Positions 1-64,000 of a DNA stretch of 64,000 nucleotides are shown piece after piece. The number at the start of each line of letters is the position of its first letter. Within the stretch, counting starts at the first letter, position 1. The notes below the pieces were generated by a model that did not search any database, had not been told where the DNA came from, and worked only from the letters and a program-made list of their open reading frames with translations. Both the position numbers and the translations under genes were made by a program. The stretch is from Bythopirellula goksoeyrii. GTDB taxonomy: Bacteria; Planctomycetota; Planctomycetia; Pirellulales; Lacipirellulaceae. The stretch is taken from contig NZ_CP042913.1 in assembly GCF_008065115.1 (NCBI RefSeq), forward strand, positions 6,273,257 to 6,337,256. Reading direction: 5' to 3'.

Positions 1-2826
1 ATCCGGATCCGCGGGGCACGGACCCACAACCTCGCGGACGTCGATCTCGACATCCCTCACCACCGCTTGGTGGTCATGACAGGACTCAGCGGGTCGGGTA
101 AAAGTTCGCTCGCTTTTGATACTTTGCTTGCTGAGGGGCAGCGGCAGTATGTGGAAAGTCTCTCGACCTATGCTCGCCAGTTCTTCGACCAGCTCGAACG
201 GCCTGACGTGGACGTTATCGAGGGACTGCAGCCAACAATTGCGATCAATCAACAGGCCGCTAGCACCAATCCCCGCAGCACCGTGGCGACGGTGACCGAG
301 ATATATGACTTCTTGCGCGTGCTCATGGCACGGGTCGGCGAGGTGGCGTGTCCCGACTGTGGCACGGCCATCTCGCAACAGACGCCAACAGAAATCCACG
401 AACGAATCGCAGTATTGCCCGAGCAGACCAAGGTAATGATTCTCGCCCCCATGGTTCGGGGCCGCAAAGGGAAACACACGGAGGTACTCGATCGCATCCG
501 CCGCGAAGGATTCGTCCGGGTGCGCATTGATGGCCAAACCTACGAATTGGAACAACTTCCCGAGTTGAAGTCCGGGAAGCATCACGACATTGACGCGGTC
601 GTGGACCGGGTAATCATCCGCGAGGGACTCGACAACCGCCTGGCGGAATCGGTGCGACTAGCACTCAAACACGGCGAAGGGGCACTGCGGATTTCCTATC
701 TGACCCCTGAGGCAAAGGCAGAGCTCAACGGAAATGGGTCCAACGGGAATGGTGGTCAAAATGGCCAGGGCTGGGAAGAACGTGTGTTCAGCACACTTTA
801 TGCCTGCCCAGACTGCAAACGCAATCTGGCCGAAGTCGAGCCGCGCACGTTCAGTTTTAATAGTCCCTATGGTGCTTGCCCCACTTGCGATGGACTCGCA
901 AGTCGCGAGGGATTTGATCCCGAGCTGGTGCTGACTGACATGAACCTGTCGCTATCGGGGGGTGCTATTGCCCCGTGGCGTGGTGTGACCGGTGCCCGTA
1001 AGAAACGACACCAGGAATTGATCTCCGCGTTTCTTGCCAAAGCCACAGTAAACGATGAAACTCCACTGGCAGAGTGGCCCGACGAAACTCGACGGCAATT
1101 CCTGAATGGAGATGGTGCCAAATGGGCTGGGCTCCTGGCTCACCTGGAAATGGACTATGCCCAGGCCAAGCGAGACAGCGTCCGTCAGCGGCTGGAGCAG
1201 TTTCGCTCAGAAGTGGTCTGTGAAGACTGTGGAGGTGCGCGACTGCAGCCTGAGGGGCGGTCCTGCCGACTGGCAGGGCTGGCGATTCACGAAATCACCG
1301 CGTTGGCGATTGATGCAGCACACGATTATTTCAGTGCACTACAGTTCCCGCCACAACAACAACCCATTGGTGAACCACTGGTGGCGGAAATTCTCAAGCG
1401 GCTGCGGTTCCTCAAACAAGTCGGAGTCGAGTATCTCTCGCTCGACCGACCGGCCGATACCTTGAGCGGTGGTGAGATGCAGCGCGTGCGACTGGCGACC
1501 GGCATCGGCTCCGGGCTTGTCGGCGTGTTGTACATTCTCGACGAACCTTCGATCGGCTTGCATCCGCGGGACAACGATTTGCTGATCAAGTCGCTCCAAG
1601 AATTGCAGCAGCAAGGCAACAGCGTGCTGATTGTCGAGCACGACGAAGCTGTCATGCGCGCCGCAGACTGGTTGATCGACATTGGACCTGGCGCCGGCAA
1701 AGGAGGCGGAACCATCGTCTCACAGGGAACCCCCGATCAAGTGGCAGCGGACACCGATTCACTCACGGGAGACTATCTGGCCGGTCGCAAGCAGATCAAT
1801 GTTCCGAAAGAGCGTCGCAAGATTGCCAAGACTCGCTCAATTCAACTCGAAGGGGCCAGAGTCCACAATCTCGCGGACATCGACGTGGAGTTTCCCTTGG
1901 GAACTCTCACCTGTGTGACGGGTGTGAGTGGCTCAGGCAAGAGTTCCCTGGTGGTCGACACTCTGGCAAACGCCTTAGCACGAAAACTCAACGGAGCATC
2001 TGCCAAACCGGGACCTTATCGGGCACTTCGTGGGGCGAGCAAATTAGAACGATTGATCCACGTCGACCAATCCCCCATCGGTCGCACTCCGCGCTCGAAT
2101 CCGGCAACGTACACCGGTGTGTTTGACGAAATTCGCCGTGTGTTTGCTGGCACCAAGCATGCCAAGCAACTTGGCTACAAGTTGGGCCGATTCAGCTTCA
2201 ACACCAAAGGGGGCCGCTGCGAAGAGTGCCAGGGCCAAGGGGTGAAGCGGATCGAGATGCGGTTCCTGCCTGATCTCTTTGTCACCTGCCCCACCTGCCA
2301 CGGTCGACAATTCAATCGCCAGACACTTGCCGTGCGGTACAAAGAGAAGTCCATCGCCGATGTTTTGGCTATGAGCATTGCCGATGCGGCCGTTTTCTTT
2401 GAAAACCATCCTGCCATCCACCGCATCCTGACCAGCCTGGTTGAAGTGGGGCTAGGATATCTGGCCCTCGGCCAGCGCTCGACGACCCTCTCTGGCGGCG
2501 AAGCTCAGCGGATCAAGCTGGCAGCCGAATTGGGAAAGCCCTCCCCCGGCAAAACGCTCTACATCCTCGACGAACCTACCACTGGCCTCCACACCGACGA
2601 CATCCGCCGCTTATTGATCGTGCTGCAAAAGTTAGTCGACTTGGAACACACCGTGATAGTAATCGAACACAACTTGGACGTAATCAAATGCGCCGACTGG
2701 GTGATCGATCTCGGCCCTGAAGGTGGCCAAGGAGGTGGCCAACTAGTTGCTGTCGGCACCCCGGAAGAGGTGGCCCAGTGTGAAACAAGTCATACGGGAC
2801 GCTATCTGCAGGTAATACTCCCCTAG
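1..2826 (+). CDS. uvrA: Excinuclease ABC subunit A (5' end outside window)
   Basis: UvrA, the damage-recognition ATPase of nucleotide excision repair; it works with UvrB in the cytoplasm. The frame is open from base 1, where an IRGARTHNL segment precedes the first Walker A, so only a few N-terminal codons are missing. Both ABC modules are visible: Walker A GLSGSGKSS (about residue 28 of the visible part) and GVSGSGKSSL (about 641), signatures LSGGEMQR and LSGGEAQR, and Walker B YILDEPS and YILDEPT. Zinc modules appear as CPDC...CPTC (about 270-300) and CEEC...CPTC in the second half. An Asn/Gly-rich linker (about 245-258) is a lineage-specific insertion. A GC-rich inverted repeat follows the stop codon. 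Identification is secure. Confidence 0.97.
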   Translation: MRIRGARTHNLADVDLDIPHHRLVVMTGLSGSGKSSLAFDTLLAEGQRQYVESLSTYARQFFDQLERPDVDVIEGLQPTIAINQQAASTNPRSTVATVTEIYDFLRVLMARVGEVACPDCGTAISQQTPTEIHERIAVLPEQTKVMILAPMVRGRKGKHTEVLDRIRREGFVRVRIDGQTYELEQLPELKSGKHHDIDAVVDRVIIREGLDNRLAESVRLALKHGEGALRISYLTPEAKAELNGNGSNGNGGQNGQGWEERVFSTLYACPDCKRNLAEVEPRTFSFNSPYGACPTCDGLASREGFDPELVLTDMNLSLSGGAIAPWRGVTGARKKRHQELISAFLAKATVNDETPLAEWPDETRRQFLNGDGAKWAGLLAHLEMDYAQAKRDSVRQRLEQFRSEVVCEDCGGARLQPEGRSCRLAGLAIHEITALAIDAAHDYFSALQFPPQQQPIGEPLVAEILKRLRFLKQVGVEYLSLDRPADTLSGGEMQRVRLATGIGSGLVGVLYILDEPSIGLHPRDNDLLIKSLQELQQQGNSVLIVEHDEAVMRAADWLIDIGPGAGKGGGTIVSQGTPDQVAADTDSLTGDYLAGRKQINVPKERRKIAKTRSIQLEGARVHNLADIDVEFPLGTLTCVTGVSGSGKSSLVVDTLANALARKLNGASAKPGPYRALRGASKLERLIHVDQSPIGRTPRSNPATYTGVFDEIRRVFAGTKHAKQLGYKLGRFSFNTKGGRCEECQGQGVKRIEMRFLPDLFVTCPTCHGRQFNRQTLAVRYKEKSIADVLAMSIADAAVFFENHPAIHRILTSLVEVGLGYLALGQRSTTLSGGEAQRIKLAAELGKPSPGKTLYILDEPTTGLHTDDIRRLLIVLQKLVDLEHTVIVIEHNLDVIKCADWVIDLGPEGGQGGGQLVAVGTPEEVAQCETSHTGRYLQVILP

Positions 2827-2847
2827 CCGGACTGCCACGCAGTCCGG
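2827..2847. terminator. Inverted repeat directly after uvrA
   Basis: A perfect 9-bp stem, CCGGACTGC and GCAGTCCGG, with a 3-nt CAC loop, begins immediately after the uvrA stop codon. There is no T-run after it, so it is not a classic intrinsic terminator. It may act as an RNA 3'-end stabiliser or weak terminator. Confidence 0.45.
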
Positions 2848-2897
2848 GATGAACCCAGAGCCAAGTGTGCCTCCGGCTGGGAGCAATTGTGACAACT

Positions 2898-4265
2898 ATG
2901 AACCAATTACCCAACGCCCCGGGACCTCCAGCTGGAATATTGGGGTTAAACCTCGCCCGCCAATTCTCGCGGGATCCGCTCGCCTTCACCACCGAGATGG
3001 TCCGCGAGTATGGGCCACTGGTGCATCTGCGGTTCGGGCCGCAACATGCGTTCATTGCAGCAGGGCCGAAAGCAATTCATGAAGTACTCGTGGCCGGCAG
3101 TCGCACTTTTCGCAAGGAACCGCGAACCCGCAATGCCGTGCGCAAGATCGATGGCAAAGGAATCATCACCACTGAAGGCGATTTCTGGCTGCGGCAGCGG
3201 CGACTCGTCCAGAAAGGATTTAGTGCGGATCGTATGGAGGGCTATGCCCAGGTAACCACGCAACGAGTCAATCAAATGCTCGCGCGCTGGCCCGATTCGG
3301 GGGATCTGGAAATATGCGATGAGATGACCTGCCTTACGCTCGAAACAATCGCCGAGACAATGTTTGAAGTCGACATGGCTGCTGACTCTCGTGAATTGGC
3401 TGAGCAAGTTGAATACCTCTCAGAGCGTCTGGTCGTGGAGATGGGGAGCCCACTGCAACTCCCTGATTGGCTCCCGCTCCCTGCCAAGCGCAAGAAACGC
3501 ACTTCATTGAGAGCGTTGCACGATATGGTTCGTCGCGTGGTGGAAAACCGTCGCAAGAGTGGCAACACAGATCGGGGCGACATGCTCTCGATGCTACTCA
3601 CTGCTGTCGATACCGAAGGGGACGGCGGGCAGATGACCGACCAACAGGTGTGTGACGAAATTACAACCCTATTCGTCGCCGGCTACGACACGACTGCATC
3701 CGGTTTGGCATGGACCTGGTACCTGTTGGCCCAACATCCAGAAATCGCAGAAAAGGCCACGGCCGAAACCCGGCGCGTGCTAAGCAATCGCGCGGCTTGC
3801 TACGAGGACTTCGACAAACTTTTCTATATCCGTCGCATTATCAACGAATCATTGCGACTCTATCCACCTGCGTGGTTAATCATGCTACGTCAAGCGACAG
3901 TGGCCACACAGCTCATGGGCTACCATGTGCCACGCAAGAGCTGGATCTATCTTGCCCCCTGGGTCACGCAGCGTAGCGAGCGCTGGTTTGCCGATCCGCT
4001 GAAGTTTGACCCTGATCGATTCTCTCCCGAGCGGATCGCAGAGATTCCTCAGCATGCCTACTACCCCTTCGGTTTGGGTCCACACCGCTGCATCGGCGAG
4101 AAGCTTGCCCTCTTGGAAATGACACTCATAGTCGCATCCGTGCTGCGCAAGTTCCACGTGACATTGGCAGCCAATCAGGGCTCGGTCGAAGTAGAAGCCC
4201 ATACTGCCATCCGCCCACGGGGAGGATTACGTTTAAGAGTGGAAAGACATGGACAGCAATTGTAG
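2898..4265 (+). CDS. Cytochrome P450
   Basis: Heme-thiolate monooxygenase of about 455 aa. The I-helix oxygen-binding motif AGYDTT is at about residue 261, the K-helix ExxR is ESLR (317-320), and the heme loop FGLGPHRCIG places the proximal cysteine at about residue 398. The frame is open from a GTG at 2865, but the ATG at 2898 (MNQLPNAPG) starts right before the proline-rich hinge typical of soluble bacterial P450s. No ferredoxin or reductase gene is adjacent, so the electron donor and substrate cannot be told from context. The gene lies 71 bp after uvrA on the same strand with no functional link evident. Confidence 0.93.
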   Translation: MNQLPNAPGPPAGILGLNLARQFSRDPLAFTTEMVREYGPLVHLRFGPQHAFIAAGPKAIHEVLVAGSRTFRKEPRTRNAVRKIDGKGIITTEGDFWLRQRRLVQKGFSADRMEGYAQVTTQRVNQMLARWPDSGDLEICDEMTCLTLETIAETMFEVDMAADSRELAEQVEYLSERLVVEMGSPLQLPDWLPLPAKRKKRTSLRALHDMVRRVVENRRKSGNTDRGDMLSMLLTAVDTEGDGGQMTDQQVCDEITTLFVAGYDTTASGLAWTWYLLAQHPEIAEKATAETRRVLSNRAACYEDFDKLFYIRRIINESLRLYPPAWLIMLRQATVATQLMGYHVPRKSWIYLAPWVTQRSERWFADPLKFDPDRFSPERIAEIPQHAYYPFGLGPHRCIGEKLALLEMTLIVASVLRKFHVTLAANQGSVEVEAHTAIRPRGGLRLRVERHGQQL

Positions 4266-4354
4266 GCCGAATCGGGCGGTGGCGCTGTTCCGGGATATTG
4301 GCACCGAAAGCTACGCATTGCCGGAACTGCGCACGGCTTGTTCTGCCTACAAGA

Positions 4355-4912
4355 CTACTTCGCTTGCTGCGCCTTCACATACTCTTTCGCTTTCTCAAGA
4401 TACGCCGGGGTGCGCGATCCCACTTTCTTTGCTTCGAGCTCCGCCTCGACAGGATTGATTTTGTCATTGAGTACCCGATGGGCGTACCAGATTGCTCCTA
4501 CACGATCGGCTCCTCCACAGTGCAGTAGCGTCGGGCCGCTTTCTTTATCACTCAGCACACCCAGCACTTGGTCAAATACCTTGCTGGTAAGTTGATCCTC
4601 ACCACGAAATGGAACATGGACGTATGACATCCCGGACTTCTTGACTGCCGACCCCTCATCCCAAGACAACTCCCTGTCTGGACGCAAATTAATGATCGTT
4701 TTCAATCCATCGGACCTGAGTTGAGGCAGATCCTCTTCGGTCGGCTGACCAGCAAGATACACCTTGCCAAAACGATGGACCGGTGTGGCGTTACCCAGTT
4801 CACATTCTTCAAGTTGCGTCGACTGGACCGGAACCTCTGGGGCTACCTGAGCCCAAGTGATCGAAAACGGATAAGTGAAAGCCACGATTGAAAGAGACAA
4901 AGTACGGAGCAT
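4355..4912 (-). CDS. DUF442-type tyrosine-phosphatase-like protein, exported
   Basis: A 185-aa protein with a hydrophobic N-terminus (about 21 residues ending near TWAQ) that fits a signal peptide. The body (GKVYLAGQPTEEDLPQL, then TIINLRPD) matches the beta-lactamase-hydrolase-like/DUF442 branch of dual-specificity phosphatases. The P-loop reads HCGGADRVG, giving Cys-x4-Arg, as in DUF442 members (CRSGxR) and not the Cys-x5-Arg of classical phosphatases. Periplasmic location is inferred. The substrate is unknown. It is convergent with the P450 and divergent from the gene at 5058. Confidence 0.75.
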   Translation of the reverse strand: MLRTLSLSIVAFTYPFSITWAQVAPEVPVQSTQLEECELGNATPVHRFGKVYLAGQPTEEDLPQLRSDGLKTIINLRPDRELSWDEGSAVKKSGMSYVHVPFRGEDQLTSKVFDQVLGVLSDKESGPTLLHCGGADRVGAIWYAHRVLNDKINPVEAELEAKKVGSRTPAYLEKAKEYVKAQQAK

Positions 4913-4987
4913 GAAGATTCTCCTTATAAAACACAGACTGCCAAATACGAGTCAAATCCGATATACTGGCCCATTGTAGGTTACGAA

Positions 4988-5014
4988 GGAAATAGCTGCC
5001 AGCTATCCTTTTTT
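4988..5014 (+). terminator. Hairpin followed by a T-run
   Basis: ATAGCTG-C-CAGCTAT (4992-5006) forms a 7-bp stem, extendable past a small bulge, and is followed by CC and six Ts on the plus strand. The shape resembles an intrinsic terminator. It lies between divergent genes, where it could only stop plus-strand readthrough antisense to the DUF442 gene. Low certainty. Confidence 0.35.
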
Positions 5015-5057
5015 CTTCCAAACCTTTAGCCTCGACCCTCTAGCAACTTCGGCAGTC

Positions 5058-5342
5058 ATGGACAAAGTTGGCGTTTCTTTCCGCTCGACTCTCTCGGCGG
5101 AAGAGGTCCGCACACAGTTCATCAATCCCCTGCGGGCGATACTTCGAACTACTAAGGCCGGCATCTATTCCAACCATCTGCGGCAGGTCGATCCGCATGC
5201 AGAAGCGACCGAGCATCTGCTGGTATTTGAGGTCCGTGACTTCAAGGAAGGGCTGCGGCTGCTGCGCACCGAGCTAGAAAAAGTTGGCCTCCCTGAGGGG
5301 CTCGCGCTACACAACTTGAATCCCTCCCAACCAGGATACTAG
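5058..5342 (+). CDS. Hypothetical protein, 94 aa
   Basis: A small acidic/basic mixed protein beginning MDKVGVSFRSTLS with no signal peptide or membrane segment. The C-terminal half (LLVFEVRDFKEGLRLLRTELEK) looks like a beta-alpha unit of a small ferredoxin-like fold. I do not recognise a family. It lies 51 bp before the M20 amidohydrolase on the same strand, so co-transcription is possible. The ATG at 5058 is the first start in an open frame with good local codon use. Confidence 0.6.
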   Translation: MDKVGVSFRSTLSAEEVRTQFINPLRAILRTTKAGIYSNHLRQVDPHAEATEHLLVFEVRDFKEGLRLLRTELEKVGLPEGLALHNLNPSQPGY

Positions 5343-5393
5343 GGGAATGCGGAATTCGGGTTGCGGAATTTAGAATGAAAGAGAATTGAACAC

Positions 5394-6719
5394 ATGAACA
5401 ACAAGTTTCTTCCCGTGGTTCTCACCATGATGTTCTTCTTTGGACAGCATTGCTCGAACGTGGCTGGAGAGTCAACTCAATCGGTCAATACGTGGCTGGA
5501 AAAGAATCTTGAAAAGTACGTCACTGTGTACAAAGAGCTTCATGCCTCACCGGAACTCTCGTTCGAGGAAGAAAGAACCGCTGCCAAGATGGCGGCTGCC
5601 ACCCGCGAAATGGGATTTGAGGTAACCGAACATGTTGGCGGACATGGAGTCGTCGGTGTGCTAAAGAATGGCGACGGCCCCACGCTCCTCTTGCGGGCCG
5701 ACATGGATGCCCTGCCCGTGGTCGAAGAGACTGGCTTGCCCTATGCATCAGAAGTTCGCACGAAGGATGAGCGCGGAGTGACCGTCGGCGTGATGCATGC
5801 ATGTGGACACGACATGCACATGACGATGATGCTCGCCACACTGGATTACCTCGCCAGCCACCGCTCTGCATGGCAAGGGACTTTGGTCGCCATTTTCCAG
5901 CCCGCCGAGGAACGAGGTGCGGGGGCCAAGGCGATGATTGCCGATGGACTGCTCACGAAGTTTTCCCGTCCAGATTACGCTCTCGCCTTGCACGTCTCCT
6001 CAGAGCGACCTGCGGGCAAGCTGGGTATCGGCAGCGGCTACACGCAAGCCAATGTCGACAGCGTCGATATCACCATTCGAGGTCGCGGCGGCCATGGCGC
6101 CCAACCCGATCAAACTATCGATCCTGTTGTGATTGCTGCCAAGTTGATCCTCGATTTGCAAACCATTGTCAGCCGTGAATTAAATCCCACCGACCCGGCG
6201 GTCATCACCGTGGGTTCAATTCACGGCGGCACCAAACACAACATTATCGGCGACGAGTGCAAGCTGCAATTGACGGTGCGCAGTTATTCCGATGAGGCCC
6301 GTGCTCATCTGGCCGAGGCCATCCGCCGCAAAGCATTCGCTGCCGCAGCGAGCGCGGGTGCCCCAGATCCAATCGTTGAGCAGTCCGAAGGAACACCGTC
6401 ACTCTACAACGACCCCGAACTGTCTGACCGGCTCCGACCAGTACTTAGCAACGCCCTTGGTGAAGAGAATCTCGAAGTCAAGCAGCCCTCGATGGGTGGC
6501 GAGGATTTTGGCCGTTACGGCCGCGCCGGGGTGCCGATCCAAATGATGAGCATCGGCTCGGTCAGCCAAGAGCGGCTCGATGAATACGATTCCAAAGAAG
6601 GTGTTCCCTCACTGCACTCGTCAAAATACTACCCCGATATCGAACCAACCCTCCGCACGGGAGTGATAACCCTCACCACCGCCGCCGAGGATCTTTTGCC
6701 GCCAAAGCAATCCCGTTAG
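5394..6719 (+). CDS. M20 family metallo-amidohydrolase, exported
   Basis: A 441-aa M20D-type amidohydrolase (hippurate hydrolase / N-acyl-amino-acid hydrolase / IAA-amino-acid hydrolase group). A signal-peptide-like N-terminus covers about residues 1-25. Visible family motifs are ADMDALP, MHACGHDMH (residues 134-142, with metal-binding Cys137 and His139 in the M20D pattern), QPAEE, a dimerisation-domain start GRGGHGAQP, and MGGEDFG near the C-terminus. It presumably cleaves an amide bond of an N-acylated amino acid outside the cytoplasm; the exact substrate cannot be told. The start at 5394 is preceded by AAAGAG about 10 nt upstream. Confidence 0.88.
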   Translation: MNNKFLPVVLTMMFFFGQHCSNVAGESTQSVNTWLEKNLEKYVTVYKELHASPELSFEEERTAAKMAAATREMGFEVTEHVGGHGVVGVLKNGDGPTLLLRADMDALPVVEETGLPYASEVRTKDERGVTVGVMHACGHDMHMTMMLATLDYLASHRSAWQGTLVAIFQPAEERGAGAKAMIADGLLTKFSRPDYALALHVSSERPAGKLGIGSGYTQANVDSVDITIRGRGGHGAQPDQTIDPVVIAAKLILDLQTIVSRELNPTDPAVITVGSIHGGTKHNIIGDECKLQLTVRSYSDEARAHLAEAIRRKAFAAAASAGAPDPIVEQSEGTPSLYNDPELSDRLRPVLSNALGEENLEVKQPSMGGEDFGRYGRAGVPIQMMSIGSVSQERLDEYDSKEGVPSLHSSKYYPDIEPTLRTGVITLTTAAEDLLPPKQSR

Positions 6720-6825
6720 CCGCGATTCGTAGCGCCAGCGGAGAAGAGCGCGAACTCCGGGTACGACATCGAACTCGCTCCGCCGAGCAGGACTCGGCAG
6801 GCGCGGTGCGGCCAACAAATTATTC

Positions 6826-7983
6826 CTACTCCATGAACTTCGCGTTGCGCGTGGTATCTTTCGGGCCATAGTCGTAGAAGCGGTATTGCTTGGTAATCTT
6901 GGCCCCACCCTTCTTGAGCGTTTTGAACGAGAGATCATTGCTCTCAAGCACCCAGGAAAACTCGGCTTCTTTGATACCCCAGGCCAGTGCATCAGGAACT
7001 AGTCGGGCGACTAGCGCAATTCCGATGCCCCAACTCTGGTACTCGGGAAGGACGTTCGTGCTGATCAGTCGCACACGAGTCAGTTCTTTGCGTTTACGTA
7101 GAAGTTTCAAAAATCCAAAGGGAAACAGCTTGCCGTCGATCTCTTTGATTCGCGGGTTGTAGTCCAACAGGCCAAACATGGTGCCAACTGGTTTGCCATC
7201 AATCTCGGCAATCGTGGTGAGCTCTGGGACGATCATCTGTTTCATCCCGGCGGCTTGCTTCTTAACTTCGCCCTTCGACATAGGAACAAAGCCCCAGGTG
7301 GAGATGAGAGATTGATTGTAGATCTCCAAGAATGTGTTCACGTCCTTGTCAAATCGCCGCGTATCCATCCGACGGCACTTGAGTTCAAAGCGGTCGAGCA
7401 AGATATGGCTCAGAGAATATAGTCGTTTGGAAACCTCTTCGAGCATGTCGACATGCCCCCAAAAGGCATAGGAATCCTGTGCCTTGCGGAATCCATAGTT
7501 TTCGACAAACTTGCCATAGTACGGCTTGTTGTAGGTCATCATATACCAGGGACCCTCGTCGAAGCCGTCGATCAAGAGCCCACATTCATAATTCAACGAA
7601 GGATTCATCGGCCCACGAATGGCTTCGATGCCGCGTTCTGCATGCCAGGCCCGCGCAGTGTCGAACAACCTTCCAGCGACTTCTTCCTCCTCAACCGTTT
7701 CAAAGAATCCAAAGAATCCTCGCTGCTCGTCATACCAACGATTATGGGCATGATTCACAAAAGCCGCGATCCGTCCGCAAGGCTTGCCGTCTCGCAAGGC
7801 GACGAAGGTCTGGATCTCTGCCGTATCATAGAAGGGATGGTATCGATAATTTAGAAGTTCCTTCTGCACCATCCGCAACGGGGGAACCCAATTGGGATCA
7901 TCACGGTAAAGATCCCACGGAAGATTGAAGAACAGCTTCCGTTCGTGCCGGTTAGAAACAGGTATCACTTCCAGGTGAGCCAT
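6826..7983 (-). CDS. GNAT-like N-acetyltransferase family protein
   Basis: A protein of about 385 aa starting MAHLEVIPVSNRHERK; an upstream in-frame TTG at 8022 is less likely. The segment NLPWDLYRDDPNWVPPL and the C-terminal part (STNVLPEYQSWGIGIALVARL, a GNAT-like acetyl-CoA loop) match a group of large uncharacterised bacterial proteins usually annotated as N-acetyltransferases. It appears cytosolic. The acceptor substrate is unknown. It is convergent with the M20 gene and divergent from the epimerase gene. Confidence 0.65.
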   Translation of the reverse strand: MAHLEVIPVSNRHERKLFFNLPWDLYRDDPNWVPPLRMVQKELLNYRYHPFYDTAEIQTFVALRDGKPCGRIAAFVNHAHNRWYDEQRGFFGFFETVEEEEVAGRLFDTARAWHAERGIEAIRGPMNPSLNYECGLLIDGFDEGPWYMMTYNKPYYGKFVENYGFRKAQDSYAFWGHVDMLEEVSKRLYSLSHILLDRFELKCRRMDTRRFDKDVNTFLEIYNQSLISTWGFVPMSKGEVKKQAAGMKQMIVPELTTIAEIDGKPVGTMFGLLDYNPRIKEIDGKLFPFGFLKLLRKRKELTRVRLISTNVLPEYQSWGIGIALVARLVPDALAWGIKEAEFSWVLESNDLSFKTLKKGGAKITKQYRFYDYGPKDTTRNAKFME

Positions 7984-8146
7984 GTCCGTACGATTCGCGC
8001 GCGTGAGGTGAGAGTGATACAATAGATGTCAGGGAGATCTGCCACTGTAATCCGGCTACTGTCTGCAGGTCAAGGAAAGAATTGTGCGTAGATGCCTCGA
8101 TCTCCCCCTTGACGGCCATCCAAAGGACCGCAAATTCTGTTATCTT

Positions 8147-8162
8147 GACGTAGCTTTACGTC
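8147..8162. promoter_or_regulatory. Short inverted repeat upstream of the epimerase gene
   Basis: GACGTA-GCTT-TACGTC is a perfect 6-bp inverted repeat 33 bp before the ATG at 8195, in the spacer between two divergent genes. It could be an operator; no matching regulator gene is adjacent. Confidence 0.3.
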
Positions 8163-8194
8163 TTGGTCAAAAACCTCCTTGCAGCGGGCATGGG

Positions 8195-9205
8195 ATGCAC
8201 AAAGCACTAGTCACTGGAGCAACTGGATTTGTAGGCTCGAATCTGGTGGTCGCACTGCGCAGACTCGGGTGGTCGGTACGAACCCTGGTGCGCGATCCAA
8301 CGCGGGCCGCTCATCTGGCGGAGTTGGATGCCGAAATTGTAACCGGATCGCTCCAAGTACTCGATAAGCTCTCCGAAGCCGTTGCTGGCGTGGATACTGT
8401 GTTTCATGTTGCAGGTCGTGTCTCAGCACTCAACCGACAACAGTTCTTCGAAGACAATGTCGTAGGGACTCGAACCGTAATGGAGGCCTGTGCCAAGGAG
8501 CCAAATTCACCAATCGTGGTGATGGTCAGTTCGCTTGCCGCTGGAGGTCCGAGCCAACCTGGAAGTCCCCGACAGGAGACGGATCCTGACAACCCTGTCT
8601 CCGCCTATGGCGAGAGCAAACTCGCGGCGGAGAATGAAGCATGCAAGCTAGCAAATCGTGTCCCGCTCACAATCATCCGACCTCCAGTAGTCTTCGGCCC
8701 AGGAGATCACAACAGCTTCAAGCTATTTCAAGGCATCTGTATGACTCGGCTCCACGCAGTGCCCGGCCTACGGTCGATGCCCATGTCGATCGTGCATGTA
8801 GCCGATTTATCTACCGCACTGGTGCAACTTGCAGAAAATGGTGCGCGGGTGCAGCCGGGCACCGACCATTCAGCGGGTGTGTACTACATCAGCTCAGGTC
8901 GTACAATCAGCTACGGTGATTTTGGTCGACTCGCCGCCGCGGGACTAGGCAAACGCGTCTTCGTTCTGCCACTTCCCAAAGCTATGTTTTGGATAGTGGG
9001 AGGTGCCATGGAAGGTATTGGTCAGATCCGGCGCAAGCCGGGTATCTTCAATTGGGACAAGGTCCGCGAAGCAGTAGCCAGCGGATGGGAATGCAGCGAT
9101 GAGAAACTTCGCCGAGATGTAGGTTACAAACCAGCCGCCCCATTGGAACAGCGCTTCGCCGACACAGCCACATGGTATCGTGAACAAGGGTGGCTGAAAA
9201 CTTAG
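8195..9205 (+). CDS. NAD-dependent epimerase/dehydratase (extended SDR)
   Basis: A 336-aa extended short-chain dehydrogenase. The Rossmann motif TGATGFVG is at residues 7-14 and the catalytic pair YGESK is at about residue 150. The ATG at 8195 is preferred over an upstream in-frame start at 8084 because it places the nucleotide-binding strand (MHKALVTGATG) at the N-terminus as in the family. The overall pattern resembles hopanoid-associated sugar epimerase HpnA and dihydroflavonol-4-reductase-like proteins, but the substrate cannot be fixed from sequence. A short palindrome GTGCC-A-GGCAC follows the stop at 9215-9225. Confidence 0.82.
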   Translation: MHKALVTGATGFVGSNLVVALRRLGWSVRTLVRDPTRAAHLAELDAEIVTGSLQVLDKLSEAVAGVDTVFHVAGRVSALNRQQFFEDNVVGTRTVMEACAKEPNSPIVVMVSSLAAGGPSQPGSPRQETDPDNPVSAYGESKLAAENEACKLANRVPLTIIRPPVVFGPGDHNSFKLFQGICMTRLHAVPGLRSMPMSIVHVADLSTALVQLAENGARVQPGTDHSAGVYYISSGRTISYGDFGRLAAAGLGKRVFVLPLPKAMFWIVGGAMEGIGQIRRKPGIFNWDKVREAVASGWECSDEKLRRDVGYKPAAPLEQRFADTATWYREQGWLKT

Positions 9206-9302
9206 TAGCCCAGGGTGCCAGGCACAGGGATAACTGATGTGAATCCATAGGCCTGTCGCCCACGGCTAAGATTAAAAAAACTAACTCCGCAAGAATACTC
9301 CC

Positions 9303-10631
9303 ATGCCAACCTATCCCAAACCTACGCAAGAGCAATTGGTAGTCACCCGCCTTGGTGAAGCACGGCTTGTCTCACCCTTGCCTCTCTCCACCACGCCGGG
9401 AGACAACATTGGCGATTTCGTCGACGACGATTTGCGTGCCCTCTACAATCCACGGATAATGCTTGGTGAAAAACCGAGCGACCTTTGCTTTGAGCTGGCA
9501 GGTGCCCGCCGCGAGATTTTCTTCACTCCGCAAGATACCACCGCTGCCATTGTTACCTGCGGGGGGCTCTGTCCGGGGCTAAACAACGTGATCCGCAGTC
9601 TCGTATTGGAACTACTGATGAACTACGGAATCCGCAATGTCCTAGGCATTCGCTATGGATACCATGGCTTGAATCCGAATGTCGGTCGTCCGCCGTTCGA
9701 ACTCACCAAAGAGTTAGTGGACGAAATTCATCACAAAGGGGGCACGATCCTTGGTACTTCTCGGGGACCTCAAGAACACAAAGAGAGCGTTGATTTTCTT
9801 GTTGATCGTGGTGTAAACATCTTATTTTGTGTTGGGGGAGACGGCACTCAACGGGGTGCTCACCAGATTGCTTCGGAAATAGCTCGACGCAAACTGCCGA
9901 TCTCTGTGATTGGCATTCCTAAGACCATCGACAACGACATCAAGTATTGTTACCGCACTTTTGGCTTCGCGACGGCCGTTTCCGAAGCAGAAAAAGTCAT
10001 CGACCGCGCCCATGTCGAAGCCAAGTCCGTTCTCAATGGCGTGGGACTGGTAAAACTCATGGGACGCCATGCGGGCTTTATCACCGCAGCGGCCACCCTG
10101 GCCAGCGGCGAGGCGAATTTCGCCCTCATTCCAGAGGTGCCGATGCAGCTCCACGGCGAGCACGGACTCCTGGCCGCCCTCGATCGACGACTCAAGGCCC
10201 GCGAGCATGCCGTCGTGGTGATCGCCGAAGGGGCAGGCCAGCATTGGCTCGATGAATGCCCCGACGAGTTTGATGCATCAGGAAATCTGCTCTTGAGAGA
10301 CGTCGGCCCGTTCCTGGCCCATGCGATCAAGGATTATAGCAACAAGGTCGGCAATCCAGCCAACGTCAAGTATTTCGATCCCAGCTATCACATTCGTAGT
10401 GTGCACGCCGACGCGACAGACAGTCTGCTCTGCGAACGCTTAGCGCGCGCCGCAGCGCATGCCGGCATGGCAGGCAAAACCGACATGCTCGTGGGCCTGT
10501 GGCACAATCAATTAATCGATGTGCCCCTGGCAGTCTCCTGCGACGCCAAGAAACAACTCTCTCCCGAAGGTGAACTCTGGATGGCACTCCAGGCACTCAC
10601 AAGACAAGAGAAATGGTACTCGGGGGTCTGA
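9303..10631 (+). CDS. 6-phosphofructokinase, probably ATP-dependent
   Basis: A 442-aa phosphofructokinase catalysing phosphorylation of fructose 6-phosphate in glycolysis. The catalytic loop PKTIDND is at 206-212 and the nucleotide loop GGDGT at 178-182; GRHAGF and the substrate segment YFDPSY are also present. The glycine after GGD (Gly181) is the residue that admits ATP, whereas PPi-dependent enzymes carry Asp there. Lys207 is shared with both PPi enzymes and the plant/trypanosome-type ATP enzymes. The length and the N-terminal extension of about 75 residues fit that longer ATP-dependent group. Confidence 0.9.
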   Translation: MPTYPKPTQEQLVVTRLGEARLVSPLPLSTTPGDNIGDFVDDDLRALYNPRIMLGEKPSDLCFELAGARREIFFTPQDTTAAIVTCGGLCPGLNNVIRSLVLELLMNYGIRNVLGIRYGYHGLNPNVGRPPFELTKELVDEIHHKGGTILGTSRGPQEHKESVDFLVDRGVNILFCVGGDGTQRGAHQIASEIARRKLPISVIGIPKTIDNDIKYCYRTFGFATAVSEAEKVIDRAHVEAKSVLNGVGLVKLMGRHAGFITAAATLASGEANFALIPEVPMQLHGEHGLLAALDRRLKAREHAVVVIAEGAGQHWLDECPDEFDASGNLLLRDVGPFLAHAIKDYSNKVGNPANVKYFDPSYHIRSVHADATDSLLCERLARAAAHAGMAGKTDMLVGLWHNQLIDVPLAVSCDAKKQLSPEGELWMALQALTRQEKWYSGV

Positions 10632-10640
10632 GTGACCAAA

Positions 10641-11978
10641 TCACTCAAAGCCAAAGGGATTATCCGAATCGTCACTCGGCTCGGCAGAGAAGGGACTCGC
10701 TTCAGGGGCACCAAATCCACTGTCGTCGAGTTGCTCATCCGTGGCGGGCATTTCAGCTTCCGCCGGAACCGCTTCTTCGCTGGGCTTCTCTGCTGCCGCC
10801 TCTACTCGACGATGAATCGTGGGTTCGACAGCACCCATTTCGCGCAAGCATTGCACTAAACCGCGGTCGTCGACCAGATAGATGCGGTCGGAATAATCGT
10901 TGAACACCGCCTTGAATCTTCCCGGGCCGGGAAGCGTGCCGATATATTGCCCCGTCTCCTTGTTGATAACAACCAGACGGCCCCCCTCATCGAGGCCATA
11001 GACATTTTTGATTCCTTGTGCGGCAAAATGGGTGATGCCGGGAACATCCCAAAGTTCCTGACCGCTCACCGCTTCGAGGGCATGCAACATCGGTTCGCTC
11101 GATGCAACGTAAAGCCGTTCGCCCACGACGCCTGGACGACCTGTGGCGGGGAAGCCCATCGAATAGCGCCATTTCTCATTGCCATTGAGCAACTTGAAAC
11201 AATGAACATTTCCATCTTGAACGGCCACAAATAGCAAACCGAAAGCCTCGGTCGGCGGCGCGATCGCAACCGAATTGGTCTGAATACGATACAGTACATG
11301 GGGCGCCCCCGCTTGCCCCACATAGAGATATCCGCGCGAAGTAGGCCAAGTCACCAGTTCGCCGCTAACGCTTGGTGGATAAAAAATTCGTCCGACAGAT
11401 TGAAAGTACCAAGTTGGCTTTTTCGGATCAGCAAGCTGATAGCTCTCGATACGACCACTCAAGAAAGGAACATAGGCATCTGTGTTACTCAACGCAGGTG
11501 CCTCCGCAGGGGCACTCCCTAGCGACGTGCTCCACAGCAGGCGTCCGCTCGCCCTATCAAGTGTATAGAGCGATGCCCCGCTCACCAACGCTACATAATC
11601 CTGTGACACGGCGGGTCCAAAGGCTGGCTGATCAAGTGGACCCGCCTGAGTTGTCCAGAGCGTTTCTCCCGTCTCGGCATTGAATGACTGTACCAGCCCA
11701 CCGTTAGTAGCCGCGAGTAGATTGTTCTCGTACAAAACCCAATTCGTGACGCGATGCCGCGAGACATCGACTCGCGCTTGCGCAAACCACACGCGTTCCA
11801 AACCCAGCGGAGCCGCGTCCTGATAGCTAATCAACGATCCGGCACGCACGTCCCGAGGGGCAGGCGCTAGGGCAAGTACGATCGCACAACTCCCTAAGAA
11901 CGCAATTCGCGATGATAGAAAACTCAGGGAAGACTTATGGCATTTCGTCGATGCATGCATTGCGGAAGATACTCTCAT
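10641..11978 (-). CDS. Exported PQQ-type beta-propeller repeat protein
   Basis: A 445-aa protein with a signal peptide ending near DVRAGS, followed by repeated blades such as NAETGETLWTTQAG, DRASGRLLWSTSLG and LNGNEKWRYSMG. The A/SG-x-x-LW pattern is the PQQ-like (WD40-like) beta-propeller signature. The C-terminal 70 residues are Pro/Glu/Ala-rich and probably disordered. An internal ATG at 11960 has a GAGAG upstream and may be the true start. The likely role is periplasmic or outer-membrane scaffolding, as for BamB-like proteins; enzyme activity is not indicated. Confidence 0.8.
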   Translation of the reverse strand: MRVSSAMHASTKCHKSSLSFLSSRIAFLGSCAIVLALAPAPRDVRAGSLISYQDAAPLGLERVWFAQARVDVSRHRVTNWVLYENNLLAATNGGLVQSFNAETGETLWTTQAGPLDQPAFGPAVSQDYVALVSGASLYTLDRASGRLLWSTSLGSAPAEAPALSNTDAYVPFLSGRIESYQLADPKKPTWYFQSVGRIFYPPSVSGELVTWPTSRGYLYVGQAGAPHVLYRIQTNSVAIAPPTEAFGLLFVAVQDGNVHCFKLLNGNEKWRYSMGFPATGRPGVVGERLYVASSEPMLHALEAVSGQELWDVPGITHFAAQGIKNVYGLDEGGRLVVINKETGQYIGTLPGPGRFKAVFNDYSDRIYLVDDRGLVQCLREMGAVEPTIHRRVEAAAEKPSEEAVPAEAEMPATDEQLDDSGFGAPEASPFSAEPSDDSDNPFGFE

Positions 11979-12310
11979 TCAAAAAAATTGGGGTGTCAGA
12001 AAGTTCACGGCAAGCGAAGGGGACATTTCAGCACCGATTCCATTCTAATTAACCCCTCTGCCAAAGACAAAAGAATTAGCCAGTGAAGAAATGGAAGATT
12101 TCCTCGTTAATCTGGGGGTTTTGGCACCTAGACCACTGGGCAGGGGGTCCCTTACCATGGAGACGCACAAGGAAGCACACGTCAGACCTAGTAATATTTT
12201 TGTCACGGATTTTTCCGGCGAGGCCCCACTGGAACCAAAAACAAACTAGATGTTTTGGCCACCTTTTCTTGCTTCAAACGCCGTAATACTTAGCTCCGAA
12301 ATTCCACTGA
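11979..12310. other. Divergent intergenic region, no gene recognised
   Basis: About 330 bp separate the propeller gene (minus) from the large protein gene (plus), so both promoters should lie here. A 67-codon open frame at 12083-12286 has Trp/Arg-heavy composition and no recognisable start signal. I saw no convincing hairpin or operator. Confidence 0.5.
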
Positions 12311-12322
12311 TTGTCCCTGATT

Positions 12323-15300
12323 GTGAAGTACCGCCCAGACCAACCCGAAGCTCTAACCCACTCCATGCTTGAGGAGATGGTCGGCTATCTCAACTTCTCC
12401 TCCGGAACGAGCGACCCCAAGTTTCTCAAGAATTTGAACGAATTCTTTCGCTCGCTGAATTGCGAATCGGGGTCCTGTGATCCTCTGGAAAAATTAACCA
12501 CGGCCCTCAAACAAACCATGGACCGACTGAGCGCTGCCGGAGGAGCCTTTGCCGATACAGCCCAGGCGGAGGCGGCCGTTGGGATCCTTTCCAACCACTT
12601 TCTTTCCGCCTACTGCAAGTTCCATCAAGATCTATTGTTTCATCAGCAGTCAAGTGAACTCTGGCAACCCTTTTTCCTTGGTCGCGCCTATGAAGCAATC
12701 TTGAGCCAAGGTACTCCATGGGACGAAATCGACCGTATCGTGGCCGGAGCCTTGGAGCAAATCAATGATTTCGTAGGCTTTCGTCCTGTTGCTACGCTTG
12801 AATCGGGAAGCCCCTCGGAACCCTACCCCCATGAATTTGTCAGACCGATACCCCTCTATGTTCGCGGGGCCGGTGTTGCTGTTGGAAAATATGAAAGGAT
12901 CATCGAACTGGCGCTGAACATTTTAGCCAACACCGACGAAGATCTGCTCGCGCGCGCCTGGTTCGATTTGGATCGCTTGGAAGAAATCTCCCTCGACCCC
13001 CGGGCTTACGATTTCGATCATCCCGTGAACCGACGGCCCAACTACCACTTCGGCCAATGGGATCCTCATCAAATAACGAACGCTGGATACTACAGCCGTT
13101 TTGTCCTGCAGCAGGTGACATTGGATGGCTTACTCTCGCGCTGCGAGAATCATCTTTACGACAAAGGCTGTTCGGAAAGCGAATGCGAAATAGAAGCTGC
13201 CTCAGTGCTTGCCGGTACGATGTTGATGGCTGCCGGCACGAGCGGCGATGGCCCCACTCGCCACGACTCCTCGGTCACCCTTTCGACGCTCTTGCCCCAC
13301 ATAGCTGCTTATCGCGATGATTTTTATCATGATTTGGTTTCTCGGATTGAAGGTAGTCATGGCGAGCGATTGCGTGCCGAAGCCGAACTTTATCGTCAGC
13401 CGTTTGGTGCTGCCCGGCAGCACTTGAATCAAGAACTGGCCAGGAGACGGGCAATGCAAATGCAGCGCGTCCACCTGGCTTATCTGTATGCTCGACTCGG
13501 GTACCCCGAGGCAGCCCAACGTCAGGCAGATTCCGTGCGGGTCCCGGCCGCCCGTATGTTAAGTGAAATCTATTGTCGACTGACTGCCGGCCACGATGCG
13601 ATCGACAGTGGAGACCTGGCTCAAACTGCGGATAACTTACAAGAAATCGTGACGCTCGTGCATCGAGCAATCGAATGCGGAGCCTTGGTCGATCCCTGGA
13701 ATGTAGTGGGCTTTGCCGGAAACTTCAGTCTGTTTCCCGCCTTAGAAAACAGCGTCCATGACTGGCGGGTCGATGAACTCATCGAACTGATGGAACAGGT
13801 GCTTGATCTGGCTGCACGCGCCTGGAGCGAATCGGCCGCGATCGATGACTCGGAGATGGAAAAGGTCTTTTCCACCCTACTAGCTCAACAAACCCAGTGG
13901 TGGGATCAATTTGCGACCTACTCGGTCGAGGGAGTCAATCGCCTCGTGGCCAAGGAAATTGAGGTCTCGGCTAATCTCGTAGCAGGGGCACTCAACGCCT
14001 GGCACAAGGCAGGAGCAGCATCTGGCGACATAGGCTTCTGGCGGATGTTCGTCGATCAATTTGACAACACCAAGGCCTTTGAACTGGTAATCGAGGCCTT
14101 GTTGGATCACGGCGACACGGTGGCCGCGATGGCGTTGATGATGCAATGGGTCAGTCAGAAGGATCGTACACCCCTCGAAGAAGGCGAGAGTTCCTTCCGG
14201 AGACTCGCGTTCCGCTGGCTTTCGACGGTCGAAGAGATGGAAAGCGAATCGGGAGAGGATCGCTGGCCCGAAGTCGCGCGATTCTTTGCCTACCTAGAGG
14301 CCAACGCTGAAGAATATTGGACTGTCCCCTCCTTGCTGCTCGATGGGGACTTGGAAGGCCTCTTCGACGACCTCGACGACGTGGACTATTTTGAAGACGA
14401 GGACGACGAACTCGATGACGAAGAGGACGGAGAAGAAGAACTCTTCGGTGCCGCTTACGAAGAGATGGTCTACCGGGACACAACGGACGATGGCAACGAA
14501 GGAGAGATTTACGACGAGGGCCTCGACTACGAAGAATCCGAGTGGGAATACGAAGTCCAACGACTGGATCAGCGTTTGTACTTTCTGTCGACGGTTGCCA
14601 ACCTTTGGAAACACGCCACGATCGTCTGGGGCCGTTCCGCGAGCACTTCGAATGAAGCCGCAGAAGCCAACACCAATGGAACAAGCCCAGGTCAGGTCTT
14701 CGAGCAATGGTTGATCCAGGGAGGGGAAAATTACAGTAAATTGGTCGACCTCCTGGAGACCGTGCATAAATTCCAGTTTGCCCTGCCCAGTGGTTCCCAT
14801 GACTCGCTCATGGAATACGATCGGCTTCGCACGACTAAGGAATCCCTAGTTCAACAAATCATCACCACCTCGGTGGAACTAGCCGATGCTGCCCGATTGT
14901 TGGCGGCTACCGTGGGAGTCAGCTCAAGCGAATCGGTCGAATCGCTTGCCGAACCAATTGATCTTCCTTCGGTCCAAATCCTCCAATCGGTTCTGGCAGG
15001 TGATTCCGAGGGTGTTCGCGCTAAGTGGTCTGATTTCGCCGCAGCACTCGCTCGCCAACCTCTCTTGTATGTACCCCATTCACGTGGCGGTGAGCCGCGG
15101 CAGATCGTCAACACCCGCTGTCTGCAACATTTGCTCAACGATCTCTTGGGCTGGCTGCCCCAATTGGGTCTGATTCGAGAAACTTGTCAATTGCTTGAAA
15201 TCGCACAAGACATGGAAAGCAACCACCCCGTCGGCCAGGGTGCGGTCACAGAATTTGATCGACTATTTGAAAATGGCTACCAAGCCATCGTACGCTCGAT

Positions 15301-16333
15301 GATCGCTTCGGCCGAGATCTGGGACGATCAGTCCGCCGATGCGGAGTCGCAGCACGCGGACCACTTGCTCATCGACGCCATGCAGTTGTTGACCGAGAGG
15401 CAGTTAGACCGTTGGCTACAACACAGCCGCACGCTGCGGCTAAGTGTGGTGGAGAAATTGGCCGAAAAAAAAGACTGGAAACGTTTCGTCGATTTCATCA
15501 AACGCTATGGAGGCGATCTGTTTAATCTCAGCTTGATGAGCAGTCTGGGTAATCTGAGAGGCATCCTGCACCAAGGCGTCGATGCCTGGCTGGAATGTCT
15601 GGAAGATGACCCTGAGGCCGAAGACGAGATTCTACTACTGAGAGAATACGGCAAAACCTGTACTCGTGCAGAAGCCGTGGAAATGCTCACAATCGCGCTC
15701 GAGGCAGTCGTGGAGAACTACCGCGTCTACCGCGATTACAACACGACAACCACACAGTCGGACCACGGCGAACAACTCTACATGCTCATCGATTTCCTTC
15801 GGCTTAGGGCCACTTACGACCGAGTCGCCTGGAATCTAAAGCCTGTCATCTGGGCTCATGAGATTCTGATTCGCAATCGACGTCTTTTAGCGGCTGAGAT
15901 TTGGTGTCAGGCCTTTGCCGAACGCACCACCGATGCAGCCGATGCCCACATTGCCCGCTTAGAGGAACTGAGTAAGAAATATGGCATGCGGTTGGCAACG
16001 ATCGCCGATCGCATTGCAGAACGCTTTGTTCGTCCGTTACTGATCGACCGGGTCAAAGCCCTCGTGGAACCCGCACTCTCCGCCGAAGGCTCCGAACGCC
16101 AAGAAGCCTTCGACGCTTTAGATCGGGAGATCGCCAGCCTGGCCGATGAGCCCAGTGGCGCGGGGCTCGACCTCCCCGATTGGCTCTCCGCCATGGAGGA
16201 CGAAGTCACTTCTGCCCGCTCGCAGCACAACCATCAATCTCTCTCCGAGCGTCTCAACAATCGCATTGGCCAGGTCTGTCTCACCTGGGACGAACTACTG
16301 GAGCAATTGGGAGAAGATGAGCGAGCAGAGTAG
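12323..16333 (+). CDS. Large acidic protein of unknown function (about 1336 aa)
   Basis: A very long, almost wholly alpha-helical soluble protein without signal peptide or membrane segments. I do not recognise a domain; helix spacing in parts (for example YLYARLGYPEAAQRQADSVR) suggests TPR-like or other helical solenoid repeats. At 14347-14540 there is an extreme Asp/Glu tract (about residues 675-740), probably a flexible acidic linker between two helical halves. The start is uncertain: TTG 12311, GTG 12323 and ATG 12365 are all in frame and none has a clear Shine-Dalgarno site. The gene is isolated from its neighbours. Confidence 0.7.
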   Translation: MKYRPDQPEALTHSMLEEMVGYLNFSSGTSDPKFLKNLNEFFRSLNCESGSCDPLEKLTTALKQTMDRLSAAGGAFADTAQAEAAVGILSNHFLSAYCKFHQDLLFHQQSSELWQPFFLGRAYEAILSQGTPWDEIDRIVAGALEQINDFVGFRPVATLESGSPSEPYPHEFVRPIPLYVRGAGVAVGKYERIIELALNILANTDEDLLARAWFDLDRLEEISLDPRAYDFDHPVNRRPNYHFGQWDPHQITNAGYYSRFVLQQVTLDGLLSRCENHLYDKGCSESECEIEAASVLAGTMLMAAGTSGDGPTRHDSSVTLSTLLPHIAAYRDDFYHDLVSRIEGSHGERLRAEAELYRQPFGAARQHLNQELARRRAMQMQRVHLAYLYARLGYPEAAQRQADSVRVPAARMLSEIYCRLTAGHDAIDSGDLAQTADNLQEIVTLVHRAIECGALVDPWNVVGFAGNFSLFPALENSVHDWRVDELIELMEQVLDLAARAWSESAAIDDSEMEKVFSTLLAQQTQWWDQFATYSVEGVNRLVAKEIEVSANLVAGALNAWHKAGAASGDIGFWRMFVDQFDNTKAFELVIEALLDHGDTVAAMALMMQWVSQKDRTPLEEGESSFRRLAFRWLSTVEEMESESGEDRWPEVARFFAYLEANAEEYWTVPSLLLDGDLEGLFDDLDDVDYFEDEDDELDDEEDGEEELFGAAYEEMVYRDTTDDGNEGEIYDEGLDYEESEWEYEVQRLDQRLYFLSTVANLWKHATIVWGRSASTSNEAAEANTNGTSPGQVFEQWLIQGGENYSKLVDLLETVHKFQFALPSGSHDSLMEYDRLRTTKESLVQQIITTSVELADAARLLAATVGVSSSESVESLAEPIDLPSVQILQSVLAGDSEGVRAKWSDFAAALARQPLLYVPHSRGGEPRQIVNTRCLQHLLNDLLGWLPQLGLIRETCQLLEIAQDMESNHPVGQGAVTEFDRLFENGYQAIVRSMIASAEIWDDQSADAESQHADHLLIDAMQLLTERQLDRWLQHSRTLRLSVVEKLAEKKDWKRFVDFIKRYGGDLFNLSLMSSLGNLRGILHQGVDAWLECLEDDPEAEDEILLLREYGKTCTRAEAVEMLTIALEAVVENYRVYRDYNTTTTQSDHGEQLYMLIDFLRLRATYDRVAWNLKPVIWAHEILIRNRRLLAAEIWCQAFAERTTDAADAHIARLEELSKKYGMRLATIADRIAERFVRPLLIDRVKALVEPALSAEGSERQEAFDALDREIASLADEPSGAGLDLPDWLSAMEDEVTSARSQHNHQSLSERLNNRIGQVCLTWDELLEQLGEDERAE

Positions 16334-16392
16334 CCGTGTCGCAATGTCTAGAATCCGCCGTGGCGGGCGACACAGTACTTAGTCACAAATTC

Positions 16393-16677
16393 TCATTGTC
16401 GGCTACCGTGTCGAAAACCAAATACTCGAACCACCCTATTCTCCTCATCGACGGTGAAAGTGAATAGGCAACTATCAATCACCAGCATTCTCACCGTGTA
16501 TTCGAACTGTTCGTTTTCGGGTGCGGGTGGACAGCGATGGGGATATGATTTCAGTGTTTGCAGTTTTGCCCAAGCTTTGGATAGCCATCGCTGAGCATTG
16601 AGAGGTGCTTGCTTTTCAGTGGCAATATACTCGATGTGGGCATCCAAAGCAGCAAACACCTCTGAAGTAACAATCAA
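16393..16677 (-). CDS. ParE/RelE-superfamily toxin
   Basis: A 94-aa protein with the ParE layout: helical N-terminus (AALDAHIEYIATEKQAPLNAQ), an aromatic-rich centre (LKSYPHRCPPAPEN), and closing strands ending RVFGFRHGSR. ParE-type toxins poison gyrase, while RelE relatives cleave mRNA; sequence alone does not decide between them. It follows the antitoxin gene by 7 nt on the minus strand, the usual antitoxin-then-toxin order. The C-terminal FGFRHGSR resembles the conserved VFxIRHxxR end of ParE proteins. Confidence 0.78.
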   Translation of the reverse strand: MIVTSEVFAALDAHIEYIATEKQAPLNAQRWLSKAWAKLQTLKSYPHRCPPAPENEQFEYTVRMLVIDSCLFTFTVDEENRVVRVFGFRHGSRQ

Positions 16678-16684
16678 TGGTAGT

Positions 16685-16912
16685 TCATGCAGAGAAGGTT
16701 AATCCATGCTTATCAGCGAGCTTCCTGAATGCATCTTCAGCAGCCATCCCACCTCCTGCCTCGATCTCGGCATTGCCACGTTTAATCATAGCTACGCTGT
16801 CTAGAAGTTCCTTTTCGGAAAGCCGACCGCGAGGGTCTTCCGTCGGCTCGTTTGCCAAGGCACTGATGAACGCAGGAACGTCTTCATAACCTGCAGCCTT
16901 GGCGACGCCCAT
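16685..16912 (-). CDS. Antitoxin partner of the ParE-type toxin
   Basis: A 75-aa protein from the ATG at 16912. Its last part (AAEDAFRKLADKHGLTFSA) fits the toxin-wrapping tail of ParD-like antitoxins. The frame stays open for 19 codons upstream of that ATG and encodes a plausible N-terminus (NIPIPDDQYEKL) resembling the DNA-binding start of such antitoxins, yet it contains no ATG, GTG, TTG or CTG at its head. Either a rare start codon is used or the original start was lost and translation begins internally. See the matching finding. Confidence 0.65.
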   Translation of the reverse strand: MGVAKAAGYEDVPAFISALANEPTEDPRGRLSEKELLDSVAMIKRGNAEIEAGGGMAAEDAFRKLADKHGLTFSA

Positions 16913-17211
16913 GAGCTTTTCGTACTGATCATCTGGAATTGGGATGTTTTGTATTTCTGTATTTTTTACTCAAGGCGGCTAATTGTCAAAGCTAAAAAAG
17001 CTCTATCTTGCGAGCCCACTCGTCCACGGATGGGAGAAACGTAGTGCAGTCTTCAAGCCCGTATTGAAATGACAGCCAAGTTGGCTGCCCCACGGACCCG
17101 TTGCCCTGACGCATGAAATCCGCCATACTAGACAGATAGTAGACGGGTGTTCATGACCCCAGTCTTCATAGCACAACTCGTCAAGCACCGCCTCACGGAG
17201 GATCCCACGGC

Positions 17212-18804
17212 ATGTCGAACACACTAGATCGCTCAGAAGCTTGGTCAACCGATTCGGAATTACCCTATCAACTCTCGTTGGAACTCACGGTCGGCGATCC
17301 GGACACGATTGCTGAACTCGCAAAGTATCCTGAAGGAGACTCGCGTGAGGAGTTTGCCCTCGAAGCCCTCAAGATAGGCGTACTCACCTTGCGACGGGCG
17401 TCGGCCTCGCTTGACGGCGAGTTTATCAAACGTGAAACAGATCGCTTGCTCGAATCGCTTCAAAAGCAGTTCCACTCCCACGCGGACACGTCCAAGCAGC
17501 GACTCGAAGATTCGTTGGGAAAATACTTTAATCCCCAAGACGGCCAATTCACTCAGCGCGTGAAACAACTCGCCTCCTCCGACGGGGAAGTAGGTCGTAT
17601 GATCCGCTCACTGGTCGATGGCGACAATTCTCAGTTGGCCAAAACCATGGTCGCTCACATTGGCGAGACAAGTCCGCTCATGAAATTGCTCAGCCCCGAT
17701 CAATCGCAAGGTTTTCTGGCAGCCATGGAGGGGAAAGTTGAGAAGCAACTCGGATCTCAGCGGGAAACGCTTCTCAAAGAATTCTCACTCGACAATCCCG
17801 AGGGAGCCCTCAGTCGTCTAGTTTGCGAAGTCTCTGGCAAGCATGGTGACTTCACACGCGACATGAAAGGCAAGATTGACGATGTTGTGAAGGAGTTTTC
17901 TCTCGACGAAGAGAACTCTGCCTTAAGTCGGCTCGTGAAAAAAGTGAACACGGCTCAGGAAACAATCACCCAACAATTCTCGCTGGACAATGAAGAGTCG
18001 TCCCTGCGGAAAATGCAATCTCACCTGGAAGCAATTCTCGGTGCGCACATCAAATCGGCAGCCGATTTCCAGGAAGAAGTCAAGGTCGCCCTCGGCAAGC
18101 TAGTGACCAAGCGCGAAACCGAAGCCCGCTCTACCCTGCATGGTGGCACTTTCGAAGATGCGGTGCTGGAATTCATTGCAAGTGATTCTCATCCACGAGG
18201 AGAAACCGTCGAAGGAACTGGTTCGAGCGTCGGCATGATCAAGAGCTGCAAGATCGGCGATGTCGTCGTGGAACTCGGTTGCGATAGTGCCGCTGCGGGA
18301 GCTCGCATTGTGATCGAGGCCAAAGAAGATGCCAGCTATACGCTTGCCAAGGCCCGCTCTGAAATCGAGCAGGCACGCAAAAACCGAAATTCCCAGTTCG
18401 GCGTGTTCGTTTTTTCCCAGCGAACGGCCCCAGCTCATTGCGATTCATTTCGTCGCTATGGCAGCGACCTGTTGGTCGTCTGGGATGCCGAAGACCCCAC
18501 GACCGACGCCAATTTGAAGGCTGCCTTGGAAGTCGCCCGGGCACTCTGTGTACGTGCTCAGCAGGCAACCGAGAAGAACGTCGATTTCACCACGATTGAC
18601 AAGGCAGTACTCGATATCGAGAAGCGAGTACAATATCTAGACGAGATTCGCAAGTCGACTGAAACCATTCGCAATGCCAACGAGAAGATCTTCGACCGGG
18701 TACGAATCGATCGCGAGGCGCTCGACAAACAGTTGGTCATCTTGCGGGAGTCACTGGGCGATTTGAAGGAGGCATTCAACTCAGACAGCCAGCCCGATCT
18801 GTAA
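17212..18804 (+). CDS. Coiled-coil protein with a PD-(D/E)XK-like nuclease site
   Basis: A 530-aa soluble protein of unknown family. Residues about 50-330 are helical/coiled-coil and contain three related segments around FSLDN/FSLDE (Phe at 191, 229 and 256), two of them followed by ALSRLV. Residues about 335-430 look like a restriction-endonuclease fold: GDVVVE with Asp350, then IVIEAK with Glu369 and Lys371, then a helix rich in Ala/Arg and the strand FGVFVFS. The C-terminus returns to coiled coil. This coil-plus-nuclease plan recalls RmuC, but the motifs differ. A GGAGG site lies about 10 nt before the ATG. Its last 29 bp overlap the convergent ATPase gene. Confidence 0.7.
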   Translation: MSNTLDRSEAWSTDSELPYQLSLELTVGDPDTIAELAKYPEGDSREEFALEALKIGVLTLRRASASLDGEFIKRETDRLLESLQKQFHSHADTSKQRLEDSLGKYFNPQDGQFTQRVKQLASSDGEVGRMIRSLVDGDNSQLAKTMVAHIGETSPLMKLLSPDQSQGFLAAMEGKVEKQLGSQRETLLKEFSLDNPEGALSRLVCEVSGKHGDFTRDMKGKIDDVVKEFSLDEENSALSRLVKKVNTAQETITQQFSLDNEESSLRKMQSHLEAILGAHIKSAADFQEEVKVALGKLVTKRETEARSTLHGGTFEDAVLEFIASDSHPRGETVEGTGSSVGMIKSCKIGDVVVELGCDSAAAGARIVIEAKEDASYTLAKARSEIEQARKNRNSQFGVFVFSQRTAPAHCDSFRRYGSDLLVVWDAEDPTTDANLKAALEVARALCVRAQQATEKNVDFTTIDKAVLDIEKRVQYLDEIRKSTETIRNANEKIFDRVRIDREALDKQLVILRESLGDLKEAFNSDSQPDL

Positions 18805-19576
18805 GCGAGGCGTGGACATCGACGATCGTTGACTGATCAATTAGCTTCAGGTCGGCACCCGCCACGAGCGCAAAATCTGCCAGGCGATTTACTTGTCGGG
18901 GCACCCCACCCGAGAGGCGATGTATCTCGGCAAGAGCTCGTTCGTCAAAGATAGGTTGTTCGGCACCCGCCGCCACCAGGGCCTCTTGCAGATAGCCAAC
19001 CGTATCCGCTTCTTCCCACGGTTCCAGTTCGATCCGCAAGTCGACCAAATCCACCAATCGCTTGCTCAGCCGGTGTGTCTCGGTGGTGTTCGCAGTCAAC
19101 ACAATCGTCAGGTTGCCCACTTGCGCCGGCGGAATTTGGATCAGCCGAGTCAGTTGCGTCAGCGCGTCCGCGCCTGCCTGATCCACATCGTCCAAGAGCA
19201 ACACGGTGCGTTCATCTTGCAACTGATGCTGCTGAAGCTGTTCCTGCCACCGTCGCGCCAATCGCAGAGGTTCATCGCTTGTTCTTGGTGCGGCACGCAA
19301 TCCGACTGCCAATTGCCAATGGAGGTCACGAACCGACATCCCCAGCAGATTCAATCGTACGACGGACCAGTTTTCATTAAGGCACTCCTGACCGAAAAGT
19401 TCTAGCAGTAGCGATTTACCCCCACCCGACTGGCCGAGCACCAATCCCAGCCGCCGAGAGTTGTGAACCAAGAACCGCAACCGCGCGAGTGCCTCCTGCT
19501 GTGGCAAACCCGCGAAAAACACCGGCTCACAACTACCGACTGAAAAGGGCGAGCTTTCTAATCCCCAGGTGTGCAT
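18776..19576 (-). CDS. ExeA/TniB-type AAA ATPase
   Basis: A 266-aa AAA family ATPase starting MHTWGLESSPFS with GAGGGA upstream; an in-frame start at 19648 is less likely. Walker A GQSGGGKS (about residue 45), Walker B LLLDDVD (about 121), sensor region LTIVLTANTTETH and a C-terminal winged lid (HRLSGGVPRQVNRLADFAL) match GspA/ExeA ATPases and transposition-regulator ATPases such as TniB. No secretion or transposase gene is adjacent. It converges on the nuclease-like gene with a 29-bp overlap. Confidence 0.8.
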   Translation of the reverse strand: MHTWGLESSPFSVGSCEPVFFAGLPQQEALARLRFLVHNSRRLGLVLGQSGGGKSLLLELFGQECLNENWSVVRLNLLGMSVRDLHWQLAVGLRAAPRTSDEPLRLARRWQEQLQQHQLQDERTVLLLDDVDQAGADALTQLTRLIQIPPAQVGNLTIVLTANTTETHRLSKRLVDLVDLRIELEPWEEADTVGYLQEALVAAGAEQPIFDERALAEIHRLSGGVPRQVNRLADFALVAGADLKLIDQSTIVDVHASLTDRAGCLS

Positions 19577-19842
19577 AGCTTGATGTCCCTCTAAAGGTAA
19601 GAGTTGCGAGTTGTGAGTTGTGAGGGCAAAATGGGTTACTAATGCCAATCATCTTGAACAGGAGGTCGCAGAGGAAACGGAGAATCCGCGCAATGGCAGA
19701 GAGTTCCTAATAACCAACTCCGTTGGCTCTGTTTTCTCCTGTTCAAATCTTCTTGTTACTTGTTGAATCGGTAGTTCCGCTTACGAATCTTTCCCTTGCC
19801 ACATAATCCAAGTCCCTTAGCCAGCATTGCTAGCAAGTCACC

Positions 19843-20532
19843 ATGAAAGATCGCTACTTTTCTGAAACGCCCCTATCCGGTGAATCGGTAACTTTGCAAG
19901 GCAGCGAGGCCCATCACCTGCTGCATGTGATGCGGGCCGAACCTGGGCTAGAAGTCGTGGTCTTCGATGGCCTGGGAGGAGAATGGTCGGCTGAGATCGC
20001 ATGCCTGGGTCGTGCAGAAGTCGAATTGACTTTGCAAGAACACGCGGCAATCGAGCGGGAGAACTCTGCCGAGATTTCGCTAGCCGTGCCGCTGCCCAAA
20101 GGAGACCGCCAACGGTGGCTCATCGAAAAGTGCGTCGAATTGGGAGTCACCCACCTTATCCCGCTCACCACCGCGCGAAGCACCAAGAACTCTGCCGAGG
20201 CATCGGCAAAACTGACCCGCTATGTGATCGAAGCCAGCAAACAATGCGGCCGCAACCGCCTCATGCAGATCGAGCAGCCCCAATCTTGGTCCACCCTAGC
20301 CGCTTGCGGCTTAGCGCCGCTGCGCGTACTAGCCCATCCCAACGGAGCCCCTCTATCCGAAATCGAAACCGGCGACTCCGTCCTCCTGGCCGTCGGCCCC
20401 GAAGGAGGTTTTACGGACACTGAAATCTCTTTGGCAGTAGAAAGCAATTGGCAAGTGGTGAGTTTGGGTGAGCGGATCCTGCGCATAGAAACGGCAGCGC
20501 TGGCGATGGTGTCGCAGTGGGTGCTTCGGTAA
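19843..20532 (+). CDS. rsmE: 16S rRNA (uracil-1498-N3)-methyltransferase RsmE
   Basis: A 229-aa SPOUT-class methyltransferase that methylates U1498 of 16S rRNA using S-adenosylmethionine. N-terminal PUA-like part with GSEAHHLLHVMR, then the family segment KCVELGVTHLIPLTTARS, and the trefoil-knot cofactor site AVGPEGGFTDTEI with LGERILRIETAALA at the C-terminus. Length is normal for the family. The upstream spacer (19577-19842) holds a short tandem of GAGTTGTG near 19607-19620 and no other gene. Confidence 0.94.
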   Translation: MKDRYFSETPLSGESVTLQGSEAHHLLHVMRAEPGLEVVVFDGLGGEWSAEIACLGRAEVELTLQEHAAIERENSAEISLAVPLPKGDRQRWLIEKCVELGVTHLIPLTTARSTKNSAEASAKLTRYVIEASKQCGRNRLMQIEQPQSWSTLAACGLAPLRVLAHPNGAPLSEIETGDSVLLAVGPEGGFTDTEISLAVESNWQVVSLGERILRIETAALAMVSQWVLR

Positions 20533-20622
20533 GCAATCCGATATCACGCAGTGATTACACCCCTTAGCCCCAGGTAAGGCAAAGTGAGTTCCGCGAGCTT
20601 GCCGCCACCTGGGGTCGAGTCG

Positions 20623-23600
20623 TCAACCTATGTCATCGGCCGAACTGGAAGTATTATCGTCTTCAAGCGTGCTGCCGAGGCCGAAATGGGACCGTGTTCC
20701 TATCGTCCTCAGCAATATTTCGGCGGTACGCAAACCCACTCTTTGGACGACTTTTTCTATCTTCCTCGTAACCCAGGGTGGCGAAATCCTCGCTTTCGCT
20801 GGTTTCTTATCTGGGCTGCGGTTCTGAATTGCTTGCGGACTTGCAAATCTTTCAACTTTCAATTCATGCGGGAATCGATATGCTCTCGCCTCTTCCACAT
20901 CAGCATTCGCACCTGCGGCACCATCAGGGTTGATTTCCATGAGTCTCTGTAGAACTTCGGTTTGCGCGGTTCCATTCGTAATGCGATTGATGGTTCGAAT
21001 AACTGCGGGAAGTTTATCAGGATCTCCTTCGAGAAGAATCTTAAATAAGCTTTCTTTAGCCTGAGCTTGGGCTTCGGGCCTGAGCATAATCAGCTCGGAT
21101 ATTTCGAATATAGCTGCAAGTGCCGTCAAATGATCAGCACTTTGTTGCGGGTCATCAAGTAGAGTCAGCAAGGGTTTGAGCAATCTAACAGCAGACTGTG
21201 GATATTTCATCCTATTGAGTGCCTTCAATACTTCCTCTCGCATTTCACGGTCACCACTAAACAGTAGTTTCTGTACTTCGATTAAGTGGTTGCTTATTAG
21301 TAGTTGGTCGAGATTGTGCCAGAGAATTGCCGATGTCAATTCGGGCTCCTGAGCACTCAAAGCGTCAAAGATGAGCAACTGAATCTGTTCGTCATCTAGT
21401 TGATTTTTAGTGCGGATTAGCGATGACACCGCCGCAGCCCTCAATTTTGGTGCATAGTTTTCGTCCTTTGCGAGACTTCGTAGTTTGGTTTTTGTTGCTG
21501 GATCTTGCGTCTTGACATCTCGCAGCACAATTTGAGCAAATCTATTCCACTGATCTGGATTAGAGGCTAATCGCTGGATCAGCAGGTCCAGCCAGAATTC
21601 AGCGGGAATGGTTCTGCCCACATCGACCGAACCTGTCAGTGCTGAATAAATGGCATTTTGCAGTTTGACTACTTTGCCACTTTGCGTCTCAGTAAAATCG
21701 TATTGATCTGCCAAATCGAAAATCACCATCGCGGCCTCCTTACCCATTCCAGAAGCACCAAAAGCAGCCAGGGCCTTGATACATTCGATTCGGTTCTCTT
21801 CGTTGAGTTCCGTCATTAGTATCCTTTTCCACTGGTCAAACGTCTTGCCGTCGTAGAGTAGTGCTGAGCCTTTCTCGGAGGATTCCTTCGATTTATCCTC
21901 GGGCGGAATAGGTACATCCGGTGGTTGTGGTGGTTGCTGTGGCAGAGCTGGTGGTTCCTTCCAATGATCCTGCTGTTTCATGGCTTCTTGTCGCTCGGCT
22001 AGTCTTGCCAGCTCAGCTTGAAGGGCTGCAACTCTCTCTTCCAGTGCCGACCGCTTGTTTTGATTGTTTGCTTCCTGTAATTGCGATTGAACTTTGGCAA
22101 TTTCGTTCTGCAATCTTTGTTGATCTAACCGATGTTGTTGATGAAGTGTTTGGATTAGATGGGGAGAGTAAGTATTCTTTGCTATTGCTGAACGCAACCT
22201 CTTCCACTCCGTAAGATCAACCGGTACTCGGCCGGTGACTAGCTGATCCGGGCCCAGTGGGAGTGATCCAATTTTGCTATTATCCACCATTTTTTTCCGA
22301 ATCACATAAAACTTCAGTGGCGAAAGCTGATCGATATCGTCGCGATTGAGTATCTCATTCACTTGATTGAGCGACTCGGTGGGCCAGACGTGAAGTCCAA
22401 CCAACAGATCTCCCGTATTCAGGGAACCCACCTGATACGTAGAATCGATTCGCATCCCGCCTTGGTATCCCATGGCTTGAACCCGCTTGAGGTCTTCCTC
22501 GCTGAGTTTCTCCAGTTCCAAGTGAAGAAGCTTATATGCCACATCTGCCGCGCGCTGTTCTTCTATGGATGGAAAATGAACCTGATGAGCAGTTGGTTCG
22601 ATCAGCGCCTTGCCGAGAACGGAAATCGTGCCATCCTTGTTTTTTCGAATGGACACCTCTAATCCTTGTTTCGACTTCAAAAATTCAACGAATGACTGGA
22701 TTTCTTCTATCTGAGTCGTCTTGCTAAAAGAGAATTCTTGAAGCTTTGATTTCTCCTTCGTGCTCTCATTGTCCTCAGTAGCAACCTCTTCCTCCTCCGG
22801 TCGCTGACGCTCGCGGCTCGCCTTGGTTTCCGGTGCTCTCACACCGGGTTCTTCCGCGTCGGTTGAGTGAGGGCTTATCAGAACAATCGTGAGGACCAGG
22901 GACAGAAAGCCTGTGGCGACTGCGACAAGGGTTTTGCGTGAGACTAACATCGGTTCGTCCTCCAGATTGAGAATCCTGCGGATTCTGTGAGCGACTGGGT
23001 GTTGACTCATGGCGACTGAAGTCGCCAAGCCGCCATGAGAAGCGAGGGCTAGCAATAACTCCGCATATGCTTGCGGCTTCGCCGTAAAGGCAACCACCAC
23101 GGCGTCGCAACAATCTTCACGATCATGGCGGACCCAACGGCTAGCGATCCATACTGCTGGGTGAAAGAACAGTAGCGACTCGACCACGCGCTGGGCGAGA
23201 TTTACCAAATTGTCCCAGCGCCGCACGTGTGCCAATTCATGCAGCAAGACCATCTCCAGTTCTGCTGGCGACCAACCCGTCAGCGCCGCCGGGGGCAGCA
23301 AGATCAGCGGCCGCACGATGCCCACCAACAGCGGCGTGGCTACCCGCTCACAGACAGCCACCCTCACTTGGCGACCAACCTGGAGAGCCTTTCGTAGTGA
23401 TTCACAGGTCGCGATTATCGGCCCCGCATCGAGCGGCCGGCTCGTTTTTCGCAACCGCTCGGCGCCCACCAACCCGCTAGCCAACAGCAAAAACGTCAGC
23501 GGCGTTCCCACGATCCACACCCACGGCAGATATTCCACCGCTCCCGTTAGCAGCGATGCGATCTCGTCGCGAGTTTGCACGGGTGGAGTAAGATTCGATT

Positions 23601-23949
23601 CCGCAGAGGGAAACGGCATGACCTCCGGGAGCAGAGCTTGTTCCGTTACAGTACCGGAGGCTGTTGCTTTGAGTTCGACTCGAACGGGGAGTTGAGCAAG
23701 TTTGGAGGCGCTGTACGGACCGTGGTCGGGAACGACCCGGCTCGCAAGCGAGCCTACGATTGCAATGGGCAGGAGTGCCAGCACCGCGAAGACGGTAAGC
23801 GAGGTGGTGTAGCGTAATGTCGGGCTTGCCGTGCGCAGTGCGAAACGGAGAGCCGCACCAACAAGTATGACGACTGTTCCTGCCGCCAGAAAGTAAACCA
23901 TGGTCCAACCGACAATGTGCCATCCCTGTCCCTGCAAGAGTGCATTCAT
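20623..23949 (-). CDS. M56 (BlaR1/MecR1-type) membrane protease with coiled-coil and HEAT-like C-terminus
   Basis: A 1108-aa protein. The first 350 residues form the BlaR1-like membrane protease: several membrane segments and the zinc motif HELAHVRRWDN followed by a FHPAVWIASRW helix. After a last membrane segment comes an acidic linker, a coiled coil (LQNEIAKVQSQLQEANNQNK) and a long helical region resembling HEAT-type repeats (ALNRMKYPQSAVRLLKPLL). There is no penicillin-binding sensor domain, so the signal is not evidently a beta-lactam. It starts inside the blaI stop (ATGA overlap), indicating translational coupling; the open frame continues to 24249 but that part is a shadow of blaI. Confidence 0.85.
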   Translation of the reverse strand: MNALLQGQGWHIVGWTMVYFLAAGTVVILVGAALRFALRTASPTLRYTTSLTVFAVLALLPIAIVGSLASRVVPDHGPYSASKLAQLPVRVELKATASGTVTEQALLPEVMPFPSAESNLTPPVQTRDEIASLLTGAVEYLPWVWIVGTPLTFLLLASGLVGAERLRKTSRPLDAGPIIATCESLRKALQVGRQVRVAVCERVATPLLVGIVRPLILLPPAALTGWSPAELEMVLLHELAHVRRWDNLVNLAQRVVESLLFFHPAVWIASRWVRHDREDCCDAVVVAFTAKPQAYAELLLALASHGGLATSVAMSQHPVAHRIRRILNLEDEPMLVSRKTLVAVATGFLSLVLTIVLISPHSTDAEEPGVRAPETKASRERQRPEEEEVATEDNESTKEKSKLQEFSFSKTTQIEEIQSFVEFLKSKQGLEVSIRKNKDGTISVLGKALIEPTAHQVHFPSIEEQRAADVAYKLLHLELEKLSEEDLKRVQAMGYQGGMRIDSTYQVGSLNTGDLLVGLHVWPTESLNQVNEILNRDDIDQLSPLKFYVIRKKMVDNSKIGSLPLGPDQLVTGRVPVDLTEWKRLRSAIAKNTYSPHLIQTLHQQHRLDQQRLQNEIAKVQSQLQEANNQNKRSALEERVAALQAELARLAERQEAMKQQDHWKEPPALPQQPPQPPDVPIPPEDKSKESSEKGSALLYDGKTFDQWKRILMTELNEENRIECIKALAAFGASGMGKEAAMVIFDLADQYDFTETQSGKVVKLQNAIYSALTGSVDVGRTIPAEFWLDLLIQRLASNPDQWNRFAQIVLRDVKTQDPATKTKLRSLAKDENYAPKLRAAAVSSLIRTKNQLDDEQIQLLIFDALSAQEPELTSAILWHNLDQLLISNHLIEVQKLLFSGDREMREEVLKALNRMKYPQSAVRLLKPLLTLLDDPQQSADHLTALAAIFEISELIMLRPEAQAQAKESLFKILLEGDPDKLPAVIRTINRITNGTAQTEVLQRLMEINPDGAAGANADVEEARAYRFPHELKVERFASPQAIQNRSPDKKPAKARISPPWVTRKIEKVVQRVGLRTAEILLRTIGTRSHFGLGSTLEDDNTSSSADDIG

Positions 23950-24341
23950 GATGAGACCTTTCGCTTGGATTGTGCGTCGATGAGTGTGCGGAGCTCGGCA
24001 AGTTGCTTGGCCGATAGTTGCCCCCCTTCGACGAGGTGTGCAGCTAGCCGCTCTGCCGAACCATCGAACACTCCATGGACCAACTTGCGGACCATTCCGC
24101 GGGCCGTGTTCTGTTGGCTGACTGCCGCCGACCAGAGCGCCCCGCGCGCTGCTCCCGTTCGTTTGACCAGTTTCTTGTCGAGCATCACACGGAGCATGGT
24201 GGCAACGGTGGTGGTGGCTACCTCGCGCTCGGTGCGAAGTTGTTCGCAAAGCGTGCTGAGCGACGAAGGACCCTCGGCCCAGAGAATCCGTAGGATTTCG
24301 AGTTCGCCGTCGGTAGGGTGAGGAGTTGCGGGGCGTGGCAT
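23946..24341 (-). CDS. blaI: BlaI/MecI-family transcriptional repressor
   Basis: A 131-aa winged-helix repressor. The DNA-binding half contains PTDGELEILRILWAEGP and VATTTVATMLRVMLDKKLV, typical of BlaI/MecI; the C-terminal helices mediate dimerisation and contain the region cleaved in the family. It is the first gene of a pair with the M56 protease, which in the BlaR1 paradigm leads to inactivation of the repressor. GGGAG precedes the ATG. A perfect operator-like palindrome lies 64 bp upstream. Confidence 0.92.
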   Translation of the reverse strand: MPRPATPHPTDGELEILRILWAEGPSSLSTLCEQLRTEREVATTTVATMLRVMLDKKLVKRTGAARGALWSAAVSQQNTARGMVRKLVHGVFDGSAERLAAHLVEGGQLSAKQLAELRTLIDAQSKRKVSS

Positions 24342-24355
24342 TAAAACAGCTCCCT

Positions 24356-24381
24356 GCGACGCGTTGCGTCGCGGCTAGGAA
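24356..24381 (+). repeat. Short hairpin repeat, copy A
   Basis: GCGACGC-GTT-GCGTCGC forms a 7-bp stem with a GTT loop, followed by GGCTAGGAA. It matches 23 of 26 positions of the element at 24445-24470 read on the other strand, and the two differences inside the stem compensate each other. It sits between the blaI start and the operator-like palindrome. Confidence 0.7.
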
Positions 24382-24404
24382 GATGAGAAACGCAGACTAC
24401 GCGA

Positions 24405-24422
24405 CTAATTCTAAAGAATTAG
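24405..24422. promoter_or_regulatory. Operator-like palindrome of the blaI-M56 pair
   Basis: CTAATTCT-AA-AGAATTAG is a perfect 8-bp inverted repeat with a 2-bp centre in an AT-rich stretch 64 bp upstream of blaI. Its size and position fit a BlaI/MecI dimer operator, which would make the pair autoregulated. The binding itself is inferred. Confidence 0.6.
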
Positions 24423-24444
24423 AATAACGTGTCAAGCAGATTTT

Positions 24445-24470
24445 TTCCTGGCCGCGATGCAACGCATCGC
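24445..24470 (-). repeat. Short hairpin repeat, copy B
   Basis: On the minus strand: GCGATGC-GTT-GCATCGC followed by GGCCAGGAA. It is the inverted-orientation relative of the element at 24356-24381, and lies 7 bp after the stop codon of the FadJ-type gene. Confidence 0.7.
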
Positions 24471-24476
24471 TGGGGA

Positions 24477-26615
24477 TTAAAGCTTGGGATAGAACGCTTT
24501 CCCCTTGTCTGCATGCTCCAGCAGCATCTTGGTCGGAGCATACCGCTCACCCAACGGCTGAAAGCTCTCGAGCTTCTCTACAATCGCCGCAGCGCCCAGC
24601 GTGTCGGCCCAGAAAAACAGCCCCCCCTTAAACGGGGGAAACCCGATGCCATAGATGAGCCCCAAATCCACGTCCCGCACATCCGTCACGATACCATCCT
24701 CGACCACCCGCGTTGCTTCAAGCAGCATCGGCAGGAACAGGCGATCTGTGAGATCGTCCGCGCATTCACCTGCGGAAACCTTCTCGATGATTGCAGCCGC
24801 CTCGGGGCTGGGTTGCGACTTGGTGCGTCCCTTGCTGTCGGTCATGTAGTCGAAGAAACCCTTGTCAGCCTTTTTGCCGATCCGGCCCGCTTCGACCATC
24901 GCGGGCAAGATCTTTGAAGGGACCACGCGATCGGGAAACGCCTCATGCATCACTTTGCCGGCATGCAGGGCGATGTCGAGACCCACGGTGTCGTACAACT
25001 CGATCGGCCCCATCGGCATGCCGAACGATTTAGCTGCTTTGTCGACTGCCTTGATCGAGGCACCCGACTCCAGCAGCAACAACGCTTCGTTCATGTACGG
25101 CAGCAACACACGATTCACCAAGAAACCGGGCCCATCTTGGACAACAATCGGCGACTTGCCGATGACCTTGGCGTAGGCCACCGCGGTGGCAATCGTGTCG
25201 CCCGAGGTTTGCTTGCCACGTATCACTTCGACCAGCGGCATTTGCCTCACGGGATTGAAGAAATGTAAGCCGCAGAATCGTTCAGGATGCTCCAGGCCGT
25301 GGGCTAGCTCTGTGATGGGGATCGTGGAAGTGTTGGAACAGAGAATCGCTTGCTCGCCGAGCTGTGGTTCTAGCTTGGCATACAGTGCACGTTTTGCTTC
25401 GGCGTTCTCGTAGATTGCTTCGATCACGATATCGGCCTGGGCGACCTCGGCGTCGTTCTCGGTGCCGTTCAACAAGGGGAGAAAATCCAGCGCTCGCTGC
25501 GCATCGGGCTTTTTCGTTTCCTTGTTGTAACTCACCTCGGTAATGACGCCCTGCACCCCGCGGGCGATGGCCTCGGCGGACGTGTCGCCCAAGGTGACCG
25601 GAATGCGGCGTTTGACGTTGGCGGCGGCAATCCCCTGCCCCATCACACCAGCTCCAACCACGGCGGCGGTTTGAATCTCGCGGGCTTCCGAGTCCGGCGG
25701 CCCGCTGACCTTTTTATTGTGATCTTGCAAGAAAAACACGTTCAGAAGTGCCCGATTCTCTGGCGAACCAAACAATTCCGCGAACCCCTCGGCCTCCATC
25801 TGGCAAGCGGTTTCCAGATCAACTCCTGCCGCATTGAGCATGACCTCCAGCGCTGCCATGGGGGCCGGATAATGACCCTTGGTCTTCCCCTGGATAAACG
25901 CGCTCGCACTGGCACCGAGAAACGCTAGCTCCGTGTCGCTGATCGAGATCGGACCAGACCAGCGCTCACGATCGGCAAGGTACTCTTTCGTCTCGTGTTC
26001 GCTTCGCACCAGCGCGATGGCCTCTTCCAACAAACGATCGGCCGGTGCTGCGATGGCTAGCCCCATCGCTTCGGCTGCGGCCGTGTCGATATTCTCGCCA
26101 CCGGTGACCAACTCCAGGGCATTAGAGAGTCCCACAATCCGAGGCGTTCGGGCCGTTCCGCCCCAGCCAGGGAACAGTCCCAGTTTCACTTCGGGAAAAC
26201 CGAATTTCGCTTTGTCGTCATTGGCCATGATGCGTCGATCGCACCACGCAGCCAGTTCCGCCCCACCCCCAATGCAGAGTCCGCCAATCGCGGCAACGGT
26301 GACGAATGAACATTGCGACAAACGTCCAAACAGCTGGTGCCCCTCACGAGAAAGCTCGACGATTTCTTCTTTTGGTTTGTCGATGCTCGCAACGAATTCT
26401 TCCAGATTGGCTCCCGCGATGAAGTTGCCTGGCTTGGTTGATTGAAATATCAATCCCGCGACGCCCGAGCGCGATTCCAATTCATCAAGCAGTCCTGCCA
26501 ACTCGGCCAACACCGCTCGCGACAAGATATTCACTTTCTTAGTAGGATCATTGATCGTGATCACTGCCACATCATCGGCAGGATAGTCGAGCGCGAGAAT
26601 TGATGGATCGGACAT
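24477..26615 (-). CDS. fadJ: Multifunctional beta-oxidation enzyme (enoyl-CoA hydratase / 3-hydroxyacyl-CoA dehydrogenase)
   Basis: A 712-aa FadJ/FadB-type alpha subunit. The crotonase half (about 1-190) shows FIAGANLEEF, GGLCIGGGAELAAWCDRR with the oxyanion-hole pattern and FPEVKLGLFPGWGGT with a catalytic glutamate. The dehydrogenase half has the NAD site VVGAGVMGQGIA (about residue 318), the SNTSTIPI and GLHFFNPV segments with the catalytic histidine, and two C-terminal 3HCDH_C-like parts. It catalyses hydration and oxidation steps of fatty-acid breakdown. No thiolase is adjacent; the only one in the window is at 61538. Confidence 0.92.
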   Translation of the reverse strand: MSDPSILALDYPADDVAVITINDPTKKVNILSRAVLAELAGLLDELESRSGVAGLIFQSTKPGNFIAGANLEEFVASIDKPKEEIVELSREGHQLFGRLSQCSFVTVAAIGGLCIGGGAELAAWCDRRIMANDDKAKFGFPEVKLGLFPGWGGTARTPRIVGLSNALELVTGGENIDTAAAEAMGLAIAAPADRLLEEAIALVRSEHETKEYLADRERWSGPISISDTELAFLGASASAFIQGKTKGHYPAPMAALEVMLNAAGVDLETACQMEAEGFAELFGSPENRALLNVFFLQDHNKKVSGPPDSEAREIQTAAVVGAGVMGQGIAAANVKRRIPVTLGDTSAEAIARGVQGVITEVSYNKETKKPDAQRALDFLPLLNGTENDAEVAQADIVIEAIYENAEAKRALYAKLEPQLGEQAILCSNTSTIPITELAHGLEHPERFCGLHFFNPVRQMPLVEVIRGKQTSGDTIATAVAYAKVIGKSPIVVQDGPGFLVNRVLLPYMNEALLLLESGASIKAVDKAAKSFGMPMGPIELYDTVGLDIALHAGKVMHEAFPDRVVPSKILPAMVEAGRIGKKADKGFFDYMTDSKGRTKSQPSPEAAAIIEKVSAGECADDLTDRLFLPMLLEATRVVEDGIVTDVRDVDLGLIYGIGFPPFKGGLFFWADTLGAAAIVEKLESFQPLGERYAPTKMLLEHADKGKAFYPKL

Positions 26616-26700
26616 AGGAATGACTCATAGAGTTGGCAGGACAGATTTTTTCACAGTCGACGGCGCCAGGCCGATGATCTTGTAATGGAAGAAATGGGCC

Positions 26701-26791
26701 GCGGATAAGCACGGATTTGGCCGATGAACGCTGATCATTCACATCAACTCACTCTGATCTGTGCGAATCCGCTGAATCGGCGTTCATCCGC
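26701..26791. repeat. Long imperfect inverted repeat
   Basis: Two 36-nt arms (26701-26736 and 26756-26791) matching at 24 of 36 positions when one is reversed, separated by a 19-nt loop. Each begins or ends in GCGGAT and carries internal CGGAT/CGATG repeats. It lies in the spacer between the divergent FadJ-type and DUF4430 genes. Confidence 0.6.
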
Positions 26792-26841
26792 TTTCCAATT
26801 CTTACTCGACGCAGAACCACGGACCCGGTAATGTGCATTCT

Positions 26842-27351
26842 ATGAAAACATCGCTCTCAAGCCCAGACGACGCAACCTCTCGCAATTCCAGCAGACCGTG
26901 GTTGCTACCGCTGTTGTTGCTCCTGGTTCTGGGGGGGGTAGTCCTCTCCAACCGATTTGGCCTGAATGCTCCCAATCACGACTCTATCCCGGAAGCGACT
27001 CACTGGACACCTTCGGCGCAGCCGACAGGCGAAACCGTCGGCTTGGAAATCGATTTTGGCAACGGCGCAACAAGACGATTTGACAAGCTCCTCTGGCAAC
27101 CAGATATGACCGTGGCTGACGTACTCTCCGCGGCCAGCCACTTCCGCCCAGGAATCGGCTTTTCTCAGTTCGGCACGGGTGAAAGCGGCTTGCTCACCGA
27201 GATAGACGGCCTCAAGAACGAGGGGATGAACGCGAGAAACTGGCTCTACGAGGTCGCCGACAAGCCGGGAACAGTAAGTTTTTGCCTGCAAAAGGTCGCC
27301 CCGGGAGAGCTCGTCCGCTGGAGGTTTACGGATGCGTCGGATGAACAGTAG
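26842..27351 (+). CDS. Membrane-anchored DUF4430-like protein
   Basis: A protein of about 169 aa with one N-terminal membrane segment (LLPLLLLLVLGGVVLS) followed by an extracytoplasmic domain. FGNGATRRFDKLLWQPDMT, then VADVLSAASHF, GLKNEGMNARNWLYEV and a final PGELVRWRF strand match the DUF4430 (transcobalamin C-terminal-like) fold. The W-x-Y/F-x-V segment and the last strand are the conserved parts. A ligand-binding or delivery role is inferred. It lies 59 bp before the DUF6580 membrane gene on the same strand and probably forms one unit with it. An in-frame GTG at 26833 is an alternative start. Confidence 0.7.
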   Translation: MKTSLSSPDDATSRNSSRPWLLPLLLLLVLGGVVLSNRFGLNAPNHDSIPEATHWTPSAQPTGETVGLEIDFGNGATRRFDKLLWQPDMTVADVLSAASHFRPGIGFSQFGTGESGLLTEIDGLKNEGMNARNWLYEVADKPGTVSFCLQKVAPGELVRWRFTDASDEQ

Positions 27352-27410
27352 AATGGGTAAGTCTATTTGACACTAGATTGGCCCAAACGAGCTTTGAGGA
27401 TTTAATTCCC

Positions 27411-27959
27411 ATGAAAAATAAAGATTCCCTTCGTGACTTAAGCGTCTTTGGACTCTTGTTGGCCATCGGTGTTGCCGGGCGCTGGGCACAGCCTGACTGG
27501 AACTTTACTCCGCTGGCTGCTGTGACCGTCATTGGAGGTTATTACTTCCGCTCATTGTTAGCAGCGGTATTGTTGCCCGTGGGGATACTGGCAGTTTCGG
27601 ACCTCATCTTGCCCGCACACAACAGCGTGGCTGTTCAAATCTCGGTACATGTCATGATGCTAGTACCGCTTCTCTTGGGTCGCATGGCTCAACACTCCCA
27701 AGGCTGGCAGCGCGTGAGTCTGGGTGTACTGGGAGGCGTGTTACCCGCGACAGCTTTCTTTGTCGTGACCAATTTCGTCCACTGGGCATCGACCGGCATG
27801 TACGAAAAGTCACTCACAGGACTCACGGTCTGCTATGTTGCCGGATTGCCCTTCTATCGCGCGATGCTCGCCGGCGACGTGTTCTATCTTGCCGTGCTAG
27901 TGACCTGCCTGACGATTGCTACCGCGAGAACACCTCAAAGAGTGCGCGTGCGGGCTTGA
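27411..27959 (+). CDS. DUF6580-like multi-spanning membrane protein
   Basis: A 182-aa integral membrane protein with about five to six hydrophobic segments. PDWNFTPLAAVTVIGGYYF and the later FVVTNFVHWASTGMY segment, followed by GLTVCYVAGLPFYRAMLAGD, match DUF6580 proteins, which resemble S-components of ECF vitamin transporters. TGAGGA stands about 12 nt before the ATG. No ECF ATPase or T-component gene is nearby, so it either uses a shared energising module encoded elsewhere or works alone. Its pairing with a DUF4430 protein suggests uptake of a small cofactor-like ligand. Confidence 0.72.
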   Translation: MKNKDSLRDLSVFGLLLAIGVAGRWAQPDWNFTPLAAVTVIGGYYFRSLLAAVLLPVGILAVSDLILPAHNSVAVQISVHVMMLVPLLLGRMAQHSQGWQRVSLGVLGGVLPATAFFVVTNFVHWASTGMYEKSLTGLTVCYVAGLPFYRAMLAGDVFYLAVLVTCLTIATARTPQRVRVRA

Positions 27960-27998
27960 AGACTGCAGTGATGGTTGCTTCTGCTCGGTGAAGTAATT

Positions 27999-29450
27999 TT
28001 ACCCAGCGAAGTCGTCCTCTCCCGCTTCTTCTGCAGGTTTGTCCTCGGGAAGCTGCCAAGTTGCTAGTAGTGTTTTGAGTCGCTCCTCAAGTTCGATTAC
28101 TGCACTGCTAACATCGATCTGCACGGCATCTTTGTCCTCGATGACATTGATCACCGGCTTCATCTCATCAATGAGCGAACCTATCTGCTCCTTCTCTGCA
28201 TCGGGGAGACCTTCGCTAAGGGAATTTCCCCCACGAGCAATGTCCACGAGTCGAGCCATGAGAAGTCGGCGCTCGAACTTGGGGCCGGTATCTTCCTGCG
28301 TTCCACTGAAGCCCCCTCCATAGCCGCCACCATAGCCTCCTTCACCGCCGTAGCCCCCACCATAACCCCCTTCACCGCCGTAGCCTCCGCCATAGCCTCC
28401 ACGTCCACCATATCCTCCAGCCATTGGGGCCGTGATACCCCCCTCACCAAGAAATTCTTTCTGATACTTCTTCGCCAATTTCGCACCTTCGGACACGACA
28501 TCCAAAGTGAGCTGACCCAAGGCAGGTACCGTTGCCGCTCCACTAACTGCCCCCCCCGGGGCGTAGGTCATCTTCTTCAACAACGCGGCTACCTTGCAGC
28601 GATCATCGAGTCCCAACTTTTCATCAGCAATCAATTTCGTAAGGGCATCTTGAACTTCCTGGGAAGGTTCTTTGGCATTCTGGTTGGCCAATACCTGCGC
28701 CGCGAGCGTGATTACCCAATCATGAACATTCTGATCGACATCCTCAGGCGACTCACGATCAGCAACCATGGCGAGCATCGCCTTGGTCAAACGATCTTTG
28801 ACCTGCGGATCGATGCCGTAGCGTGAATGACGCTCCAACCCGATCAATGCCCCCAGCTTCAAAGATTCCGGCACCGGTACGCCATTAAACTCGTCCTGTT
28901 CCACCAAATCTAAAAGCTCTGACGTCGCTGCAGGCAGTGGAATCGGAGGAGTCGTTCCAGTGGCCGGCTGCTGATCCAAATCGCCCAACATCAAGACTGC
29001 ATTGTATCGGACCGCCGGATGCATATTCTTGCGCACGCAATACTGGCCAAACTTGAATGCGATTTCGACCAGATGCTGTCGCGAACTCGCGTGGGACGCT
29101 TTGGCAATATAGTTCTTAAAGTATTTTTCGCGATCTTTGGCCAAATCTGCCAAGGCCTCTGGAGAGTAGACAGTCAAATTCGGCAAGTAGTACTTCGTCA
29201 GATAATCGTCGACAGCTTTTTGCTCCGCACCAAACCCTGACGTGTTCCGCAATGCCTGTTCAAGAGCCGGAGCAAGTTGACGAGCTTCACGTGCATCCAA
29301 CTTGGCCGGCAGCGTGTCGTACCGTTCGCCGGGCTCCTGAGCATACGAAGCCGAACCAGAAAAACATCGGACCAAGACCGCCATCGCGATCAGTCCCAAT
29401 AGACACCATCGAAGTTTTCTTGAAACGCCCCGACCGCAGACAGCGCACAT
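27999..29450 (-). CDS. Exported protein with a glycine/tyrosine-rich repeat
   Basis: A protein of about 483 aa starting at 29450 with AAGGAACAGG upstream and a signal-peptide-like hydrophobic stretch (WCLLGLIAMAVLVRCF). The middle is helical, perhaps HEAT-like (YNAVLMLGDLDQQP, LKLGALIGLERH). At about residues 350-385 there is a 10-residue unit GGYGGGYGGE repeated three times. The C-terminal helical part ends EEAGEDDFAG. No family recognised; a periplasmic or surface structural role is a guess. The in-frame extension up to 29588 is unlikely to be translated. Confidence 0.72.
   Translation of the reverse strand: MCAVCGRGVSRKLRWCLLGLIAMAVLVRCFSGSASYAQEPGERYDTLPAKLDAREARQLAPALEQALRNTSGFGAEQKAVDDYLTKYYLPNLTVYSPEALADLAKDREKYFKNYIAKASHASSRQHLVEIAFKFGQYCVRKNMHPAVRYNAVLMLGDLDQQPATGTTPPIPLPAATSELLDLVEQDEFNGVPVPESLKLGALIGLERHSRYGIDPQVKDRLTKAMLAMVADRESPEDVDQNVHDWVITLAAQVLANQNAKEPSQEVQDALTKLIADEKLGLDDRCKVAALLKKMTYAPGGAVSGAATVPALGQLTLDVVSEGAKLAKKYQKEFLGEGGITAPMAGGYGGRGGYGGGYGGEGGYGGGYGGEGGYGGGYGGGFSGTQEDTGPKFERRLLMARLVDIARGGNSLSEGLPDAEKEQIGSLIDEMKPVINVIEDKDAVQIDVSSAVIELEERLKTLLATWQLPEDKPAEEAGEDDFAG
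28316..28411 (-). repeat. In-frame tandem repeat, 30-nt unit
   Basis: Three adjacent units coding GGYGGGYGGE-like decapeptides inside the exported protein gene, flanked by partial units. Codons vary between units (GGC/GGA/GGG-type third positions), which suggests the repeat is older than a very recent slippage event. Confidence 0.75.
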
Positions 29451-29760
29451 GGCCCTGTTCCTTATGTTGAAAAATGCCTCTGAAAAGCCTCGCAAGGGAG
29501 ATGCGAGTCGCTCGCTTCCTCTATTGTAGAGTCTCCATGGGAGTTCGCCAAACTCTGAGCAACTTGGCTCGACATAACTGTTTACCATAAAAGAGTTTAG
29601 CTACACCCACCCTACCCAGAGTGGACTGACCGTGTCAAGCTTATGACTTGAGAGACGAGTTACTCAGTAGAGCTTGATTCCTTGATAGCCGTTGGCGGGA
29701 GCCAATGGTTGAACCTGTGAAAACCATCGGCTCCCGCCGACGGCTAGGAATAGACACACC
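29451..29760. other. Divergent spacer containing a large hairpin repeat
   Basis: About 310 bp between the exported Gly-rich protein gene (minus) and the deacetylase-like gene (plus). Its only clear element is the inverted repeat at 29686-29746. No further gene is supported. Confidence 0.5.
29686..29746. repeat. 25-11-25 inverted repeat, copy 1
   Basis: A 25-nt arm beginning TAGCCGTTGGCGGGAGCC, an 11-nt loop, and a 25-nt arm ending GGCTCCCGCCGACGGCTA. Arms pair at 23 of 25 positions. It ends 14 bp before the start codon at 29761. A degenerate copy with the same arm and loop lengths is at 55175-55235. Confidence 0.8.
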
Positions 29761-30684
29761 ATGGTCCTTCTCTACACTTCACCGCGATTCCTGCTGCACC
29801 ACACCGGCAACCATCCCGAGTGCGCCGCGCGACTGGAGCATATTGTCAGGCACTTGGAAGCCACGGGCCTCAAGGATCGCTGTACCTTGGCCGAGTGGCT
29901 CCCCGCGGAAAACGCGGTACTTGGATCGGTCCACGAAGAGAAGATGATTCGCAACTTAGAACAATTGGCGAATACAGGGGGTGGCCGCGCCGATGCTGAT
30001 ACGGTGATATGCCCCGAATCGTTCGACGTAGCAAAGCTTGCTGCGGGGGCCGTGTGTGATGCGACCACTCGCGTCCTTCATGGCGAAGATCGCCGCGCTC
30101 TGTGCCTCGTGCGACCGCCGGGGCATCATGCCTTGCGCGAAACGGCAATGGGATTTTGTCTGCTCAACAACATCGCCCTGGCAGCCCAGACGGCACTCGA
30201 CCAGGGAGTCGAGCGCGTGCTCATCATCGATTGGGACGTGCATCACGGCAACGGCACCCAGGCGATCTTCTACGACGAACCCCGCGTGGCGTTTTTCTCT
30301 GTCCATCGCTGGCCTTTCTATCCCGGCACGGGCGATGCTGACGAAACGGGCACCGGTGCGGGTCTTGGAACCACGCACAATTTGCCACTGCAATTCGGTA
30401 TCTCACAGCGCGACTATCGGGACGCGGTTCTCCGCGACCTGGAAGAGTTCGCCGCGCGCATGCGTCCCCAGTTGGTACTCGTGAGCGCCGGCTTCGACGC
30501 CCACCGTACCGACCCCATCGGTTCCTTGGGCCTGGAGGTAGAGGATTTCCAGTGGCTGACCACCGCGGCAGTGGAAGTCGCCAACACCTACGCCGAAGGC
30601 CGCTTGGTGAGCACGCTCGAAGGGGGCTACAACCCGCCGGTGCTGGCCGAGTGTGTGGCTACTCACCTGGAGGGGTTACTTTGA
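29761..30684 (+). CDS. Histone-deacetylase-family protein (class II-like)
   Basis: A 307-aa zinc-dependent deacetylase of the HDAC/acetoin-utilisation superfamily. Visible active-site motifs are RPPGHHA (general-base histidines), IDWDVHHGNGTQ (zinc-binding Asp and His), GFDAHRTDP (second zinc Asp) and LEGGY (transition-state tyrosine). Bacterial members deacetylate acetylpolyamines or acetylated proteins; the substrate here is not decided by sequence. All catalytic residues appear intact. It is preceded by a large hairpin and followed by a convergent toxin-antitoxin module whose antitoxin gene overlaps its last 9 bp. Confidence 0.92.
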   Translation: MVLLYTSPRFLLHHTGNHPECAARLEHIVRHLEATGLKDRCTLAEWLPAENAVLGSVHEEKMIRNLEQLANTGGGRADADTVICPESFDVAKLAAGAVCDATTRVLHGEDRRALCLVRPPGHHALRETAMGFCLLNNIALAAQTALDQGVERVLIIDWDVHHGNGTQAIFYDEPRVAFFSVHRWPFYPGTGDADETGTGAGLGTTHNLPLQFGISQRDYRDAVLRDLEEFAARMRPQLVLVSAGFDAHRTDPIGSLGLEVEDFQWLTTAAVEVANTYAEGRLVSTLEGGYNPPVLAECVATHLEGLL

Positions 30685-30969
30685 GGCAGGTACGCAGCCC
30701 AATTGCATCCCTATCGCACCAAAAACAGAAAAAAGACTTGAAAGCCTGGGATTGCCATCTTCGGAAAGCATATCGTAGAGTCCCTGCCGATTGAGCTCAG
30801 TCGTTGATGCGAGTTGGCCAACGCCGCCGAGGGCCTCTGTGACATTGCGAAGCCCGAGCAAAAACTCCTCCTGGCCTTCTGCAGCACATGCTGAGATGTA
30901 TCCGGCGGCATACTCAGGATCGCTCAATCGCTCTAGCAACTCTTCTTGGTAATCACTCGTTAATGCCAT
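30676..30969 (-). CDS. HigA-like antitoxin
   Basis: A 97-aa helix-turn-helix protein of the putative addiction-module antidote type. VTEALGGVGQLASTTELNRQGLYDMLSEDGNPRLSSL follows the pattern in which the antidote protein's helix-turn-helix is preceded by a short helix binding the toxin (LTSDYQEELLERLSDPEYAAGYI). It lies downstream of the toxin gene and overlaps it by 17 bp, the toxin-first order typical of HigBA. Residues 5-30 look like the toxin-binding segment. Confidence 0.82.
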   Translation of the reverse strand: MALTSDYQEELLERLSDPEYAAGYISACAAEGQEEFLLGLRNVTEALGGVGQLASTTELNRQGLYDMLSEDGNPRLSSLFSVFGAIGMQLGCVPASK

Positions 30970-31312
30970 TGGTGTTCTCCTCTTTCCGAGACTTATAGTC
31001 AGCCCAATAGTCTCTAGCCGTCGCGATATCTCTTGACTGTTTACTCTTGTCTCCGCCAGTCAACAAAATAACTAGTTCCTCACCATCTCGCCCCAAATAC
31101 ACCCGATAACCCGGACCGTAATCAATGCGAAGCTCTAAAACACCTTCACCTACTGGCTTACAATCTCCGAAATTTCCCAAAGCGACGCGAGTAAGCCTTG
31201 CATCAATACGCTGCTGGGCTCTGCGGTCTCGAAGTTTAGCAAACCACTTCGAGAAAGGACGCTTACCTTCCCTCGTATGATAAATTCGGATTCGTTGCTC
31301 CTGAGCATCCAT
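30953..31312 (-). CDS. HigB/RelE-like toxin
   Basis: A 119-aa toxin of the RelE superfamily. IYHTREGKRPFSKWFAKLRD, ARLTRVALGNFGDCKPVGEGV, ELRIDYGPGYRVYLGR and LLTGGDKSKQSRDIATA are the conserved blocks of the addiction-module killer protein group (phage Gp49-like/HigB). Such toxins usually cleave mRNA at the ribosome. Blocks and length are intact, so the module may be active. It is the first gene of the pair. Confidence 0.86.
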   Translation of the reverse strand: MDAQEQRIRIYHTREGKRPFSKWFAKLRDRRAQQRIDARLTRVALGNFGDCKPVGEGVLELRIDYGPGYRVYLGRDGEELVILLTGGDKSKQSRDIATARDYWADYKSRKEENTNGINE

Positions 31313-31381
31313 TCAAAATAATTGTAGGCTATAACCGACACTCTGTCAAATCCAATTGATAATTTGAAAGCGTCAAAAAGG

Positions 31382-33118
31382 CTACTCACCTGGAGGGGTC
31401 AATAGATCCTCCTCCACAGGAAGCTCCGGAAGCTTGAACTCCGGCACGGGGACGCGGAAGACGATGTCACGGGTGCCAGAATCGATTTCCGCTTTATCCG
31501 CCATCCACTCACCGGCGACAATCTCTTCGTCCATACTCGTTCCGCCGTCATCCTTCCCATCCCGATAGACACTGTAGAGCAAATACCCGCCATCTGGCTT
31601 GCGTTCATATCTGAACGGTTCGCCGACATACAAATCCAGCGGCACCTCCGGCAGGATGCCAGGAACCAATGCCGTAAGCTGTTCGGGATATTCTCCCCGT
31701 TCGGCACGATAGACCGCCAGCGCGGCAGCAAGCCGCGTCAGTTCCCAAACTGCCTCCGCACGCACCTCCGCTTCATAGGCGGCGCGCAACGCCGGCAAGA
31801 ACAAGCTTGCCATCACCTCCGCGAAGATCTCGCTGCGGGCCTGTCGACTCACCAATCCACTAAGGAGCCGATAGGGATTTTTTTGCGCGTTCGCCATTTG
31901 TCGCAATTCAAAATCGAGATTCTTTATTGCTTTATCTTTTTCATCTCGCGTCGGTAGTCGGGCAGCCGCTACCAGCCGATCGTACCAAAGGTTCCCTTCG
32001 CGCAGAACATAGTTCCACTTGATGTGCATCAACGGAACCGGATCGAAGTTGGGTGCGCCTCCCCCGCCTGTGAGCCCAGCCATTGAGTCGCGTCCCGTAG
32101 CCAGCCTGAGCACCGTGTCGACAAACAACAGCCGCTCTCCGGTGTCGACCGAATTGGCGATATCGCAGGCGGGCCCCATGGCAGTCAGGTCGCCGAGTAT
32201 CCTGCTAGCGAGTTTCGCGTCGACGTGCCCCGAGTCGAGCAGCGTGACCGTCTGCTGATTGGCTATTCCTTCCATGGCAATCGCCACGAGCTGTTCGACC
32301 AGTGTGGGCCCAGCACTCGTGAATTGGGCCAGTCGATAGCATGCCTTGAGGTCAGTCCAGGCAGCCTGATTGTCGCCCATTCCCAGATGCCACATGGCTC
32401 GAATGTTCAATACCCGCGTGGCCATGCGCATCGATTGTACGTTCGGCAACAACAATGCAATGAGACCTTCGTCTCTGTCATGTATCATACTTGGCAATGG
32501 GGACCAGAACTTGGGCTTCTCGGTCGCCGCCACCAAGAGATCAAGCTGCCTGCTGTTTCGCTCAAGCCACTCCGCCAGCGCCGGCAATTGCGCCGACTTC
32601 CAGGGTCGCTCCATGGCTAGGCCAATCGCGTCGTGAGCCAAAGTGTCTTTGATGAATGTCTGATTCTGTTGGGTAAGCAAATCCTCCCCAGCAGAACCCT
32701 CGAGGGTCTGCTGATAGAGTTCCGTCAGCTTCGCGGCGATCTTCGCGCGATTTTCTTGGGTATAGGGTGACTCCAAACCACTCCCCTCTTTTGGCACCGC
32801 TTTCATCCCCAGCGCATCACAGAGCGGATGCCAATCCTCCACCGCCAGGTCCCCCGGCCACATTGCCTGCCAGAACTCGACGGCCCCGTTGTTCTCCGGA
32901 GTCACCCCCTCGTGCCCCAGTTCATAGAAATACTGGGCGTAGTCGGGCAGCCCATCCGCGCGAAGCGGTTCGGTGAGGACTGTCGTCTCGGGCGAGATCT
33001 CGATCTGCTCATTAGGCGCAAAAATCTGATATAAAACCCATGCTAGCGGCAAACCGACGACGATACCCACCAGCCACCAAATGCGTTTGGACATGAAAGA
33101 TTGCCGCTGCTGGTCCAT
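31382..33118 (-). CDS. Membrane-anchored protein of unknown function (about 578 aa)
   Basis: One N-terminal membrane segment (RIWWLVGIVVGLPLAWVLYQIF) followed by a long extracytoplasmic domain rich in helices, ending in a short beta-rich part (FRYERKPDGGYLLYSVYRDGKDDGG) that resembles the pseudopilin-like C-termini seen in other planctomycete proteins. No enzyme motif was recognised. The ATG at 33118 is preceded by AAGG; an in-frame start at 33181 and an internal ATG at 33094 are alternatives. It is divergent from the metalloprotease gene. Confidence 0.65.
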   Translation of the reverse strand: MDQQRQSFMSKRIWWLVGIVVGLPLAWVLYQIFAPNEQIEISPETTVLTEPLRADGLPDYAQYFYELGHEGVTPENNGAVEFWQAMWPGDLAVEDWHPLCDALGMKAVPKEGSGLESPYTQENRAKIAAKLTELYQQTLEGSAGEDLLTQQNQTFIKDTLAHDAIGLAMERPWKSAQLPALAEWLERNSRQLDLLVAATEKPKFWSPLPSMIHDRDEGLIALLLPNVQSMRMATRVLNIRAMWHLGMGDNQAAWTDLKACYRLAQFTSAGPTLVEQLVAIAMEGIANQQTVTLLDSGHVDAKLASRILGDLTAMGPACDIANSVDTGERLLFVDTVLRLATGRDSMAGLTGGGGAPNFDPVPLMHIKWNYVLREGNLWYDRLVAAARLPTRDEKDKAIKNLDFELRQMANAQKNPYRLLSGLVSRQARSEIFAEVMASLFLPALRAAYEAEVRAEAVWELTRLAAALAVYRAERGEYPEQLTALVPGILPEVPLDLYVGEPFRYERKPDGGYLLYSVYRDGKDDGGTSMDEEIVAGEWMADKAEIDSGTRDIVFRVPVPEFKLPELPVEEDLLTPPGE

Positions 33119-33212
33119 AGAAAAGCCTTGTAAGAAAGAGACGGAGTGCTTCATCCTAGTCAGTTCAGCTACAGGCGACAAACCAAAAATAGGCGCGCTC
33201 CTGAAGCTCGGC

Positions 33213-33254
33213 TATAATGTGGGGCATTCAATCCGTTGCCTGATTTCCGGGGAG
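33213..33254 (+). promoter_or_regulatory. Possible promoter and ribosome binding site of the metalloprotease gene
   Basis: TATAAT at 33213-33218 is a perfect -10 hexamer, without a clear -35 partner, and GGGGAG at 33249-33254 ends 6 nt before the ATG at 33261. The strong ribosome site decides the start over the in-frame ATG at 33081. Confidence 0.4.
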
Positions 33255-33260
33255 CGTAAC

Positions 33261-34310
33261 ATGCGATTGGCATTGTTCTTAACACTGGCTGCTGGTTTTC
33301 TCTACTCGAGCCCCCACTCAGCGACTGCATACAATTTGTTTCCTTTCACACTCGGTGGAGGTGAGACGGGTTATGCAAAATGGGGAGGGGACAATCATGC
33401 TGGCACACCCGGAGGTGCAGTAACCTGGAGCTTGATGCCAACTGGTACCACGCTCGACGCTTCCGCTCCGACTTACCTACACGGGACGTCGGACCTCACT
33501 CCCGTGTTTAATCAAGTGGGGGGACAAGCAGCGGCCCTGGCGATGATTCAATCCGCGCTTGACCGTTGGTCAACGGTCGCTAACATCGAGTTCGTCTACG
33601 TGGGGATCGACGATGGCACTCCGTTCTCGGCGCCTTACGCTCCTGGGCAGGTACTGGGCGACATCCGCATCGGCGCTTTCGAAATTGATGGTTTCTCGGC
33701 AGCGGTAGGATTTACTGCTCCCCCTAACGGCGGCACGACGCTCGAAGGGGATGTGATCTTCAACAACAAGTCCGATATCTCATTCTACGTGGCACCGGAA
33801 GCCGAGGGGGAGTTATACGACCTATATCCCCCCGGCGGCGGATTCTATCGCAACGAGTTCGAAGGGCTAGCGGCCCATGAACTGGGACACGCGTTGGGGC
33901 TAGCTCACTCGGATGTGTCCGATGGTTTGATGTGCGGATATGTCGACTCCGGTTTCGACGGCAGTCTGTGCAGTTACTTCGATCCGGACGGCGATGGCAA
34001 AGCCCCTGTCAATCGCATTCCCGACCCCGACGATGTGGATGGCGTACAGTTCCTCTACGGACCGCCGCCCTCAGCCGATTTTGATAACGATGGCGACGTG
34101 GATGGCCAGGATTTCTTGGTGTGGCAGCGAGGCAATTCCGTTCCATTTCTGAGTGCAAGCAGCTTGGTCAACTGGCAAGCTCAGTACGAGACGGGCTCGC
34201 TGAGTGCAAACTTGGCCGTTCCAGAACCAAGTCTGATGATGATGACTTGTATTTTGGGCTGCATTCTATCCTGTAGCCGCGAATTCAAACTATCTGCCGC
34301 AATGCGCTGA
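33261..34310 (+). CDS. Matrixin-like secreted metalloprotease with dockerin-like loop and PEP-CTERM tail
   Basis: A 349-aa exported protein. Signal peptide about 1-24, then an M10-like catalytic domain with the zinc motif HELGHALGLAH at 206-216 (His206, Glu207, His210, His216) and a later methionine (LMCGYV) in the Met-turn position. After that come a calcium-loop segment DFDNDGDVDGQDFLVW of dockerin type and a PEP-CTERM-like end: VPEPS, hydrophobic segment, basic residues. The tail predicts sorting and anchoring by the exosortase route; no exosortase gene is in the window. The protease is probably active since all zinc ligands are present. Confidence 0.88.
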   Translation: MRLALFLTLAAGFLYSSPHSATAYNLFPFTLGGGETGYAKWGGDNHAGTPGGAVTWSLMPTGTTLDASAPTYLHGTSDLTPVFNQVGGQAAALAMIQSALDRWSTVANIEFVYVGIDDGTPFSAPYAPGQVLGDIRIGAFEIDGFSAAVGFTAPPNGGTTLEGDVIFNNKSDISFYVAPEAEGELYDLYPPGGGFYRNEFEGLAAHELGHALGLAHSDVSDGLMCGYVDSGFDGSLCSYFDPDGDGKAPVNRIPDPDDVDGVQFLYGPPPSADFDNDGDVDGQDFLVWQRGNSVPFLSASSLVNWQAQYETGSLSANLAVPEPSLMMMTCILGCILSCSREFKLSAAMR

Positions 34311-34566
34311 AGAGCGGCTTAATTGACAACACACAAAACCGAGTATGAATGTACGGCGGCTGGTCAAGATACCCAAATTCCTCCCCGTCGCTACAACCGG
34401 CCCTTGAAACCTGTTCCTGGCCATTTCGCAGCGGCTTTCGGTGCTATAGTTCTAGGCAATTCACGGTACAATGCACTTTTCGGCATCCTAAATCTCGGTT
34501 TGCCTAGACCAATGTGGTCTGGCTAACGACTAACAGCTAATAGCCCTCTCGGCGGAGATGTGATCC

Positions 34567-35244
34567 ATGGCAACGCGTGCAACTATCAGCCCTAACTATC
34601 TTATTCGCCTCGGCCTGGTTGGTTCGGTATGCGTCCTCGGAGGGCTCTGGTTTCTCTATGATGGGTTGGTCGGCTATCCCGCCAAGCGCGAGCGTGGTTT
34701 GGACCGAATTCAATTCTTTGAAGTCCACAAAGACGATGTCGATGCCAATGGCGACAAACTGGGGGAACTTCAGCTGAGCGAAATGTGGAAAGAACGTGCC
34801 GCAGAACGCGGTTGGCCCACCGACAATCCTCTCAACCCAGAAACCGGCAAGCCGCTCGCACCGGTCGACATTAATGAGCAGTTCTTCTACGCCGGTGGTG
34901 CTGGCCTGATCGGATTGGGTTTCCTCAGCCGATTGGTGTACATGCTCGGCCGCTGGGTCGAGACTGAAGGGACTACCCTGCGAACCAAGGGGGGGCAACA
35001 AACTGACTTCAGTCAAATCACTGGACTCGACAAAAAGAAATGGCAATCCAAAGGGATCGCGTGGGTGGACTATCAGGACGGCGGCAAGAAAAATAAAATC
35101 CGCCTGGACGACTACTACTACGACCGCGCAGCCACCAAGGAAATCCTCCGCCAAATCGAGGCCGCCATCGGCCCGGAAAAGATCGTCAACGGCAAGCCCG
35201 AACCACCCGAGAAACCAGCGGTGAATGTGGAAGCCGATGCCTAA
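34567..35244 (+). CDS. Membrane protein of unknown function (225 aa)
   Basis: Two hydrophobic segments are visible: YLIRLGLVGSVCVLGGLWFLY near the N-terminus and FFYAGGAGLIGLGFLSRLVYML at about residue 104. Between them is a hydrophilic loop with a conserved-looking WKERAAERGWPT, and after the second a domain of beta-strands and charged helix (KGIAWVDYQDGGKKNKI) ending in a Pro/Glu tail. No family recognised. The protein is likely in the inner membrane with both ends in the cytoplasm. It is convergent with the propeller fusion gene. Confidence 0.7.
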   Translation: MATRATISPNYLIRLGLVGSVCVLGGLWFLYDGLVGYPAKRERGLDRIQFFEVHKDDVDANGDKLGELQLSEMWKERAAERGWPTDNPLNPETGKPLAPVDINEQFFYAGGAGLIGLGFLSRLVYMLGRWVETEGTTLRTKGGQQTDFSQITGLDKKKWQSKGIAWVDYQDGGKKNKIRLDDYYYDRAATKEILRQIEAAIGPEKIVNGKPEPPEKPAVNVEADA

Positions 35245-35295
35245 TTCATGGCTATCGCCGAAAGGCGATGATGCGTTGCTAACACTATTACTCTC

Positions 35296-38200
35296 TCAGC
35301 CAACGAGTGCCGCGAGTTCCCGGGCAAGTGCGTCGGAGTCGAATTCAGATGAAAACACCAAATCACTAGCTGTGAGTTTGGCGAAGGCCCGGTCGCGAGG
35401 CACTGACAAATCCAAATGCGCTGCACGATATGTCGCTCGTCCAGCAATTCTATCTATTGGAACTCGCTCCCTCTCTTTGTGGGCAACTTGTTGGGTAACC
35501 GGTGTGTCTGACCGCTGTCGTCCTTGAGGTCGAAAAAGTTCTCGAGAGAGATAGGGAAGTGATTCGGTCGACTCGATCTTACTCGGTTTGACCGGCTCCA
35601 CTTCATTCGGTAATGGGGTATCGACAATTTCCAACGAAGCCGTTTCTCCCACGCGGATGGTTACCGTAGCAACATCGGTATCCCCAACATGATTAGTAAT
35701 CGTGTAAGTGAAGGTCTCGATCCCTTCAAAACCTGCTGCCGGTGTGTAGGTAAGTCCAAGCCCCCCTGGATCGATTGCAATCGAACCCCCTTGGTCAGGC
35801 GAACTGATGTCGGTAATCGTGAGTCCAACGACGGAGGGGGGATGATAGGGAATGCTAAAAATAGCATCGCTGATAACCATCGTATCGATCACCGAATAAG
35901 GCGTAGCAAAGGGAAAGTAGCCACCCCAGTCGGGGTTCGCGTCGTTGGCCAGTACGTCAAGTTTTGTGGGACCAGAATCAACATCAATCTCGAATTCATC
36001 ATCCACCGCATCAGGATCATCTGGCGTGTTGGTCACGGTGAGTGTGACCGTAGCCTGCTGTTCGCCGCGGACTTCATCGAAAACCGCATAAGTGAAGGTC
36101 GCCGTGCCGAAGAAGTTTTCTGCAGGAGTGAAAACTAGCGACTCGCCATCTTCTGAAATCTCAACCGTGCCGACATCTTTGACTTGCGAAACAGGCGTCA
36201 ACTCCGCAACCATCGGTACTGCGAGGGTTAAAGAATTCATGGCGTAGATAGGACTGTCCCAGTACCTAACTCCAGCCGTGGGTTGCGTAACGGAGACAAT
36301 GCGAGGCGCCTCACCACCAATACCCAGTCGATCGTTGGCCCGCACGTCGAGTGTCACCTCGGGACTATCTTCTTCCACCGTGAACTGATCGTCTCGGGGA
36401 AGCGTCCCCAAATAAATCTCGGAGAGTTGCTCCGAGACATTATGTAGTCGGCTGATCTTGAGATAGTCATCTGAAAGGGTAATGAGCGACTGACCCACGC
36501 GCACACTCCGGCGTGCTTGATTTCCGTGGTATCGATACGATGTCGCGTCGCTCGTATGCTCCACGCTTCCTGCAATCTCAATCGCACCGCCACCTTGCTG
36601 GTCGACGTCGATCTCGAATGCCCAGATCGCCGAGTGGTTTTCGTAGCTTGTCCCTTCAAAGATGCCGTCTCCATCCCAATCAGCCGGCACCGATTCGCTC
36701 CAGCCGACAGGAATCGTAAGTACCTGATCCTCGGCAAAGTATGCCACCGCATGGTGGTCGCTCCATGCTTCGCTTAAATGCCACTCGGCACCTTCCATGG
36801 TTACTTGATCGACGAGCGTAGGATTGGTCATATCACCCACATAGAAAAGTGAGATCTGCAGCGGCCCCAGGCGACCCGTTATTTCGTCCGCATCGCGGCC
36901 GATACCGATCACATAATCTTCGCCGACGGGGTGCAAGTAGTCCGAGTAGCCGGGTATCTTTAAAGCACCGGTCACCGTGGGAGCGGTCGGATCGCTGAGA
37001 TCCACCGAGAACAGCGGATCGACCACCCGGAAGGTGGTCACGTAGGCTCGGTCATCCATGAAACGTACTGACTTGATCGTCTCGGTAGGGGCCAAATTTC
37101 GAATTTCTCCGACAACTTCCAGTTCCGTCCCCTCTTGTTCGAGAACGAACAAGTTATTGAATCGCTGTCGTTGCCGCGTGATCTCTCGGCCCCAGCGATC
37201 CAACACGGTTTCCATTCGAGTCTCGGTCGTAGCGATGCGCAGTCGCCCTTCGTGCTCATCGACCGAGAATTGATTGAGCAGCAGCCCGCCAACTTTGCCG
37301 GTGGCCGCCATGGTGGCGGTCCCCTCGTCATCGATTGTGAATTTGAAGATCGCCGTTTCCTCGTTCGAGTTTCGCATTACATAGAACGAGCTACCCGACA
37401 TGTACACTTCGCTAGCGCTGGAAGTGAATATTCCCGTGGAGCTATCCGGCCCTGCCTCACCGTCTGCCACATCAAACGTGACCAGCGACATCAAATCGTT
37501 GTCGACTGTGTCGATCGGCTTATGGATCTGCGTGGGATCGGTCAATAAACCCGAGGCGATGAGTTCGCCGGCAGCGTCGTAAGTCTCATAAGTCGGCAAC
37601 GCGGTTTCTAACAAGGTAGACCGCACCCGGGCTACATACTCGTCGAGAGTTTCATTGGTACGGTACTCGTAGGGATCCCCTTCCTCGGCCGGCACAGTGA
37701 CTGTGCTCTCCACAATCGGCAGTTCGACACCACTGATGGCTACATAAACTCGATCCCCCACAGCACGCGAATCAACGATGCGACCATCGATCTCGGTTCG
37801 CTCGACGATTGCCGGATTCGCACGGTCCGTAATATCTAGCACAGTAACAATCGAAGGGCTGACTTTGTTCCAACCGCGGGAGATGAGCGTCAGGCGGTCT
37901 CCCTGTAGATACATTTCGTGGTAGCGGTCTTCGAAAGCTGTGAATGACATCAGATCAGGATCTGTCGGGTCAGACACATCGACGATCACCAGCTTGCCGT
38001 GCGAGAAGGTGTAGACAAACTGGCCGTCGGTCTCGACGATGTCTGCCTCATCGACCCCTGCTTCTTGGGTGTTGGTCTCTGAGTGATCGCTTGAGGACGA
38101 AAGGAAATTCGTCGTTCTTATCACGTCACTCGTAGTATCGTATAAGGTGTAGCTATATTCGATCTGTCCGGTGTAATGCATCTGCGTCATGCCGAATTGA

Positions 38201-39693
38201 TTCTTATAGCGCTCGACGGCCTGATCGATGAGAAATTGTTCGAGTTCCCCCGGCAAGATAAACTTCGGCACGCCTGCATCAGCAACCTGTTCGGATACAA
38301 GCACGGTCACTTGTGCGGAATCAATGTGACCATTGGAGTCCTCTACCGTGTAGTTGAAAGTCTCCTCACCGGTGAAACCTGCCGCGGGAGTGTAGAGTAG
38401 CTTGCCGCCAGTTGAGATGGTTACTTGCCCTTCGTGAGTACCAACGCTGACTCCAATTATCGAAAGCGTTACGTCTGGCTTGGTGCCACTCCAGCCGATG
38501 CGCCGCTTAAGGGTGGGATCGTTTGCCAAGACATCGAGTTCCTGCGATGGGCTGCCAGGACTCACTGCAAACCAATTGTCGACAGCCAGAAATGTGTTCT
38601 GGATGCTCAAGGTCTCATAGCCGGTGACCACCTGATGGTCGAGCGATCCGTAGCGCAGGACGTACTCGAAGCTGATCGAACCAAGAAAACCCTCACTAGG
38701 TTGGTAGATCACCCGTTGTCCGTCGGCGCTGATTTGAAATGTGCCCCCTACTTCTGGTTGCGATACTTCCACGATCCGAGGTGTTTCGGGCGTGCTGGCC
38801 AGAATCACGTCTCGCTCTAACACATTCAAGACATGGGGACCCGTACCGACATCAAAATTCAGTCCGTCCTCGGAACGTGTTTGAATTGGTTTGATAACGT
38901 TGATGGACACGTGATAGGTCGCTGTTTCGCCCTCAGCATTCCGTACGGTATAGGTAAACCGATCGCTGCCCGTCGTGGCTGGTGGAGCCTGGTAGAGCAA
39001 GGATTTTCCGTCCTCGGCGATTTCCACCGTTCCACCAATACCCTCCTGGTCGGCGATTTCAATAATCTCGCCAGTGGCAAACGGACCATCGTTGGCCAAC
39101 ACTTTCAGCGTCTGAATCGGGCTGTCTTCGTAAAGCGTATAGTTGTCATCTCGGCTGAAATAATACGGGGGCCGATAGCCTTCTCCGGAGTCTTTCTCTC
39201 CCACCGTCACGTTCGCCTTGCCGAGTTTGCCATCGTTGTCCTCGACAATGTAGTAAAACGTATCGAACGTCACGCCTCCCTCGGGCGGTGTATAGATTAG
39301 CCGCTTCCCATCCTCGCTGATCGCGACCGTCGCCCCTTTGGCCGTCTCGCTCACCATCTTGATGTGCAGCCCAGTCGCGCCATCCGGCAGTGGATCGTTC
39401 GAGAGCACATCGATGCGGAGTTGCTGGGTACCTGTGCTCGCCTCGATGTAGTCGTCCTGGGCCTCGATCCCGGCCACACCAACCACCGAATCAGGATCTG
39501 CATCGGGGTCGGTGTGGACAAACCCTGCCCCGTCCATCAGATAGCGATCTTCGAGTCGCTCGACATGAAATCGCTGATCGGCCTTCCGAGGGGACCGCGC
39601 CCGGGCAGCACCCCCCCAACCCCGGCGGAGGAGAGACGAAAAGGAGGTTCCCAGCTGTTTGCGACTAACCATGCGAAAAAATTGCCTCTTCAC
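35296..39693 (-). CDS. Giant surface protein: Ig-like repeats fused to a Beta_propel domain
   Basis: A 1465-aa protein with a basic N-terminus and the LEPR-XLL-like motif RLEDRYLMDGAG (about residue 46), a hallmark of large planctomycete exported proteins. Residues about 75-490 hold four or more cadherin/Ig-like tandem units (VLANDP, GGTVEIAEDGKSLLYQAP, DRFTYTV). The centre carries the block TNTQEAGVDEADIVETDG that opens the Beta_propel family, with propeller strands to about 1080. Two or three more Ig-like units follow (DVRANDRLG, DVLANDANP). No anchor is evident at the C-terminus. A surface or extracellular adhesive/structural role is inferred. Confidence 0.85.
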   Translation of the reverse strand: MKRQFFRMVSRKQLGTSFSSLLRRGWGGAARARSPRKADQRFHVERLEDRYLMDGAGFVHTDPDADPDSVVGVAGIEAQDDYIEASTGTQQLRIDVLSNDPLPDGATGLHIKMVSETAKGATVAISEDGKRLIYTPPEGGVTFDTFYYIVEDNDGKLGKANVTVGEKDSGEGYRPPYYFSRDDNYTLYEDSPIQTLKVLANDGPFATGEIIEIADQEGIGGTVEIAEDGKSLLYQAPPATTGSDRFTYTVRNAEGETATYHVSINVIKPIQTRSEDGLNFDVGTGPHVLNVLERDVILASTPETPRIVEVSQPEVGGTFQISADGQRVIYQPSEGFLGSISFEYVLRYGSLDHQVVTGYETLSIQNTFLAVDNWFAVSPGSPSQELDVLANDPTLKRRIGWSGTKPDVTLSIIGVSVGTHEGQVTISTGGKLLYTPAAGFTGEETFNYTVEDSNGHIDSAQVTVLVSEQVADAGVPKFILPGELEQFLIDQAVERYKNQFGMTQMHYTGQIEYSYTLYDTTSDVIRTTNFLSSSSDHSETNTQEAGVDEADIVETDGQFVYTFSHGKLVIVDVSDPTDPDLMSFTAFEDRYHEMYLQGDRLTLISRGWNKVSPSIVTVLDITDRANPAIVERTEIDGRIVDSRAVGDRVYVAISGVELPIVESTVTVPAEEGDPYEYRTNETLDEYVARVRSTLLETALPTYETYDAAGELIASGLLTDPTQIHKPIDTVDNDLMSLVTFDVADGEAGPDSSTGIFTSSASEVYMSGSSFYVMRNSNEETAIFKFTIDDEGTATMAATGKVGGLLLNQFSVDEHEGRLRIATTETRMETVLDRWGREITRQRQRFNNLFVLEQEGTELEVVGEIRNLAPTETIKSVRFMDDRAYVTTFRVVDPLFSVDLSDPTAPTVTGALKIPGYSDYLHPVGEDYVIGIGRDADEITGRLGPLQISLFYVGDMTNPTLVDQVTMEGAEWHLSEAWSDHHAVAYFAEDQVLTIPVGWSESVPADWDGDGIFEGTSYENHSAIWAFEIDVDQQGGGAIEIAGSVEHTSDATSYRYHGNQARRSVRVGQSLITLSDDYLKISRLHNVSEQLSEIYLGTLPRDDQFTVEEDSPEVTLDVRANDRLGIGGEAPRIVSVTQPTAGVRYWDSPIYAMNSLTLAVPMVAELTPVSQVKDVGTVEISEDGESLVFTPAENFFGTATFTYAVFDEVRGEQQATVTLTVTNTPDDPDAVDDEFEIDVDSGPTKLDVLANDANPDWGGYFPFATPYSVIDTMVISDAIFSIPYHPPSVVGLTITDISSPDQGGSIAIDPGGLGLTYTPAAGFEGIETFTYTITNHVGDTDVATVTIRVGETASLEIVDTPLPNEVEPVKPSKIESTESLPYLSRELFRPQGRQRSDTPVTQQVAHKERERVPIDRIAGRATYRAAHLDLSVPRDRAFAKLTASDLVFSSEFDSDALARELAALVG

Positions 39694-40236
39694 TGTCCCG
39701 TCGAGACGGGGGAGAAAGAACGCTGGGCATTGTAACCCAGAAACCGGCGGAAAAGCCTATTCCAGCCGTACTCTAGAAGGCCGGAACTGGAGGGGCAATG
39801 TCACGCAAGAAATCCGCTAGCAACCAAAAATTGCGGAAATACCACCTTCGTAGGCCGTGAACAAGCCGTGCGCAGTTCCGACAGATCAGTTCTAGTACAG
39901 GCCGTGTGGCCATAAAGTGCGTTTCAGACCTGTGCTACTACTTGGCGCACTTCAATTCAAATTGGAGGTCGATGTAACCGCTCGAGCAACCTGTTTACCC
40001 TGGTGGGGGCTAGAATCGGGTGGAGTGATTAAGTTCGGGACGTTTGGTAGCAATCGACGAGTGGTGCGGTTATGCTAGATGGAAATCCCGAATTGCTTAT
40101 TGGAGCGAACATGGACTCACGCATTAGTTCCCACGAATAAGTACAGTTGGCAACCGAAGTATTTTTAGCTGTGAAATTTTCGTATGAGTACTTTCATCCA
40201 CTGGTGTTCTAGCGATTATATAGAAGAGCAAGCACG
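39694..40236. other. Divergent intergenic region, 543 bp, no gene recognised
   Basis: It separates two divergent exported-protein genes and must hold both promoters. The last 100 bp before 40237 are AT-rich, with a TATATA-like stretch near 40216. An inverted repeat AAGTGCG/CGCACTT (39915-39921 and 39946-39952, 24-nt gap) is weak. No coding sequence or RNA gene is supported. Confidence 0.5.
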
Positions 40237-41895
40237 ATGATATGCATTAGAACTCTTTGTATTGCACTCTTACTTTTTACCAATCTCTTAATAAGTGCCT
40301 ACGGCGACGCACTCCGAACTGTTGCAATCTCCGGCCAATCCGCAATCGATATTGGTGGGGGTGTAGTTTTCAATGGCTTTTCGGACCACGTCATAAACGA
40401 TAAAGGGCAATCTGCTTTCCGCGGATTTCTTGCAGGACGTGGAGTAATTGGGCTAACCAGCTCAGGCGTTTGGAGTGAAGGTCGAGGAACTCTAGCACTT
40501 GTAATACGACGAGGAGATTTTGCTCCGGGCACCGATCCGGGTTTTAAGTTCAGTGATTTCTTACAAATATCACTCAACAACGAAGGGCTAACTTCGATAT
40601 CCGGCACTATCACTGACATTGATGTGATAAGTAGCAACAACGACAATGGTATTTGGCTCCACAATGCAGCAACAAATCAACTTCATCTTGTCATTCGCTC
40701 TGGTAGTGTAGCTCCCGATACAGACTCAGGCGTGGTCTATTCTCGAGTTGGAGCTCCTGCTCTCAGCGACAATGGAGCAGTGGCCTTTGGTGGAACTCTA
40801 GAGGGTAATGGAATAGACAACAGCAACAATCGAGGTATCTGGAGTGGGGATATAGACGGAGGCCTGCACTTAGTCGCTCGTAAAGGAGATAGGACACCAA
40901 GCATCCACTTGGCAAATGAATTCGATGATTTTTCTGGCGTGGCCATAAATGCCAGTGGGCAAACCGCATTCATTGGGGAAATAGTAGATAACTTCAGTAC
41001 CCGTCGAGGTATATGGGCTACCAGGAATAATCAATTGCTGTCTGTAGCTGAACGAGGAATTCCTGCCCCAGGACTAGGGGATGAAACTACGTTCCGAACT
41101 GTAGCCGCAACTAGCTTCCCCAATGTAGCTATTAACAGCCTCGGAAATACTGCGTTCTTAGGAATACTGAGTGGAGCAACAATTAACTCCAACTCAAGCG
41201 ATGGTAACGCGTCGGGCATTTGGAGTGAATCGCAAGATTCCGGCCTTGAACTACTGGTTAGAGCAAACGACGCAGTTCCCGGAATGGAACTAGGCGTTGA
41301 ATTCGCAGGATTCGGCGACCCAGTTCTGAATGACGAAGGAAAACTGGCTTTTACTGCATTTCTACGCGGCACAAACGTAGATCCTCGACAAAGCTCGGCC
41401 AGCATTTGGAAAGGTGGTGGTGGAGACGACCTAACTCTTGTTGTTCGATCCGGAACCGCCGCTCCAGGGACCCAGGGTGATGCTAAGTTCATAGATTTCC
41501 ACGGCACGACTATCAACAAACGTGGCCAAGTTGCATTCGTTGGTCAAATCAGAGGTGATAGCCCCGATTCAATAGGCCAACTGGGGATCTGGGCGGAGAA
41601 TGAGAGCGGAGACTTGCAGCTCATCGCACTTACAGGTGCTATTCTGGATGTTAGTGATGGCACCGTTTCTGATTTCAGGACTGTCAGCAGCCTAAGTTTT
41701 ATAGGAAGCACTGGCAACGGCGATGGTCGCCCAAGTGCGTTCAACGATCTTGGTCAACTTGCCTTCACCGCCCGATTTACAGATGGAACTGAGGGTGCGT
41801 TCGTGTCAACTCTCGTAGCAATCCCCGAACCCTCGACGATGCTAATTGCCTTCGCAGCTTTCGGACCACTTCTCTGTCGCTCATACTGGCGATAA
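40237..41895 (+). CDS. PEP-CTERM protein with repeated beta-rich units (552 aa)
   Basis: Exported protein with a signal peptide (residues 1-23) and a C-terminal VAIPEPSTMLIAFAAFG tail ending in Arg, the PEP-CTERM anchor. The body consists of about seven related units of 65-75 residues with the order: aPGt-x-G-x-x-F, then a line such as DPVLNDEGKLAFTAFLRG, then GIWSE and LVVRSG. These resemble the repeats of proteins annotated as DUF7453 or choice-of-anchor types. The repeat could build a beta-propeller or solenoid. Codon use is less GC-rich than in neighbouring genes, which may hint at a different history. Confidence 0.78.
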   Translation: MICIRTLCIALLLFTNLLISAYGDALRTVAISGQSAIDIGGGVVFNGFSDHVINDKGQSAFRGFLAGRGVIGLTSSGVWSEGRGTLALVIRRGDFAPGTDPGFKFSDFLQISLNNEGLTSISGTITDIDVISSNNDNGIWLHNAATNQLHLVIRSGSVAPDTDSGVVYSRVGAPALSDNGAVAFGGTLEGNGIDNSNNRGIWSGDIDGGLHLVARKGDRTPSIHLANEFDDFSGVAINASGQTAFIGEIVDNFSTRRGIWATRNNQLLSVAERGIPAPGLGDETTFRTVAATSFPNVAINSLGNTAFLGILSGATINSNSSDGNASGIWSESQDSGLELLVRANDAVPGMELGVEFAGFGDPVLNDEGKLAFTAFLRGTNVDPRQSSASIWKGGGGDDLTLVVRSGTAAPGTQGDAKFIDFHGTTINKRGQVAFVGQIRGDSPDSIGQLGIWAENESGDLQLIALTGAILDVSDGTVSDFRTVSSLSFIGSTGNGDGRPSAFNDLGQLAFTARFTDGTEGAFVSTLVAIPEPSTMLIAFAAFGPLLCRSYWR

Positions 41896-42054
41896 AAGGG
41901 CATTAGAGGGGGCAATTCGGACAGGCACAATTCCAAGTGGGCCTGAGCGGACTTCTCTGTTTGAATTGCTGCAAGTGCTTGTAGGCTAGTGAGTTCTGTC
42001 TACTTGGCCAGGATTCTGGTTGTTGATTGTGACTGTCCTAGTGTTCCATCAAAA

Positions 42055-45054
42055 TCACTTGAGACGCCTAGCAGCGAGGCTTACGATACTTACCATCACT
42101 CCCAGCAGAAGATTGCTCGGCTCGGGCACTGCGGCAGAAGTGGCCGTGGATGCCGACACGCCGTAGTTAGTCTTCCAATCGGCAAGTAGGCCGACACTGG
42201 GGTCTCGTTGCCATTTGAGGAAATCCGCCGCATCCACATCGCCATCGGAGTCGAAGTCTCCTAGAGGTCCGCCATCGAACACACTTAGCGACAGAGAATT
42301 AGGCGTTTTTTCCATCTGCCAGAATAGTCCCGTGGGAAGACTGGGAAGAATAGATTGTAAGAACATCCCCGACAATCCACCTGAGGAATTTATGAGCGGA
42401 ATCGTTTCTCCCGCAGTCGGAACATAAGATTCCGCAAGCTCGACTTTCAGTAACCCCTCGAGCAGAGCAACACCTGCCACATCGATCGCCGCCCCGCTGA
42501 GGATCTCTGCAAGTGTCACGGTAAAGGACGCGGTGCTCGACTGTGTGAAATCGCCCGTGAACTGAAAGACTCCACCTGTCGTTTCCAAGTGTCCATCATT
42601 TTGGAACGCATCGATTTCTATCCGCAATGTAGAGTCGGCTTCCGCCCGCAGTGTCCCCTGCTGGTCAAAACTGCTGGCGAACAGAGTCAACGTATGGCCA
42701 TTCTCGGCCAGCAAGACGCCGTGATTAGCAAGCGGCACGCGCTCTGGCGGCAATTGATAAAAGTAGCTTCCACCCACATAGCCGCTACCACCGGCCGTGC
42801 GGATGACAATGTCGGGGCCGATCGTCAATCCAGCCGGCAAGCTCTGCTGGTCGGTTATCTCAATCATGTTGATGCGCGGATACAGGGGGTTGCTAGGAAA
42901 CCCGTTGATGTTGTTGAAACGGATTTCACCAAGACCGCTGAGGACTTGCTCACCTTGAAAGGCGATCCGCGAGTCATCAAACTGGTCTCCATTCCCTGAG
43001 CCAATGCTGATGGAAGTATCGTCCAGCGTGAGACCTTCGCGGACCGACATCCGCGTGTTGTCAATTACCATCGGCAACGCCAAGGTGACTCCTTGGCGAA
43101 AAGTCGCCCATTCGGTTGTTTCAAAGGAATAGCCGTAGGTGACTCGCAATTCGACTCCGGGGTCTCCTTCGATACGGCCGCCGCGAAAGACATCAGTACG
43201 TGAGTGTGAAATCCGCCACTCGACTCCTGCTGGGAGGTGGATCGTCTGGCCTACGTTATCGATCGGTCCAGTGAGAACTACTGTACCGGCGAGTGGCGAA
43301 ACACGTTCGATCACCGCGTGAGAGAAAATGTCGTCCGGTCGATTGCCAATCGTAAGCAGACCACCATCGACTATGAGCTGACCTGTGCCGGTCAGGGGGC
43401 CATCGACCGTCAGAGATGCATCCGTCGTGATGCGAATGTCGGCATTCAATTCCAGGTTGCGCACCGTGCCGCGCGGTTTCCCCAAGAGCCCCGTTGGGAC
43501 GCCAATGGTCAACTCACCGCCCCCGACGCTATTCACGGTTCCGTTAAACAACGTGCCGTCGATCAAAGTCCAGAACTCGCCTGGCTGCGAGCCCACCGTG
43601 ATCGTGCCGCCTTCGAGATCGAGTGAGCCATTATACACGCCGCGATCCAAACCGGTTCCGCCAATTGCCAGATAAGGCCCCAAAGTGGAACTGCCGGAAG
43701 CAAGCACCCGTGAATTCGTAATGCTTTGGCTCCCTGGCCCTGAAATCATGCCTCCCCGGTAGATGATGTTGGCATTGTTGACCGTTAGCGAACCTTGGTT
43801 GTTCAGCGTTGCAGTCAGTTCAAGCACGCCACCGTTGACCACTTGCATGGTGCCCAAATTGTTCCACGTGTTGCCTAGCGTGAGCTTTCCCCCATTGATT
43901 GCGGTTGCCATTGCGCGCGTAGTCACTTCCGTCGTGTTGGAAATGGTTCCAGCCGAGGCGACCACGTCGCCGGAAATGTCGTAGGTGCTGGTCGCGTCGC
44001 CACTACGACGCAGGAGTGACAGCGTGCCAGAGGAAGCACGGAGATCAACGCCTGCGGGCAACGTGACTAAACCGCCACTGGCCTCGATCCGAGCGGTGCC
44101 GGTCCCTTCTGAAACGAGCGTACCTGTTCCGCCGATTGCCGTTGCCGCATCGAGATACAGATAGGTGGTACCACCTTCAAAGCGGACGTTGGCTCCGTCG
44201 AGCGTCATGGTGTTGACAGCTTTCAGAACTCCGCCGGAGAGCAATTGCAGATCGCCGAGCAGTGTCACGCCGTCGAACTGCACGGGATTGTCGCGAGGTG
44301 AAGTTCCTTGGGGCACGATTGACAATGTCCCACCGGAACTAGTCTCCAACACGCCACCCACGATTTCTGTCCCGGAGAGCAATGACCATTCTCCCCCCGA
44401 GAAGCTGGTCGTTTGGCCAGCGTTATTCAGATTCGCTCCGTAGAGTTGAATCGTGCCGCCGAGATTCTCCACGGTTCCGAGGTCGGCAAGCGAAGTAATC
44501 GCAGCTCCTTGCACGCGAATCACTCCATCTGCATTCGCACGCAATACGCTACCTGTGCCAAAAGTTACGGGTGTTGCTCCGTCGATTCTGAGCACGCCAC
44601 CACTACGTGCTTCGAGCACCCCTTCATTAACGAAACCATGATTGGCAAGAATCGTGAACCCGCTGCTTGTCGAGCCTCCAGCGACAGCAGCGAACGTGCC
44701 TCGATTCACGGTTCCCTTCGAGGCATAGCTCGTTCCTCGCTCGCCAAGCACCGTGACACCAGGATCAATGGTCACACTGTTGGTTCCACAACATCCATAG
44801 GACCATCTGCCTGTGGGAGAATTAAGATAAACCTCACCGTTGCCGGTCAGGACGACCGTGCCCAGACCAGAACTAAGAGTTCCATACACATCGATCAGTC
44901 CATTGTCGAGCGTAACGGTTCCCCCGAGATTGCCAAACTCACCAGCAGGAACTTCTAACGTTCCGCTTATAGTCGTGTTGCTGATCGCGATATCACCAAG
45001 ACAAGGTTTGACCGTAAGCGCCACAAGAAGCAATATTGCTTTGAATCGCCGCAT
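42055..45054 (-). CDS. Secreted beta-solenoid (autotransporter-like) protein with dockerin and PEP-CTERM tail
   Basis: A 999-aa protein with a signal peptide (MRRFKAILLLVALTVKPCLG), then a long stretch of short Gly/Thr/Val-rich repeats (GGTLSIVPQG, GGVLELTATLNNQGSLTV, GGVFQFTGDFTQ) that read as a parallel beta-helix like autotransporter passenger domains. Near the end is a dockerin-like calcium loop, DFDSDGDVDAADFLKW, and a final VPEPSNLLLGV segment with basic end, the PEP-CTERM anchor. A surface matrix role is inferred. There is no autotransporter barrel. The ATG at 45054 is preferred over an in-frame start at 45081. Confidence 0.83.
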   Translation of the reverse strand: MRRFKAILLLVALTVKPCLGDIAISNTTISGTLEVPAGEFGNLGGTVTLDNGLIDVYGTLSSGLGTVVLTGNGEVYLNSPTGRWSYGCCGTNSVTIDPGVTVLGERGTSYASKGTVNRGTFAAVAGGSTSSGFTILANHGFVNEGVLEARSGGVLRIDGATPVTFGTGSVLRANADGVIRVQGAAITSLADLGTVENLGGTIQLYGANLNNAGQTTSFSGGEWSLLSGTEIVGGVLETSSGGTLSIVPQGTSPRDNPVQFDGVTLLGDLQLLSGGVLKAVNTMTLDGANVRFEGGTTYLYLDAATAIGGTGTLVSEGTGTARIEASGGLVTLPAGVDLRASSGTLSLLRRSGDATSTYDISGDVVASAGTISNTTEVTTRAMATAINGGKLTLGNTWNNLGTMQVVNGGVLELTATLNNQGSLTVNNANIIYRGGMISGPGSQSITNSRVLASGSSTLGPYLAIGGTGLDRGVYNGSLDLEGGTITVGSQPGEFWTLIDGTLFNGTVNSVGGGELTIGVPTGLLGKPRGTVRNLELNADIRITTDASLTVDGPLTGTGQLIVDGGLLTIGNRPDDIFSHAVIERVSPLAGTVVLTGPIDNVGQTIHLPAGVEWRISHSRTDVFRGGRIEGDPGVELRVTYGYSFETTEWATFRQGVTLALPMVIDNTRMSVREGLTLDDTSISIGSGNGDQFDDSRIAFQGEQVLSGLGEIRFNNINGFPSNPLYPRINMIEITDQQSLPAGLTIGPDIVIRTAGGSGYVGGSYFYQLPPERVPLANHGVLLAENGHTLTLFASSFDQQGTLRAEADSTLRIEIDAFQNDGHLETTGGVFQFTGDFTQSSTASFTVTLAEILSGAAIDVAGVALLEGLLKVELAESYVPTAGETIPLINSSGGLSGMFLQSILPSLPTGLFWQMEKTPNSLSLSVFDGGPLGDFDSDGDVDAADFLKWQRDPSVGLLADWKTNYGVSASTATSAAVPEPSNLLLGVMVSIVSLAARRLK

Positions 45055-45378
45055 AATAAGCTGACAAGACGTACGTAGCATTCGAACGAAAAACCAATAG
45101 GCAACAAGTTTGGTCAGCTCTCTGCCAACGAGGCGGGTACCCCCATGAGAGTCGGACCGCGACTCTTGACCATCCTATCTTACACCCTAGCTCGTTGCAA
45201 ATTCGCAGTTCGCCGAATCAATAAGTGCCTCGGGAAGTCCCATAGAGAGCAGCCTGGTAAAGTTCCAGGGTGCACATAGGCCTGCTGCAACTAACACAGC
45301 AGTTTAACCAATGACAGGCAAATGAACGGGCATGATTCTCTCAGAAAATCTCCATTGCAGAGTTTCCGTGTAAGCTCG
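45055..45378. other. Spacer upstream of the beta-solenoid gene
   Basis: About 324 bp containing the presumed promoter of the minus-strand solenoid gene. AGAGTCG-GACCG-CGACTCT (45148-45166) is a perfect 7-bp hairpin. No gene is supported here. Confidence 0.45.
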
Positions 45379-46500
45379 CTACTCGTCCCGTCCCAGTAGC
45401 GGCTCAATTTCTTTCAGAGAATCGCGTCTATGCACTCGCGCCAGGTGAGCCCCGGTTGCCAGGACTGCCACGCCACCGAGCACCAGCGAAGAAGTCGCAT
45501 GACGTTCGCGTTCCTTAGTCAGCGGAGCGGTCGGTGCCTCGACCTCAGCGGGGCGTTGCTCCTCCCATTCGGCGAAGACCTGATCTCGGGCAGTTTCCTG
45601 GACAGCCTCAGCCGAGTTATTCGCCTCGCTGGTTTCGAGGTGTGATGTCGCGGTTAAAGTTGCCTGGAGAATATTCTCTCCCGGCGCAATCTCTGGTCGA
45701 GACGAAATCAGGTTGGCAGACTGTACTACAGGTGGTTGCGATTCATCGCGCGGTGAATCTGCCTTCGCAGGTGTTCTTGTGGGTAGAGAAATCTTGGGGG
45801 CAACCTCTGACTTTTGCACTTCGTTGAACTCTGAATCTCGAGCATTGCTCTGGGCAGCAGCAGGTCGGAGCGAAGCAACTTCAAAAGCCATCTCGCGCCC
45901 CTGGGCCGGGGCGTATTCTTGCGCACGAACTGCTGTTTCAATTTGCAGCGATTCTGTACGAGGCGCGTCAACTAAGCCGCCTTCCGACCGAACACCCGGA
46001 CGCTGCTCAAAGGAAGGGCCAAAAAGTTGGGCGATCTGGACCTCCCCTCCATCTGGCTGGGTGGGCGGGTCTTGCTCCAGTGGGGCAATCGGGATCACCT
46101 GCTCCAACCCTCCCCCCAGGGTGCTCGCATTGAGATCCCCCCGGGATTGGAAATTTGCCTCCCCTTTGTCAATCCCATCGATGTCAGTAGTAATCAGGTC
46201 TTGAGTATTTAAGATCTGTCCCGTACCGAAGGTCGCTGAGAATTCGAATCCACTGAGTCCGTGGGAGTCGATGACTCCACGCATGTCGCCGACGAACATT
46301 TGGTCGGTGGAGAAAGAAATCAAACCACCCTCGGAAAAGTTCGTACCATCAAAGGTAATCGCTAGTCCCCCGGTGGAGGTCGAGAGGGTGATGCGCTCTT
46401 CCATCTGCTCGAAGCCCAGCGAGCGACGACAGACCGGACGCGACGAACGCATCTCTTGTCCTTTGTCGAAGCGTCTTCGCTTGTTCCCAGAAAATCTCAT
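45379..46500 (-). CDS. Membrane protein with LEPR-XLL-like N-terminus, coupled to a kinase gene
   Basis: A 373-aa protein. The N-terminus is basic and carries FEQMEERITLS, an LEPR-XLL-like motif of exported planctomycete proteins. A short beta-rich part follows (GLAITFDGTNFSEGGLISFS), then a long low-complexity Pro/Glu/Ala/Ser linker, then one membrane segment near the end (SLVLGGVAVLATGAHLA) with a short charged tail. Its ATG overlaps the stop of the upstream kinase gene (ATGA), so translation is coupled. It could be a membrane partner or target of the kinase; this is inference from coupling only. Confidence 0.72.
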   Translation of the reverse strand: MRFSGNKRRRFDKGQEMRSSRPVCRRSLGFEQMEERITLSTSTGGLAITFDGTNFSEGGLISFSTDQMFVGDMRGVIDSHGLSGFEFSATFGTGQILNTQDLITTDIDGIDKGEANFQSRGDLNASTLGGGLEQVIPIAPLEQDPPTQPDGGEVQIAQLFGPSFEQRPGVRSEGGLVDAPRTESLQIETAVRAQEYAPAQGREMAFEVASLRPAAAQSNARDSEFNEVQKSEVAPKISLPTRTPAKADSPRDESQPPVVQSANLISSRPEIAPGENILQATLTATSHLETSEANNSAEAVQETARDQVFAEWEEQRPAEVEAPTAPLTKERERHATSSLVLGGVAVLATGAHLARVHRRDSLKEIEPLLGRDE

Positions 46501-49430
46501 GGCTGCTTCTCCGGGAATGTGCTGGAATTCGTGAGAACGTCGCTACTCGAATACTCGCTGAAAATCTCAGGCAAGGGATGCTCGCGACGGAGGCGATCAA
46601 CGTCGGCACCTGCAGATTCTGCTTGCTTGAATGTCTCCAAAGCTTCTTGCAGGATCTGGTCCTGTTCGGCTGACTCACCGCCAAGCAGTTGCGCCGCTTC
46701 GGCCAACTCGCCAGCAACATAATACAGATGTTCGCCATCGTCAGCCCAGAGTGTCCGTCGCTCGAGAGCTACGGAGGCAGCCTCGGCCGGGCGGCCTGCA
46801 GTTCGGAGAGTCCGACCATAGTTGAAATAGTGCTTGCTCAGAAACTCGCGGAACTCGGGCTGAGCGGGATTCGCCGCCAGGGCTGCGCTCTGGTGCTCAA
46901 TCGCGGATTCGTAGTCGATTATAGCGCGGGCCAAGTCGCCAGTCTGTTCTGCCACCATTGCCCGGTTGTTCAACACTCCCGCCAGCGAACTCTGGTACCG
47001 TGCGTCCTGCGGAAAGTCGGCAACCAGTTCGGTCAGGATCTCAAGTGCATGAGCATAAGCAGCCACCGCCGGACTGGTCGCGTGAGTGCGGGCCAGTGTC
47101 TGGCCAAGATTGTTCCAGGTAAGCGCCAACTCGCTACGATATTGTACCACGCTGGCAAACTGCCTCACGAGCTGCTCTTGAGTCTCAATCGCCTGGCGAT
47201 AGGCGGCAACCGCCGCCGTGTCGTCACCTATCCGGCCCACGATGGCACCCAAGTTGTTTTGGCAAAGCGCCAGATCACTCCGCCAACTTGCCAGTGTAGG
47301 TGTATCTGCTGCGCGTTGATCGACAATCTCTTGAAGCAACTCCACTGCCCGCTCACACGAGGACCGGGCAGCTTCCCAATTGGTCTCCTGCTCGACAAAG
47401 CTTCGGTTGTTCAGCGCAAGAGCCAGATCGTGCCGGGCATGTACGTCTTCAGGCGAATGGGCCGCGATTTTTTCCAATCGCCCGATTGCCGCTGAAAACG
47501 AACGCAGAGCGGATGGCAAATCCCCGCGTTGTCGCTCGAGAAAACCCTGGTTGGTTAGCATCTCGGCAAGCAAACGCAAACTCGCGCGATCCGCGGGATT
47601 CTTCGCAGTGATGTTTTTCTGCAAATCAATTGCCGCGGTGTAATGCTCGCGGGCCAACTGGAGATTTCCTTCTGCAGCCGAGAGTAAAGCGAGGTTATTC
47701 AGACAGGTTGCTCTTTCCTGCCGAAACAACTGGGGATCGTCACCTGCCTCGCTCAAGCGAGTAAATAGTTCGTAAGCCTTACGGTAGGATTCTTCGGAAC
47801 GCTGTCGATCGCCCAATCGGCTGGCAATGGTCCCCACCTGAAAATGAGTCGACGCAAGTTGCTGATCGAGTGTCGGATCGCTTGCCGCCCGAGCAATGAA
47901 ATCCTCATAGTAGGCGAGCGTGTCTCCCAGCACCGCTTGCCGTAGTGGCTCGCTGCCGGGAAGCTGGGCAAGCTCACGTGAAAACCGATTCCCAAACCGA
48001 TCAACTACCTGACGCGCTTGCTGGAGGTTCTCCTCGGCAGTCACCAAGGCCGCCTGGGTGCGACCTTGCTCGCGCATCAGCAAGAACGCGGAGCTCGTCG
48101 AGACCGCAGCCAGCACCACCAGAAAACTGGCCGCGAGCGAGACGAGCACTCGATGTCGGCGTATCCATTTAGCGGAGCGATCCCGCAAGGTGGGGCGACG
48201 CGCCAGTGTCGGCTTCCCCTCAAGAAAGCGAGTGAGATCCTCGGCCAGTTTTTCCGCCGTGGCGTAGCGATCTTCTCGCGACTTGGCCATCGCACTGAGA
48301 ATGATTGTTTCCAAATCGTGGGGGATCGCCGGATCGATCATGCTCGGAGCAATTGGCTCCTTTTGGGCAATCGCTCGTAGCACTTCCTGGCGATCCTCTC
48401 CCGGGAAAGCAGGCTGCAATGTGAGCAATTCGTAGAGTGTGGCCCCGAGCGAATAGATATCGGTGCGCGAATCGACAACCAGTTGCCCTGAATTGGCCTG
48501 CTCGGGACTCATGTACCGCAGCGTGCCGACCATGTCACCAGTCATGGTTACGCTAGGGTTGTTTGCGATACGCGCGAGGCCGAAATCGGTAATCCACAGT
48601 TTTTGCCTGTCATCGAGCAGTAGGTTCGAAGGCTTGATGTCGCGGTGGATCACCCCACATTGATGGGCATGATGTAAGGCGTTGGCAGCTTGAATCCCCA
48701 ATCGGGCAATTGCCACGCAGTATTCCGCGTGGCTCCCTGCATGGCGAGAGGTGAGAAATTCGCATCCCGAGTGTTGCGTCGTCTGGGCAACAAGCGTGGA
48801 GACGGCATGAGGGGCTGACTCGGGGCTAGAGGCATCTTCCTCGTCATTGCGTAGCGCATGGACTACCCGGTCGAGCGATCTCCCCGCTATGAATTGCATC
48901 GCGTAGAAATGCACTCCCCGTTCCTCACCAACGGCAAACACGGGCACAATGTTGGGATGATGCAGCTGAGCCGCTGCTTGGGCCTCGTTCTGGAAGCGAG
49001 CAAGCTGCTTGTGATCCCACATAGCAGCAAACGGCAGTACCTTCAGGGCGACTTTGCGCTGCAGTGATATCTGCTGTGCTTCATAAACAACCCCCATTCC
49101 ACCCCGGCCAATTTCTGCGCCGATCTGGAAGTCACCCAATCGCTTCGCACCGACATCAGTCGGTCCTGCAGAAAAAGGTGCTGTCGACTTAGCAGACCCT
49201 CTCTTACTAGGTTTGGCGGCCCGCACACCCTGTGTCGCTTCATGCAACATTTCGACACTAGCTGCAAAGGCACGAATATCCTCCGCCAGACGCGGATGCT
49301 CTGTGGCCAATAGGGTCACATCCAACGGCGTGCCCTCTTCGAGCGATGCCAGATAACTATCCAGCACCTCGGCCAATTCCCTGTCGTCCAGGACACAAGG
49401 ATTCAAAGTTTGAGAGGGCTCACTAATCAT
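46497..49430 (-). CDS. Membrane Ser/Thr protein kinase with TPR sensor domain
   Basis: A 977-aa PknB-type kinase. N-terminal lead of about 100 residues, then the kinase domain: GRGGMGVVYEA P-loop, VALKVL with the ATP lysine, HRDIKPSNLLL catalytic loop, TDFGLAR and APE-type YMSPEQA. All catalytic residues are present. An insertion of about 50 residues sits between the hinge and the alphaE helix. A membrane segment (VLVSLAASFLVVLAAVS) at about residue 430 is followed by some twelve TPR-like units (AAVAAYRQAIETQEQLVRQF) in the predicted exterior half. Lies 39 bp after the ECF sigma gene and overlaps the next gene by 4 bp. Confidence 0.93.
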   Translation of the reverse strand: MISEPSQTLNPCVLDDRELAEVLDSYLASLEEGTPLDVTLLATEHPRLAEDIRAFAASVEMLHEATQGVRAAKPSKRGSAKSTAPFSAGPTDVGAKRLGDFQIGAEIGRGGMGVVYEAQQISLQRKVALKVLPFAAMWDHKQLARFQNEAQAAAQLHHPNIVPVFAVGEERGVHFYAMQFIAGRSLDRVVHALRNDEEDASSPESAPHAVSTLVAQTTQHSGCEFLTSRHAGSHAEYCVAIARLGIQAANALHHAHQCGVIHRDIKPSNLLLDDRQKLWITDFGLARIANNPSVTMTGDMVGTLRYMSPEQANSGQLVVDSRTDIYSLGATLYELLTLQPAFPGEDRQEVLRAIAQKEPIAPSMIDPAIPHDLETIILSAMAKSREDRYATAEKLAEDLTRFLEGKPTLARRPTLRDRSAKWIRRHRVLVSLAASFLVVLAAVSTSSAFLLMREQGRTQAALVTAEENLQQARQVVDRFGNRFSRELAQLPGSEPLRQAVLGDTLAYYEDFIARAASDPTLDQQLASTHFQVGTIASRLGDRQRSEESYRKAYELFTRLSEAGDDPQLFRQERATCLNNLALLSAAEGNLQLAREHYTAAIDLQKNITAKNPADRASLRLLAEMLTNQGFLERQRGDLPSALRSFSAAIGRLEKIAAHSPEDVHARHDLALALNNRSFVEQETNWEAARSSCERAVELLQEIVDQRAADTPTLASWRSDLALCQNNLGAIVGRIGDDTAAVAAYRQAIETQEQLVRQFASVVQYRSELALTWNNLGQTLARTHATSPAVAAYAHALEILTELVADFPQDARYQSSLAGVLNNRAMVAEQTGDLARAIIDYESAIEHQSAALAANPAQPEFREFLSKHYFNYGRTLRTAGRPAEAASVALERRTLWADDGEHLYYVAGELAEAAQLLGGESAEQDQILQEALETFKQAESAGADVDRLRREHPLPEIFSEYSSSDVLTNSSTFPEKQP

Positions 49431-49469
49431 TGGTAGCTGTTGGCAGTTTGCAATTGGCTAACTGATTCC

Positions 49470-50090
49470 TTATTCATCCATTTTTTCTCGTAAGCAGCGA
49501 ATGGCACGTACCCACAACATTCGAGTGGCACCGGTCCGACGCTGCATCCGCTTGGCCACTTCCTCAAATGGCAAAGCCTCGATGTGTCGCAATATAATCA
49601 CTTCCCGGTAGTCCGGCGGCAATGCAGCAATTTGGTTGGCTAGATCCAGTTCCTGTTCCTGTCGCTGGTAGGTTCCACTGGGAGAATTCCCCGGATCAGA
49701 AAGCATCGCATCGAGCCTGGCAGTAGATTGCTCCAACGAACCGGCCAGTACCTCCAGTGAAACTTCGCGTCGGACGGACCGTTTGGCAGTAAGCACATGC
49801 TGCTCGACCACCCGGTGGAGATTATTAACCAGGATCATCCGGAGCCACGCACAGAACTCCCCGATCGACTGCCCCCGAAACTGGTCAAAGTCGCGGTTGG
49901 CCTCAAGAAAGGTTTCCTGCACCACATCCGAGGGACTGACGCGTTGCTGGAGACACCGCTCCAACTGGGCCACTACCAGCAGCTTCAGGTAATTGCGATA
50001 CACCGAGAGCAACTGCCCAAAACAGTCGCGCTCTCCCGCAAGCGCTTGCGAAAGCAAGAGTTGCGGATTCGTGCTGGAACAATCAGTCAT
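49470..50090 (-). CDS. ECF-family RNA polymerase sigma factor
   Basis: A 206-aa sigma factor. Region 2 includes SPSDVVQETFLEANRDFDQFRG and FCAWLRMILVNNLHRVV; region 4 includes ALPPDYREVIILRHIEALPFEEVAKRM with its helix-turn-helix and RRTGATRMLWVRAIRCLRE. The pattern is that of the planctomycete-abundant ECF groups that sit next to Ser/Thr kinases. No anti-sigma factor is encoded next to it; the downstream membrane kinase is the likely signal input. It is first in a three-gene unit. Confidence 0.9.
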   Translation of the reverse strand: MTDCSSTNPQLLLSQALAGERDCFGQLLSVYRNYLKLLVVAQLERCLQQRVSPSDVVQETFLEANRDFDQFRGQSIGEFCAWLRMILVNNLHRVVEQHVLTAKRSVRREVSLEVLAGSLEQSTARLDAMLSDPGNSPSGTYQRQEQELDLANQIAALPPDYREVIILRHIEALPFEEVAKRMQRRTGATRMLWVRAIRCLREKMDE

Positions 50091-50226
50091 AAGAAACCCC
50101 TTGAACAGCCCCCTGCTGCACCACCCTCACTAATGTAGGCAGAATCTGGCAAGAAGTGTCACAGGGAAATAGGCAAAATTTGAGGAATTTACCCAAATGC
50201 CTGCTATCAGAGGCTCCCAGGGGCTC

Positions 50227-51501
50227 TCAAACCCCGCCCGCCACCAGGGAAACGTTCTGTCCGCCGAAACCAAAGCTATTCGAGGCGGCGATGTCGCACT
50301 TGGCCTCGCGGGCCGTGTTGGGGACATAGTCGAGGTCGCACTCGGGATCGGGTGTTTCGTAGTTGATGGTGGGGGGGAGCACTTTGTGCTTCATCGCCAT
50401 CAGGCAGATAATCAACTCCGTCGCCCCGGCGGCGGCGATCAGATGGCCCGTCATGCTCTTGGTGCTAGAGACAGGAAGCTTGTCGGCATGCGTGCCGAAC
50501 ACCTGGCGGATCGCTAGCGACTCCACGCGATCGTTCACCGCGGTGCTGGTGCCGTGGGCGTTGATGTAGTCGATATCTGTCGGATCCTTGCCCGCATCTT
50601 TAAGTGCCATCTTCAGGCAACTAATCGCCCCGCGACCCTCAGGATGGGTATCCGTGATTCGAAACGCATCGGCAGTTGTACCGTAGCCCAGCAGCTCGCC
50701 ATAGATTGGGGCACCCCGCTTACGGGCGTGTTCGTATTCTTCGAGCACGACCATCGCGCCCCCTTCTCCCAAGACAAAACCATCGCGATTCTTGTCGAAC
50801 GGGCGCGATGCTCGCTCGGGTTCGTCATTTCGTTCGCTCAGGGCGGTAAGCAAGTTAAATCCAGTGACGCCGAAGGGGTGAATCATGCTGTGGGCTCCCC
50901 CGGAGAGCATCACATCGGCCTCACCGCGGCGAATGATCTCGGTCGCTTCGCCGATGGCCTGACTACTGGCGGCACAAGCGGTAAGGCAATTTACGTTGGG
51001 TCCCTGGGCATCAAACATCCCTGCCAAGTAGCCGACGGGCATATTGGGTTCCTGCTCCAGCTCAGCCTGGGGGTCGAGTATCTTCAGCCCCTCGGTGACG
51101 AATCCATTCAAATCAAGATCGCCCCCTTGCACAGCGGCGGTCATCATCTGCGAGAAATTGAAGAAATCCTGACTTCCTTCGCCGGCGCCCAGATAAACGC
51201 CAAACCGCGTCGGCTCAACCGTCCCCAGCACACCTGATTCTGTGATGGCCTGCTGGGCAGCCCCCGCAGCGAAACAAGTGTGTCGACTGCGGTCGTCCCA
51301 CTCAGTAGGGTCGAGACCAACAGCCGCGACGGACCAATCCCTCACTTCAGCGGAAATCTTGGTGGGAAAACTACTCGCATCAAAGATGGTGGTGCGGCCC
51401 ACGCCACTCTTACCGTCCATGAGATTCGCCCACAGCGAATCGACCGTGGTCCCCAACGGCGTAACGCAACCGACACCCGTGATGACAACCCGACGACGCA
51501 T
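50227..51501 (-). CDS. fabF: Beta-ketoacyl-ACP synthase II-type condensing enzyme
   Basis: A 424-aa KAS II-like enzyme. Active-site Cys176 in NCLTACAASS, His in NAHGTSTAVND, His in KSMTGHLIAAAGA; the C-terminal NSFGFGGQNVSLV is typical of FabF. It extends an acyl-ACP by two carbons with malonyl-ACP. AGGAG stands about 10 nt before the ATG. It closes a minus-strand set with two FabZ-like dehydratases and an unusual ACP, so it probably serves a dedicated acyl or polyene chain and may not be the housekeeping enzyme. Confidence 0.92.
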   Translation of the reverse strand: MRRRVVITGVGCVTPLGTTVDSLWANLMDGKSGVGRTTIFDASSFPTKISAEVRDWSVAAVGLDPTEWDDRSRHTCFAAGAAQQAITESGVLGTVEPTRFGVYLGAGEGSQDFFNFSQMMTAAVQGGDLDLNGFVTEGLKILDPQAELEQEPNMPVGYLAGMFDAQGPNVNCLTACAASSQAIGEATEIIRRGEADVMLSGGAHSMIHPFGVTGFNLLTALSERNDEPERASRPFDKNRDGFVLGEGGAMVVLEEYEHARKRGAPIYGELLGYGTTADAFRITDTHPEGRGAISCLKMALKDAGKDPTDIDYINAHGTSTAVNDRVESLAIRQVFGTHADKLPVSSTKSMTGHLIAAAGATELIICLMAMKHKVLPPTINYETPDPECDLDYVPNTAREAKCDIAASNSFGFGGQNVSLVAGGV

Positions 51502-51576
51502 GGTAAAATCTCCTAGAAAACAATTCTCTCGGCACTGATTGCCAAAGTATCGCTACTTTCGCGGAGCGAAAGGCGG

Positions 51577-52113
51577 CTACACCACCGGCGACGTTTCCAC
51601 CAACGGATACTCTGACTCTCGGATACGCGTGCCGTCTTGCCGCACTCCAACTTCAAACACGCCGACCAGCTGCAGCCAGTGCCGTAAGTCTCGCGGACGG
51701 AACAGCGGTGCCCCTCCGGTTACATCGTTGGACTCATCCAGTCGAGCGAAAAACAATTGGGCCTCGGCGTGCAAGCGGTCTCCGACATGCCCGGTTGCTG
51801 AGACTACCGCTCCGTCGCGCCGCAATGCATCGACCGTCACGCGATAGGTGAGGGTTTCGCCATTTCGCACATACGAGTGGAAACTAACTTTTGACAGTTT
51901 GGCGAGTACAACCAGTTCCGAGAAGCCATAATGTTCACTCACCAGAAGGCCGCCGGCTTGGGCGATTCCCTCTGTCACGAGCGAGTTCGGCATGATCGGA
52001 TAGCCGACAATGTGCTCATGCATATGAGGCTCCGCTAACGACACCCCTTTGACGGCCGTCGCGTGGGAGTCGCATACGAACTCGGTGAATCGATCAATCC
52101 AAAACCAACGCAT
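51577..52113 (-). CDS. FabZ-like 3-hydroxyacyl-ACP dehydratase, divergent
   Basis: A 178-aa hotdog-fold protein. The catalytic pair is kept: His34 and Glu48 in HIVGYPIMPNSLVTEG. The usual proline-glycine turn is Pro-Asn and the LPG pattern is MPN, so the site is divergent. The N-terminus (MRWFWIDRF) aligns without gaps to the second dehydratase of the cluster (MRFWLLDRI), and catalytic residues occupy identical positions (34 and 48), which suggests duplication. It lies 75 bp upstream of fabF. A role as partner of the other dehydratase, or as a specialised dehydratase/isomerase, is inferred. Confidence 0.82.
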   Translation of the reverse strand: MRWFWIDRFTEFVCDSHATAVKGVSLAEPHMHEHIVGYPIMPNSLVTEGIAQAGGLLVSEHYGFSELVVLAKLSKVSFHSYVRNGETLTYRVTVDALRRDGAVVSATGHVGDRLHAEAQLFFARLDESNDVTGGAPLFRPRDLRHWLQLVGVFEVGVRQDGTRIRESEYPLVETSPVV

Positions 52114-52152
52114 GTTGCTTGTACCTTAGAGTAACGTCAGAACCGCTCCGAT

Positions 52153-52228
52153 GAATGACGAATGTCCCATGAACAATGACGAAAGAATGACAAAGCTCGA
52201 ATGTCTAATTATTCTTGCTTCGTCATTC
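52153..52228. repeat. Inverted repeat between dehydratase and ACP genes
   Basis: GAATGACGAA (52153-52162) and TTCGTCATTC (52219-52228) are perfect 10-bp arms, with further partial copies of AATGACGAA in the loop. It lies in the 120-bp gap of an otherwise co-directional gene set. Confidence 0.65.
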
Positions 52229-52233
52229 GGAAT

Positions 52234-52620
52234 TTAACTCGCCAACTTATGCGCCACGAAGTTGCACATGTCCTGAACGGTTAGCTCTTGAGCCAAGTTC
52301 TGTACGATGGGATTCGACTCGAACTTGGAGAGATCGGCAAACGGCATCCGCTCTTTCAGCTTGGCAATTCCCTCGGCGTTGACCTTGCCATCCTGCACGT
52401 ACTCAGAATTGGTCAAGATATCTTCCGGGAATAATTCGCCCCGCTCGATCTTAATATCGAAGGCCTTTTCCAGGCGAAACACGATATCCAGAAAGTCAAT
52501 CGACTCCGCATCCAGATCACCCTGAAGCGTTGCTTGGGGAGTGACTTCATCATCATCGACTCCCAAGGCATCAACTAACGCTTCTTGTACTTTTTCAAAA
52601 ATCTCTTCATTGCTTGGCAT
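52234..52620 (-). CDS. Acyl carrier protein with an inserted segment (128 aa)
   Basis: An ACP with the phosphopantetheine site at Ser40 (DAESIDFLDIVFRLEKAF). The usual Asp before Ser is Glu39. Helices I and II and the recognition helix are normal, but between that helix (FDIKIERGELF) and the last helix (LTVQDMCNFVAHKL) there are about 40 extra residues (PEDILTNSEYVQDGKVNAEG onward). Standard ACPs are near 78 aa. The extra part probably packs as two short helices beside the core and may give partner specificity. It sits between two dehydratase genes. Confidence 0.88.
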   Translation of the reverse strand: MPSNEEIFEKVQEALVDALGVDDDEVTPQATLQGDLDAESIDFLDIVFRLEKAFDIKIERGELFPEDILTNSEYVQDGKVNAEGIAKLKERMPFADLSKFESNPIVQNLAQELTVQDMCNFVAHKLAS

Positions 52621-52658
52621 GGCTTAAAAATAACCTCCGATAAAATGGTTGGTATATG

Positions 52659-52706
52659 TTGTCAGTGGTCAGTGGTCCGCTTCAACTGGCCACTGACGAC
52701 TGACAA
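52659..52706. repeat. Inverted repeat between ACP and dehydratase genes
   Basis: Arms 52659-52675 and 52690-52706 pair at 16 of 17 positions around a 14-nt loop; the arms are built of repeated GTCAGTGG units. It lies in the 92-bp gap between two genes of the acyl cluster. Confidence 0.7.
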
Positions 52707-52712
52707 CTCTCT

Positions 52713-53207
52713 TTACGTCGGAACGACTTCTGAATTCAGACTTCGGGTCAGTAGCTTTTCGGTTCCCCGTTGATACTCGATCATCCTCGCATCAAGGTCG
52801 GCCTGTTCAGGATCTGCATCCGCAAGATTGAATCTTTCCAGGACGAGTCGACCACTCACCGAGGCTTTGCCGGCCACTTCACCCTTGAACTTGAAGTTCA
52901 CAAACCGCTCGTCCTTTTTTGTTTGCTCGACGCGGATGGTGAGCGTGTGACCCGGAGCAACAAAGTCGGCATACTTAACGGCGCTCGCTTCGTGCAACAC
53001 GATAATGCTGTGAGCATAGTCCTCGCTCAACCTGATCAACCAAACACACGCTTGCGTGGCCGCTTCAAGCATGAAGACGCCCGGCAACACGGGAAATTCA
53101 GGAAAATGATCCGCGAGATACTCTTCCGAGAGCGTCACATTTTTCACAGCCGTCAATTCGGTATCGGGCTCATACGAACTGATCCGATCCAGTAGCCAAA
53201 AACGCAT
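52713..53207 (-). CDS. fabZ: FabZ-type 3-hydroxyacyl-ACP dehydratase
   Basis: A 164-aa hotdog-fold dehydratase starting MRFWLLDRIS at 53207; an in-frame extension to 53306 has no family match. The active site is canonical: HFPEFPVLPGVFMLEA with His34 and Glu48. It removes water from 3-hydroxyacyl-ACP to give trans-2-enoyl-ACP. It is the first enzyme gene of the set and lies 262 bp after the pseudokinase gene on the same strand. The C-terminal 30 residues are a charged tail beyond the usual FabZ end. Confidence 0.9.
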   Translation of the reverse strand: MRFWLLDRISSYEPDTELTAVKNVTLSEEYLADHFPEFPVLPGVFMLEAATQACVWLIRLSEDYAHSIIVLHEASAVKYADFVAPGHTLTIRVEQTKKDERFVNFKFKGEVAGKASVSGRLVLERFNLADADPEQADLDARMIEYQRGTEKLLTRSLNSEVVPT

Positions 53208-53469
53208 AGGCTGGTGCCCCGAAGACGAACTGAGGGTTGGGAATGGGTGTTGATTTGGGTTAATTGGGAAAATAGCGAACTCGCGATTATAACTCGACTT
53301 CTCCACTCAGACAACGCCCCAACAACCGACTCTAACCCCCACTTTTTCAGCCTTTTCGACAGTTCACACCACCTGGGCAAACCCTGAGGTTTTGCCGTGA
53401 TCCCGAAGGGGAGTGCGATCCCCCGTGATACCGCAAACGCCGGAAGCTTACACATCCGGCTCGCCAAAT

Positions 53470-55080
53470 CTAATCCTTGGTTAGATTCTGAATCTGCACC
53501 CTGGCCTGATCCACCAAGGGCTGCAATTCTCTGTTGTCCTTGTAGGATGAGACTATCCCGTCCAAGATGCGCCGAGCTTTGTACAAATCCCCTTCCTGGA
53601 TCAGGGACTTGGACTGAGCCAATTGATCGCGCACGAAATCCGCTTGGCTCTTTCCGTCCTGCGGGTCGGATCTCAGATTCGAAATCCGCTGACGTGCCAA
53701 GCCAGCAAAGGCCCGGTCGTACTCATCGTCGCTCTTATTGAACATCGTGGCCAGTGCTTCGTATCTCTGCCAGGCAGTAATGCGGTCTCCCCGCTTCTCA
53801 AAGTCCCAAGCCTCGGTATAGAGCCGCTCCGCTTCACTTTCCGCAGGCCGACCCAGTCGGTCGTTGTTCTTTGCGCGAGTCTGCGCCCGATACACTAGGT
53901 AGCGATCTTCAAACTCCTGAATCTCATCGGCGTACTTTGTGTCGGGATACTGAGCCAAGAGTGGTTTGATGTATTGTTCTTCGGCCCGTTTCCAATCAAC
54001 GGGGCTCTCGGAATCCATGTAAGGTTTTGCCCCTTCAAACAAGGCATCCTCATCCGCTGGCCGCAGCGTCCAAGCCGCCCCCGCAACCAACAGCAACAAA
54101 CAAACTCCCAGAAACCAGGCGCGCTCGTAGAAAGGGCTCGTATCGCGATGCTTGCGACGGAATCCTTTCGACAACTTTCGCAGTTCTTTCTGATCTCCCC
54201 CAACTCGCAATACCCCTGACTTGCCAGCGAGTGCCTGCTGTGTAGCGCCCACCCCCGCAGCGACTTTCTGCATCGCACTAACTATCGCCCGATGGGCTTC
54301 TTCTGCAGACGAAAGTCGGTCAGCACGTTTAGGTTCGAGCAATTTAGCCACCAACACATCCAGCCATACAGGGCAGTCGAGTACCTTGGGGGCAATTCGC
54401 GGCGCTGGACCTGCGCGCCGTGCCTGGATCAACTCCGATGGAGTATTTGCTGACCAGGGTAATTCTCCCGCCAGACATTCATACAGAATCACCCCTAAAC
54501 TAAACAGATCGCACGGAGGGAGCGTCGCCGATTGCTTACCGCGAAACACTTCGGGTGCCAGATAGGGTGCCACCTCCATCGAAGATCGCAACCCCAACAC
54601 CTCATCCCGATCGCCCCAAGCACAATCAAACCCCGCCAATTTGACCCCGCCCCCTTCAGGAAGCAACACGCGACTCGGGGTGAGCCTCTGATGCACGAAC
54701 CCATGTTGATGAGCATGCCGCAGTGCCTCACAAATGCCGTCGGTGATCTCTACCGCAAGCTCCCAAGGAATCTTCCCCCGCCGATCCATCAAATCGCGCA
54801 GCGATTCCCCAGGGACCAGTTCGAGAGCCAGATAAGGCTGCCCGTCCTCGATCGTTCCGCCCAGATAGCGCACGATGCTTGGATGCACAAGCTTCTGCAA
54901 ACGCTTGACGTCGGCAGCAAACAGATTCCCACCCATCGCCTGGTTCACCAGACTCGGTGGCAACAGCTTCACCGCCATCGCAGTCTTGCGCTCAACGTGC
55001 AATCCGCGCAGAACATTAGCCGAGCCTCGGGGATCGAGGCATTCTTCCAACACAAAAGGACCAATTCGCGAACGCTGCAT
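53470..55080 (-). CDS. Membrane pseudokinase with TPR-like C-terminal region
   Basis: A 536-aa protein-kinase-fold protein. The ATP lysine is present (AVKLL, Lys38) and the C-lobe landmarks are kept (YLAPEVF, CDLFSLGVILYE). The catalytic loop reads HQRLTPSR, so the catalytic Asp is Arg132 and the metal-binding Asn is Arg137; DFG is replaced by GFD (150-152). The glycine loop is also degenerate (LDPRGSANV). Loss of catalysis is therefore predicted. A membrane segment (FLGVCLLLLVAGAAWTL) at about 325 precedes a helical region with TPR-like spacing. Probably a binding scaffold or regulator. The gene lies directly upstream of the acyl cluster. Confidence 0.88.
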   Translation of the reverse strand: MQRSRIGPFVLEECLDPRGSANVLRGLHVERKTAMAVKLLPPSLVNQAMGGNLFAADVKRLQKLVHPSIVRYLGGTIEDGQPYLALELVPGESLRDLMDRRGKIPWELAVEITDGICEALRHAHQHGFVHQRLTPSRVLLPEGGGVKLAGFDCAWGDRDEVLGLRSSMEVAPYLAPEVFRGKQSATLPPCDLFSLGVILYECLAGELPWSANTPSELIQARRAGPAPRIAPKVLDCPVWLDVLVAKLLEPKRADRLSSAEEAHRAIVSAMQKVAAGVGATQQALAGKSGVLRVGGDQKELRKLSKGFRRKHRDTSPFYERAWFLGVCLLLLVAGAAWTLRPADEDALFEGAKPYMDSESPVDWKRAEEQYIKPLLAQYPDTKYADEIQEFEDRYLVYRAQTRAKNNDRLGRPAESEAERLYTEAWDFEKRGDRITAWQRYEALATMFNKSDDEYDRAFAGLARQRISNLRSDPQDGKSQADFVRDQLAQSKSLIQEGDLYKARRILDGIVSSYKDNRELQPLVDQARVQIQNLTKD

Positions 55081-55174
55081 CGGCTACTGGAGATTGAGAG
55101 AGGTAAGGAACTCGTCGTCCTTTCATTGTAATTGAAGAGACGATTCGCAGCGAGGCAGATATACAATAGCTTCA

Positions 55175-55235
55175 TAGCCGTCGGCGGAAGCCGATAGTTG
55201 TCGTTCCGGAAACCGCAGGCTCCCTCCGACGGCCA
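55175..55235. repeat. 25-11-25 inverted repeat, copy 2 (degenerate)
   Basis: The left arm starts TAGCCGTCGGCGGAAGCC and the right arm ends CTCCCTCCGACGGCCA. Arm and loop lengths equal those at 29686-29746, but the arms pair less well. It lies between the pseudokinase start and the DUF1080 gene end. Confidence 0.7.
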
Positions 55236-55275
55236 AGAAAGGCTAGATGATAGTCGAAACAGCGAATACCCTCGT

Positions 55276-56034
55276 CTACAACTCCAACCGTTTGACGCGT
55301 ACATTGCGAAACGCCACAGCCCCGTGATCCATTTGAAGCATGAGCGCTGCTTCGGCCACCTCGGGCAGTGGAGTTGAGGCATTGCCAGTCGGTGAGGCTA
55401 CCTCTACTTCCTGATGTATTATCTGACCGTTGAGTTTTACAGATAAAAACTTTGCATTATCGACTTTCGTCCCGTCGCTAGCGAAACGAGGCGCCCGGAA
55501 TACCACCTCCAAGGTTTGCCACTTACCAGCAGGCTTCGCAGCGTTCACCAGTGGGGGCACACCTTCATCAATGTATTTCAACGGCTTGCCTTCGCCTTGA
55601 AACAACCAGTGAGGATAAATTCCACCACACTCCCTGGCCGAAGGCTTGTCCTTATGGTGGCTATCGTAAAGCTGAATCTCATAGCGCTGTTGCAGCTTCA
55701 CGCCAGAGTTGCTCCCTTTGCCGATAAGAAACTCTAGCTGGACTTCGCAATCACCGAACTCTTGCCTGCTAAGCAAGTTGTTTGCTTCTCCAAACTTGGA
55801 TTTCGAAAGCGCCGCGACCACACCCTCGCCGGGCTGAGCCTCTAGTGATTTCGAATTCAGCTCCAACGTCACATCGCCGCATAAGACTGCATTCTTTCCG
55901 AGCTGGACAATCCCCGTGGGGCCCTTGGTATCTATCAAATCGATCCATTGGATGACCTCCTCTGATTCCGCCGTACGAACCGGAACCAAGAGCAGCATAA
56001 ACAGGCTCGGTACCAACAAGCATTCCAAATTCAT
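55276..56034 (-). CDS. Exported DUF1080 (3-keto-disaccharide hydrolase-like) protein
   Basis: A 252-aa protein with a signal peptide (MNLECLLVPSLFMLLLVPVRT) and the concanavalin-like DUF1080 fold. Visible blocks are LLSRQEFGDCEVQLEFLIG, SNSGVKLQQRYEIQLYDS, ECGGIYPHW, GKWQTLEVVFRAPRF and GAVAFRNVRVKRL. Planctomycete genomes carry many of these; some cleave 3-keto-glycosides made by sugar dehydrogenases. No dehydrogenase lies nearby. The ATG at 56034 fits the signal peptide better than the one at 56049. Confidence 0.88.
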   Translation of the reverse strand: MNLECLLVPSLFMLLLVPVRTAESEEVIQWIDLIDTKGPTGIVQLGKNAVLCGDVTLELNSKSLEAQPGEGVVAALSKSKFGEANNLLSRQEFGDCEVQLEFLIGKGSNSGVKLQQRYEIQLYDSHHKDKPSARECGGIYPHWLFQGEGKPLKYIDEGVPPLVNAAKPAGKWQTLEVVFRAPRFASDGTKVDNAKFLSVKLNGQIIHQEVEVASPTGNASTPLPEVAEAALMLQMDHGAVAFRNVRVKRLEL

Positions 56035-56268
56035 TCTGTATCGACCCATTTCAATTATTTTCCTGTCAAAGTCTACACCGGCTAGATTCGTAAGAGTGCG
56101 ACAAGCAACTTGGCAACTCCAAGATTGTAGTTGAAGTGAATTTCTTCAGCGAGCGAGAGCCTGCCAAATAGCCGTTAACAATCAGTACTATCCCGATTCA
56201 TCGGAATTCCCCGGCGCAGCCGGTAGTAGCCCCGGCATTTATGCGCGAGAAACTCGTCATTGCTTCGT

Positions 56269-56472
56269 TTACGGAAGAGTCTTTGCAATTGAGTTCGGGT
56301 CAGTATCCGTCGCAGCAGGAACGCACTTCGGTTTGCGAGACACCATCGGCTTGCCAGATTCCTTTTGCCGCCGACGAAGATCCTCAATCATTGCCTTCAC
56401 ATCGTAATTGAAGTTTGCGGCGACATTGTCTCGATATTCTCGTATTTCGTCGAGGACGGGATCGGTGTACAT
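56269..56472 (-). CDS. Small partner protein of the PIN-domain gene (67 aa)
   Basis: Starts MYTDPVLDEIREYRDNVAAN, 2 nt after the PIN gene stop. Acidic helix, then NFNYDVKAMIEDLRRRQKES, then a basic Lys/Arg/Pro tail. The pattern matches small proteins repeatedly found beside PIN-domain toxins of this type in planctomycetes and cyanobacteria and is best read as the antitoxin. The order is toxin first. The in-frame extension up to 56586 overlaps the PIN gene and is discounted. Confidence 0.72.
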   Translation of the reverse strand: MYTDPVLDEIREYRDNVAANFNYDVKAMIEDLRRRQKESGKPMVSRKPKCVPAATDTDPNSIAKTLP

Positions 56473-56474
56473 GG

Positions 56475-56948
56475 TCAAATCTCGATCAGTTGTTCGGGAG
56501 TACAGATTGTTGGCATCTCGAAGCCAAACAAATCGCAAACCATCTCCATTCTTGCCTGCAGCGTCGCATTGGCAATATGACGACAATTCCAGGTTAGCAG
56601 GTAGTCGATGCCGTTTCCAACAGAAATTGCTATATGTAGGGCGTCATTTGCAGCATTCGACGGTAAAGGCACTCGCTGCATTAACGCAGACACTATTTCA
56701 TCGGCATCGGTTGGCGGTTCGAGAATGTCGATCCCTCTAAGAAGATTCATTCGCTTTGCAGCAGCTTCTGGATCGCCATCGGCAGACTCATCTATAACCA
56801 CTTGTGATATGAACAGATTATAGTTGGTTCGATGATCGTTCCACCATTCATGCGTGATCTGTTGTCGCGCAGCCATCACGATTTGAGGGCTCTGTCTGGC
56901 GGCGAGATAGCTGGGGATCGTTGTTTCGACATAGACTGATGGCTTCAT
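56475..56948 (-). CDS. PIN-domain protein, probable VapC-like toxin
   Basis: A 157-aa protein with the PIN ribonuclease layout: YVETTIPSYLAAR replaces the usual early Asp strand with Glu8, a second acidic residue in ISQVVIDES, then NDALHIAISVGNGIDYLLTWNCRHIAN with the third and fourth acidic or polar positions. This is the subgroup with ETTIPSY N-termini rather than the DTN of classical VapC. Such proteins are predicted metal-dependent RNases. It starts 16 nt after the pyruvate carboxylase gene on the same strand. Confidence 0.8.
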   Translation of the reverse strand: MKPSVYVETTIPSYLAARQSPQIVMAARQQITHEWWNDHRTNYNLFISQVVIDESADGDPEAAAKRMNLLRGIDILEPPTDADEIVSALMQRVPLPSNAANDALHIAISVGNGIDYLLTWNCRHIANATLQARMEMVCDLFGFEMPTICTPEQLIEI

Positions 56949-56964
56949 CTTGATCCTGTTCCCC

Positions 56965-59900
56965 CTACTCCAACGTAATCAACAAATCCCCTGCCTCTAC
57001 CTGGCTGCCAGTGCCGACATGCACCTGGGCGACTTTGCCTTCGCTTTCGGCGGCTATGGTGGTTTCCATTTTCATTGCTTCGAGCGTCATCAGCTTTTGG
57101 CCTTGAGTGATTGCATCGCCGGGTTCAACTGCGACCAACACTACCATTCCTGGCATTGCCGATCCGATTTGTTTAGCGTTGTTGGGGTCTGCCTTGGGGG
57201 TCGACTCTCCGGTATTCTCCAGAGAACGATCATGCACCGTCACATCGCGGGGATGGCCGTTGAGTTCGAAGAACACGCTGCGGGTGCCGTCGGCGTGAGG
57301 ATCGCCGACAGTAAGAAACTTGATGATGAGCGTCTTGCCGGGTTCGATCACAACGGAGATTTCTTCTCCTGCGTCCATGCCGTGCAGGAACACAGGGGTC
57401 GGAAGCAGGCTGGTGTCAGAGTATTGTTCCCAGTGGGCAGCGTATTGCTCAAAGACTTGCGGATACATCAGATAGGCAACGATCTCCTGCTGCGTCGGCT
57501 CGCGGTCGATCATCTTGGCGACTTTTTCTTTCGCGTCATTGAGATCTGCGGGGGGCAAGCTCTCGCCGGGACGACCTTCCAACGGTTTCTCGTCTCGCAG
57601 AATTCGGTCCCGCACTTTGGTCGGAAAACCTCCTTCTACTTGCCCCATGCGACCACTGAGCAAGTCGAGTACCGAGCGGGGAAATGCCAGCTCGCGATCG
57701 CTCTCCATAAGTTCCGCACAACTCATGTCGTGGGCCACCAAGAACAGCGCCATGTCACCCACCGCCTTCGAAGTAGGCGTTACCTTCACAATGTCACCAA
57801 AAAGTTGATTCACGTCGGCGTAAACTTTGCAGACTTTGGCCCATTGCGAAGAGAGGCCTAGCGCGTGGGCCTGCTGAAACAGATTCGTGTATTGCCCACC
57901 TGGCATTTCGTGCTGATAGAGGTCAGCTCCGGCGGCCAGAGTTGGGCTTTCAAACGCTGAGTAGAATTCTCTCGCCTCGCGCCAGTAATCGGAAATCCTA
58001 TCTAAAGCTTCGGAGCTAAGCGTCGATGCCCGGGGTGTGAACCGTAGTCCCTCGACCATCGTGTTGAGATTCGGCTGCGAAGTCCCGCCCGACATCGCTG
58101 CCAGTGCTCCATCGGCAATGTCGAGTCCCATCTCGGCCGCATTGAGTATCGCCGAAGCCTGGACGCCCCCCGTGTCGTGTGTGTGGAAATGAATCGGCAA
58201 GTCCACCTCGTCTCGCAGCGCCTTGACCAACATCTCTGCAGCGTGGGGCTTGCATAAGCCGGCCATGTCCTTGATGGCCAGAATGTGGGCTCCCATTTGC
58301 TCCAGCTCTTTGGCCAGCATTACGTAATACTTGAGGTCGTACTTTGATCGCGCCGGATCCAGGATATCTCCCGAGTAGCATATGGCCGCCTCGCAGATCG
58401 CGTCAGTTTTCTGCACCGCTTCCATGGCCACGCGCATGTTGGGAGTCCAATTGAGTGCGTCGAAGATACGGAACACGTCTATCCCCGCATCCGCTGCCTC
58501 ACGAACACATAACTCGACCAGATTGTCCGGGTAGTTCGCGTAGCCCATCGCACTCGATGCCCGTAGCAACATCTGAAACAGAATGTTCGGAATTTTCTCA
58601 CGCAGTAATTCGAGCCTTTTCCAAGGGGATTCCTTCAAGAACCGCATTGAAGTATCAAATGTCGCGCCGCCCCACATCTCGATGGAAAACAACTCTGGCA
58701 AAAGCCGTGCATAGGCATCGGCGATTTGGCAAAGATCAAAAGTGCGGAACCGCGTAGCCAATAGTGACTGATGAGCATCGCGCATTGTGGTGTCCGTCCA
58801 CAACAGCGGCTTTTGCTCTTTCACCCAGCGGGCAAACCCTTCGACGCCAAGTTCCTTGAGCCGATCGCGAGTACCCTTCGGAAGCGGACATTCATCCAGA
58901 TCAGGTACAACTACCGGGGTTCGCCGCAGAGAGGGCAGCTTGTCACCCACGATGGGGCTACCGTTGACGATCACTTCGGAAATGTACTGCAACAGGCGCG
59001 TAGCGCGATCACGTCGTGGGACAAAGTCGAACAACTCAGGAGTATCGTCGATAAATCGTGTCGTGCATTCGCCTGCCAGGAACACGGGATCGGTCACCAG
59101 TCGAATCAAGAACGGGATGTTCGTCTTCACGCCCCGTACACGAAACTCTTGCAGACAACGCTCCGAACGGCGTGTGGCGTCTTCAAAGTTCCGGCCCCAG
59201 GCGGTCACCTTCACCAACAACGAATCATAAAAGGGATAGACCACAGCACCAGAGAATGCCGTGCCCGCATCGAGGCGAATCCCCATTCCACCCGCAGATC
59301 GATAATGCGTAAGCCGACCGTAATCGGGCATAAATCGGTTCGAGGGATTTTCGGTCGTCACACGGCATTGCACGGCAAAACCGGTCGTTTTGATGTCCTC
59401 CTGCGAAGCGAGTCCGACCGCCTCGGAAGTGAGCTTTTCCCCCTGAGCAATAAGAATCTGCGACCGCACGACGTCAATGCCGGTCACCTCTTCGGTGACG
59501 GTATGCTCAACTTGGATCCGTGGGTTGACTTCGATGAAGTAGAGTTCATGCGTGTCGGCATCGACCAGAAATTCTACTGTCCCCGCATTGTCGTACTTCA
59601 CCGCCCTTCCAATTTCCAGTGCCGCTTCACAAATTGCGTTGCGAACTTTGGTTGGCAGATTTGGCGCGGGAGCTATTTCCACGACTTTTTGATGCCGGCG
59701 CTGAACAGAGCAATCTCGCTCAAAAAGATGAACCAGATTGCCGTGGCGATCTCCCAGGAGTTGCACTTCGATGTGACGAGCTCGCTGGATATATTTTTCA
59801 ACAAAAATCTCGGGACTGCCAAAAGCGGTGAGGCTCTCGCGGCGGGCGGCCTCAAAGGAACTCTCAAACTCTTTGGGATCGGTCACCACACGCATTCCTC

Positions 59901-60405
59901 TACCACCGCCTCCATGGGCCGCCTTGAGAATAATGGGGAACCCTAGCTTCTCGGCCGTCGCCAAACCATCGGCCACCTCAACAATTGCCTCAGCGCTCCC
60001 TCCCAGCACCGGGACACCCACCTTGGTTGCCAATTTGCGAGCTTCGAGCTTGTCGCCCAGATTCTCCAGCAAATCCACGCGCGGCCCAACGAAAGTAATG
60101 CCCGCATCAGCACATGCCTGGGCGAACTCGGGATTCTCGGAAAGAAACCCGTAGCCTGGATGGATCGCATCAATGGCATGTTCCTTTGCCAATTCGATGA
60201 CGCCCGGAATGTTCAAATAGGCCTGCAGGGGTTTGCCTTCTTCACCGATCAGATAAGCTTCATCTGCTTTAAAACGATGCAGTGCATAGCGATCTTCGTG
60301 CGAATACATCGCCACGGTTCGGATACCCAGTTCATGGGCACTGCGAAACACGCGAATGGCAATCTCGCTACGATTGGCAGCCAACAGACGACGAATAGGT
60401 TTCAT
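56965..60405 (-). CDS. pyc: Pyruvate carboxylase
   Basis: A full-length 1146-aa single-chain enzyme that converts pyruvate to oxaloacetate with bicarbonate, ATP and biotin (anaplerosis). Biotin carboxylase domain about 1-460 with the ATP loop AHGGGGRGMRVV, FIEVNPRIQVEHTVTEEVTG; carboxyltransferase domain starting WTDTTMRDAHQSLLATR at about 535; allosteric/PC tetramerisation region; and biotin carrier domain with the lysine in LEAMKMETT near the C-terminus. The upstream SHD1 protein gene ends 24 bp before it. Confidence 0.96.
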   Translation of the reverse strand: MKPIRRLLAANRSEIAIRVFRSAHELGIRTVAMYSHEDRYALHRFKADEAYLIGEEGKPLQAYLNIPGVIELAKEHAIDAIHPGYGFLSENPEFAQACADAGITFVGPRVDLLENLGDKLEARKLATKVGVPVLGGSAEAIVEVADGLATAEKLGFPIILKAAHGGGGRGMRVVTDPKEFESSFEAARRESLTAFGSPEIFVEKYIQRARHIEVQLLGDRHGNLVHLFERDCSVQRRHQKVVEIAPAPNLPTKVRNAICEAALEIGRAVKYDNAGTVEFLVDADTHELYFIEVNPRIQVEHTVTEEVTGIDVVRSQILIAQGEKLTSEAVGLASQEDIKTTGFAVQCRVTTENPSNRFMPDYGRLTHYRSAGGMGIRLDAGTAFSGAVVYPFYDSLLVKVTAWGRNFEDATRRSERCLQEFRVRGVKTNIPFLIRLVTDPVFLAGECTTRFIDDTPELFDFVPRRDRATRLLQYISEVIVNGSPIVGDKLPSLRRTPVVVPDLDECPLPKGTRDRLKELGVEGFARWVKEQKPLLWTDTTMRDAHQSLLATRFRTFDLCQIADAYARLLPELFSIEMWGGATFDTSMRFLKESPWKRLELLREKIPNILFQMLLRASSAMGYANYPDNLVELCVREAADAGIDVFRIFDALNWTPNMRVAMEAVQKTDAICEAAICYSGDILDPARSKYDLKYYVMLAKELEQMGAHILAIKDMAGLCKPHAAEMLVKALRDEVDLPIHFHTHDTGGVQASAILNAAEMGLDIADGALAAMSGGTSQPNLNTMVEGLRFTPRASTLSSEALDRISDYWREAREFYSAFESPTLAAGADLYQHEMPGGQYTNLFQQAHALGLSSQWAKVCKVYADVNQLFGDIVKVTPTSKAVGDMALFLVAHDMSCAELMESDRELAFPRSVLDLLSGRMGQVEGGFPTKVRDRILRDEKPLEGRPGESLPPADLNDAKEKVAKMIDREPTQQEIVAYLMYPQVFEQYAAHWEQYSDTSLLPTPVFLHGMDAGEEISVVIEPGKTLIIKFLTVGDPHADGTRSVFFELNGHPRDVTVHDRSLENTGESTPKADPNNAKQIGSAMPGMVVLVAVEPGDAITQGQKLMTLEAMKMETTIAAESEGKVAQVHVGTGSQVEAGDLLITLE

Positions 60406-60429
60406 AAGCTTCTCAAAAAAATCTATGAC

Positions 60430-61353
60430 TCAAAACTGACGGTTCACTCTAGCGACGGGGCCTACCGAGTAACCGGGGTTCCGTTCCATCGCTGTAATGG
60501 ATGCCTGGCGACTATCGCGTCCAGGGACGACCACCGAGAGCGCCGTCCCAGGGGTCCCTGGATTGGGATACAACACGACTTCCCACAAACTAAACAACCC
60601 AGCTGTGTATCCCTGCAACTGGAGTTGGAGCTTCTGAAACTCAGCTGTCCGCTGGGCATCCTCCTGAAAAGCCTGAGCCTGGGACTGCAGGTAGAGAGCT
60701 GACTCCTGTTGATCTTCGTACTCCTGGGCAGAAGCGGCCCAGCGATCCCAACCTGGCTTCAGCGCAAGCAATGCCTTGTCGCTGAACAGAAAGAATGGCA
60801 CCGCATAGTGATTGCCGTTGGGCAGTTCCAGCAGCACCCCTTCAGTAGTGAATGTTTCGGGCTCTCCTCTACGTCGCCTGAGCCAATCAAACAGCCCTGC
60901 CCTGTCCGTGATGTTTCGCTCGGTGAAGTGGGCCGCCACCAAGGGAGTAATCTTTTGATAGACCTCAGGTAGATTCTCAAATTTCTGATCGTTCACATAG
61001 ATAGTTCCACGGAACATGCGAAAGGTGACATCACGACGCATATAGTCGACCACCTTGCCGATTACTTTGAGGCCATTCCGCATTTCCCATGCATGCTCAC
61101 CTTTGCCCTTTTGGTCCAGAGTGTCCTTCGCTTCCTTCGACTTGACGTATTCTTGATCTTTCTCAGAAAGTTGCTCTAGATCGACACCGACAAGCGTATT
61201 ATCCGCTTTCTGAAGAACCAGATCCGCTCCGTCGAACGCGACCAAATCACCTTCTAGGGAATAATTTCCTGTCGAGTCCGTCCAAACTCGCGCCTGTGCG
61301 TCGAGACCAAACCAAGTAGCGGCAAATACAAAAAAGACAGTAATCCTGAGCAT
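60430..61353 (-). CDS. Exported SHD1-domain protein
   Basis: A 307-aa protein with a signal peptide (MLRITVFFVFAATWFGLDAQ) followed by an SHD1-like unit: RVWTDSTGNYSLEGDLVAFD, LVLQKADNTLVGVDLEQLS, and EKDQEYVKS. The rest is an alpha/beta domain (GLKVIGKVVDYMRRDVTFRMFRGTIYV) and a Gln/Glu-rich helix. SHD1 modules are common in secreted planctomycete proteins, with no known activity there. It precedes pyc by 24 bp on the same strand, but a link to carboxylation is not implied. Confidence 0.75.
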   Translation of the reverse strand: MLRITVFFVFAATWFGLDAQARVWTDSTGNYSLEGDLVAFDGADLVLQKADNTLVGVDLEQLSEKDQEYVKSKEAKDTLDQKGKGEHAWEMRNGLKVIGKVVDYMRRDVTFRMFRGTIYVNDQKFENLPEVYQKITPLVAAHFTERNITDRAGLFDWLRRRRGEPETFTTEGVLLELPNGNHYAVPFFLFSDKALLALKPGWDRWAASAQEYEDQQESALYLQSQAQAFQEDAQRTAEFQKLQLQLQGYTAGLFSLWEVVLYPNPGTPGTALSVVVPGRDSRQASITAMERNPGYSVGPVARVNRQF

Positions 61354-61451
61354 CGTATCAACTCCCATGGTATTCTCCCGCCTCAGGACACCGGCCCCAA
61401 GGCAGTCTCGCTAGTATAACGGACTGCACTCCCAGTTCCACCGCATAGAAT

Positions 61452-61475
61452 GCCCTGGGATTGCAATCCCAGGGC
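61452..61475. repeat. Perfect 24-bp palindrome upstream of the thiolase gene
   Basis: GCCCTGGGATTG followed directly by its reverse complement. It lies in the divergent spacer between the SHD1 and thiolase genes and shares its core GCCC-W-GGGATT with the palindrome at 62715-62750. Confidence 0.75.
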
Positions 61476-61537
61476 GTTGCCAGTTGCCTGCCAAAACGCG
61501 TATCCTTAGAGAGTTCCCCACGAGGCAAAAAATCTCT

Positions 61538-62695
61538 ATGAAATCTCCCGTTATCGTTGATTGCTGTCGTACCGCCATAGGCCGTTCTCAAGCGGAAAAG
61601 GGTGTCTTTCGCAATGTGCGGTCCGACGATCTAGCTGTCGCCGTCGTCCGGGCCTTGGTGCAGCGAACCGAGATCGACCCCGCTGAAATCGAAGACCTCA
61701 TCCTCGGCAATACCCAACAGCAACGCGAACAGGGATTCAATATCGGCCGGATCGTGGCACTCATCGCCGGGCTGCCGAGCAGCACGGCTGGGGCCACCAT
61801 TAACCGGCTTTGCGGAAGCAGTCTGCAAGCAATCAACCAGGCTGCTCATTCGATCATCGCTGGTGGTGAAGATGTGCAAATTGTCGGCGGACTCGAACAC
61901 ATGCAACACATCCCCATGGATGCCGGCGTGGACTTCAATCCCAAGTTGTTCCAAGCCACCAGCAAAGGAGCGCTCAGCATGGGCTACACGGCTGAGTTCT
62001 TGGCCCAATCGCGCTCCATCAGCCGCGAGGCTCAAGACGAGTTTGCTCTGGCAAGTCATCAAAAGGCAGCCGCTGCCACCGAGGCCGGTGAGTTCGACAA
62101 CGAGATTATTCCCGTCTGGGGTCTCGACGAAGACGGCAACCGCACTTTGATTACTGTCGACCAATGCATCCGCTCTGACACGAGCCTTGAAGTCTTGGCC
62201 GCCTTGAAGCCGGCTTTCATGCCTGTCATTGGCACGGTGACGGCAGGCAATAGTTCTCCACTCAACGACGGCGCGGCGGCCCTTATGATGATGAGCGAGG
62301 AAAAAGCCAAGACACTCGGACTCAAGCCCCTGGTGCGTGTTCGCTCAACTGCCGTGGCCGGTGTCGATCCCGCCGTGATGGGTACCGGCCCAGTCCCCGC
62401 AACCAAGAAAGCCCTGAAACGTGCCGGCGTCTCGCTCGCCGACATCGAACTCGTGGAACTCAACGAAGCCTTTGCCGCCCAATCGATCGCTTGCAACCAG
62501 ATGCTTGAACTCGACGAAGCCAAGGTAAACGTCCGTGGCGGCGCCATCGCCATCGGTCATCCCTTGGGAGCAAGCGGAGCACGCATCGCCACGACACTTA
62601 TCCACAACATGATTGACCGCGATGCCACCCTCGGTCTCGCCACCATGTGCATCGGCATCGGCCAAGGCATCGCAACGGTGTTTGAGCGGGTGTAG
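61538..62695 (+). CDS. Acetyl-CoA C-acyltransferase (thiolase)
   Basis: A 385-aa thiolase starting MKSPVIVDCCRTAIGR at 61538; the upstream in-frame start at 61484 adds a non-conserved leader. Active-site residues: nucleophilic Cys in NRLCGSSLQA, His in GGAIAIGHPLGASG and acid/base Cys in MCIGIGQG. It either cleaves 3-ketoacyl-CoA in beta-oxidation or makes acetoacetyl-CoA; the sequence is of the FadA/PcaF/acetyl-CoA acetyltransferase group. It could complete the cycle begun by the FadJ-type protein at 24477, although the two are 35 kb apart. Confidence 0.93.
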   Translation: MKSPVIVDCCRTAIGRSQAEKGVFRNVRSDDLAVAVVRALVQRTEIDPAEIEDLILGNTQQQREQGFNIGRIVALIAGLPSSTAGATINRLCGSSLQAINQAAHSIIAGGEDVQIVGGLEHMQHIPMDAGVDFNPKLFQATSKGALSMGYTAEFLAQSRSISREAQDEFALASHQKAAAATEAGEFDNEIIPVWGLDEDGNRTLITVDQCIRSDTSLEVLAALKPAFMPVIGTVTAGNSSPLNDGAAALMMMSEEKAKTLGLKPLVRVRSTAVAGVDPAVMGTGPVPATKKALKRAGVSLADIELVELNEAFAAQSIACNQMLELDEAKVNVRGGAIAIGHPLGASGARIATTLIHNMIDRDATLGLATMCIGIGQGIATVFERV

Positions 62696-62714
62696 AGTGA
62701 GACCTTCATGAAAG

Positions 62715-62750
62715 CGTAACGCCCAGGGATTCCAATCCCTGGGCGTTACG
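62715..62750. terminator. 17-bp perfect inverted repeat between convergent genes
   Basis: CGTAACGCCCAGGGATT, a 2-nt CC centre, and the exact reverse complement. It lies between the thiolase stop (62695) and the stop of the convergent DUF11-like gene (62770), where it could stop transcription in both directions, though T-runs are short. It shares its core with the palindrome at 61452-61475. Confidence 0.6.
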
Positions 62751-62769
62751 TGTTTCTCAATTCAACAGC

Positions 62770-64000
62770 TCAATGATCCGAATACACCCGCGTGCTTTCT
62801 TCCTTCGTGATCGGATCACGAATCTCGTCAGTCGTGACTTGCACGCTCAGGCGTTGATCGCCGGCTTGTACGCCTTGAGCTTGAATACGGAATGTGGCTT
62901 CTGCCTTGGGACCCAGCTGCGGAATCGGAGCAAACACCACGCGATCCCCTTGCACTGTCGTTTGCGTATCGCCATTTCCGGAGAGTGCGCGGAGACCAGC
63001 AGGCATGACCGCCACCACCTGCACATTGGCGGCCGCTTTGGAACCTTGGTTTGTCACACGAATCTCATAGTTTGCTTCGCCACCCACTTCGATTGGATCA
63101 TCGCGATCGATCACCTCGAACATGAGTGCTGCGATTCCTTCTACGGTCACTTCCTTGACAGTTTGATCGGTCAAACCATCGCGAGCCTTGGTGCTAACCT
63201 GCAACGTGTGCTGGCCGGGCTCGACAGGGAGCGCCACCAACTCGACCATGCCACGCTCGTTAGCCGGCAATTCTGCCAAACTCCAGAACACGCTGTGCTG
63301 TGCCGCATCATACTCACCCAGATTGTTTGCACTAACAAACTGCATACCCTTTGTTAGGTGGGCAACCAATTGCACCTCTTTTGCAGGAGCGGTGCCGGGA
63401 TTCTCGATGCTCACTTGATAAGTAGCAGGTCGCTCTAGAAAACGCCGTTCCGGACCATCAACCGTGAGACGCAACTCAGGGGCGATCACCTCAAAATCAC
63501 AGCTCGCTTCAACCAACAGCCCTGCATCGGCACGTGCCGTCATGGTGTTGGTAATCCGCCCTGCCTGCTCAGCAGTCAGCACCAATTCCAATCGCTGCGT
63601 CTGGCCAGGAGCCAGATTTCCTAGCTCGAATTCCAGAGCAGGTCCAGCTTCGTGGCTTACTCCCGCGGGAACCGTTTCAAGCAACATCACACTACTCGCC
63701 TCACCGCTGCCAGGATTGCTGACTTCGATTTGTACAAGATGCTTCTCACCGACGTGAACCTGAGGCTGTGAGGAGAGTCGCAATGCCAACTCAGGTTTCG
63801 TGCAACGGGCCTTCGCCGAGGCCTGGGCCGCCAGGGTCACAGTGGCGACACTCCCCAGCTCACCTTCCTCGGCGGGAATCAATTCCATCTCGACGGTACG
63901 CTGTTCACCGACTGATAAGGTTCCCAAGTCCCACACGACTTTCGATCCCGAGACCGCAGCCCGCGGCGCTGTGCCGACTAGCTGAGTTCCCAGGGGAATC
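62770..64000 (-). CDS. Protein of tandem DUF11/CARDB-like beta-sandwich domains (N-terminus outside window)
   Basis: At least 410 aa; the frame is open to the window edge (IPLGTQLVGTAPRAAVSGS precedes the first internal GTG), so 62770 is the true stop and the start lies beyond 64000. Five or so units of about 100 residues share patterns such as HLVQIEVSNPGSGEASSVML, YQVSIENPGTAPAKEVQLV and NYEIRVTNQGSKAAANVQV, typical of DUF11/CARDB domains. The protein is probably surface exposed or periplasmic. No anchor is seen at its C-terminal end. Confidence 0.83.
   Translation of the reverse strand, partial: IPLGTQLVGTAPRAAVSGSKVVWDLGTLSVGEQRTVEMELIPAEEGELGSVATVTLAAQASAKARCTKPELALRLSSQPQVHVGEKHLVQIEVSNPGSGEASSVMLLETVPAGVSHEAGPALEFELGNLAPGQTQRLELVLTAEQAGRITNTMTARADAGLLVEASCDFEVIAPELRLTVDGPERRFLERPATYQVSIENPGTAPAKEVQLVAHLTKGMQFVSANNLGEYDAAQHSVFWSLAELPANERGMVELVALPVEPGQHTLQVSTKARDGLTDQTVKEVTVEGIAALMFEVIDRDDPIEVGGEANYEIRVTNQGSKAAANVQVVAVMPAGLRALSGNGDTQTTVQGDRVVFAPIPQLGPKAEATFRIQAQGVQAGDQRLSVQVTTDEIRDPITKEESTRVYSDH

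Follow-up and report, generated by a model that had tools for sequence, protein, structure and literature searches.

The gene under study lies on the minus strand of a 64,000-nt stretch of the Bythopirellula goksoeyrii genome (hereafter the window; contig NZ_CP042913.1, positions 6,273,257 to 6,337,256), a genome assembled as one contig of 6.47 Mb. Its open reading frame is intact, has its limits exactly at 53470..55080, and encodes a kinase-like domain, a transmembrane helix and a helical C-terminal domain, in this order. As the first-pass annotation of this DNA had pointed out, an acyl gene cluster follows directly on the same strand; its genes are FabZ1, ACP, FabZ2 and FabF, in this order. 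The features, in coordinates of the window, are:

53470..55080, minus strand: pseudokinase gene, 536 aa (open reading frame with ATG start; Pfam PF00069; orthologues)
54298..55068, minus strand: kinase-like domain, about residues 5-261 (alignment; PknB-like fold)
54067..54132, minus strand: predicted single transmembrane helix, about residues 317-338 (low-pLDDT AlphaFold2 helix and hydrophobic sequence)
53476..54051, minus strand: predicted all-helical C-terminal domain, about residues 344-535, TPR-like at best (AlphaFold2; sub-threshold TPR/YfiO matches in some relatives)
52713..53306, minus strand, likely ATG at 53207: FabZ1, hotdog dehydratase and first gene of the cassette (PF07977, 2.3e-16; fabZ models below the curated cut-off)
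52234..52620, minus strand: acyl carrier protein (PF00550, 3.4e-9; NF002150, 67 versus 66 bits)
51577..52113, minus strand: FabZ2, second hotdog dehydratase (PF07977, 1.2e-10)
50227..51501, minus strand: FabF-type beta-ketoacyl-ACP synthase (PF00109/PF02801; NF005589, 470 versus 387 bits)

The kinase fold claimed for 53470-55080 is borne out. PF00069 matches residues 20-260, and hence both lobes, with an E-value of 1.3e-29 and 103.8 bits against a Pfam gathering cut-off of 31.7, indicating a Hanks-type protein kinase-like fold, and K38 of VAIK, Glu177 of APE and Asp191 of DLFSLG are all retained. PknB was the first match in both Foldseek (6.7e-9) and VIA (Z 9.8, rmsd 5.3, 195 residues aligned). 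Two AlphaFold2 models, each computed with ten sequences, gave mean pLDDT values of 64.1 and 57.6; since residues 151-190, the activation segment, are weak in both (pLDDT 24-36), the models support the fold only, and a rearranged active site is conceivable. The transmembrane helix is preceded by RRKHRD and followed by DED, a charge distribution which suggests that the kinase-like part is on the cytoplasmic side of the membrane. The C-terminal domain is all helical in an AlphaFold2 model, with pLDDT of 81-90 in most ten-residue blocks; at least a fifth of the VIA rows span residues 1-251 only and are thus uninformative about its fold. Pfam gave no confident identity for this domain, and its resemblance to TPRs is weak (TPR_14 in 6 of 15 members, best 0.017; TPR_6 in three; YfiO in two, best 6.1e-4). 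The nearest named relative of the protein is from Bythopirellula polymerisocia Pla144, with 85% identity.

Alignment of the kinase-like domain showed that HRD is replaced by H130-Q131-R132, the metal-ligand Asn by R137 and DFG by G150-F151-D152, and that the glycine loop is lost, the stretch at GxGxxG reading LDPRGSANVLRG. The replacements R132, R137 and G150 and the altered glycine loop had been reported with correct residue numbers in the first-pass annotation, which missed the change of the alpha-C Glu to D57. Of the VAIK Lys/alpha-C Glu pair only the Lys is therefore in place. By sequence, the domain has thus lost its catalytic base and its glycine loop as well as both magnesium ligands, with no canonical metal ligand remaining.

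Such losses are exceptional within the host genome. All 39 PF00069 matches with E-values up to 1e-10 were examined, and 37 of them have the catalytic Asp, the Asn and the DFG Asp; the two exceptions are the pseudokinase and one further ORF (L262). The kinase at 46497 of the window (L252) is intact as well, with its Lys, HRDIKPSN and DFG present, so that the loss was rightly described as specific. L262 (G000:C1:5427206-5427694) is a second degenerate kinase-like ORF, a 243-aa open frame in which the PF00069 match is confined to the later part, with HRDxxxxN replaced by YGWLSPSN and DFG by GPS. In the region 46497-50090, a planctomycete-type ECF sigma factor (TIGR02984, 225 versus 184 bits) is encoded beside the intact TPR kinase at 46497, and the two are perhaps a kinase-sigma pair.

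Relatives were collected with a profile restricted to the transmembrane and C-terminal parts, built from 15 orthologues of a full-length search (11 from the pseudokinase's own family, f1; one from f15; three from other families), three of which are intact kinases. Family codes are those of the genome search, and by the label of two loci (L031, L037) f1 is probably Lacipirellulaceae. Among 396 genomes of the order, 163 had a match at 1e-12, with at most six candidates scored per genome. Orthologues at E 5.8e-27 or better were found in 100 places, 23 in f1, 70 in f15 and seven in f2, f5, f9 and f10; the weaker hits are mostly a separate kinase. We examined 90 of the 100 (all but ten of the 70 in f15) together with 20 rows of the weaker group, using the best ORF per locus. 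The APE Glu, the DLFSLG Asp/Glu and Arg255 align in the 90 orthologues, which rules out misalignment as the source of the motif changes.

Conservation analysis showed that the degenerate form is shared by all f1 orthologues. The position of the catalytic Asp is R and that of the DFG Asp is G in all 23 orthologues; position 137 carries R in 20, H in two and K in one, so that no f1 orthologue retains any of the three catalytic residues expected of an active Ser/Thr protein kinase. According to the available text of PMC12599244, a pseudokinase is defined by the absence of at least one of the VAIK Lys, the HRD Asp and the DFG Asp; the latter two are absent in 23/23. The DFG Gly position is D in 22/23 (D152). 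Among the 22 rows that cover the N-terminal positions, K38 is present in 21 and the alpha-C Glu is changed in all, to Asp in 21. L61, H130, P176, E177, D191, G196 and R255 are invariant in the 23 rows, and we take these kept positions to be spine or landmark residues; near-invariant positions of the kinase-like domain include H130, L61, D191, K38, V23 and A36. The middle position of HRD varies among relatives (HQR, HRR, HGR, HER), and the change described as HRD to HQR, correct for the protein itself, is better written as HxR for the family.

The f15 orthologues show an overlapping set of losses. All 60 lack the Asn (replaced by K in 48) and the DFG Gly (replaced by R in 48 and by W in 12), the catalytic Asp is absent in 51 and present in nine, and the DFG Asp is absent in 14 and present in 46. 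Two f15 loci (L101, L110) are intermediate: they read HQD or HHD and DFR, have K for the Asn, and retain the VAIK Lys and the alpha-C Glu. Outside these families, six of the seven orthologues in f2, f5, f9 and f10 are intact. Of the 20 weaker-group rows, 19 are intact. In the class-wide search 114 of 198 genomes had a match at 1e-22, and 24 of the 25 loci examined are intact (the 25 comprise 19 in f22, one in f25, two in f21, two in f23 and one in f24; those of f21, f23 and f24 have lower scores and are perhaps not orthologues in the strict sense). Thus, the expectation that the pseudokinase form is conserved across genera stands for f1, where all 23 orthologues lack the three residues, but intact orthologues exist outside the f1 and f15 clade. 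Scattered degenerate kinases of the same architecture were seen at L088 (G082, f9; HRN with an intact DFG), L286 (G403, f23; HREL..H with SCG) and L150 (G392, f15; HSK with DLR, in the weaker group); L088 and L286 point to losses in further lineages.

Not every f1 genome yielded the gene: with at most six candidates scored per genome and some genomes incomplete, no orthologue was found in 20 of 43, indicating that the pseudokinase is not essential to the family.

The degenerate domain is nevertheless under constraint. Three f1 pairs with dS up to about 1.2 gave kinase-domain dN/dS values of 0.076, 0.086 and 0.089 (NG86). Overall, nine pairs with a degenerate domain yielded a value, six f1 pairs at 0.056-0.089 and three f15 pairs at 0.011-0.135, with dS high or undefined in several pairs, which makes those ratios rough; one f15 pair (L118-L128) gave none. 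The active pair L082-L083 had a dN/dS of 0.161. As a second measure we compared kinase-domain identities of pairs matched for the identity of their C-terminal part, in bins of 30-40, 40-50, 50-60 and 60-70%. The values were 0.592, 0.611, 0.654 and 0.77 for f1, 0.592, 0.591, 0.66 and 0.847 for the active f22 kinases, and 0.425, 0.504, 0.566 and 0.639 for f15; pairs are not independent, and the last two f22 bins hold five and three pairs. The f1 domain is thus held about as tightly as an active one up to 60% C-terminal identity, and the f15 domain is looser. In the 60-70% bin, conservation of the kinase domain is higher in active f22 than in f1 (0.847, 3 pairs, versus 0.77, 13 pairs). Together, these sequence comparisons indicate that the pseudokinase is maintained by purifying selection.

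Trees were of a quick type without bootstrap and excluded 21 near-duplicate or partial rows. In a tree built without the trait columns, which also omitted L150, the rows lacking the Asn (62 of 88) fall on one side of a branch with SH-aLRT 99. This tree requires one change each for the Asn and the DFG Gly, five for the catalytic Asp, four for the DFG Asp and six for the Lys. When class-level relatives were added and a further 22 rows removed (most of the weaker group, near-copies, and L283-L287, which include L286), the 63 rows with the loss, L088 among them, were again set apart from the rest by a single branch, whose support was just 72. The f15 rows do not form one clade, since L089, L090, L117 and L141 group with f1, and membership of f15 takes two changes on the tree; gene and species history may therefore differ. 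L150 is placed on a long branch among the f15 orthologues. Our reading of these trees is that an active membrane kinase was probably ancestral, that the common ancestor of the f1 and f15 genes would have lost the Asn and the DFG Gly, each a single time, and that the catalytic Asp was probably lost more than once.

The neighbouring cassette is a usual companion of the gene within f1. In 20 of 22 testable f1 genomes, from four genera, the cassette follows the gene on its own strand at a distance of up to about 6.3 kb. One of the 23 loci (L020) was excluded because of a contig end, some contigs end after the first one or two cassette genes, and G012 was counted as linked across a contig end, with the tail of the pseudokinase upstream of FabZ1 (L214). 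Linkage is absent in two testable genomes, both of genus g7; as this genus nests among linked genera in the tree, linkage looks ancestral in f1. Other same-strand neighbour families, leaving aside ORFs that overlap cassette genes, reach at most 8 of 20 f1 loci upon clustering. The order FabZ1-ACP-FabZ2-FabF seen at 50227-53306 of the window is constant in f1 loci with enough sequence. The linkage proposed in the first-pass annotation hence holds for most testable f1 genomes but not beyond f1: FabZ1, ACP and FabZ2 were found in the flanks of none of the 60 f15 loci (of which 57 have at least 2 kb of downstream sequence) and none of the seven loci of other families (three with under 3.5 kb downstream). 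One f15 locus (L144) has a FabF-like ORF upstream (77 bits).

FabZ1 itself is nearly universal in the order, where 113 of 117 sampled genomes have it. Its distance from the pseudokinase can be large in one-contig f15 genomes (e.g., G107, with FabZ1 at 0.32 Mb and the pseudokinase at 5.43 Mb). Within f1 it is present in 40 of 43 genomes, compared with 23 of 43 for the pseudokinase, and in 18 f1 genomes FabZ1 was found and the pseudokinase was not among the at most six candidates scored; the cassette is complete in the 17 of these that were read, while the reading of G222 covers its FabZ1 match. The seven one-contig f1 genomes place FabZ1 about 33-171 kb from a contig end, except for G023 with about 478 kb, a location perhaps near the replication origin. 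The cassette was not identified in the parts of the ladderane literature on planctomycete FAS clusters consulted (PMC2649909).

We considered an operon of pseudokinase and cassette, which is not supported. The gap to FabZ1 in the window is 163-262 bp depending on the FabZ1 start and contains a promoter-like site at 53314-53286, a type of site of which shuffles yield 1.2 in the stretch scanned. Moreover, all four wide-gap loci read (L032, L038, L075, L077) have ORFs between the two, which run on the opposite strand at two of these loci.

At 13 of 45 f15 loci, a small same-strand ORF (median 124 aa) starts about 1.6-1.75 kb past the start of the pseudokinase frame and has two hydrophobic stretches by eye (e.g., at L094 and L145). 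It is a possible lineage-specific partner of the pseudokinase.

We consider it probable that this single-pass membrane pseudokinase is a non-catalytic scaffold or signal relay. The kinase-like part would face the cytoplasm, the helical C-terminal domain would be extracytoplasmic and sense or bind something there, and the kinase-like domain would serve a partner, which could be a real kinase or an enzyme, as binding platform or conformational relay. The intact kinases among relatives of other families carry the same C-terminal domain. In f1, gene order suggests that partners may include the nearby FabZ-ACP-FabZ-FabF set, and a role in acyl metabolism would then be a possible, lineage-specific one.

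A stronger version of the last point, in which the pseudokinase acts at the membrane as a dedicated regulator or scaffold of the FabZ-ACP-FabZ-FabF pathway, e.g., by holding enzymes or ACP or by gating on a periplasmic signal, is in our view unlikely. The same-strand upstream position in 20/22 f1 genomes of four genera, unmatched by any other neighbour (8/20 at most), and its apparently ancestral state in f1 speak for it, but FabZ1, ACP and FabZ2 are not found in the flanks of the 60 f15 and seven other-family loci, ORFs intervene at L032, L038, L075 and L077, 18 f1 genomes have FabZ1 with no pseudokinase found, and the gap holds a promoter-like site. An even more specific proposal is quite improbable: that the protein couples an extracytoplasmic signal to the type II fatty-acid cassette, its domain, with the acidic residue at the third DFG position near R132 and R137, binding a nucleotide in the absence of metal, or else an acyl-carrier or CoA ligand, and switching or tethering FabZ-ACP-FabZ-FabF at the membrane. 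If true, it would be a case of a non-catalytic kinase controlling bacterial lipid synthesis. The same shift of an acidic residue from the first to the third DFG position (GFD) could also mark an unusual active enzyme whose different geometry permits the transfer of phosphate, AMP or another group. K38 (21/22) and D152 (22/23) are near-invariant in f1, and SelO and SidJ show that other chemistry can arise on kinase-like folds (PMC12599244). However, basic residues occupy the catalytic Asp and Asn positions in all 23 f1 orthologues, no glycine loop and no canonical metal ligand is left, and another residue has replaced the alpha-C Glu in 22/22; we regard this explanation as very unlikely.

Finally, the gene could be a decaying copy on its way to loss. 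Active orthologues do exist, no orthologue was found in 20/43 f1 genomes, and the f15 domains are more relaxed. The first-pass annotation had taken orthologues with intact HRD and DFG as a sign of decay; such orthologues occur outside f1 and f15, but decay does not follow from them, since the dead domain combines low dN/dS (0.011-0.135 in nine pairs, several with high dS) with f1 conservation like that of the active f22 domain up to 60% C-terminal identity. In addition, no listed orthologue has an internal stop, and the change of the Asn and the Gly is placed, on the tree, below f1 as well as f15. Given the intact frames, the low dN/dS and the conservation at matched divergence, we reject decay as hardly credible, and retain the scaffold or relay as the preferred reading. 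The family combines active orthologues and dead descendants in a single rooted gene lineage whose C-terminal domain stays the same, so that what selection keeps after catalysis is lost becomes testable with natural comparison proteins. The f1-specific linkage to the cassette, with FabZ1 near-universal in the order, offers a concrete first partner candidate.

Among known proteins, Hanks kinases of the PknB/StkP type are the best sequence and fold matches in the PDB (StkP, 5.9e-35, and PknB), but the catalytic residues of these enzymes are absent in the pseudokinase. As a PASTA kinase it scores 136 bits on NF033483, far from the cut-off of 450. Within the same phylum, PMC11032199 describes membrane Ser/Thr kinases of Planctomycetota with TPR or WD40 repeats, which likewise have a cytoplasmic Pkinase domain and predicted periplasmic repeats. 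In that study planctomycete kinases were counted and a kinase tree was built from domains with the K-D-D residues, so that a protein like the one described here would be left out.

EssB/YukC of type VIIb secretion, as outlined in the available text of PMC12599244, sits in the membrane and has a pseudokinase domain on the cytoplasmic side; the three motifs and the glycine loop of this domain are degraded, and it serves as a non-catalytic scaffold. It belongs to a different phylum and system, and the pseudokinase, unlike EssB/YukC, has intact orthologues; no EssB match appeared in the Pfam or NCBIfam results. We take the likeness to be one of working principle only. In the same text, seven bacterial pseudokinase families are annotated (ActPs1-3, GLW, CP1, DYD and DLHK), which resemble the pseudokinase in being conserved with divergent HRD and DFG motifs, several with a transmembrane segment after the kinase domain. 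The hosts named there are Actinobacteria, Proteobacteria, Cyanobacteria, Firmicutes and Leptospira, and the string "planctomyc" does not occur in the main text. In GLW the eponymous motif replaces HRD, CP1 has no transmembrane segment and carries COG3899, and DLHK has no transmembrane segment. The pseudokinase fits neither GLW nor CP1, having HQR for HRD, a hydrophobic helix and no COG3899-type domain in Pfam. No prior description of the family was recognised in the open-access full text searched. On this literature, it appears to be a previously undescribed family of planctomycete membrane pseudokinases.
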